From Halomicronema sp. CCY15110 (lineage in GTDB: Bacteria > Cyanobacteriota > Cyanobacteriia > Phormidesmidales > Phormidesmidaceae), in assembly GCF_016888165.1 (NCBI RefSeq), contig NZ_JACSWC010000252.1, forward strand, positions 1-53,158: DNA of 53,158 nucleotides, in the 5' to 3' direction. This document shows positions 1 to 53,158 of this stretch, one piece after another. The notes below the pieces were generated by a model. That model saw only the letters and a program-made list of their open reading frames with translations, had not been told where the DNA came from and made no database searches. Each line of letters starts with the position of its first letter. Position 1 is the stretch's first letter. Position numbers and translations under genes: made by a program.

Positions 1-252
1 TGAGGCCATCTTTCAGGGATGGTCACTAGCCCAGGAGGGATTTATGTGTACTTAGTAGCCCAGTTTTGGGAGAGGGACTTGCTCCGGCTCCCCTGCTCCT
101 GTTCTGGTAGAAGGGATTGGGGGATGAGGGGTTGGGTTAGCGAAGTATATAAGTACCCAATTCTGGGGAGCAATCTCCCTTGAACTTTCCCTGGGATGGG
201 AGCATTTAGGCGGACACGACGCTGGAAATGGCTGGAAATTACAGGCCACTTT
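1..252. other. non-coding start of window, G-rich repeat-like
   Basis: I see no credible gene in this stretch. Two loosely similar G-rich segments (54-72 and 152-170, about 14 of 19 bases alike, pattern AGTA-CCCA-TT-TGGG-AG) suggest a decayed dispersed non-coding repeat. The open frames here are short and have no recognisable domains. It lies beyond the 3' end of the LysR gene. Confidence 0.4.
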
Positions 253-1146
253 TCACCCCTGTGCCCCAATCTGCTCAGCCAAAAAGTCCACGAGCAACTG
301 CACTTTCGTGGAGAGATGACGATTCACCGGGTACAGCACGCAAATCGAGATGTTGGGCGCTTCGTAAGCGGGCATGAGCTGTTGTAAGCGGCCAGCGGCC
401 AGATCGCCCTGCACGATGAACCGAGGCAGCAAGGTAATGCCCACCCCCTGCACGGCGGCGGCTTGTAAAACTTCCCCATTGTTGGCGCAGAGAGGGCCAG
501 AAATCGTGATTTTATGTTCACCGTCGGGGCCAATGAGCGTCCACTGGTTATCGGTGGCGAGGTGGCCGTAGGCGAGGCAGGGGTGGTCGGCCAAATCGCT
601 GGGAATTCGGGGCGGTTGGCGATCGCGCAAATAATCGGGCGCGGCGCACAAAATCACGGGCGCAGGTGCTAACGCTTGCACAATCAGGTTCGCCATCGGG
701 GTGGGACGGGCGATACGCAGGGTCACGTCAAAGCCTTCATCGATCGGATCGATGAAGCGATCGCTCAGACTCAGCTCCACGTGCAAGTCGGGATACTGCT
801 GCAAAAACTGCGCCAGCAGCGGCGACAAATAGCGAGTGCCAAAGGTCATCGGCGCATTGATACGGAGTTGCCCTTGGGGCTTTGTTTGCAAGTCAGAAAC
901 CGCGAGTTCGGCCTCGGCAACATCCGCCAAAATGGCGATACACCGCTCATAAAAGGCCAAGCCCGTGGCGGTGGGGGTCACTCTGCGAGTCGTGCGCTGG
1001 AGTAATTGGACTTGGAGCGCCGCCTCCAAATTCATCACGAGTTTATTCACCGCTGATCGCGATAGCCCCATCTCCCGAGCGGCGGCGGCAAATCCCCCGG
1101 CTTCGACAACTTGGGTAAAGGCGCGCATACTTTCAAATTTATCCAT
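253..1146 (-). CDS. LysR-family transcriptional regulator
   Basis: A 297-residue DNA-binding regulator of the LysR family. The N-terminus has the family helix-turn-helix (residues about 3-62: [13 protein letters not shown], then [16 protein letters not shown]), followed by an effector-binding domain of the periplasmic-binding-protein fold (about 88-290). Length is normal for the family. I chose the ATG at 1146 because the family alignment starts at [10 protein letters not shown]; an upstream in-frame start at 1179 would add a non-conserved leader. It is divergent from the pirin gene, with a perfect LysR-type dyad between them, so it probably controls pirin and itself. Its effector cannot be deduced. 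It resembles the subgroup near quinone or aromatic-stress regulators, but that is inference. Confidence 0.92.
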
Positions 1147-1175
1147 TCGATTGTCGATCAAAAAGAAACAAACAG

Positions 1176-1188
1176 TCAATTAAATTGA
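1176..1188. promoter_or_regulatory. LysR-box candidate operator (T-N11-A dyad)
   Basis: TCAATTAAATTGA is a perfect 6-bp inverted repeat around a single central base and fits the LysR-type T-N11-A consensus exactly. It lies 30 bp upstream of the LysR start and immediately before the pirin -35 box, the usual place for an activator site. Confidence 0.7.
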
Positions 1189-1191
1189 GTA

Positions 1192-1220
1192 TTGTCTTTT
1201 TCTTGGGGCCATTACATAAT
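1192..1220 (+). promoter_or_regulatory. predicted sigma70-type promoter of the pirin gene
   Basis: The -35 TTGTCT (1192-1197) and -10 CATAAT (1215-1220) are separated by exactly 17 bp, predicting transcription from about 1227. The LysR dyad ends four bases before the -35 box. Confidence 0.6.
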
Positions 1221-1266
1221 AAAGCCAGTGATATTCATTCCGACGCCAAATTTAAGGAGGTGTCTC

Positions 1267-1971
1267 ATGATTAACCTGCGACCCGGTAGCGATCGCGGCA
1301 AAGCGAACTTTGGTTGGCTCGACAGCCGTCATACCTTTTCCTTTGGCAATTACTACGATCCTTCGCACATGGGCTTTGGCACCTTGCGCGTGATCAACGA
1401 AGACAAGGTCACGCCAGGACAAGGCTTTTCGACCCATGGCCACCGCGATATGGAAATTATTTCCTACGTTTTAGACGGCAGCTTGGCCCATAAGGACAAC
1501 ATTGGCAATGGCTCCATTATCCGTCCCGGCGACGTGCAGCGGATGTCGGCGGGCACGGGCATCCTGCACAGCGAGTACAACGCCTCAGACACTGACCCCG
1601 TCCACTTTTTGCAAATCTGGGTGTTGCCAGCCGCCCAGGGGATTGAGCCCAGCTACGAGCAAACTTACTTTGCCCCGGAGGATAAGCAAAATCAACTGCG
1701 GCTGGTGGGTTCCCAGGAAGGGCGCGCCGGCTCGGTCACCATTCACCAAGATCTGGATTTGTATGCCACGGTGTTGCAGCCTGAGGCGGCGGTCACCCAT
1801 ACCCTCGCGGCGCATCGGCAGGCTTGGGTACAGGTGGCAAAAGGGGCCATCCAGCTCAATGGCCATGACCTGACAGCGGGTGATGGGGCGGCGGTGTCTG
1901 AAGCGATCGCGCTGACCCTAACCGGAACCAGTGAAGATGCCGAAGTGCTGCTGTTTGATATGGCGGCATAG
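1267..1971 (+). CDS. pirin family protein
   Basis: A 234-residue bicupin of the pirin family, cytoplasmic, binding one metal ion in the N-terminal cupin. The four metal ligands of pirins are visible at H57 and H59 (THGHRDME), H101 and E103 (GILHSEYN). Some bacterial pirins show quercetin 2,3-dioxygenase activity and others bind metabolic enzymes or regulators, so the reaction here is open. The ATG at 1267 is supported by an AAGGAGG ribosome-binding site at 1254-1260; an upstream in-frame TTG would add an unconserved leader. The divergent LysR gene is its likely regulator, and LysR-pirin pairs are common in bacteria. Confidence 0.93.
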
Positions 1972-2011
1972 ACACCCTTGGCGTCAGTCCAGGCACATTT
2001 TCACCGTCTGG

Positions 2012-2068
2012 TTGACCCGACAAGTTTGGGCGTCAATAATTTGATCGCCCAAGTTCGTAAGGGCGATC
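2012..2068 (+). promoter_or_regulatory. predicted promoter and 5' hairpin of the CDGSH gene
   Basis: TTGACC (2012-2017) and AATAAT (2035-2040) are 17 bp apart and form a good sigma70-type promoter. Right after the predicted start point an 8-bp stem (GATCGCCC 2043-2050 with GGGCGATC 2061-2068, loop of 10) would form in the mRNA leader. The right arm overlaps a HIP1 octamer, so the stem may be incidental. Confidence 0.5.
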
Positions 2069-2133
2069 GCCCCGCTCAATCCATTTGAGTTAGGGGCGAC
2101 CGCCCCCACATTTACCCAGAGGAGAACAACATC

Positions 2134-2370
2134 ATGGAAACCCCCAACATTGCGGCTAAGCAGCCCCAAGTCATGGAGCTAGAGGCCGGTAACTACTGGT
2201 ATTGCACCTGTGGCAATTCTGACAACCAACCCTTTTGCAACGGTGCCCACCAAGACACTGGCTTCACCCCCATGAAATTTACCGTTGAGGAGAAAAAGCA
2301 AGTTGCCTTGTGTCAGTGTAAACAAACGGGGAATGCGCCCTTTTGTGACGGCTCCCACGCCAAGTTATAA
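2134..2370 (+). CDS. CDGSH iron-sulphur domain protein
   Basis: A 78-residue protein with two CDGSH-type zinc-finger motifs, each with the C-x-C...C-x2-x-H spacing that binds a redox-active [2Fe-2S] cluster through three cysteines and one histidine. The motifs are CTCGNSDNQPFCNGAH and CQCKQTGNAPFCDGSH; the first has Asn where the name-giving Asp usually is. No membrane anchor is present, unlike eukaryotic mitoNEET, so it should be soluble. A GAGGAG ribosome-binding site sits 8-10 bp before the ATG. It may act in electron transfer or cluster trafficking. It lies after pirin with its own predicted promoter, so it need not be in the same operon. Confidence 0.93.
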   Translation: METPNIAAKQPQVMELEAGNYWYCTCGNSDNQPFCNGAHQDTGFTPMKFTVEEKKQVALCQCKQTGNAPFCDGSHAKL

Positions 2371-2519
2371 GCGGTTAAGTGAGCCCGGCGGCTAGGCGCT
2401 AATGAGGCGGCGATCGGTCACGACTTTTGCCGAACATTCGGTAGTGTAGCTGATGTCGATCAAGACCGATCGCCTCTGAAATTTTGCCCATTCGCGAGCA
2501 CCGCCATTGTGAAGCAGAA

Positions 2520-3968
2520 TCAACGGGGTGAATGCTTCGGCTGAGTCTGTTGATCGAGAACGTCTACTTCTTGCAGGGTGGTGAGTGGGTTGTCTTGCTC
2601 AGACCGCTGAATGTAGTTGACCTTTAGCTCCTCCAAAAGATCCGACAGCAGATCCTGCAATTCTTCCGAATTGGCGTGGGTCTGGAGTTCTTGGCCGAGG
2701 GCCTGGCGAAACTCCCGACTGAGCTGATCGAGCAGCATACGCCCCTCATCGTCGGTGTAGGATTGGGCCAGCACATCCACACTGGCCTGGGCCAGGTAGT
2801 CGGCCATCCCATCGACGGCATCGTCGGGCAGGGAGTCGAAGCCGGGTAATTGCCGCAACCCCGTGTAAATGTCGCCGCCCAACAAGGCCTGTCGCAAACT
2901 GTGGCGCAGGAGCTGTTCCAGATCCGGTTTGACGCTGGGCATCACCCGCAAGAGGATGACTTGCAGCAGGCGATCGGTAATTTGGTCTAACTTAGCCGAG
3001 TCGCCAATGCGCGTGTAGGTGGCATCGGCCTGCTGGTTGTTCAGCATGCCCCCCGATCGCACAGTAGTTTGGGTCTGATTAATCAACCGCACCATGGCAA
3101 ACTTGGAGACGCGATCGGCCAGATAGGCCGCCGGTTCGTGGGTCACCTGACCAATCAGATTTTCCACATTTAACAGATGAGTGCGATGCGACCGCACCGC
3201 TAGGGGCAGCAGCCTGAGCCAGCGCCAAAAGGGCAATATCAGCGGCAGCTCGTACCAGCGACGGGCGAGAGCCACGCCCCAACTGATTTCGGCATGGCGG
3301 CGGCTAATAATGAGCGTTCTGATGAGTAGCTCTGTAGCAAAAAAGGCGATGAAGACAATATCTAATCGCCAAAAATCATCCACAAATTGTCCTGTGGGCA
3401 GGGTTTGACGAAAGTAATTGCGCTGCAATAACGGCACGAGTTGAGTGTCGATATATTGCTCGGCGGTCGGCCAGCCGATGCGCTGTAGGTAGTCCGCTCG
3501 CCAAAACTGTTGAAAGGCGCGATCGGCAGAATTGATATCGGTAAAATCTTGAATGCGGCGCTTGAGTCGGGCAAATGTTGTGATTTGGCCCGAGGCTAAG
3601 TAGGGGTTCTCATCAATCAGGCTGGTGCTTTGCTGACGGAGATCGGCTAACTGGCGCTCAACGTCCAGATCATTGAAATCAGCGGTCGCTAACGTCGCTC
3701 TGAGAGTAGAGATGTCCTCTAAATACTCCTGAGTAACGGGATGCGGCTCAATGCCTTTAAGCGGATCATAGAGCTTGACCAGACCGGGCAAGTAAACCTG
3801 ATAAATATGTCGTAATGGCACGTAGGTGAGGTTGAAAAATACCAGTAGCAGATTAACCGCGATCGCGATCGCGGTGGTCTGAGACCATCGCCTTCCCCAA
3901 CGTTCAAAACGAGAATTGCTTGGACTGGTAACCGCCGTTTCTAACTGCATATCTTCAACTGACGTCAT
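2520..3968 (-). CDS. conserved membrane protein of unknown function
   Basis: A 482-residue protein starting at the ATG at 3968 (a TTG two codons upstream is less likely). I recognise the general type from cyanobacterial genomes but no function. Hydrophobic segments are at about residues 31-50, 205-225 and 243-260; the last two are joined by a short Arg/Trp-rich stretch (LILPFWRWLRLLPLAV) that recalls the sensor-paddle region of ion-channel-like proteins. Residues about 75-190 and 330-480 are charged and probably cytoplasmic helices. It stands alone between the CDGSH gene and a permease. An ion-transport-like role is possible but not shown. Confidence 0.75.
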   Translation of the reverse strand: MTSVEDMQLETAVTSPSNSRFERWGRRWSQTTAIAIAVNLLLVFFNLTYVPLRHIYQVYLPGLVKLYDPLKGIEPHPVTQEYLEDISTLRATLATADFNDLDVERQLADLRQQSTSLIDENPYLASGQITTFARLKRRIQDFTDINSADRAFQQFWRADYLQRIGWPTAEQYIDTQLVPLLQRNYFRQTLPTGQFVDDFWRLDIVFIAFFATELLIRTLIISRRHAEISWGVALARRWYELPLILPFWRWLRLLPLAVRSHRTHLLNVENLIGQVTHEPAAYLADRVSKFAMVRLINQTQTTVRSGGMLNNQQADATYTRIGDSAKLDQITDRLLQVILLRVMPSVKPDLEQLLRHSLRQALLGGDIYTGLRQLPGFDSLPDDAVDGMADYLAQASVDVLAQSYTDDEGRMLLDQLSREFRQALGQELQTHANSEELQDLLSDLLEELKVNYIQRSEQDNPLTTLQEVDVLDQQTQPKHSPR

Positions 3969-4595
3969 ACTCAAAAATAAAATTAAATTCTCTCAAAACT
4001 GACGAAACAGCATCAAAACGCTGACATCTGCTCAAAGAAATGACTGATGCGGGTGGCAAAAAATAAAAACGAGAAAATAAAAATAACTGAATCCGAAAAC
4101 CTATAACAGAAATAATCAGCAAAAATGCAGACGCGATAAATCTTCTGCCTTACTGCAATCTACAAGAATGGATTGTCCCCTTAATCCCTCAACTGATGGA
4201 GACTTGCCGCGTATGTTCTCTGCTCATAGGTAGAAAAGTAGCACCGGTAACTTGCCGGATCTAGCCGCATCAACGTCGCCAAAATCAGACCAGAAGTTTG
4301 AAAAATCTCCCCTGTTATGCAGATGTAAACTCACGGGGAAAACCTTAACTTGCTAGTACTCAACGGCATAAGTCGCGACACCGATCCGCCCACCCTGCGG
4401 GAAGAGCAAAGCTTTACATCCCTACAGCCATGCTGTGCGGCCAACGTATCCCGCCATTTCACCATTTTGTGAGCGATCGCGCCCTCTCCAGCCATGCTCA
4501 AGGATGCACTCAAACCCCAAATAATCAAAGCTGCCTATTTGTCGGCGACCCCACCCACTACCACCATCCCCTTGCCGTTCTAACCCGTGATCACC
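3969..4595. other. intergenic region between divergent genes, no gene seen
   Basis: About 630 bp between two divergently transcribed membrane-protein genes. The first 200 bp are AT-rich with A-tracts, as expected of a promoter region for the leftward gene. I found no convincing -35/-10 pair for the permease, no tRNA and no known riboswitch. Confidence 0.45.
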
Positions 4596-5828
4596 ATGCC
4601 CGATCAATCCTTCTGGACTCTCTACAGCGAAGCCGTTCTCACCTCCCTCAGCTATTTCTGGAAAGCCCTGTGGGCCTTTATTTTGGGGTATGGCATCAGT
4701 AGCCTGATTCAGGTGTTTGTGACCCGCGATCGCATGCAACAAGCCATGGGCGAAGCGGGCCGCGGCAGTGTCGCATTGGGCGCGTTCTTCGGGTTCATTT
4801 CCAGCTCTTGCAGCTTTGCTGCCCTCTCGACCACCAAATCACTGTTCAAAAAAGGAGCCGGATTTGTCCCGGCGATGTCCTTTTTGCTCGCCTCCACCAA
4901 TCTGGTAATCGAACTGGGCATCATCATCGCCGTCTTTTTGGGCTGGCAGTTCGTCGTCGGCGAATATGTCGGCGGCATTTTGCTCATCCTGTTCGCTTGG
5001 CTGGGCTATCGGTTCACCCGCCCCAAACAGATGATTCGTCAGGCTCGCCATCGTCTCAACGATCGCGAAGGCATGAATGACAGCAACGCCCAGCAGCTCG
5101 ACTGGCAAGACAAAATCCAGACCCTCGACGGGTGGCGACAGGTAGCCCGCAAATACTTCATGGAATGGGGCATGGTCTGGAAAGACGTGACGGTCGGGTT
5201 TACTATTGCGGGCATTATCGCAGCCTTTGTGCCCCCCATCTTTTTTGAAACGCTGTTTATTGGTGCCGGACAAGACAGCAGCACCCTCAGTTTTTTCGCC
5301 GTTTTACAGAACATTATTATTGGTCCGATCGCGGCATTTTTCACCTTCATTGGCTCCATGGGCAACATTCCGTTGGCGGCGATTCTTTATAACAACGGAG
5401 TTAGCTTTGGCGGCGTCATGGCGTTTATTTTCAGTGACCTCGTGGTGTTGCCCGTGATTCGTATCAACGCCAAATACTACGGCTGGAAGATGGCCTTCTA
5501 CATCTTAGGTTTGCTGTTTGGCTCCCTAATTGCTACGTCACTGATGCTGCATTATGGCTTCTCGCTATTGGACATTTTGCCAGAGAGCACAGGCGGAACA
5601 GCGACTGGCGAAAATCGATTTGCGATCGACTATACGTTCTTCTTAAATCTTCTCTTTTTGGCCATCACGGGCGGGCTAGCCTGGCTGAAATATACCGGCG
5701 ATTCAAAAGGTCATCACCACCATCATCACGGTGATAAAGACAGCATTGAGCAAATCCTATTTTGGCTTGCGATGGCATCCTACCTCTGGTTAGCGGGTGG
5801 GCTAGTCACGAACTATTTCATTGCCTAA
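4596..5828 (+). CDS. permease of the DUF318/UPF0718 (ArsP-like) family
   Basis: A 410-residue integral membrane protein with about eight to ten hydrophobic helices in two halves separated by a charged cytoplasmic loop (about residues 142-192). The signature FGFISSSCSFAALS (about 67-80) corresponds to the cysteine-serine motif of this permease family, whose best-studied members (ArsP) export organoarsenicals; others are linked to metals or are uncharacterised. A run of six histidines (GHHHHHHGDKDS) lies in the loop before the last helix and suggests metal binding or sensing. The ATG at 4596 is preferred to the GTG at 4587; neither has a strong ribosome-binding site. No ars genes are adjacent, so the substrate is unknown. 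Confidence 0.85.
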   Translation: MPDQSFWTLYSEAVLTSLSYFWKALWAFILGYGISSLIQVFVTRDRMQQAMGEAGRGSVALGAFFGFISSSCSFAALSTTKSLFKKGAGFVPAMSFLLASTNLVIELGIIIAVFLGWQFVVGEYVGGILLILFAWLGYRFTRPKQMIRQARHRLNDREGMNDSNAQQLDWQDKIQTLDGWRQVARKYFMEWGMVWKDVTVGFTIAGIIAAFVPPIFFETLFIGAGQDSSTLSFFAVLQNIIIGPIAAFFTFIGSMGNIPLAAILYNNGVSFGGVMAFIFSDLVVLPVIRINAKYYGWKMAFYILGLLFGSLIATSLMLHYGFSLLDILPESTGGTATGENRFAIDYTFFLNLLFLAITGGLAWLKYTGDSKGHHHHHHGDKDSIEQILFWLAMASYLWLAGGLVTNYFIA

Positions 5829-5879
5829 CAAGGCCAGCATGACTCGACCAGAGAGAAAGACACCCATCAACGTTGTGGC

Positions 5880-5909
5880 AGAGAACGACAGACTCATTGG
5901 TCGTTCTCT
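5880..5909. terminator. hairpin downstream of the permease gene
   Basis: A perfect 10-bp stem (5880-5889 AGAGAACGAC with 5900-5909 GTCGTTCTCT) and a 10-nt loop lie 51 bp after the permease stop. No T-tract follows on the plus strand, so it may end transcription weakly or stabilise the mRNA. Confidence 0.4.
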
Positions 5910-5986
5910 TGGAAAAATCCCTACCCACGCTTATGAATGGGGATTGAATCAATCGGCGCTGAAATCGTGTTCCTGATCAGCCGATT

Positions 5987-6034
5987 TTCGACTTCTCTCA
6001 ACCTTTCTATCTTTAAGGGTTGAGAGAAGTCGAA
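5987..6034. repeat. dispersed hairpin repeat, copy 1 (convergent intergenic)
   Basis: A perfect 17-bp inverted repeat (TTCGACTTCTCTCAACC 5987-6003 and its complement 6018-6034) with a 14-nt loop. A related hairpin occurs at 11,864-11,914. Both lie between convergent genes, so they could act as bidirectional terminators. Similar GTTGAG-GAAGTCGAA palindromes recur in many bacterial genomes as REP-like elements. Confidence 0.75.
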
Positions 6035-6084
6035 GCCCAATCTACAGGTGTCTTTAAAACTAGCTACTAACGACAGGACAGCTA

Positions 6085-7485
6085 CTATTCCGGCAAATTT
6101 CGCGGTGGTACCCCATCGCCTTCGTAGAACTTGTGCTCTAACTTGCCGAGCCACAGCCATAGGGCTCCGGCGACAATCGGCAGCCCGGTGAACAATGAGC
6201 CCACTGTGAGAGATAGCGTCCCGGTCAGGGCAATGCTTAAGGGGATGAGGGACCAGATGAGAGCACTGAGGATAAGTGCCCCCCGGCGCAGCTTTTTGAT
6301 ATTGGCCAGGGCGGGGCGGCAGCTACCGCAATGTTGCGTGTGGGAATGGTAGCGATCGAGCAGAGCGGGTTTTGACCACTCCGCCGGGAGTGACTGACCA
6401 GGAAATGGATCGGCGTTAAAGTCGCTGACCCACTGACGAAAGGCCATGACATAGCGATCGGCAGGGGTCGGCAGATAACACGCTTGAGCGTAGGATTTAT
6501 TCCCGGCTTTCTCCAACATTCTTTCTTGAATGTGCAGAAAAATCTGGTCATCTTCGAGGACGCGGTTATTGCCGATGTGGCTGTACCAGCGGGGCGTCAA
6601 CTTAATGAAGAAGCTGGGTAGCTTGGACGAAAACTTGAAGGGGAACCGAGCAAACAAGCGGCACTCACCCTTCCGAGTGGGCACCGCATAGACCACCGTC
6701 AGGGTACGACCAAATTGCTTTGAGGTCAGGTCGTGGTACATCAGCGAAGGGGCGACAAACGTGGTGTTTTGAGTTCCCAACTTCCCTTTGCGCGGCCCCT
6801 CGGGCCAGATGCCGGTGAAGCCTTGCTTACCCGCTGTCAACACATCCATTTGCATCGGCGCGGCATTCTCCCGTTTGCCTACCGTTTTGTGATGGGTGTA
6901 GGGAATATGACTGGCATCTAAAACGTTTTCGAGCAGGGTGAGGGCGTCATAGGGCAGATCGCGAAAGGTATTGAGCAGTACCCAACCATCGGGCTCTTCC
7001 TCCAGGGCAGGGATGCCGGGAACCACTACCTGATCGGCATTTTCGGCTTTGCCGGGGTAAACAAACAGCAACCCCTGATCGGTCGTCGTCGGCAAGGAAG
7101 CGACACAAGCCCGATTAGAATGCTGGGCCTCTAATTCGGGGGCTGCTTGGGGAATGTGTTCGCAGGCTCCATTACCCGCAAAGGCCCAGCCGTGGTATGG
7201 ACACTCCAGTAATCCCGATTCGTTGACTCGCCCCTCTGACAAGGGGGCCAAGCGATGGGGACACTGGTCGGCAAACACTCGCCAGGTACTGCCCTGGGGA
7301 TCCCACCAGATGACCAGGTCTTGCTCTAGCAGGGTGAAGCGCGTGGGGCGAGTTTTGTCGAGATCTTCAACATAGTGGACGGGGTACCAGGCTTCGGCCC
7401 AGTCAAAGTGCTCAGCATCCGGCCCGCCTGCAGGCAGGGTCTCAGCAATCTGGTTGAGCTTAGCTGTGTCTTGGGTAACCGTCAT
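6085..7485 (-). CDS. Rieske [2Fe-2S] oxygenase, pheophorbide a oxygenase/Tic55-like
   Basis: A 466-residue non-heme iron oxygenase. The Rieske cluster ligands are C75-x-H77 and C95-x2-H98; the mononuclear iron ligands are D190, H193 and H198 (NVLDASHIPYTHH). Near the C-terminus is a C-x2-C motif (HCGSCRPAL), typical of the PaO/Tic55/choline-monooxygenase-like plant and cyanobacterial branch and a possible thioredoxin target. Two hydrophobic segments follow (about 408-455), giving a membrane anchor. This domain order is that of chlorophyll-catabolic pheophorbide a oxygenase and chloroplast Tic55, so the substrate may be a chlorophyll derivative, but cyanobacterial members are mostly untested. 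The ATG at 7485 agrees with the conserved N-terminus. It is a single gene convergent with the permease. Confidence 0.9.
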   Translation of the reverse strand: MTVTQDTAKLNQIAETLPAGGPDAEHFDWAEAWYPVHYVEDLDKTRPTRFTLLEQDLVIWWDPQGSTWRVFADQCPHRLAPLSEGRVNESGLLECPYHGWAFAGNGACEHIPQAAPELEAQHSNRACVASLPTTTDQGLLFVYPGKAENADQVVVPGIPALEEEPDGWVLLNTFRDLPYDALTLLENVLDASHIPYTHHKTVGKRENAAPMQMDVLTAGKQGFTGIWPEGPRKGKLGTQNTTFVAPSLMYHDLTSKQFGRTLTVVYAVPTRKGECRLFARFPFKFSSKLPSFFIKLTPRWYSHIGNNRVLEDDQIFLHIQERMLEKAGNKSYAQACYLPTPADRYVMAFRQWVSDFNADPFPGQSLPAEWSKPALLDRYHSHTQHCGSCRPALANIKKLRRGALILSALIWSLIPLSIALTGTLSLTVGSLFTGLPIVAGALWLWLGKLEHKFYEGDGVPPRNLPE

Positions 7486-7579
7486 ATTTTTGAGGACTCA
7501 CAATGGTGCTTCCTCTATTGTGTTACATAACTTCACTGACTGACAGACAAAATACTCGTGGTCATGGCGGCCAGCTTGA

Positions 7580-8491
7580 TCAGTCCCAGGGGTGCTGGCG
7601 AGCTTCGTTGACGATCCATTGTGCTTCTTCGAGGGAGATTCGGTAGCGAGTGCTCAGCAATTGAGGGATGCGATCGCAGGCCCGATTGGGGTTAACATCC
7701 GGCTGCTGGCCAAAGGTCGGTAGAGCCACATGACACAACAGCGGCGAGGGCTGGGCGGCTAGTTGAAAGGGTTCAAGATTGAGCACATCTCGTAAATTGA
7801 TGAAAAACAGCAGCGCGCTGCTGAGATTTGCCTCGCTGAAATTGGCTCGGCTGAGGAGCGTACAGTTGAGGTCGGCTCCGCTAAGGTTGGCCTGCCGAAA
7901 GTCAGCACCGCTGAGGTTGGCATATCGAAAATTTGCCTCGCTCAGGTTGGCGTATCGCAGTGAGGCATTACTGAGGTTGGTGCTGTTGAGGTTAGCCCTG
8001 ATCAGGTCGGCCCCATTCAAGTTAGCGCCGCTGAGGTTAGCCCCACTCAAGTCTGCCCCGTTCAGATCGGCTCCGTTGAGATTAGCGCCACTCAGGTTAG
8101 CCCCGCAGAGGGCAGCACCGCTAAAGTTAGCGCCGCTGAGGTTAGCCCCACTCAAGTCTGTTCCGTTCAGATCGACCTCGCTGAAATTAGCACCGCTCAG
8201 GTCGACGATCGCCGCATCTTGGTCGACGATGCGGTACTTGAACAGCAGGGAGAGTCCACCCAGTACTGCGGCGATCGCCCCAATATCGCTGAGCGGGATG
8301 GAGTGCTCTAAAGGCGTCAGGATAGTGCTGTCATTCTGGTCAGGACGGGCGCGATCGCTTTGCCCTTGATGCCCAGTGAGTGACCATAGCGACCATCCGA
8401 TCCCCAGGAAGACGGAAGTCGCGATCGCCCCAATAACCCATCGGCTATGAGATCTTTGCTGGGGTTGCCACCGCTTGAATCGTTCCCGCAT
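7580..8491 (-). CDS. membrane-anchored pentapeptide-repeat protein
   Basis: A 303-residue protein. Two hydrophobic segments (about residues 18-36 and 68-90) form a hairpin-like membrane anchor. A long array of A(D/N)LxX pentapeptide repeats follows, about 24 consecutive units from roughly residue 98 to 220, which would form a right-handed quadrilateral beta helix. The C-terminal 70 residues are not repetitive. The ATG at 8491 has a GGAGC ribosome-binding site; starts further upstream add a non-conserved segment. Such proteins are very abundant in cyanobacteria and mostly without known function. The repeat-driven base bias leaves a long but spurious open frame on the opposite strand. Confidence 0.9.
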   Translation of the reverse strand: MRERFKRWQPQQRSHSRWVIGAIATSVFLGIGWSLWSLTGHQGQSDRARPDQNDSTILTPLEHSIPLSDIGAIAAVLGGLSLLFKYRIVDQDAAIVDLSGANFSEVDLNGTDLSGANLSGANFSGAALCGANLSGANLNGADLNGADLSGANLSGANLNGADLIRANLNSTNLSNASLRYANLSEANFRYANLSGADFRQANLSGADLNCTLLSRANFSEANLSSALLFFINLRDVLNLEPFQLAAQPSPLLCHVALPTFGQQPDVNPNRACDRIPQLLSTRYRISLEEAQWIVNEARQHPWD

Positions 8492-8727
8492 GCCTGAGCT
8501 CCGTTCAATAGTGAGCCCATTATTGCTCCCCTCAATTGGCGACTCCCGAATCCTTAATGCCCGCTTAAAAACTAAACATGCTGACTTTAAAGTCCGCAAT
8601 AATGCCGTTTCAGCGCCATCTCAAAAGTTGGGTCGGCAGTCGCGCCAAAGCATTGAGCTCGCCCAGATTTCTCTCATGAACCTGACTCCGACACTGCGGA
8701 GAATCAACCGCTGGGGCAGAAATCTGC

Positions 8728-9243
8728 TTAAGCGTCTTCCGGGTTGTCGGCCTCAGTGCTGGGATTGCTGTCTGTCGGGGACGCTGGCTTGGTAGTCGCA
8801 GATGTATCAGCAACTGCCATCGAACTAGGGGGCTCGGGGGCGGGCGGTGGCGTAGGGGTTTCAGCCTTGGTTTTCTGAGATTTGAGCGCGGGGGGCTCAG
8901 CGTCAATACCCAGTTGCTTTTTTGCCTGGTAGAGCAGCGTGCCAGCGCCGGTGCCCACCGCCGACAAAGCCGACTGGCCGATTTCGGTGGCAGACTTTGA
9001 CTCAGTCTCACTACTGGCCTGTAGCCCTTCGTACCAGGCACGGGCCGACTGCCCCAACAGGATAGATTTTTGCCAAAACCATTCTGCCCCGACAAAGACC
9101 AGGCAAACCACCAACCAAAGGAGAACCCCAGTTTCCCGCAGGATGCTCCATGTCAAGGTGAGTGTTTTCTTGTAAGTGGCTCCGGTTTCAGCCGCAAAGA
9201 TGAGTTCGCCAACTTTTCCTGCTTGGCCTTTGATTTTTTCCAC
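8728..9243 (-). CDS. small membrane protein of unknown function
   Basis: A 171-residue protein I do not recognise. One clear transmembrane segment (about residues 39-58, ETGVLLWLVVCLVFVGAEWF) follows a short basic N-terminus; residues about 110-171 are Pro/Ala/Thr-rich and probably disordered. It starts with GTG at 9243, preceded by a GAGAGGG ribosome-binding site. It lies 76 bp after the glycosyltransferase gene on the same strand, so the two may be co-transcribed. An overlapping frame (8610-9095, same strand) has no domain-like features and is taken as a shadow. Confidence 0.75.
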   Translation of the reverse strand: MEKIKGQAGKVGELIFAAETGATYKKTLTLTWSILRETGVLLWLVVCLVFVGAEWFWQKSILLGQSARAWYEGLQASSETESKSATEIGQSALSAVGTGAGTLLYQAKKQLGIDAEPPALKSQKTKAETPTPPPAPEPPSSMAVADTSATTKPASPTDSNPSTEADNPEDA

Positions 9244-9319
9244 GATTTTGCCCTCTCAATACAGGATTCATCTTGGCATTGGCAGCGTCTTGACCGATCG
9301 CGCTTGCCGCCGTGAGCAA

Positions 9320-10285
9320 CTACCCTTCGCCCCAGACCTTACTCAAGACTGTATCAACCGCGATATCGGCCACCTGGTTAGTGGTTGAAGTAATTCCCAA
9401 AAAGCGCTGTTCGGTATCCTCCACCGGCGGCAGACGAACAGCCGGGGCGTTAGCGCCAAACAGAGCCAGCGTAAAGACGCTCAGCGCGACCCCTAACTCG
9501 GACACATAGCTGTCAGTCGCCAGTAGCAAGTTGGCTCCGGCCACCAGGGCTGCAATTTGCCCCAAATTATCAGGCCGAATGATTTTCAGACTGGGTACCA
9601 TCTGGGCGATCGCTTTCACCGCCTCAGCCGTTTCTGGCTGCTGCAATAAAACCAGGGGGAGGCCCGGTTGGCGACGCTGAAAGTCTTGGGCGATCGCGAC
9701 CCAGTTTTCCGCGGGGTAGGCATCCTTGGCCGGACTATCCGCTGGGCCGGGATACATCAGCACGTAGCCTTGGTCGCCAATTTCCTGGGTTTGCAGTTGC
9801 CCCTGTACCCAGCCAATATCGCCCTGCGGCACATTAATGGCAATCTCTGGACAGGGTTCAACCAGATCCAGGGGCCCCAGCAAATCGTGATAGCGAAAGG
9901 CGGCATACTGCTGCGGCTTGTCGGGCACCGTCGCCGTCAAAAACAAGTTATTGGCCGACCCTTGATAGCCAATGCGAGTGGGAATCCCGCTCAACCAAAG
10001 GAGTAGCGCTGTGGCCCAGTCTTGGGTGGCCGTCAGCACGACTTCATACTCGCGATCTCGCACCACCCCTAGCAAATTAGCCCAGTCAGCCGGACTGTTA
10101 TTTTTGCCAAATGGATAAGGAATCGTGGACTTCACGACCTTAGAAACGCGATAGGCCGCTACTGCCGCTGGCTCTACCACTACGGATATGTCGGCCTTCG
10201 GAAAGACCTGTTTGAGATGCTCAAGCGTCGGAAAAAAGAGAAGCTGTTCGCTGATTCCGCCAGGAACGAGAGCCAGTACTTGCAT
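9320..10285 (-). CDS. glycosyltransferase family 9 (heptosyltransferase-like)
   Basis: A 321-residue GT-B fold glycosyltransferase of family 9, the family of the WaaC/WaaF ADP-heptose:LPS heptosyltransferases. Two Rossmann-like halves are visible. The N-terminal half begins MQVLALVPGGISEQLLFFP with the glycine-rich loop. The C-terminal half has the YVLMYPGPADSPAKDAYP stretch and the conserved sugar-nucleotide-binding region around PSLKIIRPDNLGQIAALVAG. The final FGANAPAVRLPP region corresponds to the family C-terminal motif. Cyanobacteria usually lack heptose in lipid A core, so donor and acceptor are open. It is divergent from ispD. Confidence 0.85.
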   Translation of the reverse strand: MQVLALVPGGISEQLLFFPTLEHLKQVFPKADISVVVEPAAVAAYRVSKVVKSTIPYPFGKNNSPADWANLLGVVRDREYEVVLTATQDWATALLLWLSGIPTRIGYQGSANNLFLTATVPDKPQQYAAFRYHDLLGPLDLVEPCPEIAINVPQGDIGWVQGQLQTQEIGDQGYVLMYPGPADSPAKDAYPAENWVAIAQDFQRRQPGLPLVLLQQPETAEAVKAIAQMVPSLKIIRPDNLGQIAALVAGANLLLATDSYVSELGVALSVFTLALFGANAPAVRLPPVEDTEQRFLGITSTTNQVADIAVDTVLSKVWGEG

Positions 10286-10455
10286 AGCTGTCCATCTTGC
10301 TTATCCGTTCCACATTCTAGAGGAACGTGGTCAGTAAGAATGCGTTGTTCCCCACAAAACTGTCAATAATTTATGGTGAGATTTGCTGATCAGTCGGGTG
10401 GTCACAGGTTTCAAGGTAGGGTGGAAAAGAGAATTTTGCGGAAGGAGCGTCGGTG

Positions 10456-11145
10456 GTGCATCTGTTGATCCCTGCTGCTGGGGTTGGGCGTCGCATGGGC
10501 AGCGATCGCAACAAACTGCTCTTGCCATTGCGGGGGCAACCGATTTTGGCCTGGACACTACAGGCCGCCGCTGCCAGCCCCAGCATTGAGTGGATTGGCT
10601 TGATCTGTCAGGAAGTTGACAAGTCAGATTTGCTCACGATTCTAGAAAATCTCCAGCTGGCTAAACCCGTTGTGTTGGTGCTGGGGGGCGAGACGCGCCA
10701 AGCGTCGGTTTACAACGGGTTGCAAGCGCTACCCCCCACAGCGGCACAGGTGCTGATTCACGATGGTGCCCGCTGCCTCGCTACCCCCGATTTATTTGAT
10801 CGCTGCGCTGCCGCCTTGCAAACCTGTCCCGGCCTGATCGCCGCTATTCCCGTCAAAGACACCATCAAAATTGTAAACGGTGAGGGCATTGTGACCGCCA
10901 CGCCCGATCGCAGTGATCTCTGGGCGGCCCAAACGCCCCAGGGATTCCATGTCGCTCCGCTCAAAGCCGCCCATGACGAGGGCAAAGCAAAAAACTGGGC
11001 CGTGACTGACGATGCCGCCCTATTCGAAAAAGTCGGCTTACCCGTGAAGATTGTGCCGGGCGAAGAGACGAACTTGAAGGTCACCACCCCCGAAGATTTG
11101 AAGATTGCTGACAGCGTGCTGAGCGATCGCGAAATCGCCGCGTAA
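10456..11145 (+). CDS. ispD: 2-C-methyl-D-erythritol 4-phosphate cytidylyltransferase
   Basis: Cytoplasmic enzyme of the MEP isoprenoid pathway: CTP plus MEP gives CDP-ME and pyrophosphate. The 229-residue protein begins with the nucleotide-binding loop LIPAAGVGRRMGSDRNK (about 4-20), and has the family DGAR motif (about 96-99) and the VTDDAAL stretch. Length is typical. Two GTG codons are adjacent; the second (10,456) gives the conserved MHLLIPAAG start and an ideal 8-nt spacing to the AAGGAG at 10,442-10,447, so I chose it. It feeds carotenoid, phytol and quinone side chains in a phototroph. It is divergent from the glycosyltransferase gene. Confidence 0.96.
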   Translation: MHLLIPAAGVGRRMGSDRNKLLLPLRGQPILAWTLQAAAASPSIEWIGLICQEVDKSDLLTILENLQLAKPVVLVLGGETRQASVYNGLQALPPTAAQVLIHDGARCLATPDLFDRCAAALQTCPGLIAAIPVKDTIKIVNGEGIVTATPDRSDLWAAQTPQGFHVAPLKAAHDEGKAKNWAVTDDAALFEKVGLPVKIVPGEETNLKVTTPEDLKIADSVLSDREIAA

Positions 11146-11286
11146 GCTATGAACAATCACGGCTGGAACATTCCGCTCAGTGCCTTTGGGGACTCCCCAT
11201 CGCCTTCTCCGCCTGGCGAGATTGAGGCCGTGAGCCAGCGATCGTCGTCCAGCCCTTGATCTCAGTTCGCCAACAAAAAGGTACCC

Positions 11287-11769
11287 ATGGAACTCAACGC
11301 AATTCCCCTGACGATTCCCGATGGGGCCAATGTCATCTTGGGCCAATCCCATTTCATCAAAACAGTCGAAGATTTGTACGAAGCCATCGTGGGAATTTCC
11401 AGCCAGGTGAAATTCGGTCTGGCCTTTAGCGAAGCTTCCGGCCCCTGCTTGATTCGCAAAGCTGGCAATGATCCAGACTTAGAAGCGATCGCCGTCGAAA
11501 ACGCCCGCAAGGTGGCCGCCGGACACACCTTTCACATTCTGATGAAAGACGCCTTTCCCATTAATTTCTTGGCCGCGATTAAAGCCTGTCCCGAGGTCTG
11601 TGGCATTTTCTGCGCCACGGCCAATCCGGTGCAGGTGATTGTGGCAGAAACTGACCAGGGACGTGGCATCTTAGGGGTAATCGATGGCAGTTCGCCCCAA
11701 GGGGTCGAAGGGCCGGATGATATAACTGCCAGACACAACTTTTTGCGGCAAATTGGGTATAAGCTGTAG
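11287..11769 (+). CDS. adenosine-specific kinase family protein (COG1839)
   Basis: A 160-residue protein matching the small conserved family named after an archaeal structure annotated as adenosine-specific kinase. The family hallmarks are the FGLAFSEASGPCLIR stretch (about 45-59), GHTFHILMKDAFPINFL (about 79-95), the IFCATANPVQVIVAETD strand (about 108-124) and the GRGILGVIDG loop. Length fits the family. The biochemical evidence for the name is thin, so the true reaction is uncertain. The start is the ATG at 11,287. It is 141 bp after ispD on the same strand and could share its transcript. Confidence 0.88.
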   Translation: MELNAIPLTIPDGANVILGQSHFIKTVEDLYEAIVGISSQVKFGLAFSEASGPCLIRKAGNDPDLEAIAVENARKVAAGHTFHILMKDAFPINFLAAIKACPEVCGIFCATANPVQVIVAETDQGRGILGVIDGSSPQGVEGPDDITARHNFLRQIGYKL

Positions 11770-11863
11770 CGCCCCTGGCCTTGGAGGCGTTTCCGCCAGA
11801 GCCTGCCTCACAAGCTGAGCTGCACTTAGGGACTTGCGCGCAAAAAAGATCCCCATGAACCGA

Positions 11864-11914
11864 GTTTCGACTCCACTCAACTCTCGATCCTGGCAGGTTG
11901 AGCGAAGTCGAAAC
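11864..11914. repeat. dispersed hairpin repeat, copy 2 (convergent intergenic)
   Basis: Arms 11,864-11,881 and 11,897-11,914 pair over 18 bp with two mismatches that become G-T wobbles in a minus-strand transcript; the loop is 15 nt. The sequence is clearly related to the hairpin at 5,987-6,034 (shared GGTTGAG-GAAGTCGAA arm). It lies between convergent genes here as well. Confidence 0.7.
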
Positions 11915-11951
11915 CGGATTGAACGGGTACTTTGATTTAATTGCAGATCCC

Positions 11952-12863
11952 TTAACGGACTGCCAACGCTGGAATGTAATCCCCTGGATCCCGCGCTACC
12001 CAGCCAAGGCTAGAGTTTATGCGGACTTCAAAATATAAGATGCTGCTGTCTTCGGTGTGGGGGGTGGCGATCGCTAATGACTGCCCGGCCTGCACGCGAT
12101 CGCCCATGCTGACTTGCGGTTGCGTCACCTGGCCATAGCGGGTTTGCAGACCCTGCTGGTGGTTCACCACAATCAGGGTTCCCAGGGCGGGATCACTGCC
12201 TACGTAGGCCACGGTGCCACTGCCCGCTGCCACCACCGCTGTCGCCAAAGCCGTTTCAACGGTAATGCCACTGCTAAACACCAACTCGTTACGCACCGGG
12301 TCAGTCTGCCAACCGTAGTTCGCAATCACCTGCCCCGCCGCCGCTAAAGGATAAGTCGAGAGCGGCGTATTGACCGTATTTCCAGTTGTGGCGCTGGGGG
12401 TGCTGCCCTCAATCAGCCAACTCACCCCCGGAATGAAAACTTGGGTCGGCATCTGGGGGGGACAACCGTTGACTTCAAACAACACATCCGCCCGCGCACC
12501 ATAGGTGGTGGCCAAATCTTGCCACGTTTGCCCCGCTGGCACGGTTACTGCCGCGCCGTTGAACGGCGGAATGCGGAGCGCCGTCCCAGGAGACAAGGCA
12601 CCATTGCCAATACTGGGATTGAGCGCCAACAGGGTAATGGGCAACAAGTTATAGCTTGCAGCGATGCTCTCCAGCGTTTGCCCCGATTGAACAGCATGAG
12701 TCTCTAAGCGCTGGAGCGCCGGTTCTGGACATAGCGATTCGGCGCTGTGGGCAGTAGGGCTGGCCAGGCTCCACGCGGCTAAGAAGCCCAGTCCGCTCAT
12801 TGCGGTGTGCGCGATCAGTCGCTCCCATCGTTGGGCTCGGTATGGCTGGTTTGCCATCATCAT
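11952..12863 (-). CDS. LysM and degenerate M23 (LytM) domain protein
   Basis: A 303-residue exported protein. The N-terminus has a hydrophobic signal segment (about 19-41). Two LysM-like peptidoglycan-binding modules follow (about 53-99, starting THAVQSGQTLESIAASYNLLPI, and about 104-150). Residues about 195-300 have the fold pattern of an M23/LytM endopeptidase, but the metal ligands are gone: the usual H-x3-D is replaced by SSGIT in VFSSGITVET, and the H-x-H motif reads LYFEVRI. It is therefore probably catalytically dead, like EnvC or NlpD, and may activate or recruit a cell-wall amidase. Start chosen at the first of three consecutive Met codons, any of which is possible. Confidence 0.88.
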   Translation of the reverse strand: MMMANQPYRAQRWERLIAHTAMSGLGFLAAWSLASPTAHSAESLCPEPALQRLETHAVQSGQTLESIAASYNLLPITLLALNPSIGNGALSPGTALRIPPFNGAAVTVPAGQTWQDLATTYGARADVLFEVNGCPPQMPTQVFIPGVSWLIEGSTPSATTGNTVNTPLSTYPLAAAGQVIANYGWQTDPVRNELVFSSGITVETALATAVVAAGSGTVAYVGSDPALGTLIVVNHQQGLQTRYGQVTQPQVSMGDRVQAGQSLAIATPHTEDSSILYFEVRINSSLGWVARDPGDYIPALAVR

Positions 12864-13126
12864 GACCTCATTCCCCTTTAGCGTCTCGATTTTGTGATGT
12901 TTGGGGCACCGAGTGTCACGGTTGCCCCATTTTCAATCACCAGAACAAAGTCCCGATTTAAGCGATGACGACCCGTTGCCGGATTAAGATTCCTAAACTA
13001 TTGTCATCGCAACGGCGATCGCCCTTTGTCTACCTTGGTTGTATCGCAGTAAATTCATGTCAACCTCCTCGTTATTTTCGCTAAAGTAGTAGCAATTTGT
13101 GTGTAACCAACCCCCGGAGAATTGCG

Positions 13127-14341
13127 ATGGGCTTAGCGCCGAAGCAAATTGGTCTGTCAGTCATCACCCTGCTCGTGGGTGGAGGCATCGGTTGGGTTGG
13201 TCACCAGCAGCTGCAAGCACGGAGTTTAGAATCGGCAGCCTCGGTTGAAACTGCACCCCTCGTGCAGACAGCGGCCAACGTTGAGGAGCCGCCGCGTTCG
13301 ACGGTAGCGCTAGCCCCGCCCGCGACCAGTAACCCCAATTTCATTGCCGAGGCCGTTAATCGGGTGGGTGCGGCGGTGGTACGCATCGACGCTGATGGCG
13401 GTGAAATGGAACTGCCCGAGGGGCTCGAAAATCCTTTTTTTAGACGATTCTTTGGCGATGAGATGCCCGTACCAGAGCCCTTTCAGCAGGGGACTGGCTC
13501 CGGCTTCATCATCTCTACCGATGGTCAGATTATTACTAATGCCCATGTGGTCGAAGGAGCTGCTCGGGTTACTGTGACTTTGACCGATGGCCGTACCTTT
13601 GAAGGTTCTGTCGTCGGCACGGATAAAGTCACCGATGTCGCTGCCATCAAGATTGATGCCACTGATATGCCGACCGTGGCTTTTGGTCGGACTGACACGT
13701 TATCGCCGGGGCAATGGGCGATCGCGATCGGCAATCCCCTCGGCCTCGACAACACGGTAACCGCAGGCATTATCAGCGCCCTGGGTCGCAGCAGTTCGGA
13801 AGTGGGCATCCCAGATAAACGAGTGCAGTTTATCCAAACAGATGCGGCGATCAATCCGGGCAACTCTGGCGGGCCGCTCTTAAATGACCAAGGCGAGGTC
13901 ATTGGCATGAACACTGCCATTCGCAAAGATGCTCAAGGGCTTGGCTTTGCCATTCCCGTCGAAACCTTTAACCGCATTGCTCAACAACTGTTTGAAGATG
14001 GCGAAGTGCAGCATCCTTACCTGGGGGTTCAGATGGTATTGCTGACGCCCGAAATTAGAGACGAAATCAACGCCACGGATGAACTGGGAGTCAAAGTAAA
14101 TGCCGATGTCGGCGTCTTGATCATTCGAGTGTTGGAAGATACCCCCGCCGAAGCCGGTGGCCTCAAAGCCGGTGACATCATTCAGCAGGTCAATGGCAAC
14201 CCCGTTGAGACGCCTGCCGATGTTCAAGCCGAGGTGGATGCCGGTGAGGTCGGTCAACCCCTAGATGTCGAAGTCCAGCGAGGTGACGAGTCTCAGACAG
14301 TCACGATTCGCCCGATGGCCTTGCCGTCACAACTGCAATAA
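13127..14341 (+). CDS. HtrA/Deg-type S1C serine protease with PDZ domain
   Basis: A 404-residue membrane-tethered serine protease of the DegP/HtrA family for protein quality control in the periplasm, thylakoid lumen or outer membrane. An N-terminal hydrophobic anchor (about 6-25) is followed by a linker, then the trypsin-like domain with catalytic His140 (TNAHVV), Asp170 (TDVAAI) and Ser247 (GNSGGPL), and one PDZ domain (about 295-395). It corresponds to the cyanobacterial HtrA/HhoA/HhoB group; which of the three cannot be fixed from one sequence. The ATG at 13,127 has a GGAGA ribosome-binding site 6 bp away; the GTG upstream is less suitable. Confidence 0.95.
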   Translation: MGLAPKQIGLSVITLLVGGGIGWVGHQQLQARSLESAASVETAPLVQTAANVEEPPRSTVALAPPATSNPNFIAEAVNRVGAAVVRIDADGGEMELPEGLENPFFRRFFGDEMPVPEPFQQGTGSGFIISTDGQIITNAHVVEGAARVTVTLTDGRTFEGSVVGTDKVTDVAAIKIDATDMPTVAFGRTDTLSPGQWAIAIGNPLGLDNTVTAGIISALGRSSSEVGIPDKRVQFIQTDAAINPGNSGGPLLNDQGEVIGMNTAIRKDAQGLGFAIPVETFNRIAQQLFEDGEVQHPYLGVQMVLLTPEIRDEINATDELGVKVNADVGVLIIRVLEDTPAEAGGLKAGDIIQQVNGNPVETPADVQAEVDAGEVGQPLDVEVQRGDESQTVTIRPMALPSQLQ

Positions 14342-14359
14342 TTTGGCCCGAAGCCTGTG

Positions 14360-14851
14360 ATGATTCGACCGGCCACTGCGGCTGACTTGCCCAGCATTTT
14401 AGATATTTACAACGACGCCATTCTCAACACCACGGCTGTGTATGATTATGCGCCTCACACCTTGGACATGCGAGAGGCTTGGTTTGTGGCGAAGCGTCAA
14501 GCTGGTTTTCCAGTATTGGTCGCTGAGGTGCAGGGTACAGTGGCTGGCTTTGGGGCACTAGGGCATTTTCGAGCCTGGGAAGCCTATCGTTACACAGCGG
14601 AGAATTCTTTATATGTGGCTCCCCAATACCGAGGGCAAGGCGTTGGCAAACAGTTGCTAGCACAATTAGTCCAAGCCGCCTCAGAACTGCACCTGCACGC
14701 GATCGTTGCCGGCATTGACGCGGATAACGTTGCCAGTTTGAAGCTGCACGAACAGTTTGGCTTTCGAGAAGTCGCGCACTTTCCGCAAGTCGGCTACAAG
14801 TTCGATCGCTGGTTAGATCTGAAGTTTATGCAGCGCTTAATGCAGACTTAA
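14360..14851 (+). CDS. GNAT N-acetyltransferase, phosphinothricin/methionine sulfoximine type
   Basis: A 163-residue acetyl-CoA-dependent acetyltransferase. It has the GNAT N-terminal strand-helix (IRPATAADLPSILDIYND), the acetyl-CoA-binding motif A (QYRGQGVGKQLL, about 93-104, matching Q/R-x2-G-x-G/A) and motif B (NVASLKLHEQFGF, about 123-135). The GFGALGHFRAWEAYRYT segment is typical of the Pat/Bar and YncA/MddA branch, which acetylates amino-acid analogues such as methionine sulfoximine or phosphinothricin. The natural substrate here is not known. The ATG at 14,360 is preferred over the overlapping GTG at 14,357. It is 18 bp after the HtrA gene and possibly co-transcribed. Confidence 0.9.
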   Translation: MIRPATAADLPSILDIYNDAILNTTAVYDYAPHTLDMREAWFVAKRQAGFPVLVAEVQGTVAGFGALGHFRAWEAYRYTAENSLYVAPQYRGQGVGKQLLAQLVQAASELHLHAIVAGIDADNVASLKLHEQFGFREVAHFPQVGYKFDRWLDLKFMQRLMQT

Positions 14852-14972
14852 TTGCCGTAAAACCGTTTTCACACTGTTAGACTTTGACCACATCGCGTTC
14901 ATCACCACAGAACACGCCAGCGAAACAAAGCATTACCAGCATTGGCAAGCATCATACTTGGTTGACTGGCCG

Positions 14973-15596
14973 CTACCGGGCATGATCACCAAAGCCGCTG
15001 TCAGGGGTAGAAGAGTGCTGACGCCGAGGTTTCCAACCGATGCGGCCGCCGTAAGTGCCTGGTCGCCAAGCTGGACTATGTCGAAGATCCCGATCTTCTT
15101 CCGCTTCTCGGTGCGTCGGTTGTGTCGGAGCAGCCCCTTTAGACACGTTAGGCATCGACGGAGCCGTTCTCCGACCTTGGCGCTGCTGCTGAATCCGCTG
15201 AATCTCTTTTAAAGCTTCGGGCCAGGTCAACTCTGGCCGATGCAACAGTTCTCGTAATGCTTGTAGCACCGCCTCCTCTTCTTGATTGAGGTGTAAAGGC
15301 TGAGACAACCGAATCGGATCAACCTGGACTGCTGCAAAAGCTTGACGAACAGCGCTCACAATCTGCGGTTTACATTCCCTGAGAGCGCGATCGTACTGAT
15401 GCTCTAGGCCCTTTTCACTGGAGGCATACAGAGCCGGTAACCGATTAAGCGCAAATGTCTCAACTTCTAGACGCTTAACATACTTAGCAACTCGCTCTGG
15501 CAAGCCCGCAAGTTGGCGACTCACCTCTTCCGCCACCAACATTTCCATAACATTGATGTACAGCTTTTGATGAGCAGTCCTGACTTCACCACCCAT
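14973..15596 (-). CDS. ComFB domain protein with long C-terminal tail
   Basis: A 207-residue protein. Residues about 10-105 form a ComFB (late competence) domain: NVMEMLVAEEVSRQLAGLP, then FALNRLPALYASSEKGLEHQ with the family ALNRLPP-Y core. ComFB proteins in cyanobacteria have recently been described as cyclic dinucleotide receptors linked to motility, competence or cell size. The remaining 100 residues are Arg/Pro/Gln-rich and look disordered, longer than in minimal ComFB proteins. The gene is single, convergent with the acetyltransferase, and its start at 15,596 gives the conserved N-terminus. Confidence 0.82.
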   Translation of the reverse strand: MGGEVRTAHQKLYINVMEMLVAEEVSRQLAGLPERVAKYVKRLEVETFALNRLPALYASSEKGLEHQYDRALRECKPQIVSAVRQAFAAVQVDPIRLSQPLHLNQEEEAVLQALRELLHRPELTWPEALKEIQRIQQQRQGRRTAPSMPNVSKGAAPTQPTHREAEEDRDLRHSPAWRPGTYGGRIGWKPRRQHSSTPDSGFGDHAR

Positions 15597-15798
15597 AACC
15601 TAGACCTATAGACGATTGATGCAAGAACTCACAGCCGCAGATGCTGATTGGGCTGTTGACGTAACCTATGAAAATACACCCTGGAAGCACCCAATACGCT
15701 GACCTCCGACAACCGGAATTTAGTGTGCTCTGTCAGCGTTTACTTTTAGGATTGTCACTTCTCGAAAGCATTGCTTTACATCGCTTTAAGAGATCGCC

Positions 15799-15830
15799 AG
15801 CCCTAATGTTTAGTCTTGACGCGGCACTAG
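15799..15830. repeat. 32-nt dispersed repeat, copy 1
   Basis: This segment matches 48,879-48,910 at 28 of 32 positions in the same orientation, including the shared core TTAGTCTTGACG. Both copies are in long gene-free regions. The nature of the element is unknown; a remnant of a small mobile element end is possible. Confidence 0.6.
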
Positions 15831-16383
15831 TCTGTTATTCGGTACATTAATAATACTCAGACCAGCTATCTGGATTGATTTAGTATAACAATATCCCTAA
15901 AAGTTCTTTCTCAAAGGTCTTTGAAAGGTTACGTTATGATGCTGAGGATGCAGGAAAAACAAGCAAAGCTTGAGTGGAAATCAACCACAAATTAGCGAAA
16001 CCTCTTAATTTCGCAGAATGGTTTAGGTAAACGGCTCTGCCGCATGTATCGAAGAATCCCTTGTTGCCCCCCCAGAATGAGGGTTGCATGAGTGATCCTC
16101 AGATGGGTCTCTATGGCTACACTTGACTCATTTCGATGGCCTTGGGCGGATTGTGTCCCGTCGCTACTCGCTATTAAGCCTCATAAACGGCTCAATTTAT
16201 TCGCGTAGATTTGACGCCATATTATTGAATCCAGAGCTGTGGCTGGTTGCATCCCCATAAACGAGAGTTCGGTACAATTTTCAAGATTCTGACGGACACC
16301 CCGGCGCGGGAGAAGTTTTCAAGAATTCATTAGGGTTGGAAGCCTTTCTCCCTCTGGGAGAGAGGTTTGGAGAGAGGGCTAAA

Positions 16384-16431
16384 CTAACCAAAGCACGATG
16401 TCCATAAGATAGGACATCGTGCTTTGGTTAG
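16384..16431. repeat. perfect 20-bp inverted repeat downstream of ABC operon
   Basis: Arms 16,384-16,403 and 16,412-16,431 are exact complements with an 8-nt loop (ATAAGATA). It lies 98 bp past the last gene of the leftward ABC operon and could be its terminator, although no strong T-run follows on that strand. A palindromic mobile element is the alternative. Confidence 0.7.
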
Positions 16432-16528
16432 GTACTGTGCTTGAGGCTGAGCCCCCTTGGGGTTCGACCAAGAATTTGGCGGACGCACTAAAAGGCAAGA
16501 GTTGGAAAAGACGCCCAAAGGTTGTCAA

Positions 16529-17338
16529 CTATCCCTGCTGGCGACGGTTTAAGCGGCTGACCGTGACGTACGCGATGATGATCATGGTGAATGAGAACAG
16601 CGTGGTTAACGTTCCCAACGCATAGAGCGCTGGCGAGGTGACGTTGGTGGTCATGCCGAAGATTTCGAGGGGCAGCGTGTTGTATTGACCCGACACCAGC
16701 GAAGTGCGCGTGAACTCGTCGTAGGAAAGCGTAAAGGTGAGCAAACCCACGCCGATTAAGCTGGGCAAAATGAGCGGAAAAACAATTTCCCGAAACGTCT
16801 TCGGATCATTGGCCCCAAGGTCTTTAGCGGCTTCTTCATAGGAGGGATTAAAGCGATTGAAAATGCCCAGCATGATGAGAAAGGCAATGGGGAGCGTCCA
16901 AGTGAGGTGCGCTCCCAAGCCAGAAGTGAGCCAGTTGGTAGACCAACCCATAATCTGGAACATGACGCCCAGCCCCAGGGAAATCAAGATGCTGGGGACA
17001 ATCAAGGCCGAAATGGTGAGATAGAACAAGACGGTGGAGCCGCGAAATTTTTGGCGGAAGGCCATAGCCGACAGGGTGGCCATGCTGGCGACCAGGACAG
17101 TGACGATCGCCCCCAACACCACCGATCGCTGGAACGGCTCGACAAAGTTGCCCACTCGCTGCTCTTGAAACACTTGCCCCAGCCAATAAAAGCCAAAGCT
17201 CCGAATTGGGAAGGTCAGGGTGCCATCTGGCCCTTGTAAGGACAGGATGAAAATCGTGAGCATCGGCCCGTACAAGAACAACAGAAACAGGCCAAAGAAG
17301 GCGGCAAGTAAGTAGAAAGAAAGCGATCGCTGTTTCAT
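16529..17338 (-). CDS. ABC transporter permease, PotC-like
   Basis: A 269-residue inner-membrane permease of the polyamine/opine/iron type importer family. About six transmembrane helices are visible. The cytoplasmic EAA loop that contacts the ATPase is seen at about residues 162-185 (EEAAKDLGANDPKTFREIVF). The first segment (YLLAAFFGLFLLFLYGPML) and the size match PotC. It is the last gene of a four-gene leftward operon, after the PotB-like permease with a 38-bp gap. The partner ATPase and binding protein are in the same cluster, so the system is complete. Polyamine specificity is inferred from family resemblance only. Confidence 0.92.
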   Translation of the reverse strand: MKQRSLSFYLLAAFFGLFLLFLYGPMLTIFILSLQGPDGTLTFPIRSFGFYWLGQVFQEQRVGNFVEPFQRSVVLGAIVTVLVASMATLSAMAFRQKFRGSTVLFYLTISALIVPSILISLGLGVMFQIMGWSTNWLTSGLGAHLTWTLPIAFLIMLGIFNRFNPSYEEAAKDLGANDPKTFREIVFPLILPSLIGVGLLTFTLSYDEFTRTSLVSGQYNTLPLEIFGMTTNVTSPALYALGTLTTLFSFTMIIIAYVTVSRLNRRQQG

Positions 17339-17376
17339 CGTGGGAAGTCCTAATAATTTGTTCTAAAGTTTTTGCT

Positions 17377-18291
17377 TTATAGTTCTTTCCGGATATTGAC
17401 CACGCGCAGAATTGAGAACACCAACAGCAGCGTCACAAACAACAAGATGATGGCGTTAGCCGCCGCGAGGGGATATTGCACGCTGCCAATTTGCGTCTGA
17501 ATCAGCTTGCCGATAGAGGCGGCTTGTCCCCCACCCATCATGCGCACCGTAATAAATTCACCCATCACCAACGTGACGACGAAGATGGAGCCGATCGCAA
17601 TGCCCGGAGCCGATAGAGGCAGCACAATTTCCTTAAACACGTTGAAACCAGACGCACCCATATCTTCGGCGGCGGTGATCAGCGTGCGATCAATACGCAT
17701 CAAGCTGTTGAAAATGGGCGCGATCATAAAAATGATGTAGAGATGCACCATGCCCAGGACGACGGCAAAGTCGGAATAGAGGAGAAATTCCAACGGGGCA
17801 TCAATCAGGCCAATGCCCATCAACAGTTGATTCACCAAGCCTTCTTTGCCCAACAGCGGCACCCAAGAAATCATGCGGATGATGTTTGAGGTCCAAAACG
17901 GGATGGTGCAGATCAGGAAGAGCAACACCTGCCACTTAAGTTTTTTGATGTGGAAGGACAAAAAGTAGGCGACAGGATAGCCAATCAGCAGCGTCGCCAA
18001 CCACACCATCCCGACAAACTTGAACGTGTTGACGTACGTCTTCAGGGTGACATCTGATGAGAACACACTGATGTAATTGTCCAGCGTGAAGGCTGGCGTC
18101 ATGGAATAGCCGTTAAATTCCCAAAAGCTGACGACGCCAATTAAAAGAATTGGGAATACCAAAAACACGCACAGCGTAATTGTTTGTGGGGCGGCCAACA
18201 AATAAGGTTTCAAGCCGTCCCAATTTTTAACGATCGCTTTAGGCTGAGGCGAAATATTGGCTGCTGCTGATTTTGGGGTCGTGCTAGTCAT
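17377..18291 (-). CDS. ABC transporter permease, PotB-like
   Basis: A 304-residue inner-membrane permease with about six helices. A long soluble N-terminus (about 25 residues) precedes the first helix (TITLCVFLVFPILLIGVVSF). The EAA loop lies at about residues 208-230 (AAEDMGASGFNVFKEIVLP) and would contact the ATPase. It pairs with the PotC-like permease downstream to form the heteromeric pore. The start ATG at 18,291 is clear. It is separated from the upstream binding-protein gene by about 350 bp holding two hairpins. Confidence 0.92.
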   Translation of the reverse strand: MTSTTPKSAAANISPQPKAIVKNWDGLKPYLLAAPQTITLCVFLVFPILLIGVVSFWEFNGYSMTPAFTLDNYISVFSSDVTLKTYVNTFKFVGMVWLATLLIGYPVAYFLSFHIKKLKWQVLLFLICTIPFWTSNIIRMISWVPLLGKEGLVNQLLMGIGLIDAPLEFLLYSDFAVVLGMVHLYIIFMIAPIFNSLMRIDRTLITAAEDMGASGFNVFKEIVLPLSAPGIAIGSIFVVTLVMGEFITVRMMGGGQAASIGKLIQTQIGSVQYPLAAANAIILLFVTLLLVFSILRVVNIRKEL

Positions 18292-18640
18292 AGGGGTAAA
18301 TCACCTTTTGCGATCGTCAGAGTCCGGGATGATGTGTTGCGAATCGCTTCGACGTAGACGGTGGCGAGCGATCACAACACCGAGTTGGCCGAAACTCGAC
18401 AGAGTGCCTCGACAGCGCCTGCCTGCCTGCCCACACCACGACTGTCACCGAAAGCTGTAGGGTTAGCCACACGCCTTCTAAGAGCAGCGGTCAATCATCC
18501 CAGATGACTTGAAATTGAAACCGATAGTTCATTAGTTAGTCGGCAAGCCAGTTCGTTAGCAGACAAGGGGGCTAAGCCCCTTGCTGCTGAGTGCGATCGC
18601 GACTCAAGAAACAAGTCGCGATACGCATTCGGAAATACGC
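18292..18640. other. intra-operon spacer with two hairpins
   Basis: A 349-bp gap between the binding-protein and permease genes. On the transcribed strand, right after the binding-protein stop, come a 9-bp perfect stem (18,614-18,622 with 18,596-18,604) and then a 7-bp stem (18,564-18,570 with 18,577-18,583). Neither is followed by a T-run, which fits a processing or mRNA-stabilising element that keeps binding-protein expression above permease expression. No gene is seen. Confidence 0.55.
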
Positions 18641-19948
18641 TTACGACGCGATGAACTCATTCCACTTCTGCACCAAGTAGGTATTCTCTTCCATCGTGGA
18701 GTTCCAGCAAACAATGTTGCCAAAGCGCTCATCAAAGGAGCCACCGTCACGCACGGTGCCGGTTTTTGCCAGCGTCTTACCAAACGGATCGACGATGTCC
18801 TCAGACGCTGCCTGACCTTCATACCAGAACGCCCATTCCGCCTCAGACATGAACTTCTTCGCAGTTTCGGGTGCAGCGCTGTAGTAGCCCTGACGTCCCA
18901 GGAAGGCACCCACCCAGCCGTCCAGCATCCAGTTGAGATACTCATAGGCGGCATCCAACTGCATCCCTTCCAGATTCTTCGACAGGCCAACACCGCCGCC
19001 CCAGCCGCGATAGCCTTCCTTGAGCGGGGCATAGACGCATTCAATCCCTTGGGCTTGCACCGCCGTTACCGCAGGCGACCACATGGACTGCAACACGACC
19101 TCACCCGAAGACATCAGGTTTACCGACTCATCGAAGGTCTTCCAGAAGGCGCGGAACTGGCCAGCAGCCTTTTGCTCCTTCAGGATTTCGATAATCTGGT
19201 CAATCTCGGCCTGGGTCATGTTGCCTTTATCACCAAAGGTCATCAGCCCCAAAGCCTCAGCCACCATCGCGGCATCCATAATGCCGATTTGGGGGATGTC
19301 GAGAATCGAAGTCTGGCCCCGGAATTCTTCGTTGAACAACTCGCCCCAAGATTCGATGGTGCGACCCACCAAATCGGGACGATATCCCAAGGTATCAGCG
19401 TTGTACTGGAAAGGAATTAGGGTCGCAAAATCGGTCGGCACGTCAGAAAACTCAGAGGAATCAGGGCCGGTCAAATACATCACCCGGTACGGGGCAGTGC
19501 CCTGAGACCCTTCGACGGGCATACCTTTGAACTCACCCGTAGTGAAGAAAGAGACGATCTGATCCCAGTTGTTAATTCGGCTGATTTCCAGGGGTCGCAA
19601 ATTACCGGAGGGCACGACCAAGGGCAGGCTGAAATATTCGCCGTCAAAAATGTCGTACTGATCAGGCTGCGTAATGGCAATCTGGTTATTTTCCTCGGTA
19701 CTGAGGGCGCGCATCTCGATATTGAAGCCCAGATCTTCCTGTGCCTTATCGCGAATTTCGTTAATTTGAGACACGCCAGTGCCGATTAGCCTCAGGGTGA
19801 CATCCTTGCTGGCATTGGTGTTCACTTCGGGGCCGGTTGCCGGATTGTCGGGAGTCCCCTCTGGGGCACCACTACAGCGGGCAGCGGCGATCGCGGCTCC
19901 AGCGGCCAGACCTGTGCGCAGCACGTAGCGACGTGAAATATTTGGCAT
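18641..19948 (-). CDS. ABC transporter extracellular solute-binding protein
   Basis: A 435-residue periplasmic binding protein for the importer in this operon. The N-terminus has a twin-arginine-type signal (SRRYVLRTGLAAGAAIAA) followed by a cysteine (AARC) that is not a canonical lipobox, so Tat export with cleavage or lipidation are both possible. The mature part has the two-lobe pattern of the PotD-like family, for example DIFDGEYFSLP, AEALGLMTFGDKGNMT and GGGVGLSKNLEGMQLDAAYEYLNWM. At 435 residues it is longer than Escherichia coli PotD (about 350). A GGAGA ribosome-binding site precedes the ATG at 19,948. The ligand may be a polyamine or another small organic cation. Confidence 0.9.
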   Translation of the reverse strand: MPNISRRYVLRTGLAAGAAIAAARCSGAPEGTPDNPATGPEVNTNASKDVTLRLIGTGVSQINEIRDKAQEDLGFNIEMRALSTEENNQIAITQPDQYDIFDGEYFSLPLVVPSGNLRPLEISRINNWDQIVSFFTTGEFKGMPVEGSQGTAPYRVMYLTGPDSSEFSDVPTDFATLIPFQYNADTLGYRPDLVGRTIESWGELFNEEFRGQTSILDIPQIGIMDAAMVAEALGLMTFGDKGNMTQAEIDQIIEILKEQKAAGQFRAFWKTFDESVNLMSSGEVVLQSMWSPAVTAVQAQGIECVYAPLKEGYRGWGGGVGLSKNLEGMQLDAAYEYLNWMLDGWVGAFLGRQGYYSAAPETAKKFMSEAEWAFWYEGQAASEDIVDPFGKTLAKTGTVRDGGSFDERFGNIVCWNSTMEENTYLVQKWNEFIAS

Positions 19949-20031
19949 GGTTTTCTCCTATCAGAATTGGATTGATTTTAAGAGCAGATTAAGGGAAATC
20001 GTCAATACCTGCCCGATGACGCCGGAAAAAG

Positions 20032-21216
20032 CTAGTAAGGCAGAAATACACAATCGGGTGCCGACCAGCCTAAAGTGACGACTTGGCCCTCACTGAGGCC
20101 CGACCGCGACCACTCTACGGTGCGTACCTTATGCAGCAGTTCTTGGCCGGTGGCTTCGGCCAGCATCGACACGCGGGTGACGTAGCCAGTGAGCTCGACA
20201 TCGACGATGCGCGCGGTCAGATGATTAGTCGGAGCCGAGTCTGCAGACACAATGTTCAATAAATCGGGCCGCACCGAGCAAGCCGCTGTCTGTCCTACCG
20301 GGACGGAATGGCCTCGACTAAAGACCCGCCCGATACCTTCGACCTCTAGTTCAATGGTTTCTAAGCCATCAGCTTCAGCCACGGCGTTCACTACCTTGCC
20401 GGCAAAGATATTGTTATCACCAATGAATTTAGCGACAAACTGCGACGCCGGTTTGTCAAAGAGTTCGCTGGGAGTCGCCACCTGGTCAATGTGACCGTGA
20501 TCCATCACCACAATTTGGTCAGAAAGAGAAAAGGCTTCCTCAACATGGTGGGTCACCTGAATAAAGGTCAGGCCAAACTGTTTTTGAATATTGCGCAGTT
20601 CGCTACGCATCCGGACCCGCAAATTCTCATCCAGGGCGCTGAGGGGTTCATCCAGCATCAGCACTTGGGGGCGGGTGACCAAAGCGCGAGCCAGGGCGAT
20701 GCGCTGCTGCTGACCGCCACTGAGCTGGTCAGGTTTGCGATCGCTCGTATGGCTCAGCCCCACTAGATCTAAAATCTCGCCCACCCGTTGTTTCCGCTCG
20801 TCGGCAGAGACTTTGCGCATTCGCAAGCCAAATTCGACATTTTGCCAAATTGTCTTGTGGGGAAACAGCGCATAGTTCTGAAACATCATGGCGGTATTGC
20901 GCTTGGCCGGGGGCAAATCATTCACCCGGCGATCGCCAATATAGATCTCGCCACTGGTAATGTTTTCATGCCCCGCAATCATCCGCAGCGTGGTCGTTTT
21001 GCCACAGCCGCTTGGCCCGAGCAAACAGCAGTAAGAACCCGGCGGGATATCCAAAAAGAGGTTCTCGACTGCGATGAACTGACCATACTGCTTGGTCACA
21101 GAGCGTAGAGAAACACCTGCGGCACCTCGGGCCAGCACGTGTTTGATATCATCCTCAATCTCCAGCTGGGATAGCTGGGCCTCAGCGGGTGTCATATCAG
21201 AAACATCCAGTGCCAT
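20032..21216 (-). CDS. ABC transporter ATP-binding protein, PotA-like
   Basis: A 394-residue ATPase that energises the importer. It has Walker A (GPSGCGKTTTLRMI), Q-loop (MFQNYALFPH), signature ([15 protein letters not shown]), Walker B (VLMLDEPLSALD) and H-loop (VTHHVEEA). The last 120 residues form the TOBE-type regulatory domain of the PotA/FbpC/MalK group. An N-terminal extension of about 35 residues precedes the ATPase core, longer than in typical PotA. The ATG at 21,216 is preferred over a GTG at 21,225. It is the first gene of the operon; 83 bp separate it from the binding-protein gene. Confidence 0.93.
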   Translation of the reverse strand: MALDVSDMTPAEAQLSQLEIEDDIKHVLARGAAGVSLRSVTKQYGQFIAVENLFLDIPPGSYCCLLGPSGCGKTTTLRMIAGHENITSGEIYIGDRRVNDLPPAKRNTAMMFQNYALFPHKTIWQNVEFGLRMRKVSADERKQRVGEILDLVGLSHTSDRKPDQLSGGQQQRIALARALVTRPQVLMLDEPLSALDENLRVRMRSELRNIQKQFGLTFIQVTHHVEEAFSLSDQIVVMDHGHIDQVATPSELFDKPASQFVAKFIGDNNIFAGKVVNAVAEADGLETIELEVEGIGRVFSRGHSVPVGQTAACSVRPDLLNIVSADSAPTNHLTARIVDVELTGYVTRVSMLAEATGQELLHKVRTVEWSRSGLSEGQVVTLGWSAPDCVFLPY

Positions 21217-21592
21217 AGGCGTCACTCACTGCGTAAGGGAAATCGGGTTAAAGACTATTAAAACCACTGCTCAAAGTCTCACAGACCAGAAGCATGAATC
21301 TGTAACATTTACAGCAGCTTCTGCAAAAAGCTGGGCCATGCCTGCCATGGGAGACGTGACTGGGTACAAAATGGGCACATCCGAGCGGTCAGTGCATACT
21401 GTATACAAAGCCTTAGAGCGAAATCGTGCTTCGTGATACAAATCACTGTTTCAGTGCAGATTGTCAATCGCCATTGCCGTCTTTTCTGAAGCGATCGGTG
21501 AGGGCGCAATCGGAATGGCTTAGATAGGGCGCGGAAATCTTTGCGATATTGATGGGCAATGGTTTTGATGGGCAATGGTTAATTGATCGCTG
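21217..21592. other. intergenic region upstream of the ABC operon
   Basis: About 370 bp that must carry the promoter of the leftward ABC operon. I see a partly symmetric motif around 21,394-21,410 (GCATACTGTATAC) but cannot assign a regulator, and no coding sequence is supported. Confidence 0.35.
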
Positions 21593-22327
21593 TTACCACC
21601 AAGCCGCGTTTGGATCGTCGATCCAGTATTGGCTGTATCGGTTACCAAGAGGCGCAACTTCTATACATGTTTGCAACTCTTCGCCGGTGTCAGGGGCGGT
21701 CTCCGTGCGGCAAATCACGCTTGCTTCGGCGTCAGCAACATCTTCAAGCAGGATACGACGAAAACTTAGTAAAGATTCAATTGTTCCAGAGTCCAAGTAC
21801 TGCAATTCTGGAGCGTCCCCAGACAAATGTTGGCGGTTGGCATAGCGCTCAATGGAGGTTTGATCGCTCGGCTGAAAACTCACCTCAGAGAGTCGCGATC
21901 GCAGCATGGGCTGTAATGCTCGTAAGCCGCTGGGATCGCTCAAACTCTCAAGCCCCTGCTTAAGATGATTCAGGAATTGAGGCCTGTTTTGCACCAAAAC
22001 TTCCGCATCCGACAGCGTTAACGATGCGGTCTCATCGGCGTCTGTGGGGGTCTGAGGGGTAGTCAGATCGGTCTCATCCAAAGTGATGTTGGTGTACTGT
22101 GCTTGCCAATCTGCAATCTGCTCCTGATAAGAGGGCATAGCCCAGCGATCGCCGTTGGCAGAAATATCAATGTTGGGTGAAGTACTCGCCAGCACAGAGG
22201 GTAAAACTGACTGTAATGAAGTCTGAAAGCTTTCGCCAGTCCGCTGTCGCTCCGTACTTAAATAGAGAGAGATCACGGCAATCAGAAAAATAACCGACCC
22301 GCCTAAGGTGAACCAAGACTTTGGCAT
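21593..22327 (-). CDS. hypothetical exported or membrane-anchored protein
   Basis: A 244-residue protein I do not recognise. One hydrophobic N-terminal segment (about residues 5-23, WFTLGGSVIFLIAVISLYL) suggests an uncleaved anchor or signal peptide. The rest is acidic and Thr/Ser-rich between about 85 and 110, then helical, and ends with a region with two cysteines (VICRTETAPD, ELQTCIEV) that could form a disulphide outside the cytoplasm. The ATG at 22,327 begins the hydrophobic segment. It has no operon partners that hint at a job. Confidence 0.65.
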   Translation of the reverse strand: MPKSWFTLGGSVIFLIAVISLYLSTERQRTGESFQTSLQSVLPSVLASTSPNIDISANGDRWAMPSYQEQIADWQAQYTNITLDETDLTTPQTPTDADETASLTLSDAEVLVQNRPQFLNHLKQGLESLSDPSGLRALQPMLRSRLSEVSFQPSDQTSIERYANRQHLSGDAPELQYLDSGTIESLLSFRRILLEDVADAEASVICRTETAPDTGEELQTCIEVAPLGNRYSQYWIDDPNAAWW

Positions 22328-22848
22328 CCTTCACAGTGCATCACAAGCATAAACGGCATCAGCAGATTCCCTGATTAACAAGCGCTGTCACTCAAAGGTG
22401 TCTACGCTTAGCCAAGATTAGTTTAAGTAAATACTCTGAGTACAGCGAAGATGTAGCATTTCACAGCAAATTCATCAGGAAAATACGTAGCTGAATAAAC
22501 AGTCAAAGAACAGCACTCAGGACACATGAAAATCTGCATCCCCTTAAGAAATCGATGCAGTCGCTAGTGAGCTAACGGTTTCACCCGCTTGGCGGAGCTG
22601 ATATATGGTAGCTGTGAGCAGTCTGGAAAGGGTTGAGCAGTTAACGAAAAACACTGATGAGGTCAAAAATCACTTCATCGTAGCTTCATTTACAGACGTG
22701 TCGAGGTCATTGGGCCTCATCAGCTCAACCGTATTAATCCCAATTTGTCCGTCAGTGAATGGGGACGAATTGTTATTAACGACACGGCTTGATCAAGACC
22801 GCTTTATCCAGTTGCAAACTGTGGTGCTAAGGGTTGGCTGCCTGGCGA
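22328..22848. other. intergenic region, no gene supported
   Basis: About 520 bp between two leftward genes, presumably holding the promoter of the hypothetical gene at 21,593-22,327 and the end of the TPR transcript. A 103-codon open frame (22,605-22,916, plus strand) runs into the 3' end of the TPR gene and has no protein-like features. Confidence 0.4.
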
Positions 22849-23772
22849 CTACTGACCCGCGATGCGATCCAGTTGTGCTTGGGTATTTGTCGCCCATTGG
22901 GGATTATTTTGCGTGATGAAGAGACTTTTGGCATGTTCTAATACGCCACGGGCTTCAGCATAATTGCCTAAACGAATAAAAGACAATCCAGCACTGTAGT
23001 AAGCGTTGGCATAGCCAGGATTGACCTCCGTCGCTTGGCGAAAAGCATCCAATGACGCGCTGTAGTTGCCCTGGCCATACTGGGCCACGCCCAGGTTGTA
23101 ATAAGCTTCAAAGTATTCCGGGAAAATCACGATCGCCCGATTAAACGCCGCGATCGCCGCATCATAATTCTGCTGTCTCAGATAAATACGGCCTTGGTGA
23201 AAGGGGGGTTCTGGGGCATTGGGGGTCGCGTTTTCCGCTCTTTGCAGGGAGGCGATCGCCTCCCTGTAGTTTTGCTGATCCAGTTGCACCAGTCCCAAGT
23301 TGTAGTAAGCATTACCCAGGTCAGGCTGAATTTGGATCGCCCGTTCCAGATATTCCTGAGCTTGCTCCAGGTTGCCCCCTTCCCACAGCGCCGCCCCCAG
23401 GTTGGAATAGGCCATGGCAAAGTAGGGATCGGCCTCTAGCGCTTGCCAAAATGACGTGGCCGCTTCTTGTAGTTGGCCGGTTTGGCGCTGCACCAGCCCC
23501 AAGTTGTAATAGGCCGCTGCTGAATTGGGATCAAGCTCGATCGCCTCGCGAAAGGCCATCGTCGCCGCCTCAACGGCTCCTTGCTGAATGAGGGCCAAGC
23601 CGCGATTGAGCGATTGCTCAGCAAGGGCCACGTTCGGCGCTTGGGAAACTTGCTGTTGCGGGGGTTGAGTCTGGGCCAGGGCTGATCGCACGCTGGGGAA
23701 CGTCACCAATCCACCCACTGCGACACCGGCGATGCCCACAAGATGTAGCCAACGATGCTGCCAAATGCCCAT
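22849..23772 (-). CDS. exported TPR-repeat protein
   Basis: A 307-residue protein made almost entirely of tetratricopeptide repeats, about seven 34-residue units from residue 47 to 295 with the AYYNLGLVQ and AIAAFNRAI type helix signatures. A signal peptide (hydrophobic about 10-26, then RSALA-Q) suggests export to the periplasm or lumen. A GGGATG ribosome-binding site precedes the ATG at 23,772. TPR arrays mediate protein-protein contacts; no partner can be named. It lies after the MacB-type ATPase gene on the same strand with a 122-bp gap. Confidence 0.9.
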   Translation of the reverse strand: MGIWQHRWLHLVGIAGVAVGGLVTFPSVRSALAQTQPPQQQVSQAPNVALAEQSLNRGLALIQQGAVEAATMAFREAIELDPNSAAAYYNLGLVQRQTGQLQEAATSFWQALEADPYFAMAYSNLGAALWEGGNLEQAQEYLERAIQIQPDLGNAYYNLGLVQLDQQNYREAIASLQRAENATPNAPEPPFHQGRIYLRQQNYDAAIAAFNRAIVIFPEYFEAYYNLGVAQYGQGNYSASLDAFRQATEVNPGYANAYYSAGLSFIRLGNYAEARGVLEHAKSLFITQNNPQWATNTQAQLDRIAGQ

Positions 23773-23894
23773 AAATCATCCCTCCAGAGACTAGATGTGG
23801 CGTCTCCGCTGCTGGTATACGAAAGCTCGCCTGTAGTTATATCAAATCTCTCGGATTTGCGAACGACATTGGGACAAAAAGCCAAAAGACTTTG

Positions 23895-24611
23895 TCAAGC
23901 CGTTGCCATCAGTGAGCCGACATCGTTTGGGGTGAGGTTGGCATCAACGACTTCCCCGTCGCGAAACCAAACAATGCGGCGAGTTTTACGAGCCACGTCC
24001 GGTTCATGGGTCACCATTACCACCGTGATCCCTGTGGCGTTCAGTTCGGCAAAAATGCCCAGCACATCCTGAGTCGTGTGGGAGTCGAGCGCCCCGGTCG
24101 GTTCGTCGGCCAACACCAGGAGCGGCTGATTGACAATCGCCCGGGCGATCACCACCCGCTGTTGCTGGCCCCCGGAGAGTTGCGTCGGCTTGTTGTCAAT
24201 GCGATCGGCCAGTTTGACCCGCGTCAACGCCGCTGCCGCGCGATCGCGCCGTTCCCGGGTGGGCACCCCCGCGTAGACCATGGGCAACATCACGTTCTCT
24301 AGCGCCGACAACTGCGGCAGCAAGTGAAACTGTTGAAAGACAAACCCAATTTTGCGGTTGCGAATATGGGTCAGGGCATTATCATCTAGCTCCGCCACAT
24401 TCTCACCGTCGAGGTAATATTCGCCGGCGGTCGGTCGGTCGAGACAGCCAATCAGGTTCATTGCGGTCGATTTGCCCGAACCCGACGGCCCCATGATGGC
24501 GCAATACTCGCCAGCATTAATCGTTAAGTCGACATTCCACAAGGCCCGAACTTCGGTGTTACCGACACCATAGACTTTGCTAACGTGGCGGAGTTGAATC
24601 AATGATTGCAT
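23895..24611 (-). CDS. ABC transporter ATP-binding protein, MacB/LolD type
   Basis: A 238-residue ATPase with Walker A ([15 protein letters not shown]), Q-loop ([10 protein letters not shown]), signature ([15 protein letters not shown]), Walker B ([13 protein letters not shown]) and H-loop (VTHEPD). The phrases [16 protein letters not shown] and [12 protein letters not shown] are typical of the MacB/LolD/DevA group, which drives lipoprotein extraction, efflux or, in heterocystous cyanobacteria, glycolipid export. The matching FtsX-like permease and membrane-fusion protein are not adjacent in this window, so its partners must be elsewhere. It starts with ATG at 24,611, 62 bp after the NADH dehydrogenase gene. 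Confidence 0.92.
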
Positions 24612-24673
24612 AGCTCTACGTTAGCGTCCTTCTGGCAATTTGATGGCTGACTGGGCACCACCCTGGCCACTGA

Positions 24674-26026
24674 CTACTGCTTCATAAACGCCTGGTCACT
24701 CTTGATTTGGTCGCGTCCCGTAATCAGCCGCGCCCCTTGGTTACGGGTAAAGAAGTTCCACATCCACTGCGTCATCACCAGCACCTTGTTATCAAACTCG
24801 ATGAGGAACATGACATGCACCAAGGCCCAAATCACCCAAGCGGGATACCCCGTGAGCTTAGTCCAATTCAAATCAACCACGGCGGAGTTGCGGCCAATGA
24901 TCGCCAGGCTCCCGCTGTCGTTGTAGACAAAGGGGGGAGTAGTTTTGTTGTCGAGGCGATCGCGAATCGTCCGCGCCACATACTTGCCCCCCTGCATGGC
25001 CACGGGGGCGACCCCTGGCAGAGGCCGTTCACCTTGATGGGCGTAGTGCGCCAAATCGCCAATGACGAAAATGTTGGGATAGTTCGGCACGCTAAAGTCC
25101 GGTTCCACCATGAGGCGGCCGGCGCGATCGCAGGGGGCTCCCGTTTTCTCCGACAGTACTTTGCCCAACGAAGACGCCCGCACCCCAGCGGCCCAAAAAA
25201 CACTGTGAGAACTGATCGTTTCCACATGGTCACCCGTCTTAATCGTGACCCGCTCCCCTTCTAACCCAGTGACAAAGGTGCTAGTACGAATTTCAACACC
25301 CAGTTTTTCTAAATCTTTAGCCGCACGTTTTGACAATGAGGGATCGAAAGGTGGCAAAACCCGATCCATCCCTTCCACCAGAATGATGCGGGTGTCGTGG
25401 GTATCAACATTGCGAAAATCATCTTTGAGGGTTTCATAGGCCAGATCGGCGATCGCTCCGGCCATTTCCACCCCAGTCGGGCCAGCACCCACTACGACAA
25501 AAGTCTGTAGAGCCTTGCGAATTTCGGGATCAGGCTCCAGTTCCGCTTTTTCAAAGGCGAGGAAGATCCGCCGCCGCACTTCTAACGCATCTTCAATGGT
25601 TTTGATGCTGGGGGCGATCGCTTCCCAATGGTCGTTGCCAAAGTAATGATGGGCGCTACCCGTCGCCAAAATTAAGCTGTCATAGGGGACGGTTTCGCCA
25701 TCTTTCAGCTTAAGCACCTGCTCATCGGGGTCAATGCCCCGCACCTCCCCTAGTAGTACTTGGGTGTTTTTCTGACTACTGAGCACAGAGCGGAGCGGGG
25801 AAGCAATGTCGCCTGGGGATAAGCCGCCCGTTGCAACCTGATACAGCAAGGGTTGAAACAAATGGAAGTTGCGTCGATCAATCAGCGTCACCTCGACCGG
25901 CGATCGCCCTAAGGACTGAGCCGCATACAGTCCACCAAAACCACCCCCGACGATCACGACCCGATGGGGCTGCCCCGGAGTCACTGGAGCCGATATCTCT
26001 GATTTCGCTGGAGCCGTATCAAACAT
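24674..26026 (-). CDS. type II NADH dehydrogenase (NDH-2)
   Basis: A 450-residue single-subunit flavoprotein that oxidises NAD(P)H and reduces quinone without proton pumping. The FAD-binding loop VIVGGGFGGLYAAQSLG is at about residues 24-40; the NAD(P)H-binding loop is VVVGAGPTGVEMAGAIADL at about 178-196. The ATG motif (LILATGSAHHYFG) and second FAD motif (NIFVIGDLAH) are present. The C-terminus (YPAWVIWALVHVMFLIEF) is the amphipathic membrane-binding segment. The ATG at 26,026 starts the conserved protein; a TTG at 26,071 is unlikely. Cyanobacteria carry several Ndb paralogues, and which one this is cannot be told. Confidence 0.93.
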   Translation of the reverse strand: MFDTAPAKSEISAPVTPGQPHRVVIVGGGFGGLYAAQSLGRSPVEVTLIDRRNFHLFQPLLYQVATGGLSPGDIASPLRSVLSSQKNTQVLLGEVRGIDPDEQVLKLKDGETVPYDSLILATGSAHHYFGNDHWEAIAPSIKTIEDALEVRRRIFLAFEKAELEPDPEIRKALQTFVVVGAGPTGVEMAGAIADLAYETLKDDFRNVDTHDTRIILVEGMDRVLPPFDPSLSKRAAKDLEKLGVEIRTSTFVTGLEGERVTIKTGDHVETISSHSVFWAAGVRASSLGKVLSEKTGAPCDRAGRLMVEPDFSVPNYPNIFVIGDLAHYAHQGERPLPGVAPVAMQGGKYVARTIRDRLDNKTTPPFVYNDSGSLAIIGRNSAVVDLNWTKLTGYPAWVIWALVHVMFLIEFDNKVLVMTQWMWNFFTRNQGARLITGRDQIKSDQAFMKQ

Positions 26027-26104
26027 GTGAGTGCCTGACTGAGTGAGGACAAATGGAACGTACCTTAACAAGGCTTAATATGTCTATAGATTATCTACCG
26101 ATTG

Positions 26105-27532
26105 TTAGCCCTGTCCAATGGTTTGCAGTTTGAGGAAATTAGTCCCCTGGGGCTGGTTGGAAGGAATTCCCCCCATCACCAAGACCTGATCTCCAACACT
26201 CGCCAGGCCCCGTTCAATCAGGCAAGTCTCGGCTAACTTCGTCATTTCTTCAAACGTGGTGGCGGGCTCGCTAATCAATACCGGCTTGACCCCCCAAACC
26301 AGATTTAAGCGGTGATACACGTCTCGGTCTGGTGTAAAGGCGACAACTGCGGCCCGTGGTCGTTCACCCGCCGCAATCATGGCGGAATATCCCGACTCGG
26401 TGTAAGCCACCATGCAATGCAAATCCAGCACGCGATCGATCACATTGAGGGCTTCGCTCAAGGCGTGGGTGACATCGTTATAGTCGGGGGGATCGTTGAC
26501 AAACGAGAGCTCGGGCTCAACATCAATGGCAATGCGGGCCAGCATTTGCACGGCTTGCAAGGGAAACTTGCCGACCGCCGACTCCCCCGACAGCATGACC
26601 GCATCCGTGCCATCGATAATTGCGTTGGCGACATCGCTGGCCTCCGCCCGAGTGGGCCGCGCATGTTCAATCATGCTCTCCAGCATTTGGGTGGCGGTAA
26701 TCACAGGAATGCTGTGAAAGTTACAAGCTTTGATGATGCGCTTTTGCAAGAGGGGCACTTTTTCGGCTTTCATCTCGACGCCCAAATCGCCTCGGGCCAC
26801 CATCACCCCATCCGTCACGGAGAGAATTTCGTCGAGATTGGCGATCGCCTGCGGTTTTTCAATCTTGGCGATGACTGGCGTTTCGGGCGCTCCTTCCGCA
26901 CTTAACAGCGCTTTTAGCGCGAGAATGTCTTCGCCTCGGCGGACAAAGCTCAGCGACACCCAATCCACTCCCTGAGACACCCCAAAGCGCAAATCCTCTT
27001 TGTCTTTCTCCGTCATCGAAGGCAGCCGCAGACTCAGTTCCGGCAGATTCACGCCTTTGCGACTTTTCAGCGGCCCCCCTTGAATCACCCGACAAGTCAC
27101 CTTGGGAGCCTCTACGGCTTCAATTTTGAGTTCCAACATGCCGTCATCGAGCAGCACCTGCATGCCGGGTTTCGCATCATCGGCCAGGTAGGGATAATCG
27201 ATCCCAATGCAGTTGGGCAGTCCCGTCTCTTGGCCCACCGGCACCAGCAGCACCGTTTCCCCGTCAATGAGTTCCGTCACCCCACCGGGAATCTGGCCGA
27301 CCCGAATCTTGGGACCTTGTAGGTCCTGCAACAGGGTAATAGGAGTGTCCAACTCTTCGGCTACACTCCGCAGGAGCTGAATCATGCGGGTGTGGTCGGC
27401 ATAGCTGCCATGGGAAAAGTTCAGCCGGGCGACGTTCATCCCAGCCTTGACCATGGCCAAAATCATGTCTCGTGAACTACTCGCCGGGCCAATCGTAGCC
27501 ACAATCTTGGTGCGGTGGAGCAACGGTTTCAT
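26105..27532 (-). CDS. pyk: pyruvate kinase
   Basis: Glycolytic enzyme converting PEP and ADP to pyruvate and ATP. The 475-residue protein starts [13 protein letters not shown] and has [10 protein letters not shown] (ADP and metal site), the [12 protein letters not shown]-domain entry and the catalytic signature [31 protein letters not shown] and [18 protein letters not shown] follow in the barrel, then the C-terminal regulatory domain. The length matches the short cyanobacterial form; it lacks the C-terminal PEP-utiliser-like extension of the ~590-residue isoform. Transcribed leftward, divergent from the histidine kinase. Confidence 0.97.
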
Positions 27533-27767
27533 CAGGGCCAGTCCCTTCAGCGATGTTTGCTGCCAATCATAAGCAGGGTTTCCTGATTTGGCTGTTACCT
27601 GACGCTACATTCGCCCGAGACTACAGAAAGTTTTATTACTTCGGGGCCAAGCCTAGAAATGGATGAGGCCGGGCTGCTCCCCAAGGTAGCCTTACAGCCC
27701 ATTCGATGAACTTGCAGTCCGTTCGGTGAATTCGGGCATACTGAAGCATGCATCTCTCTTGATCATG

Positions 27768-29219
27768 CCGATTCAGCGATCGCCCCCAATGCTTGACTGG
27801 TCATTGTTTACAACTCGCCTGAGTCCTGACCACTCGCCGACAACTCCGGTTTCGCTGGGAGTGGATGCCACCCTAGAGACTTTACCCCTACACGCGGCTG
27901 AGCTCGACCTCGCATTACCCGGCACTGTTGCCGCTGAGCAGTTCAACCACTTTCCCGAACTGCCTGGCCTATTACTTACCGAGCAGCAGACGTTGGTAGG
28001 GGTACTTTCACGACAACAATTTTTGGAATTTCTACTGCGGCCCAAGGCTTGTGAACTATTTCTGCAAGAGCCGCTGTCCGTGATTTATTGCTACACGCGG
28101 CGACGCCCCCTCATGTTTCCGGGCGAGACCCCTATCTTGGTGGCGGCCCGGGCCGCCCTGCGGCAACCCAGTGAACTTCAGGGCGAGCCGATCTTGGTCA
28201 GCACCGTCGAGGGCGATCGCCTCATCAGTGCCCATGACCTGAATCAAGCCCACTGGCAAATTCGCGGCATTGAAACCCAAGTCCGCCACGAACGTGCCCA
28301 AGCGGCTATGCTGCAGTCGCAAAAAATGGCCGCCCTGGGCCGACTGGTGGACGGCATCGCCCACGAAATCATGGATCCGTTGGGATTCATTTGGGGCAAT
28401 CTGAGTCACGTTGATCAATATTGCCAGCAGTTGTTGCAGCTATTGGCCGCTTACGAAGCCGCTGGTGCCGCCTGGACAGGGCCAGCCACTCTCAACGAAC
28501 TGCAAGAGTTACAAGAAGAAATTGAACTAGACTATCTGCGAGAAGACTTGCCGCTGACGCTCAATAGCATCAAGAGCGGTGCAGCCAGGTTGAAACAACT
28601 GGCCAGTAGTCTGCAAAATTTTTGCCACATCGACGAAGTGTATCCCAAGCCTGCCGACCTCCATGGGCTCATCGACAGTATTGTGCTGCTGCTCAAAAGT
28701 CGTCTCACGACTCACATTCAAATCGATTGCCAGTACGACACCTTACCCCCGGTGCCCTGCTTTGCCGGACAACTCAGTCAGGTGTTGATGAATGTACTGA
28801 CCCACTGTGTTGATGATTTGTTGAGCGCGGCGGCAGGCCAATCAGCCGAAACAGATTTTCCGACCAATGCGCTGGGCTCCCCGGCCTTACCGCTTGCGAC
28901 AGCTCCCCGCATTACCATCACTACGCGACTGTATGATGCCAATCCCACCGTTCCCATGGGCGATCGCTGGGTGGTGATCACCATTACTGACAATGGGCCT
29001 GGCTTGCCCGCCGCTACACTACAACAAATCCAAGAGGCGTTTTCCATTCGTCAGCGGTTAGCGAGAGAGACGGAGTTAGCCACTTGCTACCGATTGGTTA
29101 CCGCTAAACATGGGGGCAAGTTTGCCGTGCGATCGCCCGCTTCCCATTTGGAGCCGAATAGTCAGGCGATCGGTACCGAATTCGAAATCCAACTCCCGCT
29201 TTACAAGCTAGACAGCTAG
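27768..29219 (+). CDS. sensor histidine kinase
   Basis: A 483-residue soluble kinase, if started at the ATG at 27,768; an in-frame ATG at 27,789 and a GTG at 27,726 are alternatives and none has a clear ribosome-binding site. The H-box is GRLVDGIAHEIMDPLGFIWG with the phospho-accepting His at about residue 199. The ATPase domain shows an N-box-like region and the G1 box DNGPGLP; the final part reads KHGGKFAVRSP and GTEFEIQLPL. The N-terminal 150 residues form a sensory part (LLLTEQQTLVGVLSRQQFLEFLLRP resembles a segment found in front of cyanobacterial GGDEF proteins). No response regulator is adjacent, so it is an orphan kinase. Confidence 0.88.
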   Translation, partial: PIQRSPPMLDWSLFTTRLSPDHSPTTPVSLGVDATLETLPLHAAELDLALPGTVAAEQFNHFPELPGLLLTEQQTLVGVLSRQQFLEFLLRPKACELFLQEPLSVIYCYTRRRPLMFPGETPILVAARAALRQPSELQGEPILVSTVEGDRLISAHDLNQAHWQIRGIETQVRHERAQAAMLQSQKMAALGRLVDGIAHEIMDPLGFIWGNLSHVDQYCQQLLQLLAAYEAAGAAWTGPATLNELQELQEEIELDYLREDLPLTLNSIKSGAARLKQLASSLQNFCHIDEVYPKPADLHGLIDSIVLLLKSRLTTHIQIDCQYDTLPPVPCFAGQLSQVLMNVLTHCVDDLLSAAAGQSAETDFPTNALGSPALPLATAPRITITTRLYDANPTVPMGDRWVVITITDNGPGLPAATLQQIQEAFSIRQRLARETELATCYRLVTAKHGGKFAVRSPASHLEPNSQAIGTEFEIQLPLYKLDS

Positions 29220-29542
29220 CCTCAGCTGCAACACTCATCCTCATGTCCTTAGTAACTGAGAATCATTACCTCCTGATAGATGGATGGGCCCCCAGAGTGA
29301 CCTCGATACCCCAGAGACATCCAATGTCATTTCCAGAAACTGCTCTCACCTACAGCTAGTTGCAAAACACTCTATGCATCCTCATGTTGCGGAATCGAAA
29401 TGTGGAATGGAGAAATGGAGCCGGCTATCGACAACTTCACTGCAGACTGCCACAAAATCCCTGAATCCCCTAAGAATAGGCACCTTTAACTAACACGGCC
29501 AGCACCCTAAAGACTCGAAACAGTCAAATTGACAACTTTTCC
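29220..29542. other. intergenic region before the ribosomal promoter
   Basis: About 320 bp between the histidine kinase and the ribosomal promoter. I see no gene; the 69-codon open frame at 29,284 has no recognisable features. It presumably holds the kinase terminator, but no clear hairpin with a T-run was found. Confidence 0.4.
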
Positions 29543-29571
29543 TAGACATTTCCATTCACCTTGTGTATTAT
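29543..29571 (+). promoter_or_regulatory. predicted promoter of the ribosomal protein operon
   Basis: TAGACA (29,543-29,548) and TATTAT (29,566-29,571) are separated by 17 bp and each differs from the sigma70 consensus at one base. Transcription would start at about 29,578, leaving a leader of about 320 nt before rplC. A nearby TTGACA at 29,529 is wrongly spaced to the -10. Confidence 0.65.
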
Positions 29572-29740
29572 GAGTAACTGTCGCTGAAGCGGAAACTGGA
29601 CGTTAAGCGTTCTAAGTCTGTAGCGACAACTGCTAAATTGCTTTGGCTTAATTCTTGTCCATAAACGCCGCTGTCGAACTCTGCGTTTCGGCAGTGGCAA
29701 TGTTTTGACTGGCAAGCGCTTTCTCAAAGCGTCGTAACTG

Positions 29741-29781
29741 AGTCACACAGCAAGCGTTGAAGCCGCTTGTGACTTAGTTTT
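29741..29781 (+). promoter_or_regulatory. terminator-like hairpin in the rplC leader
   Basis: AGTCAC (29,741-29,746) pairs with GTGACT (29,769-29,774) and AAGCG (29,752-29,756) with CGCTT (29,764-29,768), giving 11 bp with a 5-nt bulge, followed by TAGTTTT. A second small stem (TGTGA 29,781-29,785 with TCACA 29,793-29,797) could compete with it. The layout suggests transcription attenuation of the ribosomal operon, analogous in principle to the L4-controlled S10 leader of Escherichia coli. Confidence 0.5.
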
Positions 29782-29897
29782 GTGAGCGTGGTTCACAGCC
29801 ATAAATGATGTGTCGCTCGCCATTAGTTTGGCCGGGGCTTATGCTCATCATTTCGTCTCTAAATATAAGCAACGTGTAGCAACGGAGATCGGTAAAA

Positions 29898-30530
29898 GTG
29901 TCAGTTGGGATTCTTGGAACCAAGTTGGGCATGACCCAGATATTTGATGAAGAGGGGAACGCCGTTCCCGTCACTGTCATTCAAGCTGGCCCCTGTATTG
30001 TCACTCAGGTGAAAACAGCGAAGACTGACGGCTACACAGCTGTACAGATTGGCTATGACAATGTTTCTGAAAAGGCTTTGACGAAGCCTGAACTGGGTCA
30101 CCTGGCGAAAGCCGGAGCAACTCCGGTCCGGCATCTAAAGGAGTATCGGGTCGCTCAGACTGAAGAATTTGAGCCAGGCCAAAATGTCACTGCTGAGCGG
30201 TTTGAGCCAGGTCAATTAGTAGACGTGACTGGCACCAGCATCGGTAAAGGATTTTCTGGCAACCAAAAACGGCATAACTTTCGTCGCGGGCCGATGTCTC
30301 ACGGTTCCAAGAACCATCGCCTACCGGGCTCAATTGGACCTGGTACAACTCCGGGGCGAGTCTATCCGGGAAAAAAGATGGCGGGCCAACTAGGTAATAA
30401 GCAGGTAACGACCCGCAAGCTGCAAGTGGTAAAAATTGACGCCGAGAATAACTTGCTGGTTATTAAGGGGGCAATCCCCGGTAAGCCTGGTGGTCTGTTG
30501 AGCATTGCGCCGACAAATGTAGTGGGCTAA
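29898..30530 (+). CDS. rplC: 50S ribosomal protein L3
   Basis: A 210-residue protein of the large subunit that reaches the peptidyl-transferase centre and nucleates 23S rRNA folding with L24. Landmarks: the start [18 protein letters not shown], the family signature around [20 protein letters not shown], and the loop [19 protein letters not shown]. It uses a GTG start. It is the first gene of the operon in this window: rpsJ, which precedes it in Escherichia coli, is absent, as is usual in cyanobacteria where rpsJ follows tuf. Confidence 0.98.
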
Positions 30531-30587
30531 GTAGTCGATTTCGACAGCATCAAAGCTATCTGGGAACGTAAGTAAGAGACAAAAGTC

Positions 30588-31223
30588 ATGGTTGAGTGTG
30601 TTGTTCAAGATTGGCAGGGGCAAGAAGCAGGAAAGGCTTCTATAGATCTTAAAGTTGCAAAGCCCGAAAGTGCTTCTCATATCCTGCATCGTGCTTTAGT
30701 TCGGCAAATGCACAATGCGCGACAAGGAACGCTGTCGAGTAAGACGCGCGCCGAAGTCAGAGGTGGCGGTAAGAAGCCTTGGCGTCAAAAAGGGACTGGT
30801 CGGGCACGGGCAGGTTCCAGCCGTTCTCCTCTGTGGAAGGGCGGTGGTGTTATCTTTGGCCCGAAACCCCGTGATTTCAGCGTCAAGATGAACCGCAAAG
30901 AGCGTCGTCTGGCGTTGAGGACAGCTTTTCAAAGTCGTTTGGCTACAGACACTGTGGTAGTGGAAGATTTTGGCGGACATTTACCCCGCCCCAAAACCCG
31001 TGAGATGATCGCGGCGATGGAGCGCTGGGGCATCGGTCCTGATGACAAAGTGTTGTTCATCCTGGGCGAGCAGCCAGAAAGTGTCGTGCTATCTCTGCGC
31101 AACATTGAGCGGGTGAAGCTGATTGCAGCGACAAACTTGAACATTTTTGACTTGTTGAACGCTGACCGCTTGGTCTTGACGACTGCAGCCATGGAAAAAA
31201 TTCAGGAGGTTTACAGTGACTAG
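30588..31223 (+). CDS. rplD: 50S ribosomal protein L4
   Basis: A 211-residue protein lining the exit tunnel. The extended loop that reaches into the tunnel is seen at [21 protein letters not shown] (broken here after 20 residues in wording only) and the [20 protein letters not shown] segment that follows. In Escherichia coli L4 represses its own operon through the leader RNA; whether it does so here is unknown, but the leader has a terminator-like hairpin. Its stop codon overlaps the start of rplW by 8 nt, implying translational coupling. Confidence 0.98.
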
Positions 31224-31521
31224 AGTTCTGAATGCGGGTGAACTCGCCGATTTGATTCGGCGTCCCTTAATCACTGAGAAAGCCACATTGTTGTTGGAAA
31301 ACAACCAGTACGTTTTTGAGGTTGCCCCAAAAGCCAGAAAGCCTGAGATTAAGGCTGCAGTAGAGTCTTTGTTTGATGTCAAAGTGACCGGTATCAGTAC
31401 GGTCAACTTACCTCGCAAAAAGCGTCGCGTCGGTCGTTTTGAAGGGTTTCGTACTCGCTATAAGCGGGCGATCGTGACGTTAGCCGAAGGCGACAGCATT
31501 ACCCTATTTCCAGATGTCTAG
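31216..31521 (+). CDS. rplW: 50S ribosomal protein L23
   Basis: A 101-residue protein at the tunnel exit, docking site for trigger factor and SRP. Landmarks: [16 protein letters not shown] near the N-terminus and the [19 protein letters not shown] stretch. The start is GTG at 31,216, inside the end of rplD, with an AGGAGG ribosome-binding site at 31,204-31,209. The overlap suggests re-initiation by ribosomes finishing L4. Confidence 0.98.
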
Positions 31522-31578
31522 AAGCGCCCTGCTTCCGTTTAGCAGTTGATGCAGTTTATTGATTGAGTGAGTTGAGCT

Positions 31579-32442
31579 ATGGGCATCCGTTCCTACCGTC
31601 CCCTGACCCCCGGTACCCGTGAGCGTTCAGTTTCAGAATTTTCTGAGATCACCCGCTCCGAGCCTGAGAAGTCTTTGACTGTCTCAGTACATCGTGCTAA
31701 AGGTCGCAATAATCGCGGAGTAATTACCTGTCGTCATCGGGGTGGTGGTCACAAGCGCCTTTACCGCATCATTGATTTCTATCGCAACAAGCACAACATC
31801 CCGGCAACGGTTACGGAGATTGAGTACGACCCTAACCGCAATGCGCGTATTGCTTTACTGCAGTACGAAGATGGTGAAAAACGCTATATCCTGCATCCCG
31901 CATCCTTAGAGGTAGGCACGACCGTATTGTCCGGTCCGGATGCGCCCATTGAAGTTGGAAACGCTCTGCCGCTTCATAAGATTCCCCTGGGCACATCGGT
32001 GCATAACGTCGAGCTACAGCCGGACAAGGGTGGGCAAATTGTCAGGGCTGCGGGGACATCGGCTCAAGTCGTGGCTAAAGAGGGAAATTATGTCACTCTC
32101 AAGTTGCCTTCGACGGAAGTCCGCATGGTGCGTCGTGAATGTTACGCCACCATTGGTCAAGTGGGTCACGCAGACGCTCGCAACATCACCTTGGGTAAGG
32201 CTGGACGCAAGCGCTGGTTGGGCAGACGTCCTGAAGTGCGAGGCAGTGTGATGAACCCGGTTGATCACCCGCACGGTGGTGGCGAAGGCCGTGCTCCTAT
32301 TGGCCGCAGTGGTCCTGTGACGCCTTGGGGTAAGCCAGCCTTGGGCCTCAAGACCCGGAAGAAGAAGAAAGAGAGTAATAGTTTGATTGTTCGCCGCCGC
32401 CGCCGCACTTCCAAGCGTGGGCGAGGCGGACGGAATACTTAA
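31579..32442 (+). CDS. rplB: 50S ribosomal protein L2
   Basis: A 287-residue universally conserved protein needed for subunit association and peptidyl transfer. The conserved [14 protein letters not shown] loop contains the histidine long linked to peptidyl-transferase function. The C-terminus is strongly basic ([10 protein letters not shown] then [14 protein letters not shown]). The start ATG at 31,579 follows rplW by 57 bp. Length and order are normal. Confidence 0.98.
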
Positions 32443-32523
32443 ATCGCTACAAATAGCCCGGCTGGGTTACTGGTTCCGATACTGAGTTGATGGATACGAG
32501 AGAAGTACGAGGTTGTAAAGATT

Positions 32524-32802
32524 ATGTCGCGTTCCTTAAAGAAAGGGCCATTTGTGGCTGATCACCTGATGCGCAAAGTCGAAGCGCTCAATACCAAGGG
32601 TGACAAGCAGGTGATCAAGACCTGGTCGCGGGCTTCTACCATCATTCCTCAGATGATTGGCCACACGATCGCCGTTCACAATGGCCGTCAACATGTGCCG
32701 GTTTATGTGACTGAGCAAATGGTCGGACATAAACTCGGTGAATTTGCCCCGACTCGCACTTTTCGGGGACATGCCAAAAGCGATAAGAAAGCGCGTCGAT
32801 AA
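32524..32802 (+). CDS. rpsS: 30S ribosomal protein S19
   Basis: A 92-residue protein of the small-subunit head that binds 16S rRNA with S13 near the A-site finger. Landmarks: [18 protein letters not shown] at the N-terminus and [20 protein letters not shown] at the C-terminus. It follows rplB by 81 bp and precedes rplV in the standard order. Confidence 0.98.
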
Positions 32803-32823
32803 TTTTTGGAGTCGGAGAATCCC

Positions 32824-33186
32824 ATGGCGGTTGATACTACTGAACAGGTTAAAGCGGTTGCTCGCTACATTCGCATGTCCCCTCACAAGGTGCGGCGGGT
32901 GCTTGACCAAATTCGCGGTCGCTCTTATCGGGAGGCCCTCATTATCCTTGAGTTCATGCCTTACCGAGCATGTGATCCGGTACTGAAAGTGCTGCGCTCA
33001 GCGGTTGCTAATGCAGAGAATAACAACGGCATTGACCCAGCTTCGTTAGTAATCAGCGAGGCCTTCGCAGACGCGGGGCCGACGCTAAAGCGGTTTCGCC
33101 CTCGGGCCCAAGGGCGAGCTTATCAAATTCGCAAGCCGACTTGTCACATTACGATTGCGGTTGCGGTTGCTCCAGCAGACTCATAA
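32824..33186 (+). CDS. rplV: 50S ribosomal protein L22
   Basis: A 120-residue protein whose beta-hairpin forms part of the exit-tunnel constriction (hairpin residues around [20 protein letters not shown]). The ATG at 32,824 is chosen because GGAG lies 6 bp upstream and it gives the conserved N-terminus; an in-frame TTG at 32,806 would add six residues. It is 21 bp after rpsS. Confidence 0.98.
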
Positions 33187-33237
33187 CGCGGCGGTTGATC
33201 GGTCATTTACTGAAAGCATTTAACTGAGGGACTACGA

Positions 33238-33972
33238 GTGGGACAGAAGATACATCCAACAGGTTTTCGATTAGGGATTGTGCAGGAGCATCGTTCACGG
33301 TGGTTTGCAGATAGTAATCGTTATCCTCAACTGCTGAAGGAAGACTACATCATTCGCGAATATATCGAGAAAAACCTCTCAAATGCGGGCATTTCTGATA
33401 TTCGGATTGAGCGCAAAGCTGATCAGATTGATCTAGAAGTTCGCACTGCTCGTCCTGGTGTGGTCGTAGGTCGCGGGGGCAGTGGTATTGAAGCTCTGCG
33501 TCTAGGCCTGCAACAGGCTCTCAAGGATTCGAGTCGCCAGATTCGGATCAATGTGGTTGAGGTGACCCGGGTCGATGCGGACGCTCCTTTGGTGGCTGAG
33601 TATATTACTCAGCAATTAGAGCGACGGGTGGCTTTTCGTCGTGTGGTGCGGCAGGCTCTCCAACGGGCTCAGCGGGCCGGAGTCGAAGGCATCAAAATCC
33701 AGGTGAGTGGCCGTCTCAACGGAGCAGAAATTGCTCGGACTGAATGGACTCGTGAAGGTCGTGTGCCTCTTCATACCCTGCGTGCTGATGTCGATTATGC
33801 CTACCGGACAGCCCAGACAACTTACGGTGTTCTGGGTGTAAAAGTTTGGATTTTCCGAGGCGAGGTGATTCCTGGTCAGGAAGATCAGCGATCAGCACCG
33901 GAAGCGGCTCAACCACGTCGTCGGCAACCGCGTCGTCGGCAACAGTTTGAAGATCGGTCAAACGAGTCTTAA
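33238..33972 (+). CDS. rpsC: 30S ribosomal protein S3
   Basis: A 244-residue protein at the mRNA entry site with helicase-related function together with S4 and S5. It starts with [22 protein letters not shown]. The KH domain has [14 protein letters not shown]. The last 25 residues are a basic tail ([15 protein letters not shown]) a little longer than in Escherichia coli. It is followed by rplP after 71 bp. Confidence 0.98.
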
Positions 33973-34043
33973 TCGGTTGAATTCGGTTTTTGAGTTCCGT
34001 AACATATCTCTTTTTGAATGTGAATCTTAGGCAAAGTTGAGCC

Positions 34044-34460
34044 ATGTTAAGTCCTAGACGTACCAAATTTCGTAAACAGCATCGGGGCCGTATGCGAGGC
34101 ATGGCCCAGCGAGGCAACAAAATTAATTTTGGAGAGTTTGCTCTCCAGGCGACTGAGCCCTCATGGCTAACTTCCCGGCAAATTGAGGCGGCACGTCGAG
34201 CCATGACTCGTTATGTGCGCCGGGGGGGCAAAATCTGGATTCGAGTGTTTCCAGATAAGCCAGTTACGATGCGTCCAGCGGAAACCCGCATGGGATCCGG
34301 TAAGGGTAACCCTGAATTCTGGGTGGCAGTGGTAAAACCAGGGCGAGTCGTGTTTGAAATTGCGGGTGTGCCCGAAGAAGTTGCTCGCGAGGCGATGCGC
34401 CTGGCTTCCTTCAAACTTCCCTTTAAGACCAAGTTTATCGCTCGACAGGAGGAGTCTTAA
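34044..34460 (+). CDS. rplP: 50S ribosomal protein L16
   Basis: A 138-residue protein that organises the A-site tRNA corridor. Landmarks: [19 protein letters not shown] at the start and the conserved [20 protein letters not shown] loop. It ends 2 nt before the rpmC start, so translation of the two is probably coupled. Confidence 0.98.
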
Positions 34461-34462
34461 CC

Positions 34463-34747
34463 ATGGCATTGCCCAAAGTACAGGACGTGCGAGATTTGGA
34501 TGATCAGGCTCTGGAGCAAGCGATCGCTGACACGCGCAGAAAAATGTTTGATCTCCGTTTTCAGCAAGCGACTCGTCAATTGCAGACTGGGCTCCATCAG
34601 TTCAAACATGAGCGGCATCGACTGGCACAATTAATGACCGTTTTAAGAGAGCGGCAGCTAGCTGGTGAGGCGTCATTGACTACTGACTCTGAAGCTCCTC
34701 CAACGGTGACGGCTAGCGCCACAGACATTGCAAAAGAGGAAGAGTAG
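34463..34747 (+). CDS. rpmC: 50S ribosomal protein L29 with C-terminal extension
   Basis: A 94-residue protein near the tunnel exit. Residues about 1-66 form the usual two-helix L29 fold, with the MFDLRFQQATRQLQTG signature. The remaining ~28 residues are Ala/Thr/Glu-rich and acidic at the end (TDIAKEEE); they are absent from the ~63-residue Escherichia coli protein and probably disordered. It starts at 34,463, directly after rplP. Confidence 0.97.
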   Translation: MALPKVQDVRDLDDQALEQAIADTRRKMFDLRFQQATRQLQTGLHQFKHERHRLAQLMTVLRERQLAGEASLTTDSEAPPTVTASATDIAKEEE

Positions 34748-34760
34748 GGAGAAAAGGTAA

Positions 34761-35012
34761 ATGGCAGTTAAAGAGCGAGTGGGCCTTGTCGTCAGTGACA
34801 AGATGCAGAAAACCATTGTGGTGGCGGTTGAAAACCGTGTCCCTCATCCTAAGTACGGCAAAATCATGGTTCGTACTAAGCGCTACAAAGTTCACGATGA
34901 AGAGAATGCTTGCCAAGTTGGCGATCGCGTTCGGATTCGCGAGACACGTCCTCTCAGCAAGACTAAGCGGTGGACTGTGGCCGATATTCTTAATCGCACC
35001 GTTGAGGTCTAA
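34761..35012 (+). CDS. rpsQ: 30S ribosomal protein S17
   Basis: An 83-residue primary 16S rRNA-binding protein with an OB fold. Landmarks: [20 protein letters not shown] and [18 protein letters not shown]. It is 13 bp after rpmC with AGGAGG-like sequence in the junction to rplN downstream. Position and length are standard. Confidence 0.98.
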
Positions 35013-35023
35013 GGAGGCGTAAG

Positions 35024-35389
35024 GTGATTCAGCAAGAAACTTATCTGAACGTAGCTGATAACAGCGGTGCTCGAAAATTAATGTGCATTCGGGTGCTCGG
35101 CGGCAACAGAACTTACGCTGGCGTGGGTGATGTGGTCATCGCGGTGGTCAAAGATGCTATCCCTAATATGGCCGTCAAGAAGTCGGACGTTGTTAGGGCG
35201 GTCATTGTTCGCACTAAGAAATCTTTGCGACGTAGTAGCGGCATGAGCATTCGGTTTGACGATAATGCTGCGGTGATTATCAATCAAGACGGCAACCCGC
35301 GGGGGACTCGCGTGTTTGGCCCAGTTGCTCGCGAACTGCGCGATAAGAGTTTCACTAAAATTGTTTCATTAGCACCGGAGGTCCTGTAA
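35024..35389 (+). CDS. rplN: 50S ribosomal protein L14
   Basis: A 121-residue protein at the subunit interface that forms bridges with 16S rRNA and binds the silencing factor RsfS. Landmarks: [20 protein letters not shown] and the [20 protein letters not shown] segment. It starts with GTG at 35,024 after an AAGGAGG ribosome-binding site. Its stop overlaps the rplX start by one base (TAATG). Confidence 0.98.
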
Positions 35390-35733
35390 TGCCTCAAGCC
35401 AGCGTCAAGCAAAAAAACAAAATGCATGTGAAGTCAGGTGATACCGTCCAAGTGATCGCTGGCCGGGACAAAGGCAAGGTCGGCGAAGTTGTGAAGGTGA
35501 TCCCGAAGGCGAGCCAAGTGATCGTTAAGGGCGCTAACTTTCGGACTCGCCACATGAAGCCAAGGCAAGATGGCGAGTCGGGGCAAATCATCACTGAAGA
35601 GGCTCCCATTCATAGCTCCAATGTCATGCTTTATTCCGAAAAGGAAAAGGTGGCTAGCCGAGTCGGTTACACCTTCACTGAAGATGGCAGAAAAGTTCGC
35701 GTTCTCAAGAAAACTGGCGAGATTGTTGATTAG
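35389..35733 (+). CDS. rplX: 50S ribosomal protein L24
   Basis: A 114-residue assembly-initiator protein for the large subunit with an N-terminal KOW motif ([20 protein letters not shown]). It shares one base with the rplN stop, which indicates translational coupling. The 93-bp gap before rplE contains a short 5-bp stem (35,736-35,740 with 35,752-35,756). Confidence 0.98.
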
Positions 35734-35826
35734 TTCTCGCTCGATAGCTATGCGAGCTGAACTTAACTCCTTATTGTTTCAAAGCGCTTTCTGACTAAGC
35801 CCAGAGAGCATGAGAGGACATCCAAA

Positions 35827-36372
35827 ATGGCGGAACAGCTAAAAACGTTTTATATCGATAAAGTCGTCCCCAAGCTGATGGACCAGTTTGAGTACGGCAA
35901 TATTCACCAAGTTCCCAAATTGGTCAAAGTCACGGTCAATCGGGGACTCGGTGAAGCATCCCAGAATGCAAAAGCCTTGGAAGCTTCGGTCGCTGAGCTG
36001 GCCATCATCACTGGACAACGTCCGGTTGTGACCCGTGCCAAAAAAGCGATCGCCGGATTTAAGATTCGTCAAGGCATGCCTGTGGGCACGATGGTGACAT
36101 TGCGTTCAGATCGCATGTATGCATTTCTCAACCGTCTAATCAACCTGACTTTGCCCCGGATTCGCGACTTTCGAGGCGTGAGCAGCAAAAGTTTTGACGG
36201 TCGTGGCAATTACACCTTGGGCTTGCGAGAACAACTCATCTTTCCGGAGATTGAGTATGACAGCATCGATCAGATACGAGGCATGGACGTCACCATCGTG
36301 ACAACGGCGGATACAGACGAAGAAGGACGCGCACTCCTGAAGGAGTTGGGCATGCCCTTCCGCGAGAATTAG
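35827..36372 (+). CDS. rplE: 50S ribosomal protein L5
   Basis: A 181-residue protein that binds 5S rRNA and contacts P-site tRNA. Landmarks: [20 protein letters not shown] and the [20 protein letters not shown] region. In Escherichia coli rpsN (S14) follows; here rpsH follows directly, the usual cyanobacterial arrangement. Confidence 0.98.
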
Positions 36373-36393
36373 GTTTAATCACTGGAGAGGACT

Positions 36394-36795
36394 ATGGCGG
36401 CTAACGACACAATCGCAGATATGCTGACGCGGATTCGAAATGCGAATCTGGCGCGTCATCAAACTGTGGATATCCCCTCTACACGGATGACCCGCAGCAT
36501 CGCTCAGGTATTGCAGGAAGAGGGGTTCATTGACAGCTTTGAACTCGTTGACGAGGGCGTGCGACAAAATCTGGTGATTAAGCTAAAGTATCGCGGCAAG
36601 ACAAGGGACCCCATCATCAAAAACTTGAAGCGCGTCAGTCGTCCCGGGTTGCGAGTGTACTCTAACCGTAAGGAGTTACCTCGGGTACTGGGAGGCATCG
36701 GCATTGCCATTGTTTCCACATCCAGTGGCATTATGACTGATCGTGACGCTCGGCAGCAGGGCATCGGCGGCGAGGTTCTCTGCTATGTCTGGTAG
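36394..36795 (+). CDS. rpsH: 30S ribosomal protein S8
   Basis: A 133-residue primary 16S rRNA-binding protein and, in Escherichia coli, the autogenous repressor of the spc operon. Landmarks: [19 protein letters not shown] and the C-terminal [20 protein letters not shown] motif. It follows rplE after 21 bp. Confidence 0.98.
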
Positions 36796-36852
36796 TGCAT
36801 CATTGATCAGCGATTTTGCTAATACAGCGGTTCTTAGGGAGGAAGCTTAGTC

Positions 36853-37392
36853 ATGTCCCGAATTGGGAAAAGGCCAGTGCCAGTGCCTGCTAAAGTGACT
36901 GTCACTATTGATGGTCAAGCAGTCACCGTCAAAGGGCCAAAAGGAGAACTATCTCGTGTGTTGCCGGAAGGTATCGTCATCTCACAAGAAGAGTCGGCCA
37001 TTACGGTAACGCCTGAAAGTGAGTCACGCCGCTCTCGAGAGCGTCACGGTCTTTGCCGTACCTTGATTGCAAATATGATCGAAGGGGTGACCAACGGTTA
37101 TCAAAAGCGTTTAGAAATTCAAGGCGTTGGCTATCGGGCTCAGGTGCAAGGCAGTAAGTTGAATATGAGCCTGGGATATAGCCACCCGGTCATTTTTGAT
37201 CCGCCTGAAGGCATCCAGTTCGCTGTTGAAAGCAACACCAATGTGATTGTTAGCGGCATTGATAAAGAAGTCGTTGGCAACATCGCGGCTAAGATTAGAG
37301 ATGCTCGTCCACCCGAGCCCTACAAAGGTAAAGGTGTGCGTTATGCAGGCGAGCATGTTCGGCGTAAGGCTGGTAAAGCAGGGAAGAAGTAA
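36853..37392 (+). CDS. rplF: 50S ribosomal protein L6
   Basis: A 179-residue two-domain protein near the GTPase centre. Landmarks: [20 protein letters not shown], the [20 protein letters not shown] linker region and the C-terminal [20 protein letters not shown] signature. It is preceded by GGAGGAAG and followed by rplR after 2 nt. Confidence 0.98.
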
Positions 37393-37394
37393 TT

Positions 37395-37754
37395 ATGAAG
37401 GCAAGTCGGAAAGAACTTACCCGTCGCCGTCATGCTCGCATTCGGCGACGCTTATCGGGTACTACCGAAAAACCACGGCTATCGGTGTTTCGGTCAAACC
37501 ATCACATTTATGCACAAATTATTGACGATACGACTCATCACACTTTGGTGGCCGCGTCAACTGTAGAGCCGGAAGTTAAGTCTAAGGGCGCGACCGCGAA
37601 TCAAGCCGGAGCCCAAGTGGTCGGGCAGTTGATCGCTGAACGCGCTGCTGCCCAAGGCATCAGCCAAGTGGTGTTTGACCGGGGCGGCAATCTGTATCAC
37701 GGCCGAGTAGCGGCTTTAGCGGAGGCGGCTCGTGAAGGTGGGTTGTCGTTTTAG
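37395..37754 (+). CDS. rplR: 50S ribosomal protein L18
   Basis: A 119-residue 5S rRNA-binding protein that helps form the central protuberance. Landmarks: basic N-terminus with [36 protein letters not shown], and [20 protein letters not shown]. It starts 2 nt after the rplF stop. Confidence 0.98.
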
Positions 37755-37798
37755 GTACAGGCTTTTAACCATTGAGTTGATGCAATAGGGAGAGAATT

Positions 37799-38323
37799 AT
37801 GGCAGGGAATCGCCGCAAAAATACGCGCAGCAAAGAGAAAGAGTCTGAATGGCAGGAGCGAGTCGTTCAGATTCGTCGTGTTACCAAAGTTGTGAAGGGC
37901 GGTAAAAAGCTGAGCTTCCGGGCGATTGTCGTCGTTGGTAATGAGCGTGGCCAAGTCGGCGTTGGCGTTGGCAAGGCGGGAGATGTGATTGGAGCCGTCA
38001 AGAAAGGGGTAGCAGATGGTAAAAAGCACCTCGTTGACGTTCCTTTGACTCGTTCTTACTCCTTACCCCAACAAGCGACTGGCTACGGGGGCGGTGCTAA
38101 GGTCTTTATGCGTCCTGCTGCGCCTGGTACAGGGGTAATTGCCGGTGGTGCTGTGCGGACAGTTCTAGAGCTCGCTGGCGTGCGCAACGTTTTGGCAAAA
38201 CAGTTGGGTTCCAACAATCCTCTGAATAACGCTCGGGCTGCCGCCGATGCGCTAGCTTCTTTAAGAACGTTGTCGGAAGTCGCCGAAGAACGCGGCATCC
38301 CCGTTGAGAAGCTCTATGCCTAG
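37799..38323 (+). CDS. rpsE: 30S ribosomal protein S5
   Basis: A 174-residue protein important for decoding fidelity and mRNA unwinding. Landmarks: the S5 N-terminal domain with [20 protein letters not shown] and the C-terminal [19 protein letters not shown]. rpmD (L30), which follows rpsE in Escherichia coli, is absent; rplO comes next, as is normal in cyanobacteria and plastids. Confidence 0.98.
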
Positions 38324-38364
38324 GCTAAGTCACCTTATTGAAATGCTATTGTCAGGAGCCAATC

Positions 38365-38811
38365 ATGCGAATTAATGACGCTCAGCCCCAAGCGGGCTCA
38401 AAAAAGCGAAAGCGGCGCGTTGGGCGAGGAATTTCTGCTGGCCAGGGCGCGAGTTGTGGATTTGGGATGAGAGGCCAAAAGTCTCGTTCTGGTCGCGGCA
38501 CTCGTCCCGGCTTTGAAGGCGGTCAACTACCTCTCTATCGACGTGTGCCTAAGCTAAAGCATTTTCCTGTCGTTAACCGCAAGGTTTTCACCATTGTGAA
38601 TGTTGAGGACTTAGCCTCCTTGGAAGCTAAGTCAGAAGTGACGTTAGAGTCGCTGCTCGAAACCGGGATTTTGACCACCGCTGAAGGGCCACTCAAAGTT
38701 TTGGGAGATGGAGACCTGGATAAGGCGCTTACTGTTAAGGCAGTAGCTTTCACAAAATCAGCGCGTCAGAAAATCGAAGCTGCTGGTGGAACTTGTGAAT
38801 TGCTTTCCTAG
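38365..38811 (+). CDS. rplO: 50S ribosomal protein L15
   Basis: A 148-residue late-assembly protein of the large subunit. Landmarks: the basic Gly-rich N-terminus [20 protein letters not shown] and [20 protein letters not shown]. The ATG at 38,365 is chosen: CAGGAG lies 7 bp upstream and the protein start is conserved; an earlier in-frame start at 38,338 adds nine odd residues. Confidence 0.97.
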
Positions 38812-38909
38812 GACTTCCTTGAGTCGCTATGATCGCTACTAAAGCTTGAGTGCGATAGTGCGATCTCCTTTTTTACAGATTTGCTGACGCCGGAGAGGTA
38901 GTTTGAAAT

Positions 38910-40223
38910 ATGGTTGTTAGCCGCGGCAAAACGCCTAGTGCCCAAGAAACCTTTATGCAGATGGCTCAAGCTGCCGGCTTGAGGAGTCGTCTCTTGCTAA
39001 CGTTAGGACTGCTAGTCCTAGTGCGTTTAGGCATTTTCATCCCGGTTCCGGGAATTGACAGAGTGGCGTTTGGAGACGCGATTCAGAGCGGCAGCTTGGG
39101 AGGCTTTGTTGGCTTCATCGACATCTTTGTCGGGGGCGGTTTGTCAGCTCTGGGCATTTTTGCTTTAGGCATCCTGCCTTTTATCAATGCCTCTATCATC
39201 ATGCAGCTACTCACGGCGGCAATTCCACAATTAGAGGATTTGCAGAAGAATGAGGGCGAGGCTGGACGACGTCGTATTTCTCAAATCACGCGCTACGTAG
39301 CTGCGGGCTGGGCAGTTTTACAGAGCACGCTGCTATCGATGTTTTTGTTGGCTCCGTTTGCCGAGCAGCCTGGTTTCCTCTTCATATTTCAAACTGTTGT
39401 TGCCCTCACTACTGGCTCCATGTTTGTGATGTGGGTAGGAGAGCTCATTACTGAACGGGGGCTAGGCAACGGTGCATCACTGCTCATCTTTTTGAACATT
39501 GTTTCGACTCTTCCGCGCTCCCTCAATCAAACTGTTGAGCTTGCTCAAAGTGGCGATCGCAATTTGGTGGGCGGAGTCATCATCCTGCTGCTGGTATTTC
39601 TGGCCATGATTGTAGGAATTGTTTTTGTGCAGGAAGGCACGCGGCGCATTCCAATCATTTCTGCTCGTCGGCAAGTGGGGCGTAAGCTGTATCTGGAGCA
39701 AAGCAATTACTTACCCCTGCGCTTGAATCAGGGTGGGGTGATGCCCATTATTTTTGCGTCGGCGGTCTTGGTGCTACCGTTGTCTTTGACTCAGTACGTT
39801 AGCAATCCGACGTTTGTGAATTTTGTTGGCAATTACTTGAATCCGACTTCGCTACTCTACGTCGGACTCTATCTAATGCTGATTTTGTTTTTCAGCTATT
39901 TCTACGCTTCTTTGGTTGTGAATCCTGAGGACATGTCACGCAATCTGAAGAAGATGGGAGCCAGCATTCCCGGAATTCGTCCCGGTAAGGCGACAACTGA
40001 TTACCTGGGGCGTGTCCTGAATCGGCTGACTTTTTTGGGAGCCATCTTTCTAGGGTTAGTCGCAGTGATTCCGAGTGCGGTTGAGAGTGCTACCCGAGTG
40101 CAAACTTTTCGGGGCTTAGGGGCAACATCTTTGCTGATTTTGGTAGGTGTTGCGATCGATACTGCGAAGCAGATACAGACCTATGTCATCTCTCAGCGCT
40201 ATGAAGGAATGGTGAAGCAATAG
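38910..40223 (+). CDS. secY: preprotein translocase subunit SecY
   Basis: A 437-residue pore of the Sec translocon, with ten predicted transmembrane helices, acting in the plasma and thylakoid membranes. Landmarks: the first helix [20 protein letters not shown], the plug and helix 2 region [20 protein letters not shown], and the cytoplasmic loops with [20 protein letters not shown]. It lies 98 bp after rplO and overlaps adk by one base. Confidence 0.98.
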
Positions 40224-40789
40224 TGACTCGACTAATTTTTCTCGGCCCTCCAGGAGCAGGTAAGGGCACTCAGGCTGATAATTTATCTCGCAACTGCGAT
40301 GTGCCCCATATTTCTACTGGAGATATTCTGCGCGCTGCTGTGGCGAATGCGACTGAGTTGGGAAAGAAGGCTCAGTTCTATATGGATGCAGGCGAATTAG
40401 TACCGGATGAGCTCATTCTCAATCTCATTCGAGAGCGTCTAGCTGAAGAGGATGCTCTGGCCGGCTGGATTTTGGATGGCTTTCCTCGCAACGTTGAGCA
40501 GGCGACTTTTCTAGATGAGCTCTTAAAAGAAATTAACCAGCCCTTTGAGTGTGTGGTTAATCTAGAGGTACCTGACGAAGTCATTATTTCTCGGTTGGTG
40601 AATCGAGGTAAAGAAGAGGGCCGTTCTGACGATACTGAATCTACGATTCGTCATCGATTAGAGGTCTATCGCGAAAGAACAGAACCTTTGATTGATTTTT
40701 ATCGCAGCCGGCAACAGTTAGTATCGATAGATGGGAACCAGCCGATTGAAGATGTCAATGAGGACTTAGCCAAAGTTGTCCAGGTTTAA
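40223..40789 (+). CDS. adk: adenylate kinase
   Basis: A 188-residue enzyme interconverting ATP, AMP and ADP. The P-loop is [12 protein letters not shown] (about 5-16), the AMP-binding region [12 protein letters not shown], and the DGFPRN motif is present. The LID is the short form without zinc cysteines, which explains the length below the ~215 residues of long forms. It starts with GTG sharing the last base of the secY stop, so translation is coupled. Confidence 0.98.
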
Positions 40790-40896
40790 GACCTTGATCA
40801 TTAAGCCTGAGGCTGAGTTTGTTAATCTAGTTATGCTCTTTTGCCCGTGGCCTGATTCAGGCGTTGAGGCAATTTTATTTTTTAGGAGGTAAGCGT

Positions 40897-41121
40897 TTGT
40901 CTAAGCAAGATTTGATCGAAATGGAAGGCACCGTTACGGAGTCTTTGCCCAATGCAATGTTTCGTGTTGATTTAGACAACGGATTCAATGTGCTGGCACA
41001 TATTTCCGGAAAAATTCGCCGTAACTACATCAAGATCTTGCCAGGCGATCGCGTGAAGGTAGAACTGACTCCCTATGATTTGAGTAAGGGACGAATCACT
41101 TATCGCCTACGCAAGAAATAG
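40897..41121 (+). CDS. infA: translation initiation factor IF-1, TTG start
   Basis: A 74-residue OB-fold factor that binds the ribosomal A site at initiation. The sequence [20 protein letters not shown] is the family N-terminus, so the start must be the TTG at 40,897; it has a near-perfect TTAGGAGG ribosome-binding site (40,882-40,889) with 7-nt spacing. Starts further upstream would add 11 residues encoded by the leader. In other cyanobacteria rpmJ, rpsM, rpsK, rpoA and rplQ follow; here a convergent gene ends 21 bp after infA. Confidence 0.97.
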
Positions 41122-41142
41122 ATTTTACTTTTACGCAGGATT

Positions 41143-42192
41143 CTAATTGTTGAGGATCGCGTCTAGCAGCGGCTCAGCCCCAAAACGGATGACATCAGTC
41201 GCTAGTAATCCAGTTTCTTGGGTGGCTGCAGCGATCGCGTCCTTGGCTAAAGTCTCGTCAAAACCGTAGGTGTTCAGTGCAATGCCTACGGTTTTTGCTG
41301 GCGTGAAACAGTTGCCAGCAGCAGCGATCACTTCATAAATACGAATCGCCTCTGACAGCGACGGCGTGGGAATTGTTGGATGGTTGCGAATATGGGTCTG
41401 CCCCAAGCGATGAACCAAAATCAGGTGAGTCGGCTGGCTCCCGCGCATTAGCGGCAGGGTGGCGGTCGAGCCGGGATGAAAGATCGAGCCTTGTCCTTCG
41501 ATGAACAGGATGTCGTGGTCAGGGCCATACTTCATGACTTGCTGCTCCACGGCACCAGCAGCAAAGTCCACACGAATGGTATCTAGCGGGATGCCATCAT
41601 CGCCCAGCATCATGTTGGTTTGCCCAGTGGCAATCACTTTAGAACGGATCCCACGTTGCTGGGCTAATTTGTGCAATTCAAGATTAGTCGACATTTTGCC
41701 AATCGCCATATCTGTGCCCACTGGCAAGACCCGACGGCAACTCAACGATTTGGCTGCAGCGCTGGCAATGCCAAGGCCTTGAGGTTCCTGTCGGACATCC
41801 CAAATCCACTGAGATGACTGAACATGAGGAGTGAGTTGAGGATCAGTCGCCATCGGTGTGTGCAGCCCGTTGACTACATTGAGGCCCGCTTTGACTGCGG
41901 CTTTAACTTCCTCGTACCATGGTTCCGGTAAGGCTCCCCCGGAAGGAGCGATACCGATCATCAGCACTGAGGGCTGCAAGGCCAATGCAGCTTGAACAGA
42001 CTCGACAATCGGGACATCGCGATCAATGCCCGTCACCGCTTTCAGATCTTTGCCAGCTTGCTGTTCATCCACCACAGCGACAATGTTCAGCGGGCTATAG
42101 CGCAGAATGGATAAGCCCGTTTTGCCACCGGGATTATCCGTCCCCTCATGCATGAGCAAGGCGATGCGCTGGTCAGCGGTCAGGTAGTTCAT
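41143..42192 (-). CDS. DUF1611 protein, DgcN-like (D-glutamate N-acetyltransferase)
   Basis: A 349-residue protein of the DUF1611 family. It has an N-terminal Rossmann-like domain (PLNIVAVVDEQQAGKDL) and a C-terminal P-loop NTPase-like domain with the loop GTDMAIGKMST (residues 159-169). A member of this family, DgcN, was described as a D-glutamate N-acetyltransferase acting with the racemase DgcA. The same partnership is seen here: the upstream gene encodes an enolase-superfamily epimerase and the two overlap by 20 nt. The assignment to D-glutamate is by analogy; an older annotation of this family is simply unknown function. It is the last gene of a three-gene operon with the VWA gene. Confidence 0.82.
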   Translation of the reverse strand: MNYLTADQRIALLMHEGTDNPGGKTGLSILRYSPLNIVAVVDEQQAGKDLKAVTGIDRDVPIVESVQAALALQPSVLMIGIAPSGGALPEPWYEEVKAAVKAGLNVVNGLHTPMATDPQLTPHVQSSQWIWDVRQEPQGLGIASAAAKSLSCRRVLPVGTDMAIGKMSTNLELHKLAQQRGIRSKVIATGQTNMMLGDDGIPLDTIRVDFAAGAVEQQVMKYGPDHDILFIEGQGSIFHPGSTATLPLMRGSQPTHLILVHRLGQTHIRNHPTIPTPSLSEAIRIYEVIAAAGNCFTPAKTVGIALNTYGFDETLAKDAIAAATQETGLLATDVIRFGAEPLLDAILNN

Positions 42193-43228
42193 GGTGGGTC
42201 AATCCTAAACCGGGAGAATCATTGGGCAGTAAACGACCGGCCTGCATTGTAGCGCCCTGAAATGGATCGTCGGTCAGGTTCAGATGACTATCCAAATCTA
42301 GATGGTCGGCCAATGGCGCGAGGTGGGCTAAGGCGGTGTTCGAAATTGCGCTATCCGAGTAGCAGCCAAACATGACGTCTAAACCACAGGCGCGAGCTGT
42401 GTGAATCATCCGGCGGGCTTCGGTCAGCCCCCCAGCTTTCATTAGCTTGATATTGATGCCGTGAACCTGGCCTGCTAAACGCGCCACATCTTGGGCATTG
42501 AAGCAGCTTTCATCAACGAAAATGGGCAGGGGCGATCGCTCCGACAATGTCTGTAGCTGACGATCCAGCGTCACGGGGAGCGGTTGTTCCAAATAGGTGA
42601 CGCCCCTTTCAGCGAGCCAATCGGCCATCGCGATCGCCGTCTCTAAATCCCACCCGCCGTTGGCGTCAATGCTGATTTTTGTGCCGGGGGAAATTTCTCC
42701 CAACAGAGCGGTCATCATCGCTTGATCAGCCTGCATGCCAGCAGGACTGCCCAGCTTGATTTTGACGGATCGCAAATCCGGCACCTGAGTTTGCCATAGC
42801 TCTAGTCGGTGGACAGCTTTTTCTGGCGCATTAATACCCACTGTGACGGCAGTTGGGCCAATGCGGCTCTTGTCTAAGCCCCAAAGTTGCCACAGCGGGA
42901 GCTTGGCATACTGGCCCAACCAATCGTGTAAGGCGACATCGATCGCGGCCCTGGCTGCTGAGCTGAGTTGTGCCAATCGAGGTGCTAGACGTTGCCGTTC
43001 CAGCGGATGAAAGTCGGCGACTTCACTGGCTAGAACCGTGAGTTCTGTCGTTAATTGCTCGGTGGTTTGCGTTGGGGTGCCGAGGGAAAAAGCCGTCGCT
43101 TCGCCCCAGCCTTCAATGCCCTCTGCCTGTACCCGAACCCATAGATTGGTTGACTGGGCAGCGGTGCCCCGACTAATGGTGAGGGCAACGCGCTTATGCA
43201 CAGTGAAGGGGGTGACCGAAATCTGCAT
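42173..43228 (-). CDS. dipeptide epimerase / DgcA-like racemase, enolase superfamily
   Basis: A 351-residue enzyme of the enolase superfamily, muconate lactonising subgroup. The acid-base lysines are in VKIKLG (K156, K158) and NIKLMKAGG (K261/K264). The Mg2+ ligands are D188 (SIDANGGW), E214 (LEQPLP) and D239 (FVDESC). These features fit L-Ala-D/L-Glu dipeptide epimerases, which recycle cell-wall peptide, and the N-acetyl-D-glutamate racemase DgcA. The overlap with a DUF1611 (DgcN-like) gene favours the latter. ATG at 43,228, six bp after the VWA gene. Confidence 0.88.
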   Translation of the reverse strand: MQISVTPFTVHKRVALTISRGTAAQSTNLWVRVQAEGIEGWGEATAFSLGTPTQTTEQLTTELTVLASEVADFHPLERQRLAPRLAQLSSAARAAIDVALHDWLGQYAKLPLWQLWGLDKSRIGPTAVTVGINAPEKAVHRLELWQTQVPDLRSVKIKLGSPAGMQADQAMMTALLGEISPGTKISIDANGGWDLETAIAMADWLAERGVTYLEQPLPVTLDRQLQTLSERSPLPIFVDESCFNAQDVARLAGQVHGINIKLMKAGGLTEARRMIHTARACGLDVMFGCYSDSAISNTALAHLAPLADHLDLDSHLNLTDDPFQGATMQAGRLLPNDSPGLGLTHHELPDR

Positions 43229-43234
43229 GAGCGC

Positions 43235-44473
43235 CTACTGTAAGCGAGTTTTGGACACAATGCGGGTGCGTTTGCGATCGCGCTCCGACAAGTCTTTGCC
43301 CGATTGCAGCTGAGTTGCATTTTGTTGCAGCACAGTAGCGGCCCCCTGATCACCCATTTGCAGCGCCGTTTTGGCCGCCGATTGTAAGAGGGTAGCCGCG
43401 CCCTGGCGATCGCCCTGGGCCAACTTTTGCTCTGCGATTTGGGTTTGGCGATACTTCGCTAAGGTCAGCACATGCTTTTGCACCTGAGGATCGGGAGTGG
43501 CTTGATAAGCACTCTGTACCGTCGCACTGACAGTGACTGAGTCTGACTGCAAGCCCGTTTGGTTGACCGCTGGGGCATCGTAGCGCAGATATGCCTTAGC
43601 AATGGGACAAGTCCCTTCGCCCTGCGCCCCAATGTAGAGATTCGTTAGCACCACCCGGGGCGTGTCCGATAGCAAATCCCCCAGCCGCATCACCACTTCG
43701 TTGCCAGACTGTTCAAACGGCAGCTCAACTGTCTCGGGGGCGACTTGAGCAATGGGCTTGAGTTCTGCAAGACGCACACCTGGCAACAGTTCTAAATGCA
43801 GAAAGGCATTGGTGAAAAACACCGATTGCGCCCGAGTCAGAAGCCGACTAAATTCATCGACCGCTTTATCCGGCGCTTCGATGTACGACAGCGTCCCGCC
43901 CCCCGCATCCGCAATTTGTTCCAGCACGTCCTGGTTCCAGTGATCGCCAAATCCTAGGGCATTCATCGTGAGGGTATAGTCTGCCGCGACTTGCGCTAAC
44001 TTGAGACAGCGCTCGTTGGAGCCATGTTCATTTTCGCCATCGGTGAGCAGCAACATCTGCGAGACTTTTCCGTCCCGGCCAGGGGCCGCTGTTTCAATAC
44101 CGAGCTTCATCCCTTCATCGATCGCGGTGCCACCACTCGGTTTCAGAGCATTGATTTTACGCTTGATGGTGTCGCGATCGCTGACCGATTGCAGCGGCAA
44201 CAATACTTTGGCCCGGTGATCAAACACCACAATCGAAAGAGAATCTTGCTCCGAGAGCTGATCTACCAAGCGGCCCGCCGCTTCTTTGACCGTGGTCAGC
44301 GGCGGGCCATTCATTGAGCCGCTATGGTCAAGTACGAGTCCCAAGTTCAGCGGAGCGTGCCCAGCCCCCGCTCCTTCAGTAACTTGCACCGAAATCGCTA
44401 ACTGACGCTGGCTCGCCGTTTGTTGACTATCCAAAAATGGATCACTCAGGGCACAGTGCAGAGCGACGCTCAT
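43235..44473 (-). CDS. von Willebrand factor A domain protein
   Basis: A 412-residue protein. The VWA domain spans about residues 40-215 with an intact metal-ion-dependent adhesion site: DHSGSMN (DxSxS), a conserved Thr in GGTAIDEG and the Asp of LLTDGENEHG. C-terminal to it is a beta-rich region, then a helical tail (about 340-412). No signal peptide is seen, so it is probably cytoplasmic, where VWA proteins often work as adaptors for AAA+ ATPases or in signalling. GGAGAA upstream supports the ATG at 44,473 rather than a TTG at 44,488. It heads the operon with the epimerase and DUF1611 genes; the connection in function is unclear. Confidence 0.9.
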   Translation of the reverse strand: MSVALHCALSDPFLDSQQTASQRQLAISVQVTEGAGAGHAPLNLGLVLDHSGSMNGPPLTTVKEAAGRLVDQLSEQDSLSIVVFDHRAKVLLPLQSVSDRDTIKRKINALKPSGGTAIDEGMKLGIETAAPGRDGKVSQMLLLTDGENEHGSNERCLKLAQVAADYTLTMNALGFGDHWNQDVLEQIADAGGGTLSYIEAPDKAVDEFSRLLTRAQSVFFTNAFLHLELLPGVRLAELKPIAQVAPETVELPFEQSGNEVVMRLGDLLSDTPRVVLTNLYIGAQGEGTCPIAKAYLRYDAPAVNQTGLQSDSVTVSATVQSAYQATPDPQVQKHVLTLAKYRQTQIAEQKLAQGDRQGAATLLQSAAKTALQMGDQGAATVLQQNATQLQSGKDLSERDRKRTRIVSKTRLQ

Positions 44474-44593
44474 ACAGTAGTTCTCCAAAACAACTAATCG
44501 CAGAATGAAGTAGGGATATCTCGCCCGCTGACAGCTTCCTCACACACGTTACTATGTTAAGAACTGGGAAGCCTAAGTTATTACATTCCGTTT

Positions 44594-45289
44594 ATGAGCT
44601 CAACAATTCGTGCAGTACAAGCCCCCTATGGCGGCGGCGGTGGTGCCTACTATCGGACCCCCCCACCCGACTTACCCTCTTTGCTCCTCAAAGAGCGCAT
44701 TATTTACTTGGGGCTACCCTTGGTTTCGGCGGACGAATACAAGCGGCAATTGGGCGTTGACGTCACCAAATTAATTATTGCGCAGCTTTTGTTTTTGCAG
44801 TTCGACGATCCCGATAAGCCAATTTACTTCTACATTAATTCCACCGGCACCTCTTGGTACACCGGTGACGCGATCGGGCAAGACACCGAGGCTTTCGCGA
44901 TTTGTGACACGATTGGCTACATCAAGCCGCCCGTTCACACGATTTGCATTGGTCAAGCCATGGGCACTGCGGCCATGATTCTTTCCGCCGGAACCAAAGG
45001 CTACCGAGCCAGTCTGCCCAACGCCACCATTGTGCTGAACCAACCGCGCATTGGGATGGGGCGCGGACAAGCCACTGACATCCAGATTCGCGCTAAGGAA
45101 GTGTTAGATAACAAAGCTGCAATGCTGGATATTCTGTCTCGCAATACGGGGCAAGCAGCCGAAAAGATTGCGAGTGACACCGATCGCACCTTCTACCTCA
45201 CTCCCGAGCAAGCTAAGGAGTACGGTTTGATCGATCGCGTCTTGGAGAGTACCAAAGACCTGCCCAAACAAATGCCGGCAATGGCTTAG
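44594..45289 (+). CDS. clpR: ClpR, non-catalytic Clp protease subunit
   Basis: A 231-residue ClpP paralogue that assembles into the mixed ClpP3/R core ring of cyanobacteria. The triad is wholly absent: aligned with ClpP, Ser is G124 (CIGQAMGTAAM), His is N149 (LPNATIVLNQP) and Asp is T199 (DTDRTFYLT). The N-terminus PPPDLPSLLLKERIIYLG and the insert around NSTGTSWYTGDAIGQDTEAF are hallmarks of ClpR. It begins a tandem of three clp genes; the next starts 8 nt after its stop. Confidence 0.94.
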   Translation: MSSTIRAVQAPYGGGGGAYYRTPPPDLPSLLLKERIIYLGLPLVSADEYKRQLGVDVTKLIIAQLLFLQFDDPDKPIYFYINSTGTSWYTGDAIGQDTEAFAICDTIGYIKPPVHTICIGQAMGTAAMILSAGTKGYRASLPNATIVLNQPRIGMGRGQATDIQIRAKEVLDNKAAMLDILSRNTGQAAEKIASDTDRTFYLTPEQAKEYGLIDRVLESTKDLPKQMPAMA

Positions 45290-45297
45290 GATGCGCT

Positions 45298-45933
45298 ATG
45301 TCTGTTGATGGAATTTTACGCGTTCCCTATCAGGTGCCGGGAAGCCAAAATTGGCAATGGATCAATATCTACACCCGCCTGAGTCAAGAGCGCATTATTT
45401 TTCTCAATCAGCCGGTCTCGATGGGGTTGGCAAATTCAGTAATTTCGGCCCTGCTGTACCTCGACTCTGAGGATCAAGGTAAGCCGATTAATCTGTATAT
45501 CAATTCCATGGGGGATCCGGTCACGGCTGGCATGGCTGATGCGTTTTCAGGCATGGCCGGAGTGACGGCAACGCTCGCCATTTTGGACACCATGCAACAC
45601 ATTAAGTCGGAAATTACGACGATTTGCATGGGCCAATGTTTTGGGGTTGCTACGGTCTTGTTGTCAGCGGGTACGCCCGGTAAGCGCGTGAGTTTGCCTC
45701 ACTCCATGATTACCCTGGCGCAGCCCAAGGTGGCGACCCAAGGCCAGGCGACCGATATTCAAATCAATGCGGGCGAGGTGATTGCCAAGCGTCAACTCAT
45801 GATGGAGGTGTTGTCTCGCAACACCGGGCAATCATTAGAAAAGCTGACCCAAGATATGGATCGGACGTTTTACCTCACCCCTCAGGAAGCGGTGGAGTAC
45901 GGCATTATTGACCGGGTATTGGGCGATGCCTAG
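45298..45933 (+). CDS. second triad-less ClpP paralogue
   Basis: A 211-residue ClpP-fold protein between clpR and clpP. It too has lost all three catalytic residues: Ser position is G116 (CMGQCFGVATV), His is A141 (LPHSMITLAQP), Asp is T190 (DMDRTFYLT). An insertion of about 13 residues (DAFSGMAGVTATL) sits before the DTMQHIKSE helix. The N-terminus (VPYQVPGSQNWQWINIYTRL) is closer to ClpP3 than to ClpR, while the DRTFYLTP motif is shared with ClpR. It therefore looks like a further pseudo-subunit of the ClpP3/R ring. I know of only one ClpR in the model strains Synechocystis and Synechococcus, so this gene is unusual. Confidence 0.88.
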   Translation: MSVDGILRVPYQVPGSQNWQWINIYTRLSQERIIFLNQPVSMGLANSVISALLYLDSEDQGKPINLYINSMGDPVTAGMADAFSGMAGVTATLAILDTMQHIKSEITTICMGQCFGVATVLLSAGTPGKRVSLPHSMITLAQPKVATQGQATDIQINAGEVIAKRQLMMEVLSRNTGQSLEKLTQDMDRTFYLTPQEAVEYGIIDRVLGDA

Positions 45934-46002
45934 ACTCGGTCGCAGCCTGCCCTAACGACTATTTTTGTTCATTCACGTCAACTGTTTTAGGAGAATTTGA
46001 TT

Positions 46003-46623
46003 ATGCCCATTGGTGTCCCCAGCGTGGCTTACCGTATGCCCGGAAGTCCCTATGAGCAATGGATTAACATTTACGAGCGACTGTTTCGGGAGCGCATTAT
46101 CTTTTTGTCGGAAGAGGTGAACGACAACATCGCGAATGCGATCGTTGCCTATTTGCTCTATCTCGACTCTGACGACAACAGCAAGCCGATTTACCTTTAT
46201 ATCAACTCCCCTGGTGGCTCAGTGACGGCGGGCATGGCGATCTATGACACCATGCAGCACATCAAATCAGAAGTCATTACCATTTGTGTTGGCCTCGCGG
46301 CTTCGATGGGGGCTTTCTTGCTGGCGGCAGGAGCCCCCGGCAAGCGGCTGGCCCTACCTCACGCTCGGATCATGATTCACCAGCCGTTGGGCGGCGCGCG
46401 CGGTCAGGCTACTGATATCGAAATTGAAGCGAAGGAAGTGGTGCGGATTAAGCACACGCTGAATGAAATGCTTGCCAAGCATACTGGCAGGACTTTGGAA
46501 GAAATTGAGCGGGATACTGACCGCGACAACTTTATGTCGGCGCAGGCCGCTATGGAATATGGCTTGATTGACCGCGTGATTGAAGAACGAACGCAGGAAG
46601 CGATCGCTGCTGCCGCTGTTTAG
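46003..46623 (+). CDS. clpP: ATP-dependent Clp protease catalytic subunit, ClpP3-like
   Basis: A 206-residue serine protease subunit with the full triad Ser101 (GLAASMGAF), His126 ([10 protein letters not shown]) and Asp175 (DTDRDNF). The N-terminus [20 protein letters not shown] is typical of cyanobacterial ClpP3, which forms mixed heptamers with ClpR and works with ClpC. The ATG at 46,003 has AGGAG 9 bp upstream; a TTG two codons earlier is less likely. It is the only catalytically competent member of the tandem. Confidence 0.95.
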
Positions 46624-46926
46624 TACGAGTACGGCACGGTAACCGGGGATGCATAATTTTGGGGCATGGGTTGGGGCGATCGCTCCAACCCCAAGCGTTG
46701 GGTTGACTACCCCCATGGGTCGTCCCATGCATCGCTGAAATGCATGGGGCTGTGTCATCGGATTGGGCCAGCAACGTCGTGTCGTTGAAATCTGCCTAAG
46801 GCGTTGCTCCATAAGATCGGCTACAGCCTTCGCCACACAATTGTGTATGGACCATTTAATGCTTCCGAAAGAATCCGATACACTATGGCTAAATATCCAA
46901 TTATTTTCTCTTATAACAGATTCACA
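46624..46926. other. intergenic region with two inverted repeats
   Basis: About 300 bp between clpP and clpS. A near-perfect 22-bp palindrome built on a HIP1 core (46,669-46,690, outer arms GGTTGG and CCAACC) and a 9-bp perfect stem (46,724-46,732 with 46,740-46,748, 7-nt loop) lie here. They may end the clp transcript. The AT-rich segment from about 46,850 could contain the clpS promoter. Confidence 0.5.
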
Positions 46927-47250
46927 ATGACAGTCTCCTCTTCAGTGATTATCGGCGCGGCATCATCTCCGGCGGTAGCCCCTGCAAAGACTCGTCAGGT
47001 CGTGCGCCAGCCGTACCCCAATTACAAAATCATTGTGCTGAATGACGACTTCAATACCTTTCAGCATGTTGTCGAATGCTTGACCAAATACATTCCAGGC
47101 ATGAATAGCGATCAGGCTTGGGACTTGGCGAACAAAATTCATCATGAAGGTCAGGCTATTGTCTGGGTTGGGCCGCTAGAACAGGCTGAGCTATATCACA
47201 GTCAGTTGAGTCGAGCGGGACTGACGATGGCCCCATTAGAGCAAGCCTAA
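46927..47250 (+). CDS. clpS: Clp protease adaptor ClpS
   Basis: A 107-residue adaptor that delivers N-degron substrates to ClpC. The core is YPNYKIIVLNDDFNTFQHVV, with the NDDFNT motif typical of ClpS, then WDLANKIHHEGQAIVWVGPL. The start at 46,927 (MTVSSSVIIG) is chosen by similarity; an in-frame ATG at 46,885 exists and neither has a clear ribosome-binding site. It lies directly after three clp genes, consistent with joint function. Confidence 0.93.
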   Translation: MTVSSSVIIGAASSPAVAPAKTRQVVRQPYPNYKIIVLNDDFNTFQHVVECLTKYIPGMNSDQAWDLANKIHHEGQAIVWVGPLEQAELYHSQLSRAGLTMAPLEQA

Positions 47251-47295
47251 GTCGCCGCTGCCTTAACCGATATTGCCGACTTCATTAATTGCGAC

Positions 47296-47610
47296 GTGGG
47301 GGAGATTGTGGGAAAGCCAACGCCGGGACGACTTGTCTGGAACCACTCAACCCATTTGCCTGGCTTGATTCCGGTGTTAGAAAAGCTCTTGGAGCTGGCC
47401 GATGAAATTCAGACTATTACCCCTGCCCGATTATCGACGGCACGGAGTAATGCGCCCAAGCTCCGACTTAAAATTTCGGTCCCCATTCGTGGTGGTTATA
47501 AGCTGATTGCACGTAAGGGCCGATCGGCGCAAGAGGTTTTTGTCATTACTGAACTAGCGCCACAGTCTCTGAATGAGGCGATCGCTCAGGCCATTGCCGC
47601 CCGCTCATGA
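47296..47610 (+). CDS. DUF2103-like small protein
   Basis: A protein of about 104 residues resembling the DUF2103 family of small cyanobacterial and archaeal proteins, sometimes called predicted metal-binding. Characteristic stretches are GRLVWNHSTHLPGLIPVLEK and RGGYKLIARKGRSAQEVFVI. The start is a GTG (47,296 or 47,308) without a well-spaced ribosome-binding site. Its stop overlaps the trm1 start by 4 nt (ATGA), so the two are translationally coupled. Function is unknown; coupling to trm1 hints at RNA metabolism. Confidence 0.75.
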   Translation: MGEIVGKPTPGRLVWNHSTHLPGLIPVLEKLLELADEIQTITPARLSTARSNAPKLRLKISVPIRGGYKLIARKGRSAQEVFVITELAPQSLNEAIAQAIAARS

Positions 47611-48764
47611 CGCCGCCGCAGTCGCCCTCGCTCATCACCGAAGGTCAGGCTCGATTTCACGTTGGCTCAGCCTTTTACCGGGAGCAAAGCCGACTTGGTC
47701 GCGATTTAGCGATTTTGGCCGCTGCGGTGGATCAGCAAACACGGGGAACACTGCGAGTACTGGATGCCATGTCGGGCTGTGGCGTGCGATCGCTACGTTA
47801 TGCCCTCGAAGCGGCGGCGGACTTGGTCTGGGCGAATGAAGGGAATCCCGAGTTAGGGGATCTGCTGCATCACAACCTGGCACAAAGTCTGACAAACGAG
47901 AGCTTTCGTGTCACCCACCGTGATGCCAACGAAGTTTTTTTCGAGTGCTACCAGCGACGTGACTTTTATGACCTGGTGGATATTGATAGCTTTGGGGGCG
48001 GTGCGCCGTATCTTTCCACTGGGCTCTGGGCGACCAAACTCGGCGGCCTGCTGTATCTCACCAGCACGGATACCCGCACGACTGGGGGGCACAATCCTGA
48101 GCACAGCGTACAGCTTTACGGAGCCTACGCCCGTCCGCATCCGGCTAGTCATGAGCAAGGGGCCAGACTACTCATTGGCAGTGCCATGCAACAAGCCGCA
48201 GCAAGGGGTTTAGCCGTTCAGCCGGTATTCGCTTATTACAATGGCCACGTACATCGGGTGATGCTGCGCTTGACAGCAGCCCAGTCTTGGCCAGCCAAAC
48301 AGTATGGGTTTTTGGGCTATTGCCATCATTGTGGGCACTACCAAACTTTATCTTGGCGGCAGTTGGGACGGGCCATTTGTGACCATGGCGCGATCTCAAG
48401 GGCGATCGCGCCTCAGCCCCTCACGATCAGCGGGCCAATGTGGTTAGGCCCGTTGCATGACGAGGCGTTTTTAGCCCAGATGCAGGGATTGGCACTGCAA
48501 CGGGACTGGCGAGAAGCGACCGATCTGCTCGGGATGATGATAAATGAGTCAGCCTTGCCGCCATACTATTTCACCCTGCCAGAAATTGGCCGTCGAGGGC
48601 GGATGGATATTCCCAAGCGGGACAAGCTGATGACGGAGTTACGCGATCGCGGTTTCCACGTCAGTCAGACTCACTTCGAAGCCCAAGCCATTAAAACGGA
48701 TGCCGCGATCGCGGACTGTATTAATGCCGCGCGGACTTGTCAGGCTGTCCCTCACCCGCTGTAG
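47607..48764 (+). CDS. trm1: tRNA (guanine26-N2)-dimethyltransferase Trm1
   Basis: A 385-residue SAM-dependent enzyme that makes N2,N2-dimethylguanosine at position 26 (and in Aquifex also 27) of tRNA. It shows the Trm1 start EGQARFHVGSAFYREQSRLG, SAM motif I in LDAMSGCGVRSLRYALEA, the catalytic-site region YDLVDIDSFGGGAPYL, and LYLTSTDTRTTGG. A C-x2-C...C pattern (YCHHCGHYQ and CDHG) suggests a degenerate zinc site. Trm1 is typical of eukaryotes and archaea; among bacteria it is known from Aquifex and cyanobacteria. It is the last native gene before the foreign region. Confidence 0.94.
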   Translation: MTPPQSPSLITEGQARFHVGSAFYREQSRLGRDLAILAAAVDQQTRGTLRVLDAMSGCGVRSLRYALEAAADLVWANEGNPELGDLLHHNLAQSLTNESFRVTHRDANEVFFECYQRRDFYDLVDIDSFGGGAPYLSTGLWATKLGGLLYLTSTDTRTTGGHNPEHSVQLYGAYARPHPASHEQGARLLIGSAMQQAAARGLAVQPVFAYYNGHVHRVMLRLTAAQSWPAKQYGFLGYCHHCGHYQTLSWRQLGRAICDHGAISRAIAPQPLTISGPMWLGPLHDEAFLAQMQGLALQRDWREATDLLGMMINESALPPYYFTLPEIGRRGRMDIPKRDKLMTELRDRGFHVSQTHFEAQAIKTDAAIADCINAARTCQAVPHPL

Positions 48765-48878
48765 TCAGCACCATGCAAGAAAGAGCGTGAATTTTGCGAG
48801 CCTCAGTCTTGGCATAGAGTATTATTCGCAAGAACTGCTGATGCAGTTTCAGTCACGCAGTGGCTCCCTCTAGGAGCA

Positions 48879-48910
48879 AGCCCTAAATCTTAGTCTTGAC
48901 GCTGCACTAG
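48879..48910. repeat. 32-nt dispersed repeat, copy 2
   Basis: Matches 15,799-15,830 at 28 of 32 positions in the same orientation. Just upstream, GCTCC and GGAGC (48,863-48,877) form a short hairpin not present at the first copy. Origin unknown. Confidence 0.6.
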
Positions 48911-49027
48911 GAGCATAGGCAAAACTTCGGTAGTCCTTAAGAGATTAAGGATATCCAGCAACTAGGAAAAGTGATTGCCATCTTCAAACTGGTAATCATA
49001 GAGCAGTGATGATTCCCCCACATCTAA

Positions 49028-49264
49028 GTGTCTGCTTCCTCACCCACCTGTCCAGCTTGGAACTCTCAAGATGTGGTCAAAAACGGCAAAATCCATAACG
49101 ACAAGCAGAATCACAAGTGCGGAGTCTGGGGTCGCCAGTTTGTTCAAGATCCGTCAAACCAAGTGATCAGCGATGAGACCAAACGCTGGATTGATAAAGG
49201 GAACAGCAGTCATCGCCTCTGCGTTGACCGTTGCCCCCCGGCGATCGCCCTTGGCCCAACATAA
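49028..49264 (+). pseudogene. relic of an IS1-family transposase (N-terminal zinc-ribbon part)
   Basis: The frame VVKNGKIHNDKQNHKC followed by GRQFVQDPSNQVISDETK is the unmistakable N-terminal zinc-ribbon region of cyanobacterial IS1-family transposases. It is decayed: both cysteine pairs have lost the second Cys to Trp (CPAW, CGVW), and similarity stops at about 49,205 where the frame runs into unrelated sequence. There is no downstream catalytic domain. It marks past transposition 230 bp from the first attC-like site. Confidence 0.75.
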
Positions 49265-49436
49265 CTCGACCCATCCAAAACGCTCCCCGCATTGCAGCGA
49301 AGCGATCGCCCAATGTTTGGCCTGGTTGTTAACTGGTGATTAGTGAAGCTGGGGACATGAACGGTAAGCGAGAATGCGATCGCATTTAACACCAGAAGAA
49401 TTATTGAAGTTCCGCCTTACAAATTTGAGTCAAACT

Positions 49437-49546
49437 GCCTAACGTTTCCAATCACCCGCCGCAGAAGCTTTTGAATGCAAGCGAAGCAATGTTTGAATGC
49501 AAGCGAAGCAATGTTCTGACGGTCGGGTACATTGGGGTTGTTAGGT
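49437..49546 (+). other. attC-like recombination site 1
   Basis: A 110-bp imperfect palindrome with integron attC architecture. R'' is GCCTAAC (49,437-49,443, fits RYYYAAC) and R' is GTTAGGT (49,540-49,546, fits GTTRRRY). L'' (49,454-49,466, ACCCG-CCG-CAGAA) pairs completely with L' (49,514-49,528, TTCTG-a-CGG-t-CGGGT), leaving two unpaired bases on one arm as in true attC sites. CCAAT (49,448-49,452) also pairs with ATTGG (49,531-49,535). The variable terminal part contains a tandem 22-bp repeat. Confidence 0.75.
49470..49513. repeat. tandem 22-bp duplication inside attC site 1
   Basis: Two identical adjacent 22-bp units (49,470-49,491 and 49,492-49,513, beginning TTTGAATGCAAGCG) fill the terminal loop region of the attC-like hairpin. 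Variation in this segment is expected of attC sites; an exact duplication looks recent. Confidence 0.9.
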
Positions 49547-49635
49547 GCTGAATGAATAAGCTCTTAAGGTTGACAACAGGAGTCGCTTTGGTTGACAATT
49601 GAAAGGGACAAGCTTGGCAAAAGGGAGAGATGTGA

Positions 49636-50673
49636 GTGTCAAAAGTGCGAAAGCGTGGTGAACAAATCCGCCAATTTATCCTGACAAATGTTGAGAAGCA
49701 TCCAAGGGATATAGCTGCTCTGGCAGCACAAGAGTTTGATATTACTAGACAAGCTGTCAACAAACATATCAAGCGCTTAGTGGAGCAAAAGGCTCTTTCG
49801 TTTAAAGGCTCAACCAATAGCAGAAGTTACTACCTTCATCCCCTGATTGAGTGGAGAAAAAGATACTCTTTGGATGCTTCTCTTGAGGAAGATATTGTAT
49901 GGGATTCTGATATAAAGCCTTTGTTGTCTGATTTGCCGGATAACGTTAAAGATATTTGGATTTATGGCTTTACTGAAATGTTAAACAATGCCATAGATCA
50001 CTCATCTGGAACAGAAGTTTTTCTTCAAGTCAAAAGAACTTCTTTATTCACTGAGATCATGATTGATGACGACGGCGAAGGAATCTTCAGAAAGATTCAG
50101 CGATCATTGGAACTACATGACGAACGCCACGCAGTTCTTGAGCTAGCTAAAGGCAAGCTCACAACTGATCCAGATCGTCATAGCGGCGAAGGTATTTTCT
50201 TTACATCCCGAATGTTTGATCGATTTGCAATAACTTCTGGAAATGTATACTTTTCCCACCAATTCAACAAGCCCGAAGATTGGATTTTCGAGAATGATAG
50301 TTCTCAAGATGGTACAACCGTTTTCATGGAGCTTGACAATAATACTTCTAGAACCTCTAAGCAAGTATTTGACAGTTTCTCATCTGGAGATGATTATGCC
50401 TTCAATAAAACAGTCGTCCCTGTTCGTTTGGCACAGTATGGAGATAAAAGGCTAGTATCGCGTTCTCAAGCTAAAAGGCTATTAGCTAATGTCGACAAGT
50501 TCAAGATAGTAATCTTTGATTTTTCTGAAGTGGAGGCGATAGGTCAAGCTTTCGCGGATGAAGTATTTCGGGTTTTCAAGAAGCAACACCCGGAAATCAA
50601 AATTATTGACTTGAATGCAAACGAAGAAGTTAAGAAGATGCTTAACCGTGCTGCGAGCGCTCTTGGTACCTAA
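49636..50673 (+). CDS. winged-helix / GHKL-ATPase / STAS-like (DUF4325) fusion protein
   Basis: A 345-residue three-part protein. Residues about 6-68 form a winged helix-turn-helix (FDITRQAVNKHIKRLVEQ). Residues about 95-235 are a GHKL ATPase: N-box FTEMLNNAIDHSSG, G1 box DDDGEGI, G2 box RHSGEGIFF and DGTTVFMEL. Residues about 265-340 are a STAS-like DUF4325 domain (LVSRSQAKRLLANVDKF, then DFSEVEAIGQAFADEVF). It combines, in one chain, a DNA-binding module with parts resembling an anti-sigma kinase and its antagonist. GTG start with GGGAGAG upstream. Its stop TAA lies inside the R'' box of the next attC site, as in compact integron cassettes. AT-rich, no HIP1. Regulation or defence is plausible, unproven. 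Confidence 0.85.
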   Translation: MSKVRKRGEQIRQFILTNVEKHPRDIAALAAQEFDITRQAVNKHIKRLVEQKALSFKGSTNSRSYYLHPLIEWRKRYSLDASLEEDIVWDSDIKPLLSDLPDNVKDIWIYGFTEMLNNAIDHSSGTEVFLQVKRTSLFTEIMIDDDGEGIFRKIQRSLELHDERHAVLELAKGKLTTDPDRHSGEGIFFTSRMFDRFAITSGNVYFSHQFNKPEDWIFENDSSQDGTTVFMELDNNTSRTSKQVFDSFSSGDDYAFNKTVVPVRLAQYGDKRLVSRSQAKRLLANVDKFKIVIFDFSEVEAIGQAFADEVFRVFKKQHPEIKIIDLNANEEVKKMLNRAASALGT

Positions 50674-50753
50674 CGGCAAAACGCAGCGGCGGCAGATAAC
50701 CTTGAACTAAGCATCAGTGGCTTCCGTCCGTCCGCTGCCGTGACGTGTTAGCC
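50668..50753 (+). other. attC-like recombination site 2
   Basis: An 86-bp site. R'' is ACCTAAC (50,668-50,674, overlapping the preceding stop codon) and R' is GTTAGCC (50,747-50,753). L'' GCAGCGG-CGG (50,683-50,692) pairs with L' CCG-t-CCGCTGC (50,728-50,738): ten pairs with one extrahelical T, as in site 1. The R' box has C at its sixth position, which departs from the strict GTTRRRY consensus. It is homologous to site 3 along most of its length. Confidence 0.7.
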
Positions 50754-50806
50754 TGCGGCAATGAGTAGAGGGAACAATTGGTCAGGTGAAAAAGTACAAC
50801 AGTTCC

Positions 50807-50836
50807 TTGAATAGGAGATTCTAATACCCATAAAAT
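50807..50836 (+). promoter_or_regulatory. candidate cassette-borne promoter
   Basis: TTGAAT (50,807-50,812) and TAAAAT (50,831-50,836) are 18 bp apart, just before the second cassette gene. Promoters inside cassettes are less common but known. The surrounding AT-richness makes chance matches likely. Confidence 0.4.
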
Positions 50837-50864
50837 TTAATCGATAGATTAGCACAAAACTAAG

Positions 50865-51356
50865 ATGGATCAAGTTGTTATTGCCTTTTTGGGTGCTCTT
50901 TTTGGTTTTGCTCTGCCTTTTGGGGCTAACGTCTGGGATAAATTGACTAGACAACGTAGATACAAAGCAGCAATTAAAAAGGAAATTGAAAGAGCAAAAC
51001 AACATACTGAATCTAAACTTAATTGGCTGAATAGAGATGTATCGCCTCATGTCTTAAACATAGAGCAAGATAGAGTCATTGAAACAAATGGAAAGAAACT
51101 ATATCTCGGAGAAAAAGAGGATTTTGAATTGAATTTCAGATTTTGGAATGAGAAATATACAGATATTATCTTAGTCCTATCTGTCAAAGAATTTTCTTTG
51201 TTTGCTACTGTTTATCAGCTTTTTGAAGATTTCACTTTAAAGTTCAAGCAGATGAAACAGGCTTTTGAGGATGATACAGGTGACAAAAAATCGATGGCTT
51301 TGATTTGCTATCAGGATCTACTTCTTCTGTTTGAAAAAATCGAGAGACTGGTGTAA
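50865..51356 (+). CDS. single-span membrane protein, cassette cargo
   Basis: A 163-residue protein I do not recognise. One N-terminal transmembrane helix (about residues 5-22, IAFLGALFGFALPFGANVW) is followed by a charged helical cytoplasmic part, beginning KLTRQRRYKAAIKKEIERAK and with a predicted coiled stretch to the end. It is AT-rich and fills the second cassette, between attC-like sites 2 and 3. The ATG at 50,865 has no strong ribosome-binding site. The layout (anchor plus helical domain) is frequent in small defence and stress proteins, but no family can be named. Confidence 0.7.
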   Translation: MDQVVIAFLGALFGFALPFGANVWDKLTRQRRYKAAIKKEIERAKQHTESKLNWLNRDVSPHVLNIEQDRVIETNGKKLYLGEKEDFELNFRFWNEKYTDIILVLSVKEFSLFATVYQLFEDFTLKFKQMKQAFEDDTGDKKSMALICYQDLLLLFEKIERLV

Positions 51357-51492
51357 TTTTTTTGAGCTTATTAAAGCTTTTAGCAAGCTGCTGCGTTGAA
51401 TGAAATTCATTTATTAGTCACATCAAAAAACCATAGGAAATTGAAAGCCAACAGATCACCTGGCTGTACTGCCCTAGCCAAGAGGCAAAGCA

Positions 51493-51577
51493 GGCTAACG
51501 TTGCCGGTTAGCGGTGGCAAGTAGCCTCGAAATAGAACCAAAAGCTTTCGACCGTCTGCTGCCAAGCAGTGTTAGCC
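51493..51577 (+). other. attC-like recombination site 3
   Basis: An 85-bp site homologous to site 2. R'' GGCTAAC (51,493-51,499) and R' GTTAGCC (51,571-51,577) are perfect complements, and the pairing extends to 9 bp (CAGGCTAAC/GTTAGCCTG). The inner boxes AGCGG-TGG (51,510-51,517) and CCG-t-CTGCT (51,552-51,560) pair with the same unpaired T, though two pairs are G-T wobbles. Both sites 2 and 3 continue past R' with TGCGG. Confidence 0.65.
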
Positions 51578-51622
51578 TGCGGTAGCCACAACCACTCTGT
51601 TCAATCAACTCAAATGTTTTAC

Positions 51623-52291
51623 CTAATACTCGCTTTCAGCTTCAAACCCTCCGTCTCTTAGGATTTTTTCAGGTAAAGCAACAGGAACAACTTTCTCAAG
51701 GTAATAAAGATAAGCTCGCCACTGTATAAAGATAACAGCGCACAAAAAGATAATAGCTATCATGAAGTCAATGGCATTAATCCTTTGAGCTAAGCCTATG
51801 ACTGATATCACTATACAAGCTATACAAATCTCTCCCCAAACATGGAATCTTATCAATTTCTTCTTTCTCGTATTCAGATCCCTAGATAGATCCTTAACTA
51901 AAATAAGGTCAAGTGCCTTATTGCCTGTCAAGCTACCATGAATTCTTCTAACAAGCCTATCTAAATATACATCTATATTCTGAATCTTTGAAAACGCCTG
52001 AAAGAAGTCACTTTTAAATCTCAAATATATAGGAGATATGAAAAGTGTCAAGAGTATAGACAACAGTATTTGAAAAACTGTTATTTCACTCCAGATATTG
52101 CTGTCAGGATCAAAGACAGTTTTTATGTTAATAGAGCCTATGTTTAGCCAAATACTTCCCAAATAACCATCTTTTGAAGGCAAGCTTAAAGTTCCAATAA
52201 AAACACAAAAAATAATAAGCTTGTGTAGATCCAGCGGAGCTACTATATCTTCAATGTATTTATCTTTCAGGAACTTAATTAATTCATCCAT
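51623..52291 (-). CDS. four-span membrane protein, cassette cargo
   Basis: A 222-residue protein with about four transmembrane segments: two in the first half (about 25-42 and 70-90) and two close together in the second (about 150-172 and 178-200). No enzymatic motif is visible and I do not recognise the family. It overlaps the end of the upstream gene by 8 nt on the minus strand, so the two form a translationally coupled pair. It is transcribed against the direction of the other cassettes, and AT-rich. A soluble-effector or sensor paired with a membrane protein is a common defence layout; here this is inference. Confidence 0.7.
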   Translation of the reverse strand: MDELIKFLKDKYIEDIVAPLDLHKLIIFCVFIGTLSLPSKDGYLGSIWLNIGSINIKTVFDPDSNIWSEITVFQILLSILLTLFISPIYLRFKSDFFQAFSKIQNIDVYLDRLVRRIHGSLTGNKALDLILVKDLSRDLNTRKKKLIRFHVWGEICIACIVISVIGLAQRINAIDFMIAIIFLCAVIFIQWRAYLYYLEKVVPVALPEKILRDGGFEAESEY

Positions 52292-53158
52292 CTTCCTGAA
52301 TTAAGTCTACAAAGTATATATCGCCCGCCCTCGGATCAAATGCCCCATATTCGATTAATGGACAGGCAATAATTTTAGCAGGATTCTCATCTCCCAGATG
52401 AGGCTTCACCTTAAAAAAATCCTCAGTTTTGACGAAATGTATATTGGCTTCTTTTTTGGAGAAAACATTATATACCTTGCCTTTCATATTTTTGTGATCG
52501 AGTGATGTGATCTTTGCTAAATAGATTACAGGTTCACCAATTAATTTTTCTGCTACAACTGCATGAAAGTTTTCACTAATAGGTTTGTTAAATATAAAAT
52601 TATTCGTGTTATCACCAGTCATTTGAAGTTCGATTGCACTGTCATCACTGGTGTTTGATGACCTAATAATTGAAGCAATTTGGTCAAACTCTTTAACTAT
52701 TGATCTATCTCCATACCTTCGACTAATTTGCTCTGGCGGATTATCAATAATTTCTTGGCAAGTTGGAAGATTAAAGACGGAAGAAGCAAGCTGTCTTTTT
52801 CTTGTTTCAATTTGATCGGGAAAGTTTTCAATGTGCCTTTCGCCCCCTTGCATGGCCTTTTCAATAGCGGGTCTTAAAGCTGCTGAGATGCGGTTGACAA
52901 TGAATTTACCTGCCGGGGTTTCACCCAGAAAATCTAGGATATATCCACCCTCTTCGGGAACCCTTGTTACAAAAAGAGCTTCTTCTCGATCAAATGCACT
53001 TGTTTTTGCATATTTCCAAATATTGCCATATTTAACATCGAGATGTGCTCTATCTATCGCTGATTGCAGATGAAACAAACTTTGTAATTGCTCAACCCAG
53101 TAGCCAATCAGCTTGTTGTGAGGTAAGGACGCGGGAAATCGCCTCAAAGGCAGACAAC
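52284..53158 (-). CDS. hypothetical protein, 5' end beyond window
   Basis: At least 287 residues on the minus strand; the reading frame stays open to the window edge (the first in-frame start codon seen is a TTG at 53,147), so the true start is probably outside. The sequence is soluble, mixed alpha/beta: helices around NKLIGYWVEQLQSLFHLQSA, a beta-rich C-terminal part with VIYLAKITSLDHKNMKGKVY and FDPRAGDIYFVDLIQ. I cannot name a family. It is AT-rich and coupled to the downstream membrane-protein gene. It belongs to the third, incomplete cassette. Confidence 0.65.
   Translation of the reverse strand, partial: CLPLRRFPASLPHNKLIGYWVEQLQSLFHLQSAIDRAHLDVKYGNIWKYAKTSAFDREEALFVTRVPEEGGYILDFLGETPAGKFIVNRISAALRPAIEKAMQGGERHIENFPDQIETRKRQLASSVFNLPTCQEIIDNPPEQISRRYGDRSIVKEFDQIASIIRSSNTSDDSAIELQMTGDNTNNFIFNKPISENFHAVVAEKLIGEPVIYLAKITSLDHKNMKGKVYNVFSKKEANIHFVKTEDFFKVKPHLGDENPAKIIACPLIEYGAFDPRAGDIYFVDLIQEDG

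Follow-up and report, generated by a model that had tools for sequence, protein, structure and literature searches.

The window analysed here, a stretch of 53,158 nucleotides from Halomicronema sp. CCY15110, contains three open reading frames of the ClpP family arranged in tandem on the forward strand: clpR (44594–45289, 231 aa), a middle gene that will be called M (45298–45933, 211 aa) and clpP3 (46003–46623, 206 aa). The clpP3 frame reaches back to a TTG at 45997 in the list of open reading frames, and the ATG at 46003 was adopted as its start. Intergenic gaps are short, with 8 bases between clpR and M and 69 bases between M and clpP3. The third protein has an intact catalytic triad (S101, H126, D175), and in the columns aligned to it ClpR carries G124, N149 and T199 while M carries G116, A141 and T190. 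The original prediction of three ClpP paralogues in tandem, two of which have the entire triad replaced, is thus borne out to the residue. Two more ClpP genes, both with Ser, His and Asp in place, are found elsewhere in the genome (contigs C58 and C347). Since M recurs at the same position in other genomes, including the single-contig assemblies G046, G162 and G199, it is neither a chance frame nor an artefact.

Upstream of the tandem and divergent from clpR lies a gene for a von Willebrand factor type A protein (43235–44488, reverse strand), preceded at 41143–43228 on the same strand by two overlapping frames which, judged by eye, appear to encode a DUF1611-type protein and an enolase-superfamily epimerase. 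Downstream, clpP3 is followed by a gene for the ClpS adaptor (46804–47250; NF009563, 179.8 bits), a DUF2103 protein (47296–47610) and a Trm1-type tRNA dimethylguanosine methyltransferase (47607–48764; Pfam TRM, 213 bits). The notion that the linkage to ClpS is part of the system was dropped: among the loci compared, it was encountered in three species of the genus to which the window belongs, that of the window included, and otherwise just at L022, L068 and L141, where ClpS is on the opposite strand; given the short flanks available, this check is a weak one.

M is a member of the ClpP superfamily, scoring 201.8 bits with the Pfam model CLP_protease (PF00574) against a gathering score of 20.2. 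Beyond this level it resists classification: it stays below the cut-off of all ten NCBIfam models that it matches. As an active ClpP it reaches 217.1 bits with NF001368 (cut-off 249), a model passed by the neighbouring ClpP3 (314.6), and 194.5 with TIGR00493 (cut-off 308.6), which the ClpP3 of the window itself misses (297.1). The cyanobacterial ClpR model NF009204 gives 208.9 bits against a cut-off of 263, even though M lacks the triad as a ClpR does. By comparison, the ClpR of the window scores 409.5 with this model, and its ClpP3 passes NF009205 as well as NF001368. Two types of M will be distinguished, type A, to which the M of the window belongs, and a more divergent type B, of which the single protein scored likewise passed no NCBIfam cut-off. 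At the nucleophile column the type A proteins (n=64) have Gly in 61 cases and Ser in 3, with one His and no Asp at the two other columns; type B proteins (n=11) have Gly in 6 and Ser in 5, with neither His nor Asp. In the alignment columns, the catalytic Asp is found in 0 of the 75 M proteins and the three triad residues occur together in none. Four type B proteins of one genus (L069, L070, L071 and L073) present Ser at the nucleophile column, within AASSA, with His and Asp absent.

What sets M apart is its composition. Residues 1–110 (45298–45627) resemble ClpP3 and residues 111–211 (45628–45930) resemble ClpR, both in log-odds blocks and in identities, with the switch just ahead of the nucleophile position, so that the ClpR-like part contains all three dead triad positions. 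The log-odds blocks of the window's M favour ClpP3 over 1–110, apart from a neutral block 71–80 with only 2 scored columns, and favour ClpR from 111 on, apart from block 121–130. This last block (45658–45687) is a short ClpP3-like patch, LLSAGTPGKR, which perhaps reflects later gene conversion or constraint on GKR. Identities within the window run in the same direction, at 0.61 to ClpP3 and 0.37 to ClpR over residues 8–104, and at 0.58 to ClpR and 0.44 to ClpP3 over residues 111–208. Masked profile scoring recovered a ClpP3-like N part joined to a ClpR-like C part in 64/64 type A and 11/11 type B proteins. The same scoring found this pattern in 0/100 ClpR, 0/100 ClpP3 and 0/16 ClpP1/P2-like controls; the profiles were built from M-less genomes only (25 ClpR and 26 ClpP3, which also figure among the controls), and the triad columns were masked together with two columns on either side. 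The scoring excluded proteins shorter than 180 aa (e.g., the truncated ClpP3 of G026) and second loci from a genome already represented, as well as L053, L109 and L112, which are truncated or have broken ClpP3 or other frames. With the ClpR and ClpP3 of the same genome as reference, the pattern is seen in 63/63 type A and 11/11 type B proteins, and mean identities of type A to its own ClpR and ClpP3 over 63 genomes are 0.37 and 0.62 for the N part, compared with 0.61 and 0.47 for the C part.

Breakpoints determined per sequence have medians of 108 or 113 for type A, depending on which of two profile sets is used, and of 105 for type B. Together with a DNA comparison of the three genes they delimit a putative crossover zone at residues 105–113 (45610–45636), which coincides with the TIC-x-G motif common to both parents. 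M also has about 14 extra residues relative to ClpP3 after YINSxG (45511–45552, limits approximate), a position that we take to be adjacent to the oxyanion loop. By eye this insert resembles a duplicated VTAGMA segment of ClpP3, and in the alignment ClpR carries a different insert at the same place. Several M proteins keep the ClpR-like C-terminal tail ESTK-LP. Type B (L065–L075, e.g., L069:2570–3199, reverse strand) switches slightly earlier, near residue 105, has a shorter insert and in many cases ends in a tail like that of ClpR. M is very probably a ClpP3/ClpR chimera by origin. A second ClpR arising by simple duplication was rejected, the N half not being of ClpR type by the profiles or by the AU test given below; the original prediction of a second pseudo-subunit beside ClpR thus holds as to the missing catalysis and fails as to the kinship.

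In FastTree phylogenies of 291 proteins, M groups within ClpP3 when its N halves are used and within ClpR when its C halves are used, at moderate support. AU tests were run on 65 of the 291 proteins, picked by hand for spread, over 97 columns for the C half and 69 for the N half. For the C half a clade of M and ClpP3 is rejected (p=0.0001), while ClpR without M as one clade is rejected by AU (p=0.033) but not by KH (0.128) or SH (0.327). A second, uncut search yielded no better tree for ClpR as one clade. Some of the trees came from shortened searches, and uncut repeats of four of the C-half searches led to no better likelihoods. For the N half, a clade of M with all ClpRs except that of genome G035 is rejected (AU p=0.003), and p falls far lower when three deep ClpRs are placed outside. 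For this half the test does not reject a sister relation of M to all ClpRs (AU p=0.34), nor does it significantly prefer a position inside ClpP3 (ClpP3 as one clade, p=0.23). Given these conflicting results, M cannot lie inside ClpR for both halves on one tree; ClpR descent applies to the C half and does not extend over the whole length. A preceding AU analysis of 118 proteins based on fast searches, unreliable in that a constrained tree beat the free tree, rejected M with ClpP3 for the C half (p=0.036) and neither M with ClpR nor M with ClpP3 for the N half. A single clade of types A and B is compatible with both halves (AU p=0.26 and 0.46). The 69-column trees do not fix the exact identity of the ClpP3 parent of the N half.

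Among 39 genomes, namely that of the window and 38 relatives, 14 besides its own contain orthologues of M with 62–98 % identity, and three of these 14 belong to different families of the class. In a wider sample of 388 genomes of the class, 60 of which belong to the window's own family, a profile of 15 M proteins detected type A in 71, each at 329.9 bits or more. In one of the 71, G303, the frames of clpR, M and clpP3 are all broken, which looks like an assembly fault. Among the matches listed, those at 293 bits or less proved in the 14 loci fetched to be ClpP3 or type B, the latter at 253–293 bits. A type B profile found this type in 17 of the 388 genomes (16 full-length and one partial), its other 28 matches being type A genomes. 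The two sets are disjoint, which brings the sampled species with a middle gene to 88/388. A phylum-wide sample of 194 genomes, given as a single figure for the window's class and all others, contained 10 carriers, all in this class. Among the loci listed, type A is carried by Leptolyngbya sp. PCC 6406 and PCC 7375, Arthrospira sp. PCC 9108, Adonisia turfae, Chamaesiphon polymorphus and Dolichospermum planctonicum NIES-80, and type B by Elainella saxicola and Kaiparowitsia implicata.

Full-length open frames of M occur at 75 loci across 11 family codes. In 75/75, clpR immediately precedes M on the same strand, with a median gap of 25 bases. M is immediately followed by a full-length clpP3 in 73/75 (median gap 59 bases), and it sits between clpR and clpP3 in 74/75. 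One exception, G026, has a truncated clpP3 in place at a contig end. In the other, G028 (L015, L076), clpR and M are adjacent and clpP3 lies elsewhere on the single contig (1.37 and 4.09 Mb). Where M is absent, clpR and clpP3 are separated by 27–118 bases (19 loci), by up to 378 bases in further M-less loci, and by 613 bases in G027. A degenerate M within this last gap (L130:1371–1983) was considered and rejected, as it contains other frames; these short frames resemble a broken, unrelated gene. At the M-less locus L144, an apparent M is the tail of a frame-broken clpR. A clpR-clpP3 pair of cyanobacterial type was also met on a contig (L235) filed under the metagenome bin ‘Tatlockia sp. isolate MGR_bin123’, which looks mixed or misnamed.

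M is under purifying selection. Within the genus (15 pairs), the median dN/dS is 0.037 for M, 0.016 for ClpR and 0.017 for ClpP3, all of them rough values with a median dS of 1.7–1.9 and 1 to 5 saturated pairs per gene. The N part of M has a dN/dS of 0.023 and the C part one of 0.056. The neighbours of M are distinctive as well. Residues 25, 28, 29, 36, 37, 46 and 50 separate the ClpP3 encoded beside type A from that of genomes lacking M, with F28 in 62/63 vs 0/26, R29 in 63/63 vs 3/26, E37 in 61/63 vs 1/26 and Y50 in 63/63 vs 1/26; the ClpP3 of the window bears E25, F28, R29, E37, A46 and Y50. M itself mostly has the state commonest in M-less ClpP3 (T25 in 58, Q29 in 61, Q37 in 59, S46 in 58 and A50 in 49 of 64 proteins). 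The motif RLFRE or RLFQE was found in none of 29 ClpP3 proteins from further M-less genomes (30 chosen, 29 of which gave a ClpP3), one having the F without the R. Among 80 named loci listed, several of which come from genomes already in the counts above, it is present in 37/37 type A loci with a readable motif vs 0/34 without M. In ClpR, residue 59 is K or R in 64/64 proteins beside type A, R in 10/11 beside type B and E in 23/25 without M. Type B loci have RLSLE in ClpP3, a motif also seen in some M-less loci. In FastTree the ClpP3 bearing the signature form nearly one clade, and presence and absence occur within the same families (f1, f3, f11, f15 and f26). Because of the near-single clade, the association between signature and M may stem from one shared inheritance of the cassette rather than from repeated co-adaptation.

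Modelled with AlphaFold2, M adopts the ClpP fold (mean pLDDT 81), and the 50 PDB matches listed for the model all come from ClpP or ClpXP entries. The breakpoint presumably corresponds to residues 86–94 or so in E. coli numbering, and helices A and B presumably hold the positions of the ClpP3 signature. On this mapping by residue numbers, the apical part, including much of the chaperone cleft, would be supplied by the first half of M, and the dead site and the handle by the second half.

In a 2021 review (PMC7966870), cyanobacteria are given one ClpR, in line with what the original prediction had said of model cyanobacteria, the picture being drawn mostly from three strains. According to the same review (PMC7966870), model cyanobacteria cannot do without the ClpP3/R protease, the Clp proteases of plastids descend from cyanobacterial ones, and the plastid ClpPR core has several non-catalytic subunits. 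The Synechococcus ClpP3/R ring consists of three ClpP3 and four ClpR in alternation, and the reason for mixing active and dead subunits is called unclear, according to a second article (PMC4673316). Searches of an open-access collection, judged by title and start of abstract, listed no paper pointing to a second or hybrid subunit, and M is apparently undescribed so far. The original prediction had allowed for a common and already described paralogue; common it is, in 71/388 genomes as type A and 17/388 as type B, but described it is not, as far as these searches reach.

M shares with the cyanobacterial ClpR (NF009204/PRK12552) the ClpP fold, the missing triad, the clustering with clpP3 and the descent of its C half, but it has a different insert and lacks both the YRTPPPDL start and the rest of the ClpR N half, and it scores below the cut-off of this model. 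With ClpP3 it has the character of residues 1–110 in common; the M of the window differs from it by the absent Ser, His and Asp, the ClpR-type C half and the additional residues after YINSxG. The plastid core with ClpR1–R4, invoked in the original prediction, also combines several non-catalytic subunits, a parallel that is an analogy only. The PDB chain 7eko_N, which we take to belong to the plastid ClpPR core, aligns to residues 21–224 of the window's ClpR, including a ClpR-type start (PPPDLPSLL) that is absent from M; as far as PDB chains go, the 60 best matches of ClpR include 7eko_N and 7eko_K, whereas the 60 best of M include neither. We know of no chimeric ClpP3/ClpR subunit in the plastid core. 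A precedent for the gene itself is offered by the human haemoglobin genes of the anti-Lepore type, hybrids of two tandem globin genes that arose by unequal crossing-over with both parents kept. M likewise stands between its retained tandem parents, but its family is old, under selection and bacterial.

The reading that we prefer, with a probability of roughly two in three, is that the ClpP3/R core contains M as a third kind of subunit, without catalysis, whose gene arose when the adjacent clpP3 and clpR underwent unequal crossing-over. Such an event would have joined the front of ClpP3 (residues 1 to about 110) to the back of ClpR (from about 111 on), and a single crossover between tandem copies would leave precisely the order observed, clpR, hybrid, clpP3. 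Since the positions of the nucleophile, His and Asp are all in the ClpR part, the same event would account for the dead site. The triad of M was thus probably inherited dead rather than lost again; an independent loss in M is not needed, and of the earlier statement that both genes had ‘lost’ Ser, His and Asp we retain the absence but, for M, not the loss. M would keep the ClpP fold, with an apical, chaperone-facing first half in the style of ClpP3, to which the second half would add the inactive active site and the handle of ClpR. We infer further that it is co-expressed within the clpR-M-clpP3 cluster and co-assembles with ClpR and ClpP3; its incorporation into the core is likely. By taking the place of a ClpR or ClpP3 in the ring, M would determine how many active sites there are, how they are spaced and what kind of docking clefts is presented to ClpC. 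A changed ring composition appears to be the likeliest consequence. A seven-membered ring cannot alternate two subunits perfectly, and the known ClpP3/R ring, R-P3-R-P3-R-P3-R, has one R-R contact. This leads to the more specific idea of M as a dedicated seventh subunit at the R-R seam, in a defined ring of three ClpP3, three ClpR and one M with one special docking cleft for ClpC, whereby ClpP3, and ClpR through the change of E59 to K or R, would have re-tuned the contacts of their N halves. We put this forward tentatively, as an unlikely but not negligible arrangement.

The data could also be read without recombination. M would then be an old sister of ClpR: a copy of ClpP3 would have become ClpR, lost its triad and been duplicated, after which ClpR would have rebuilt its N half (the YRTPPPDL start and the insertions) while M kept a ClpP3-like one. 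In favour of such a course, the AU test on the N half does not reject M with ClpR (p=0.34), and the N half of ClpR sits on a long branch. However, the C half of M lies among ClpRs that already possess the ClpR N half (AU p=0.033, with KH and SH not rejecting the contrary), and the deep ClpRs of G035 and G027 fall outside M in FastTree (supports 0.90 and 0.54). M would moreover have to predate most ClpRs and to have been lost in most of the class, and we regard this history as rather improbable. The resemblance of the C half to ClpR might, in addition, be put down to convergence, as both proteins lack the triad and could share relaxed constraint. Of all the explanations this is the least credible, because the signal persists in 75/75 proteins with the triad columns and their surroundings masked, reaches into the C-terminal tail, and places M nested within ClpR.

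As to function, M could be part of the operon and yet act outside the ClpP3/R ring, as a homo-heptamer, as a decoy for ClpC or within the ClpP1/P2 core. Some ClpP paralogues indeed form separate homogeneous rings, as reported in PMC4673316. The constant position next to clpR, nearly always with clpP3 on the other side, and the link to a distinct type of ClpP3 speak against this, and we hold it to be improbable, slightly more so than descent as an old sister of ClpR. A functionless M, in decay or close to neutrality after duplication, could be argued from a dN/dS about twice that of ClpR and ClpP3, from the missing triad and from its absence in most sampled species. Such a reading is very hard to reconcile with a dN/dS of 0.037, with full-length frames at 75 loci and with many invariant columns among diverse M, and deserves hardly more credit than convergence.

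If M joins the ring, the core composition described so far would fail for about a fifth of the sampled species (88/388); Arthrospira and Dolichospermum are among the carriers. The role of dead subunits becomes testable through M, as the three subunits can be co-expressed and weighed. Should M indeed be a ring component, recombination between tandem paralogues would constitute a one-step route to a new subunit with interfaces matched in advance.
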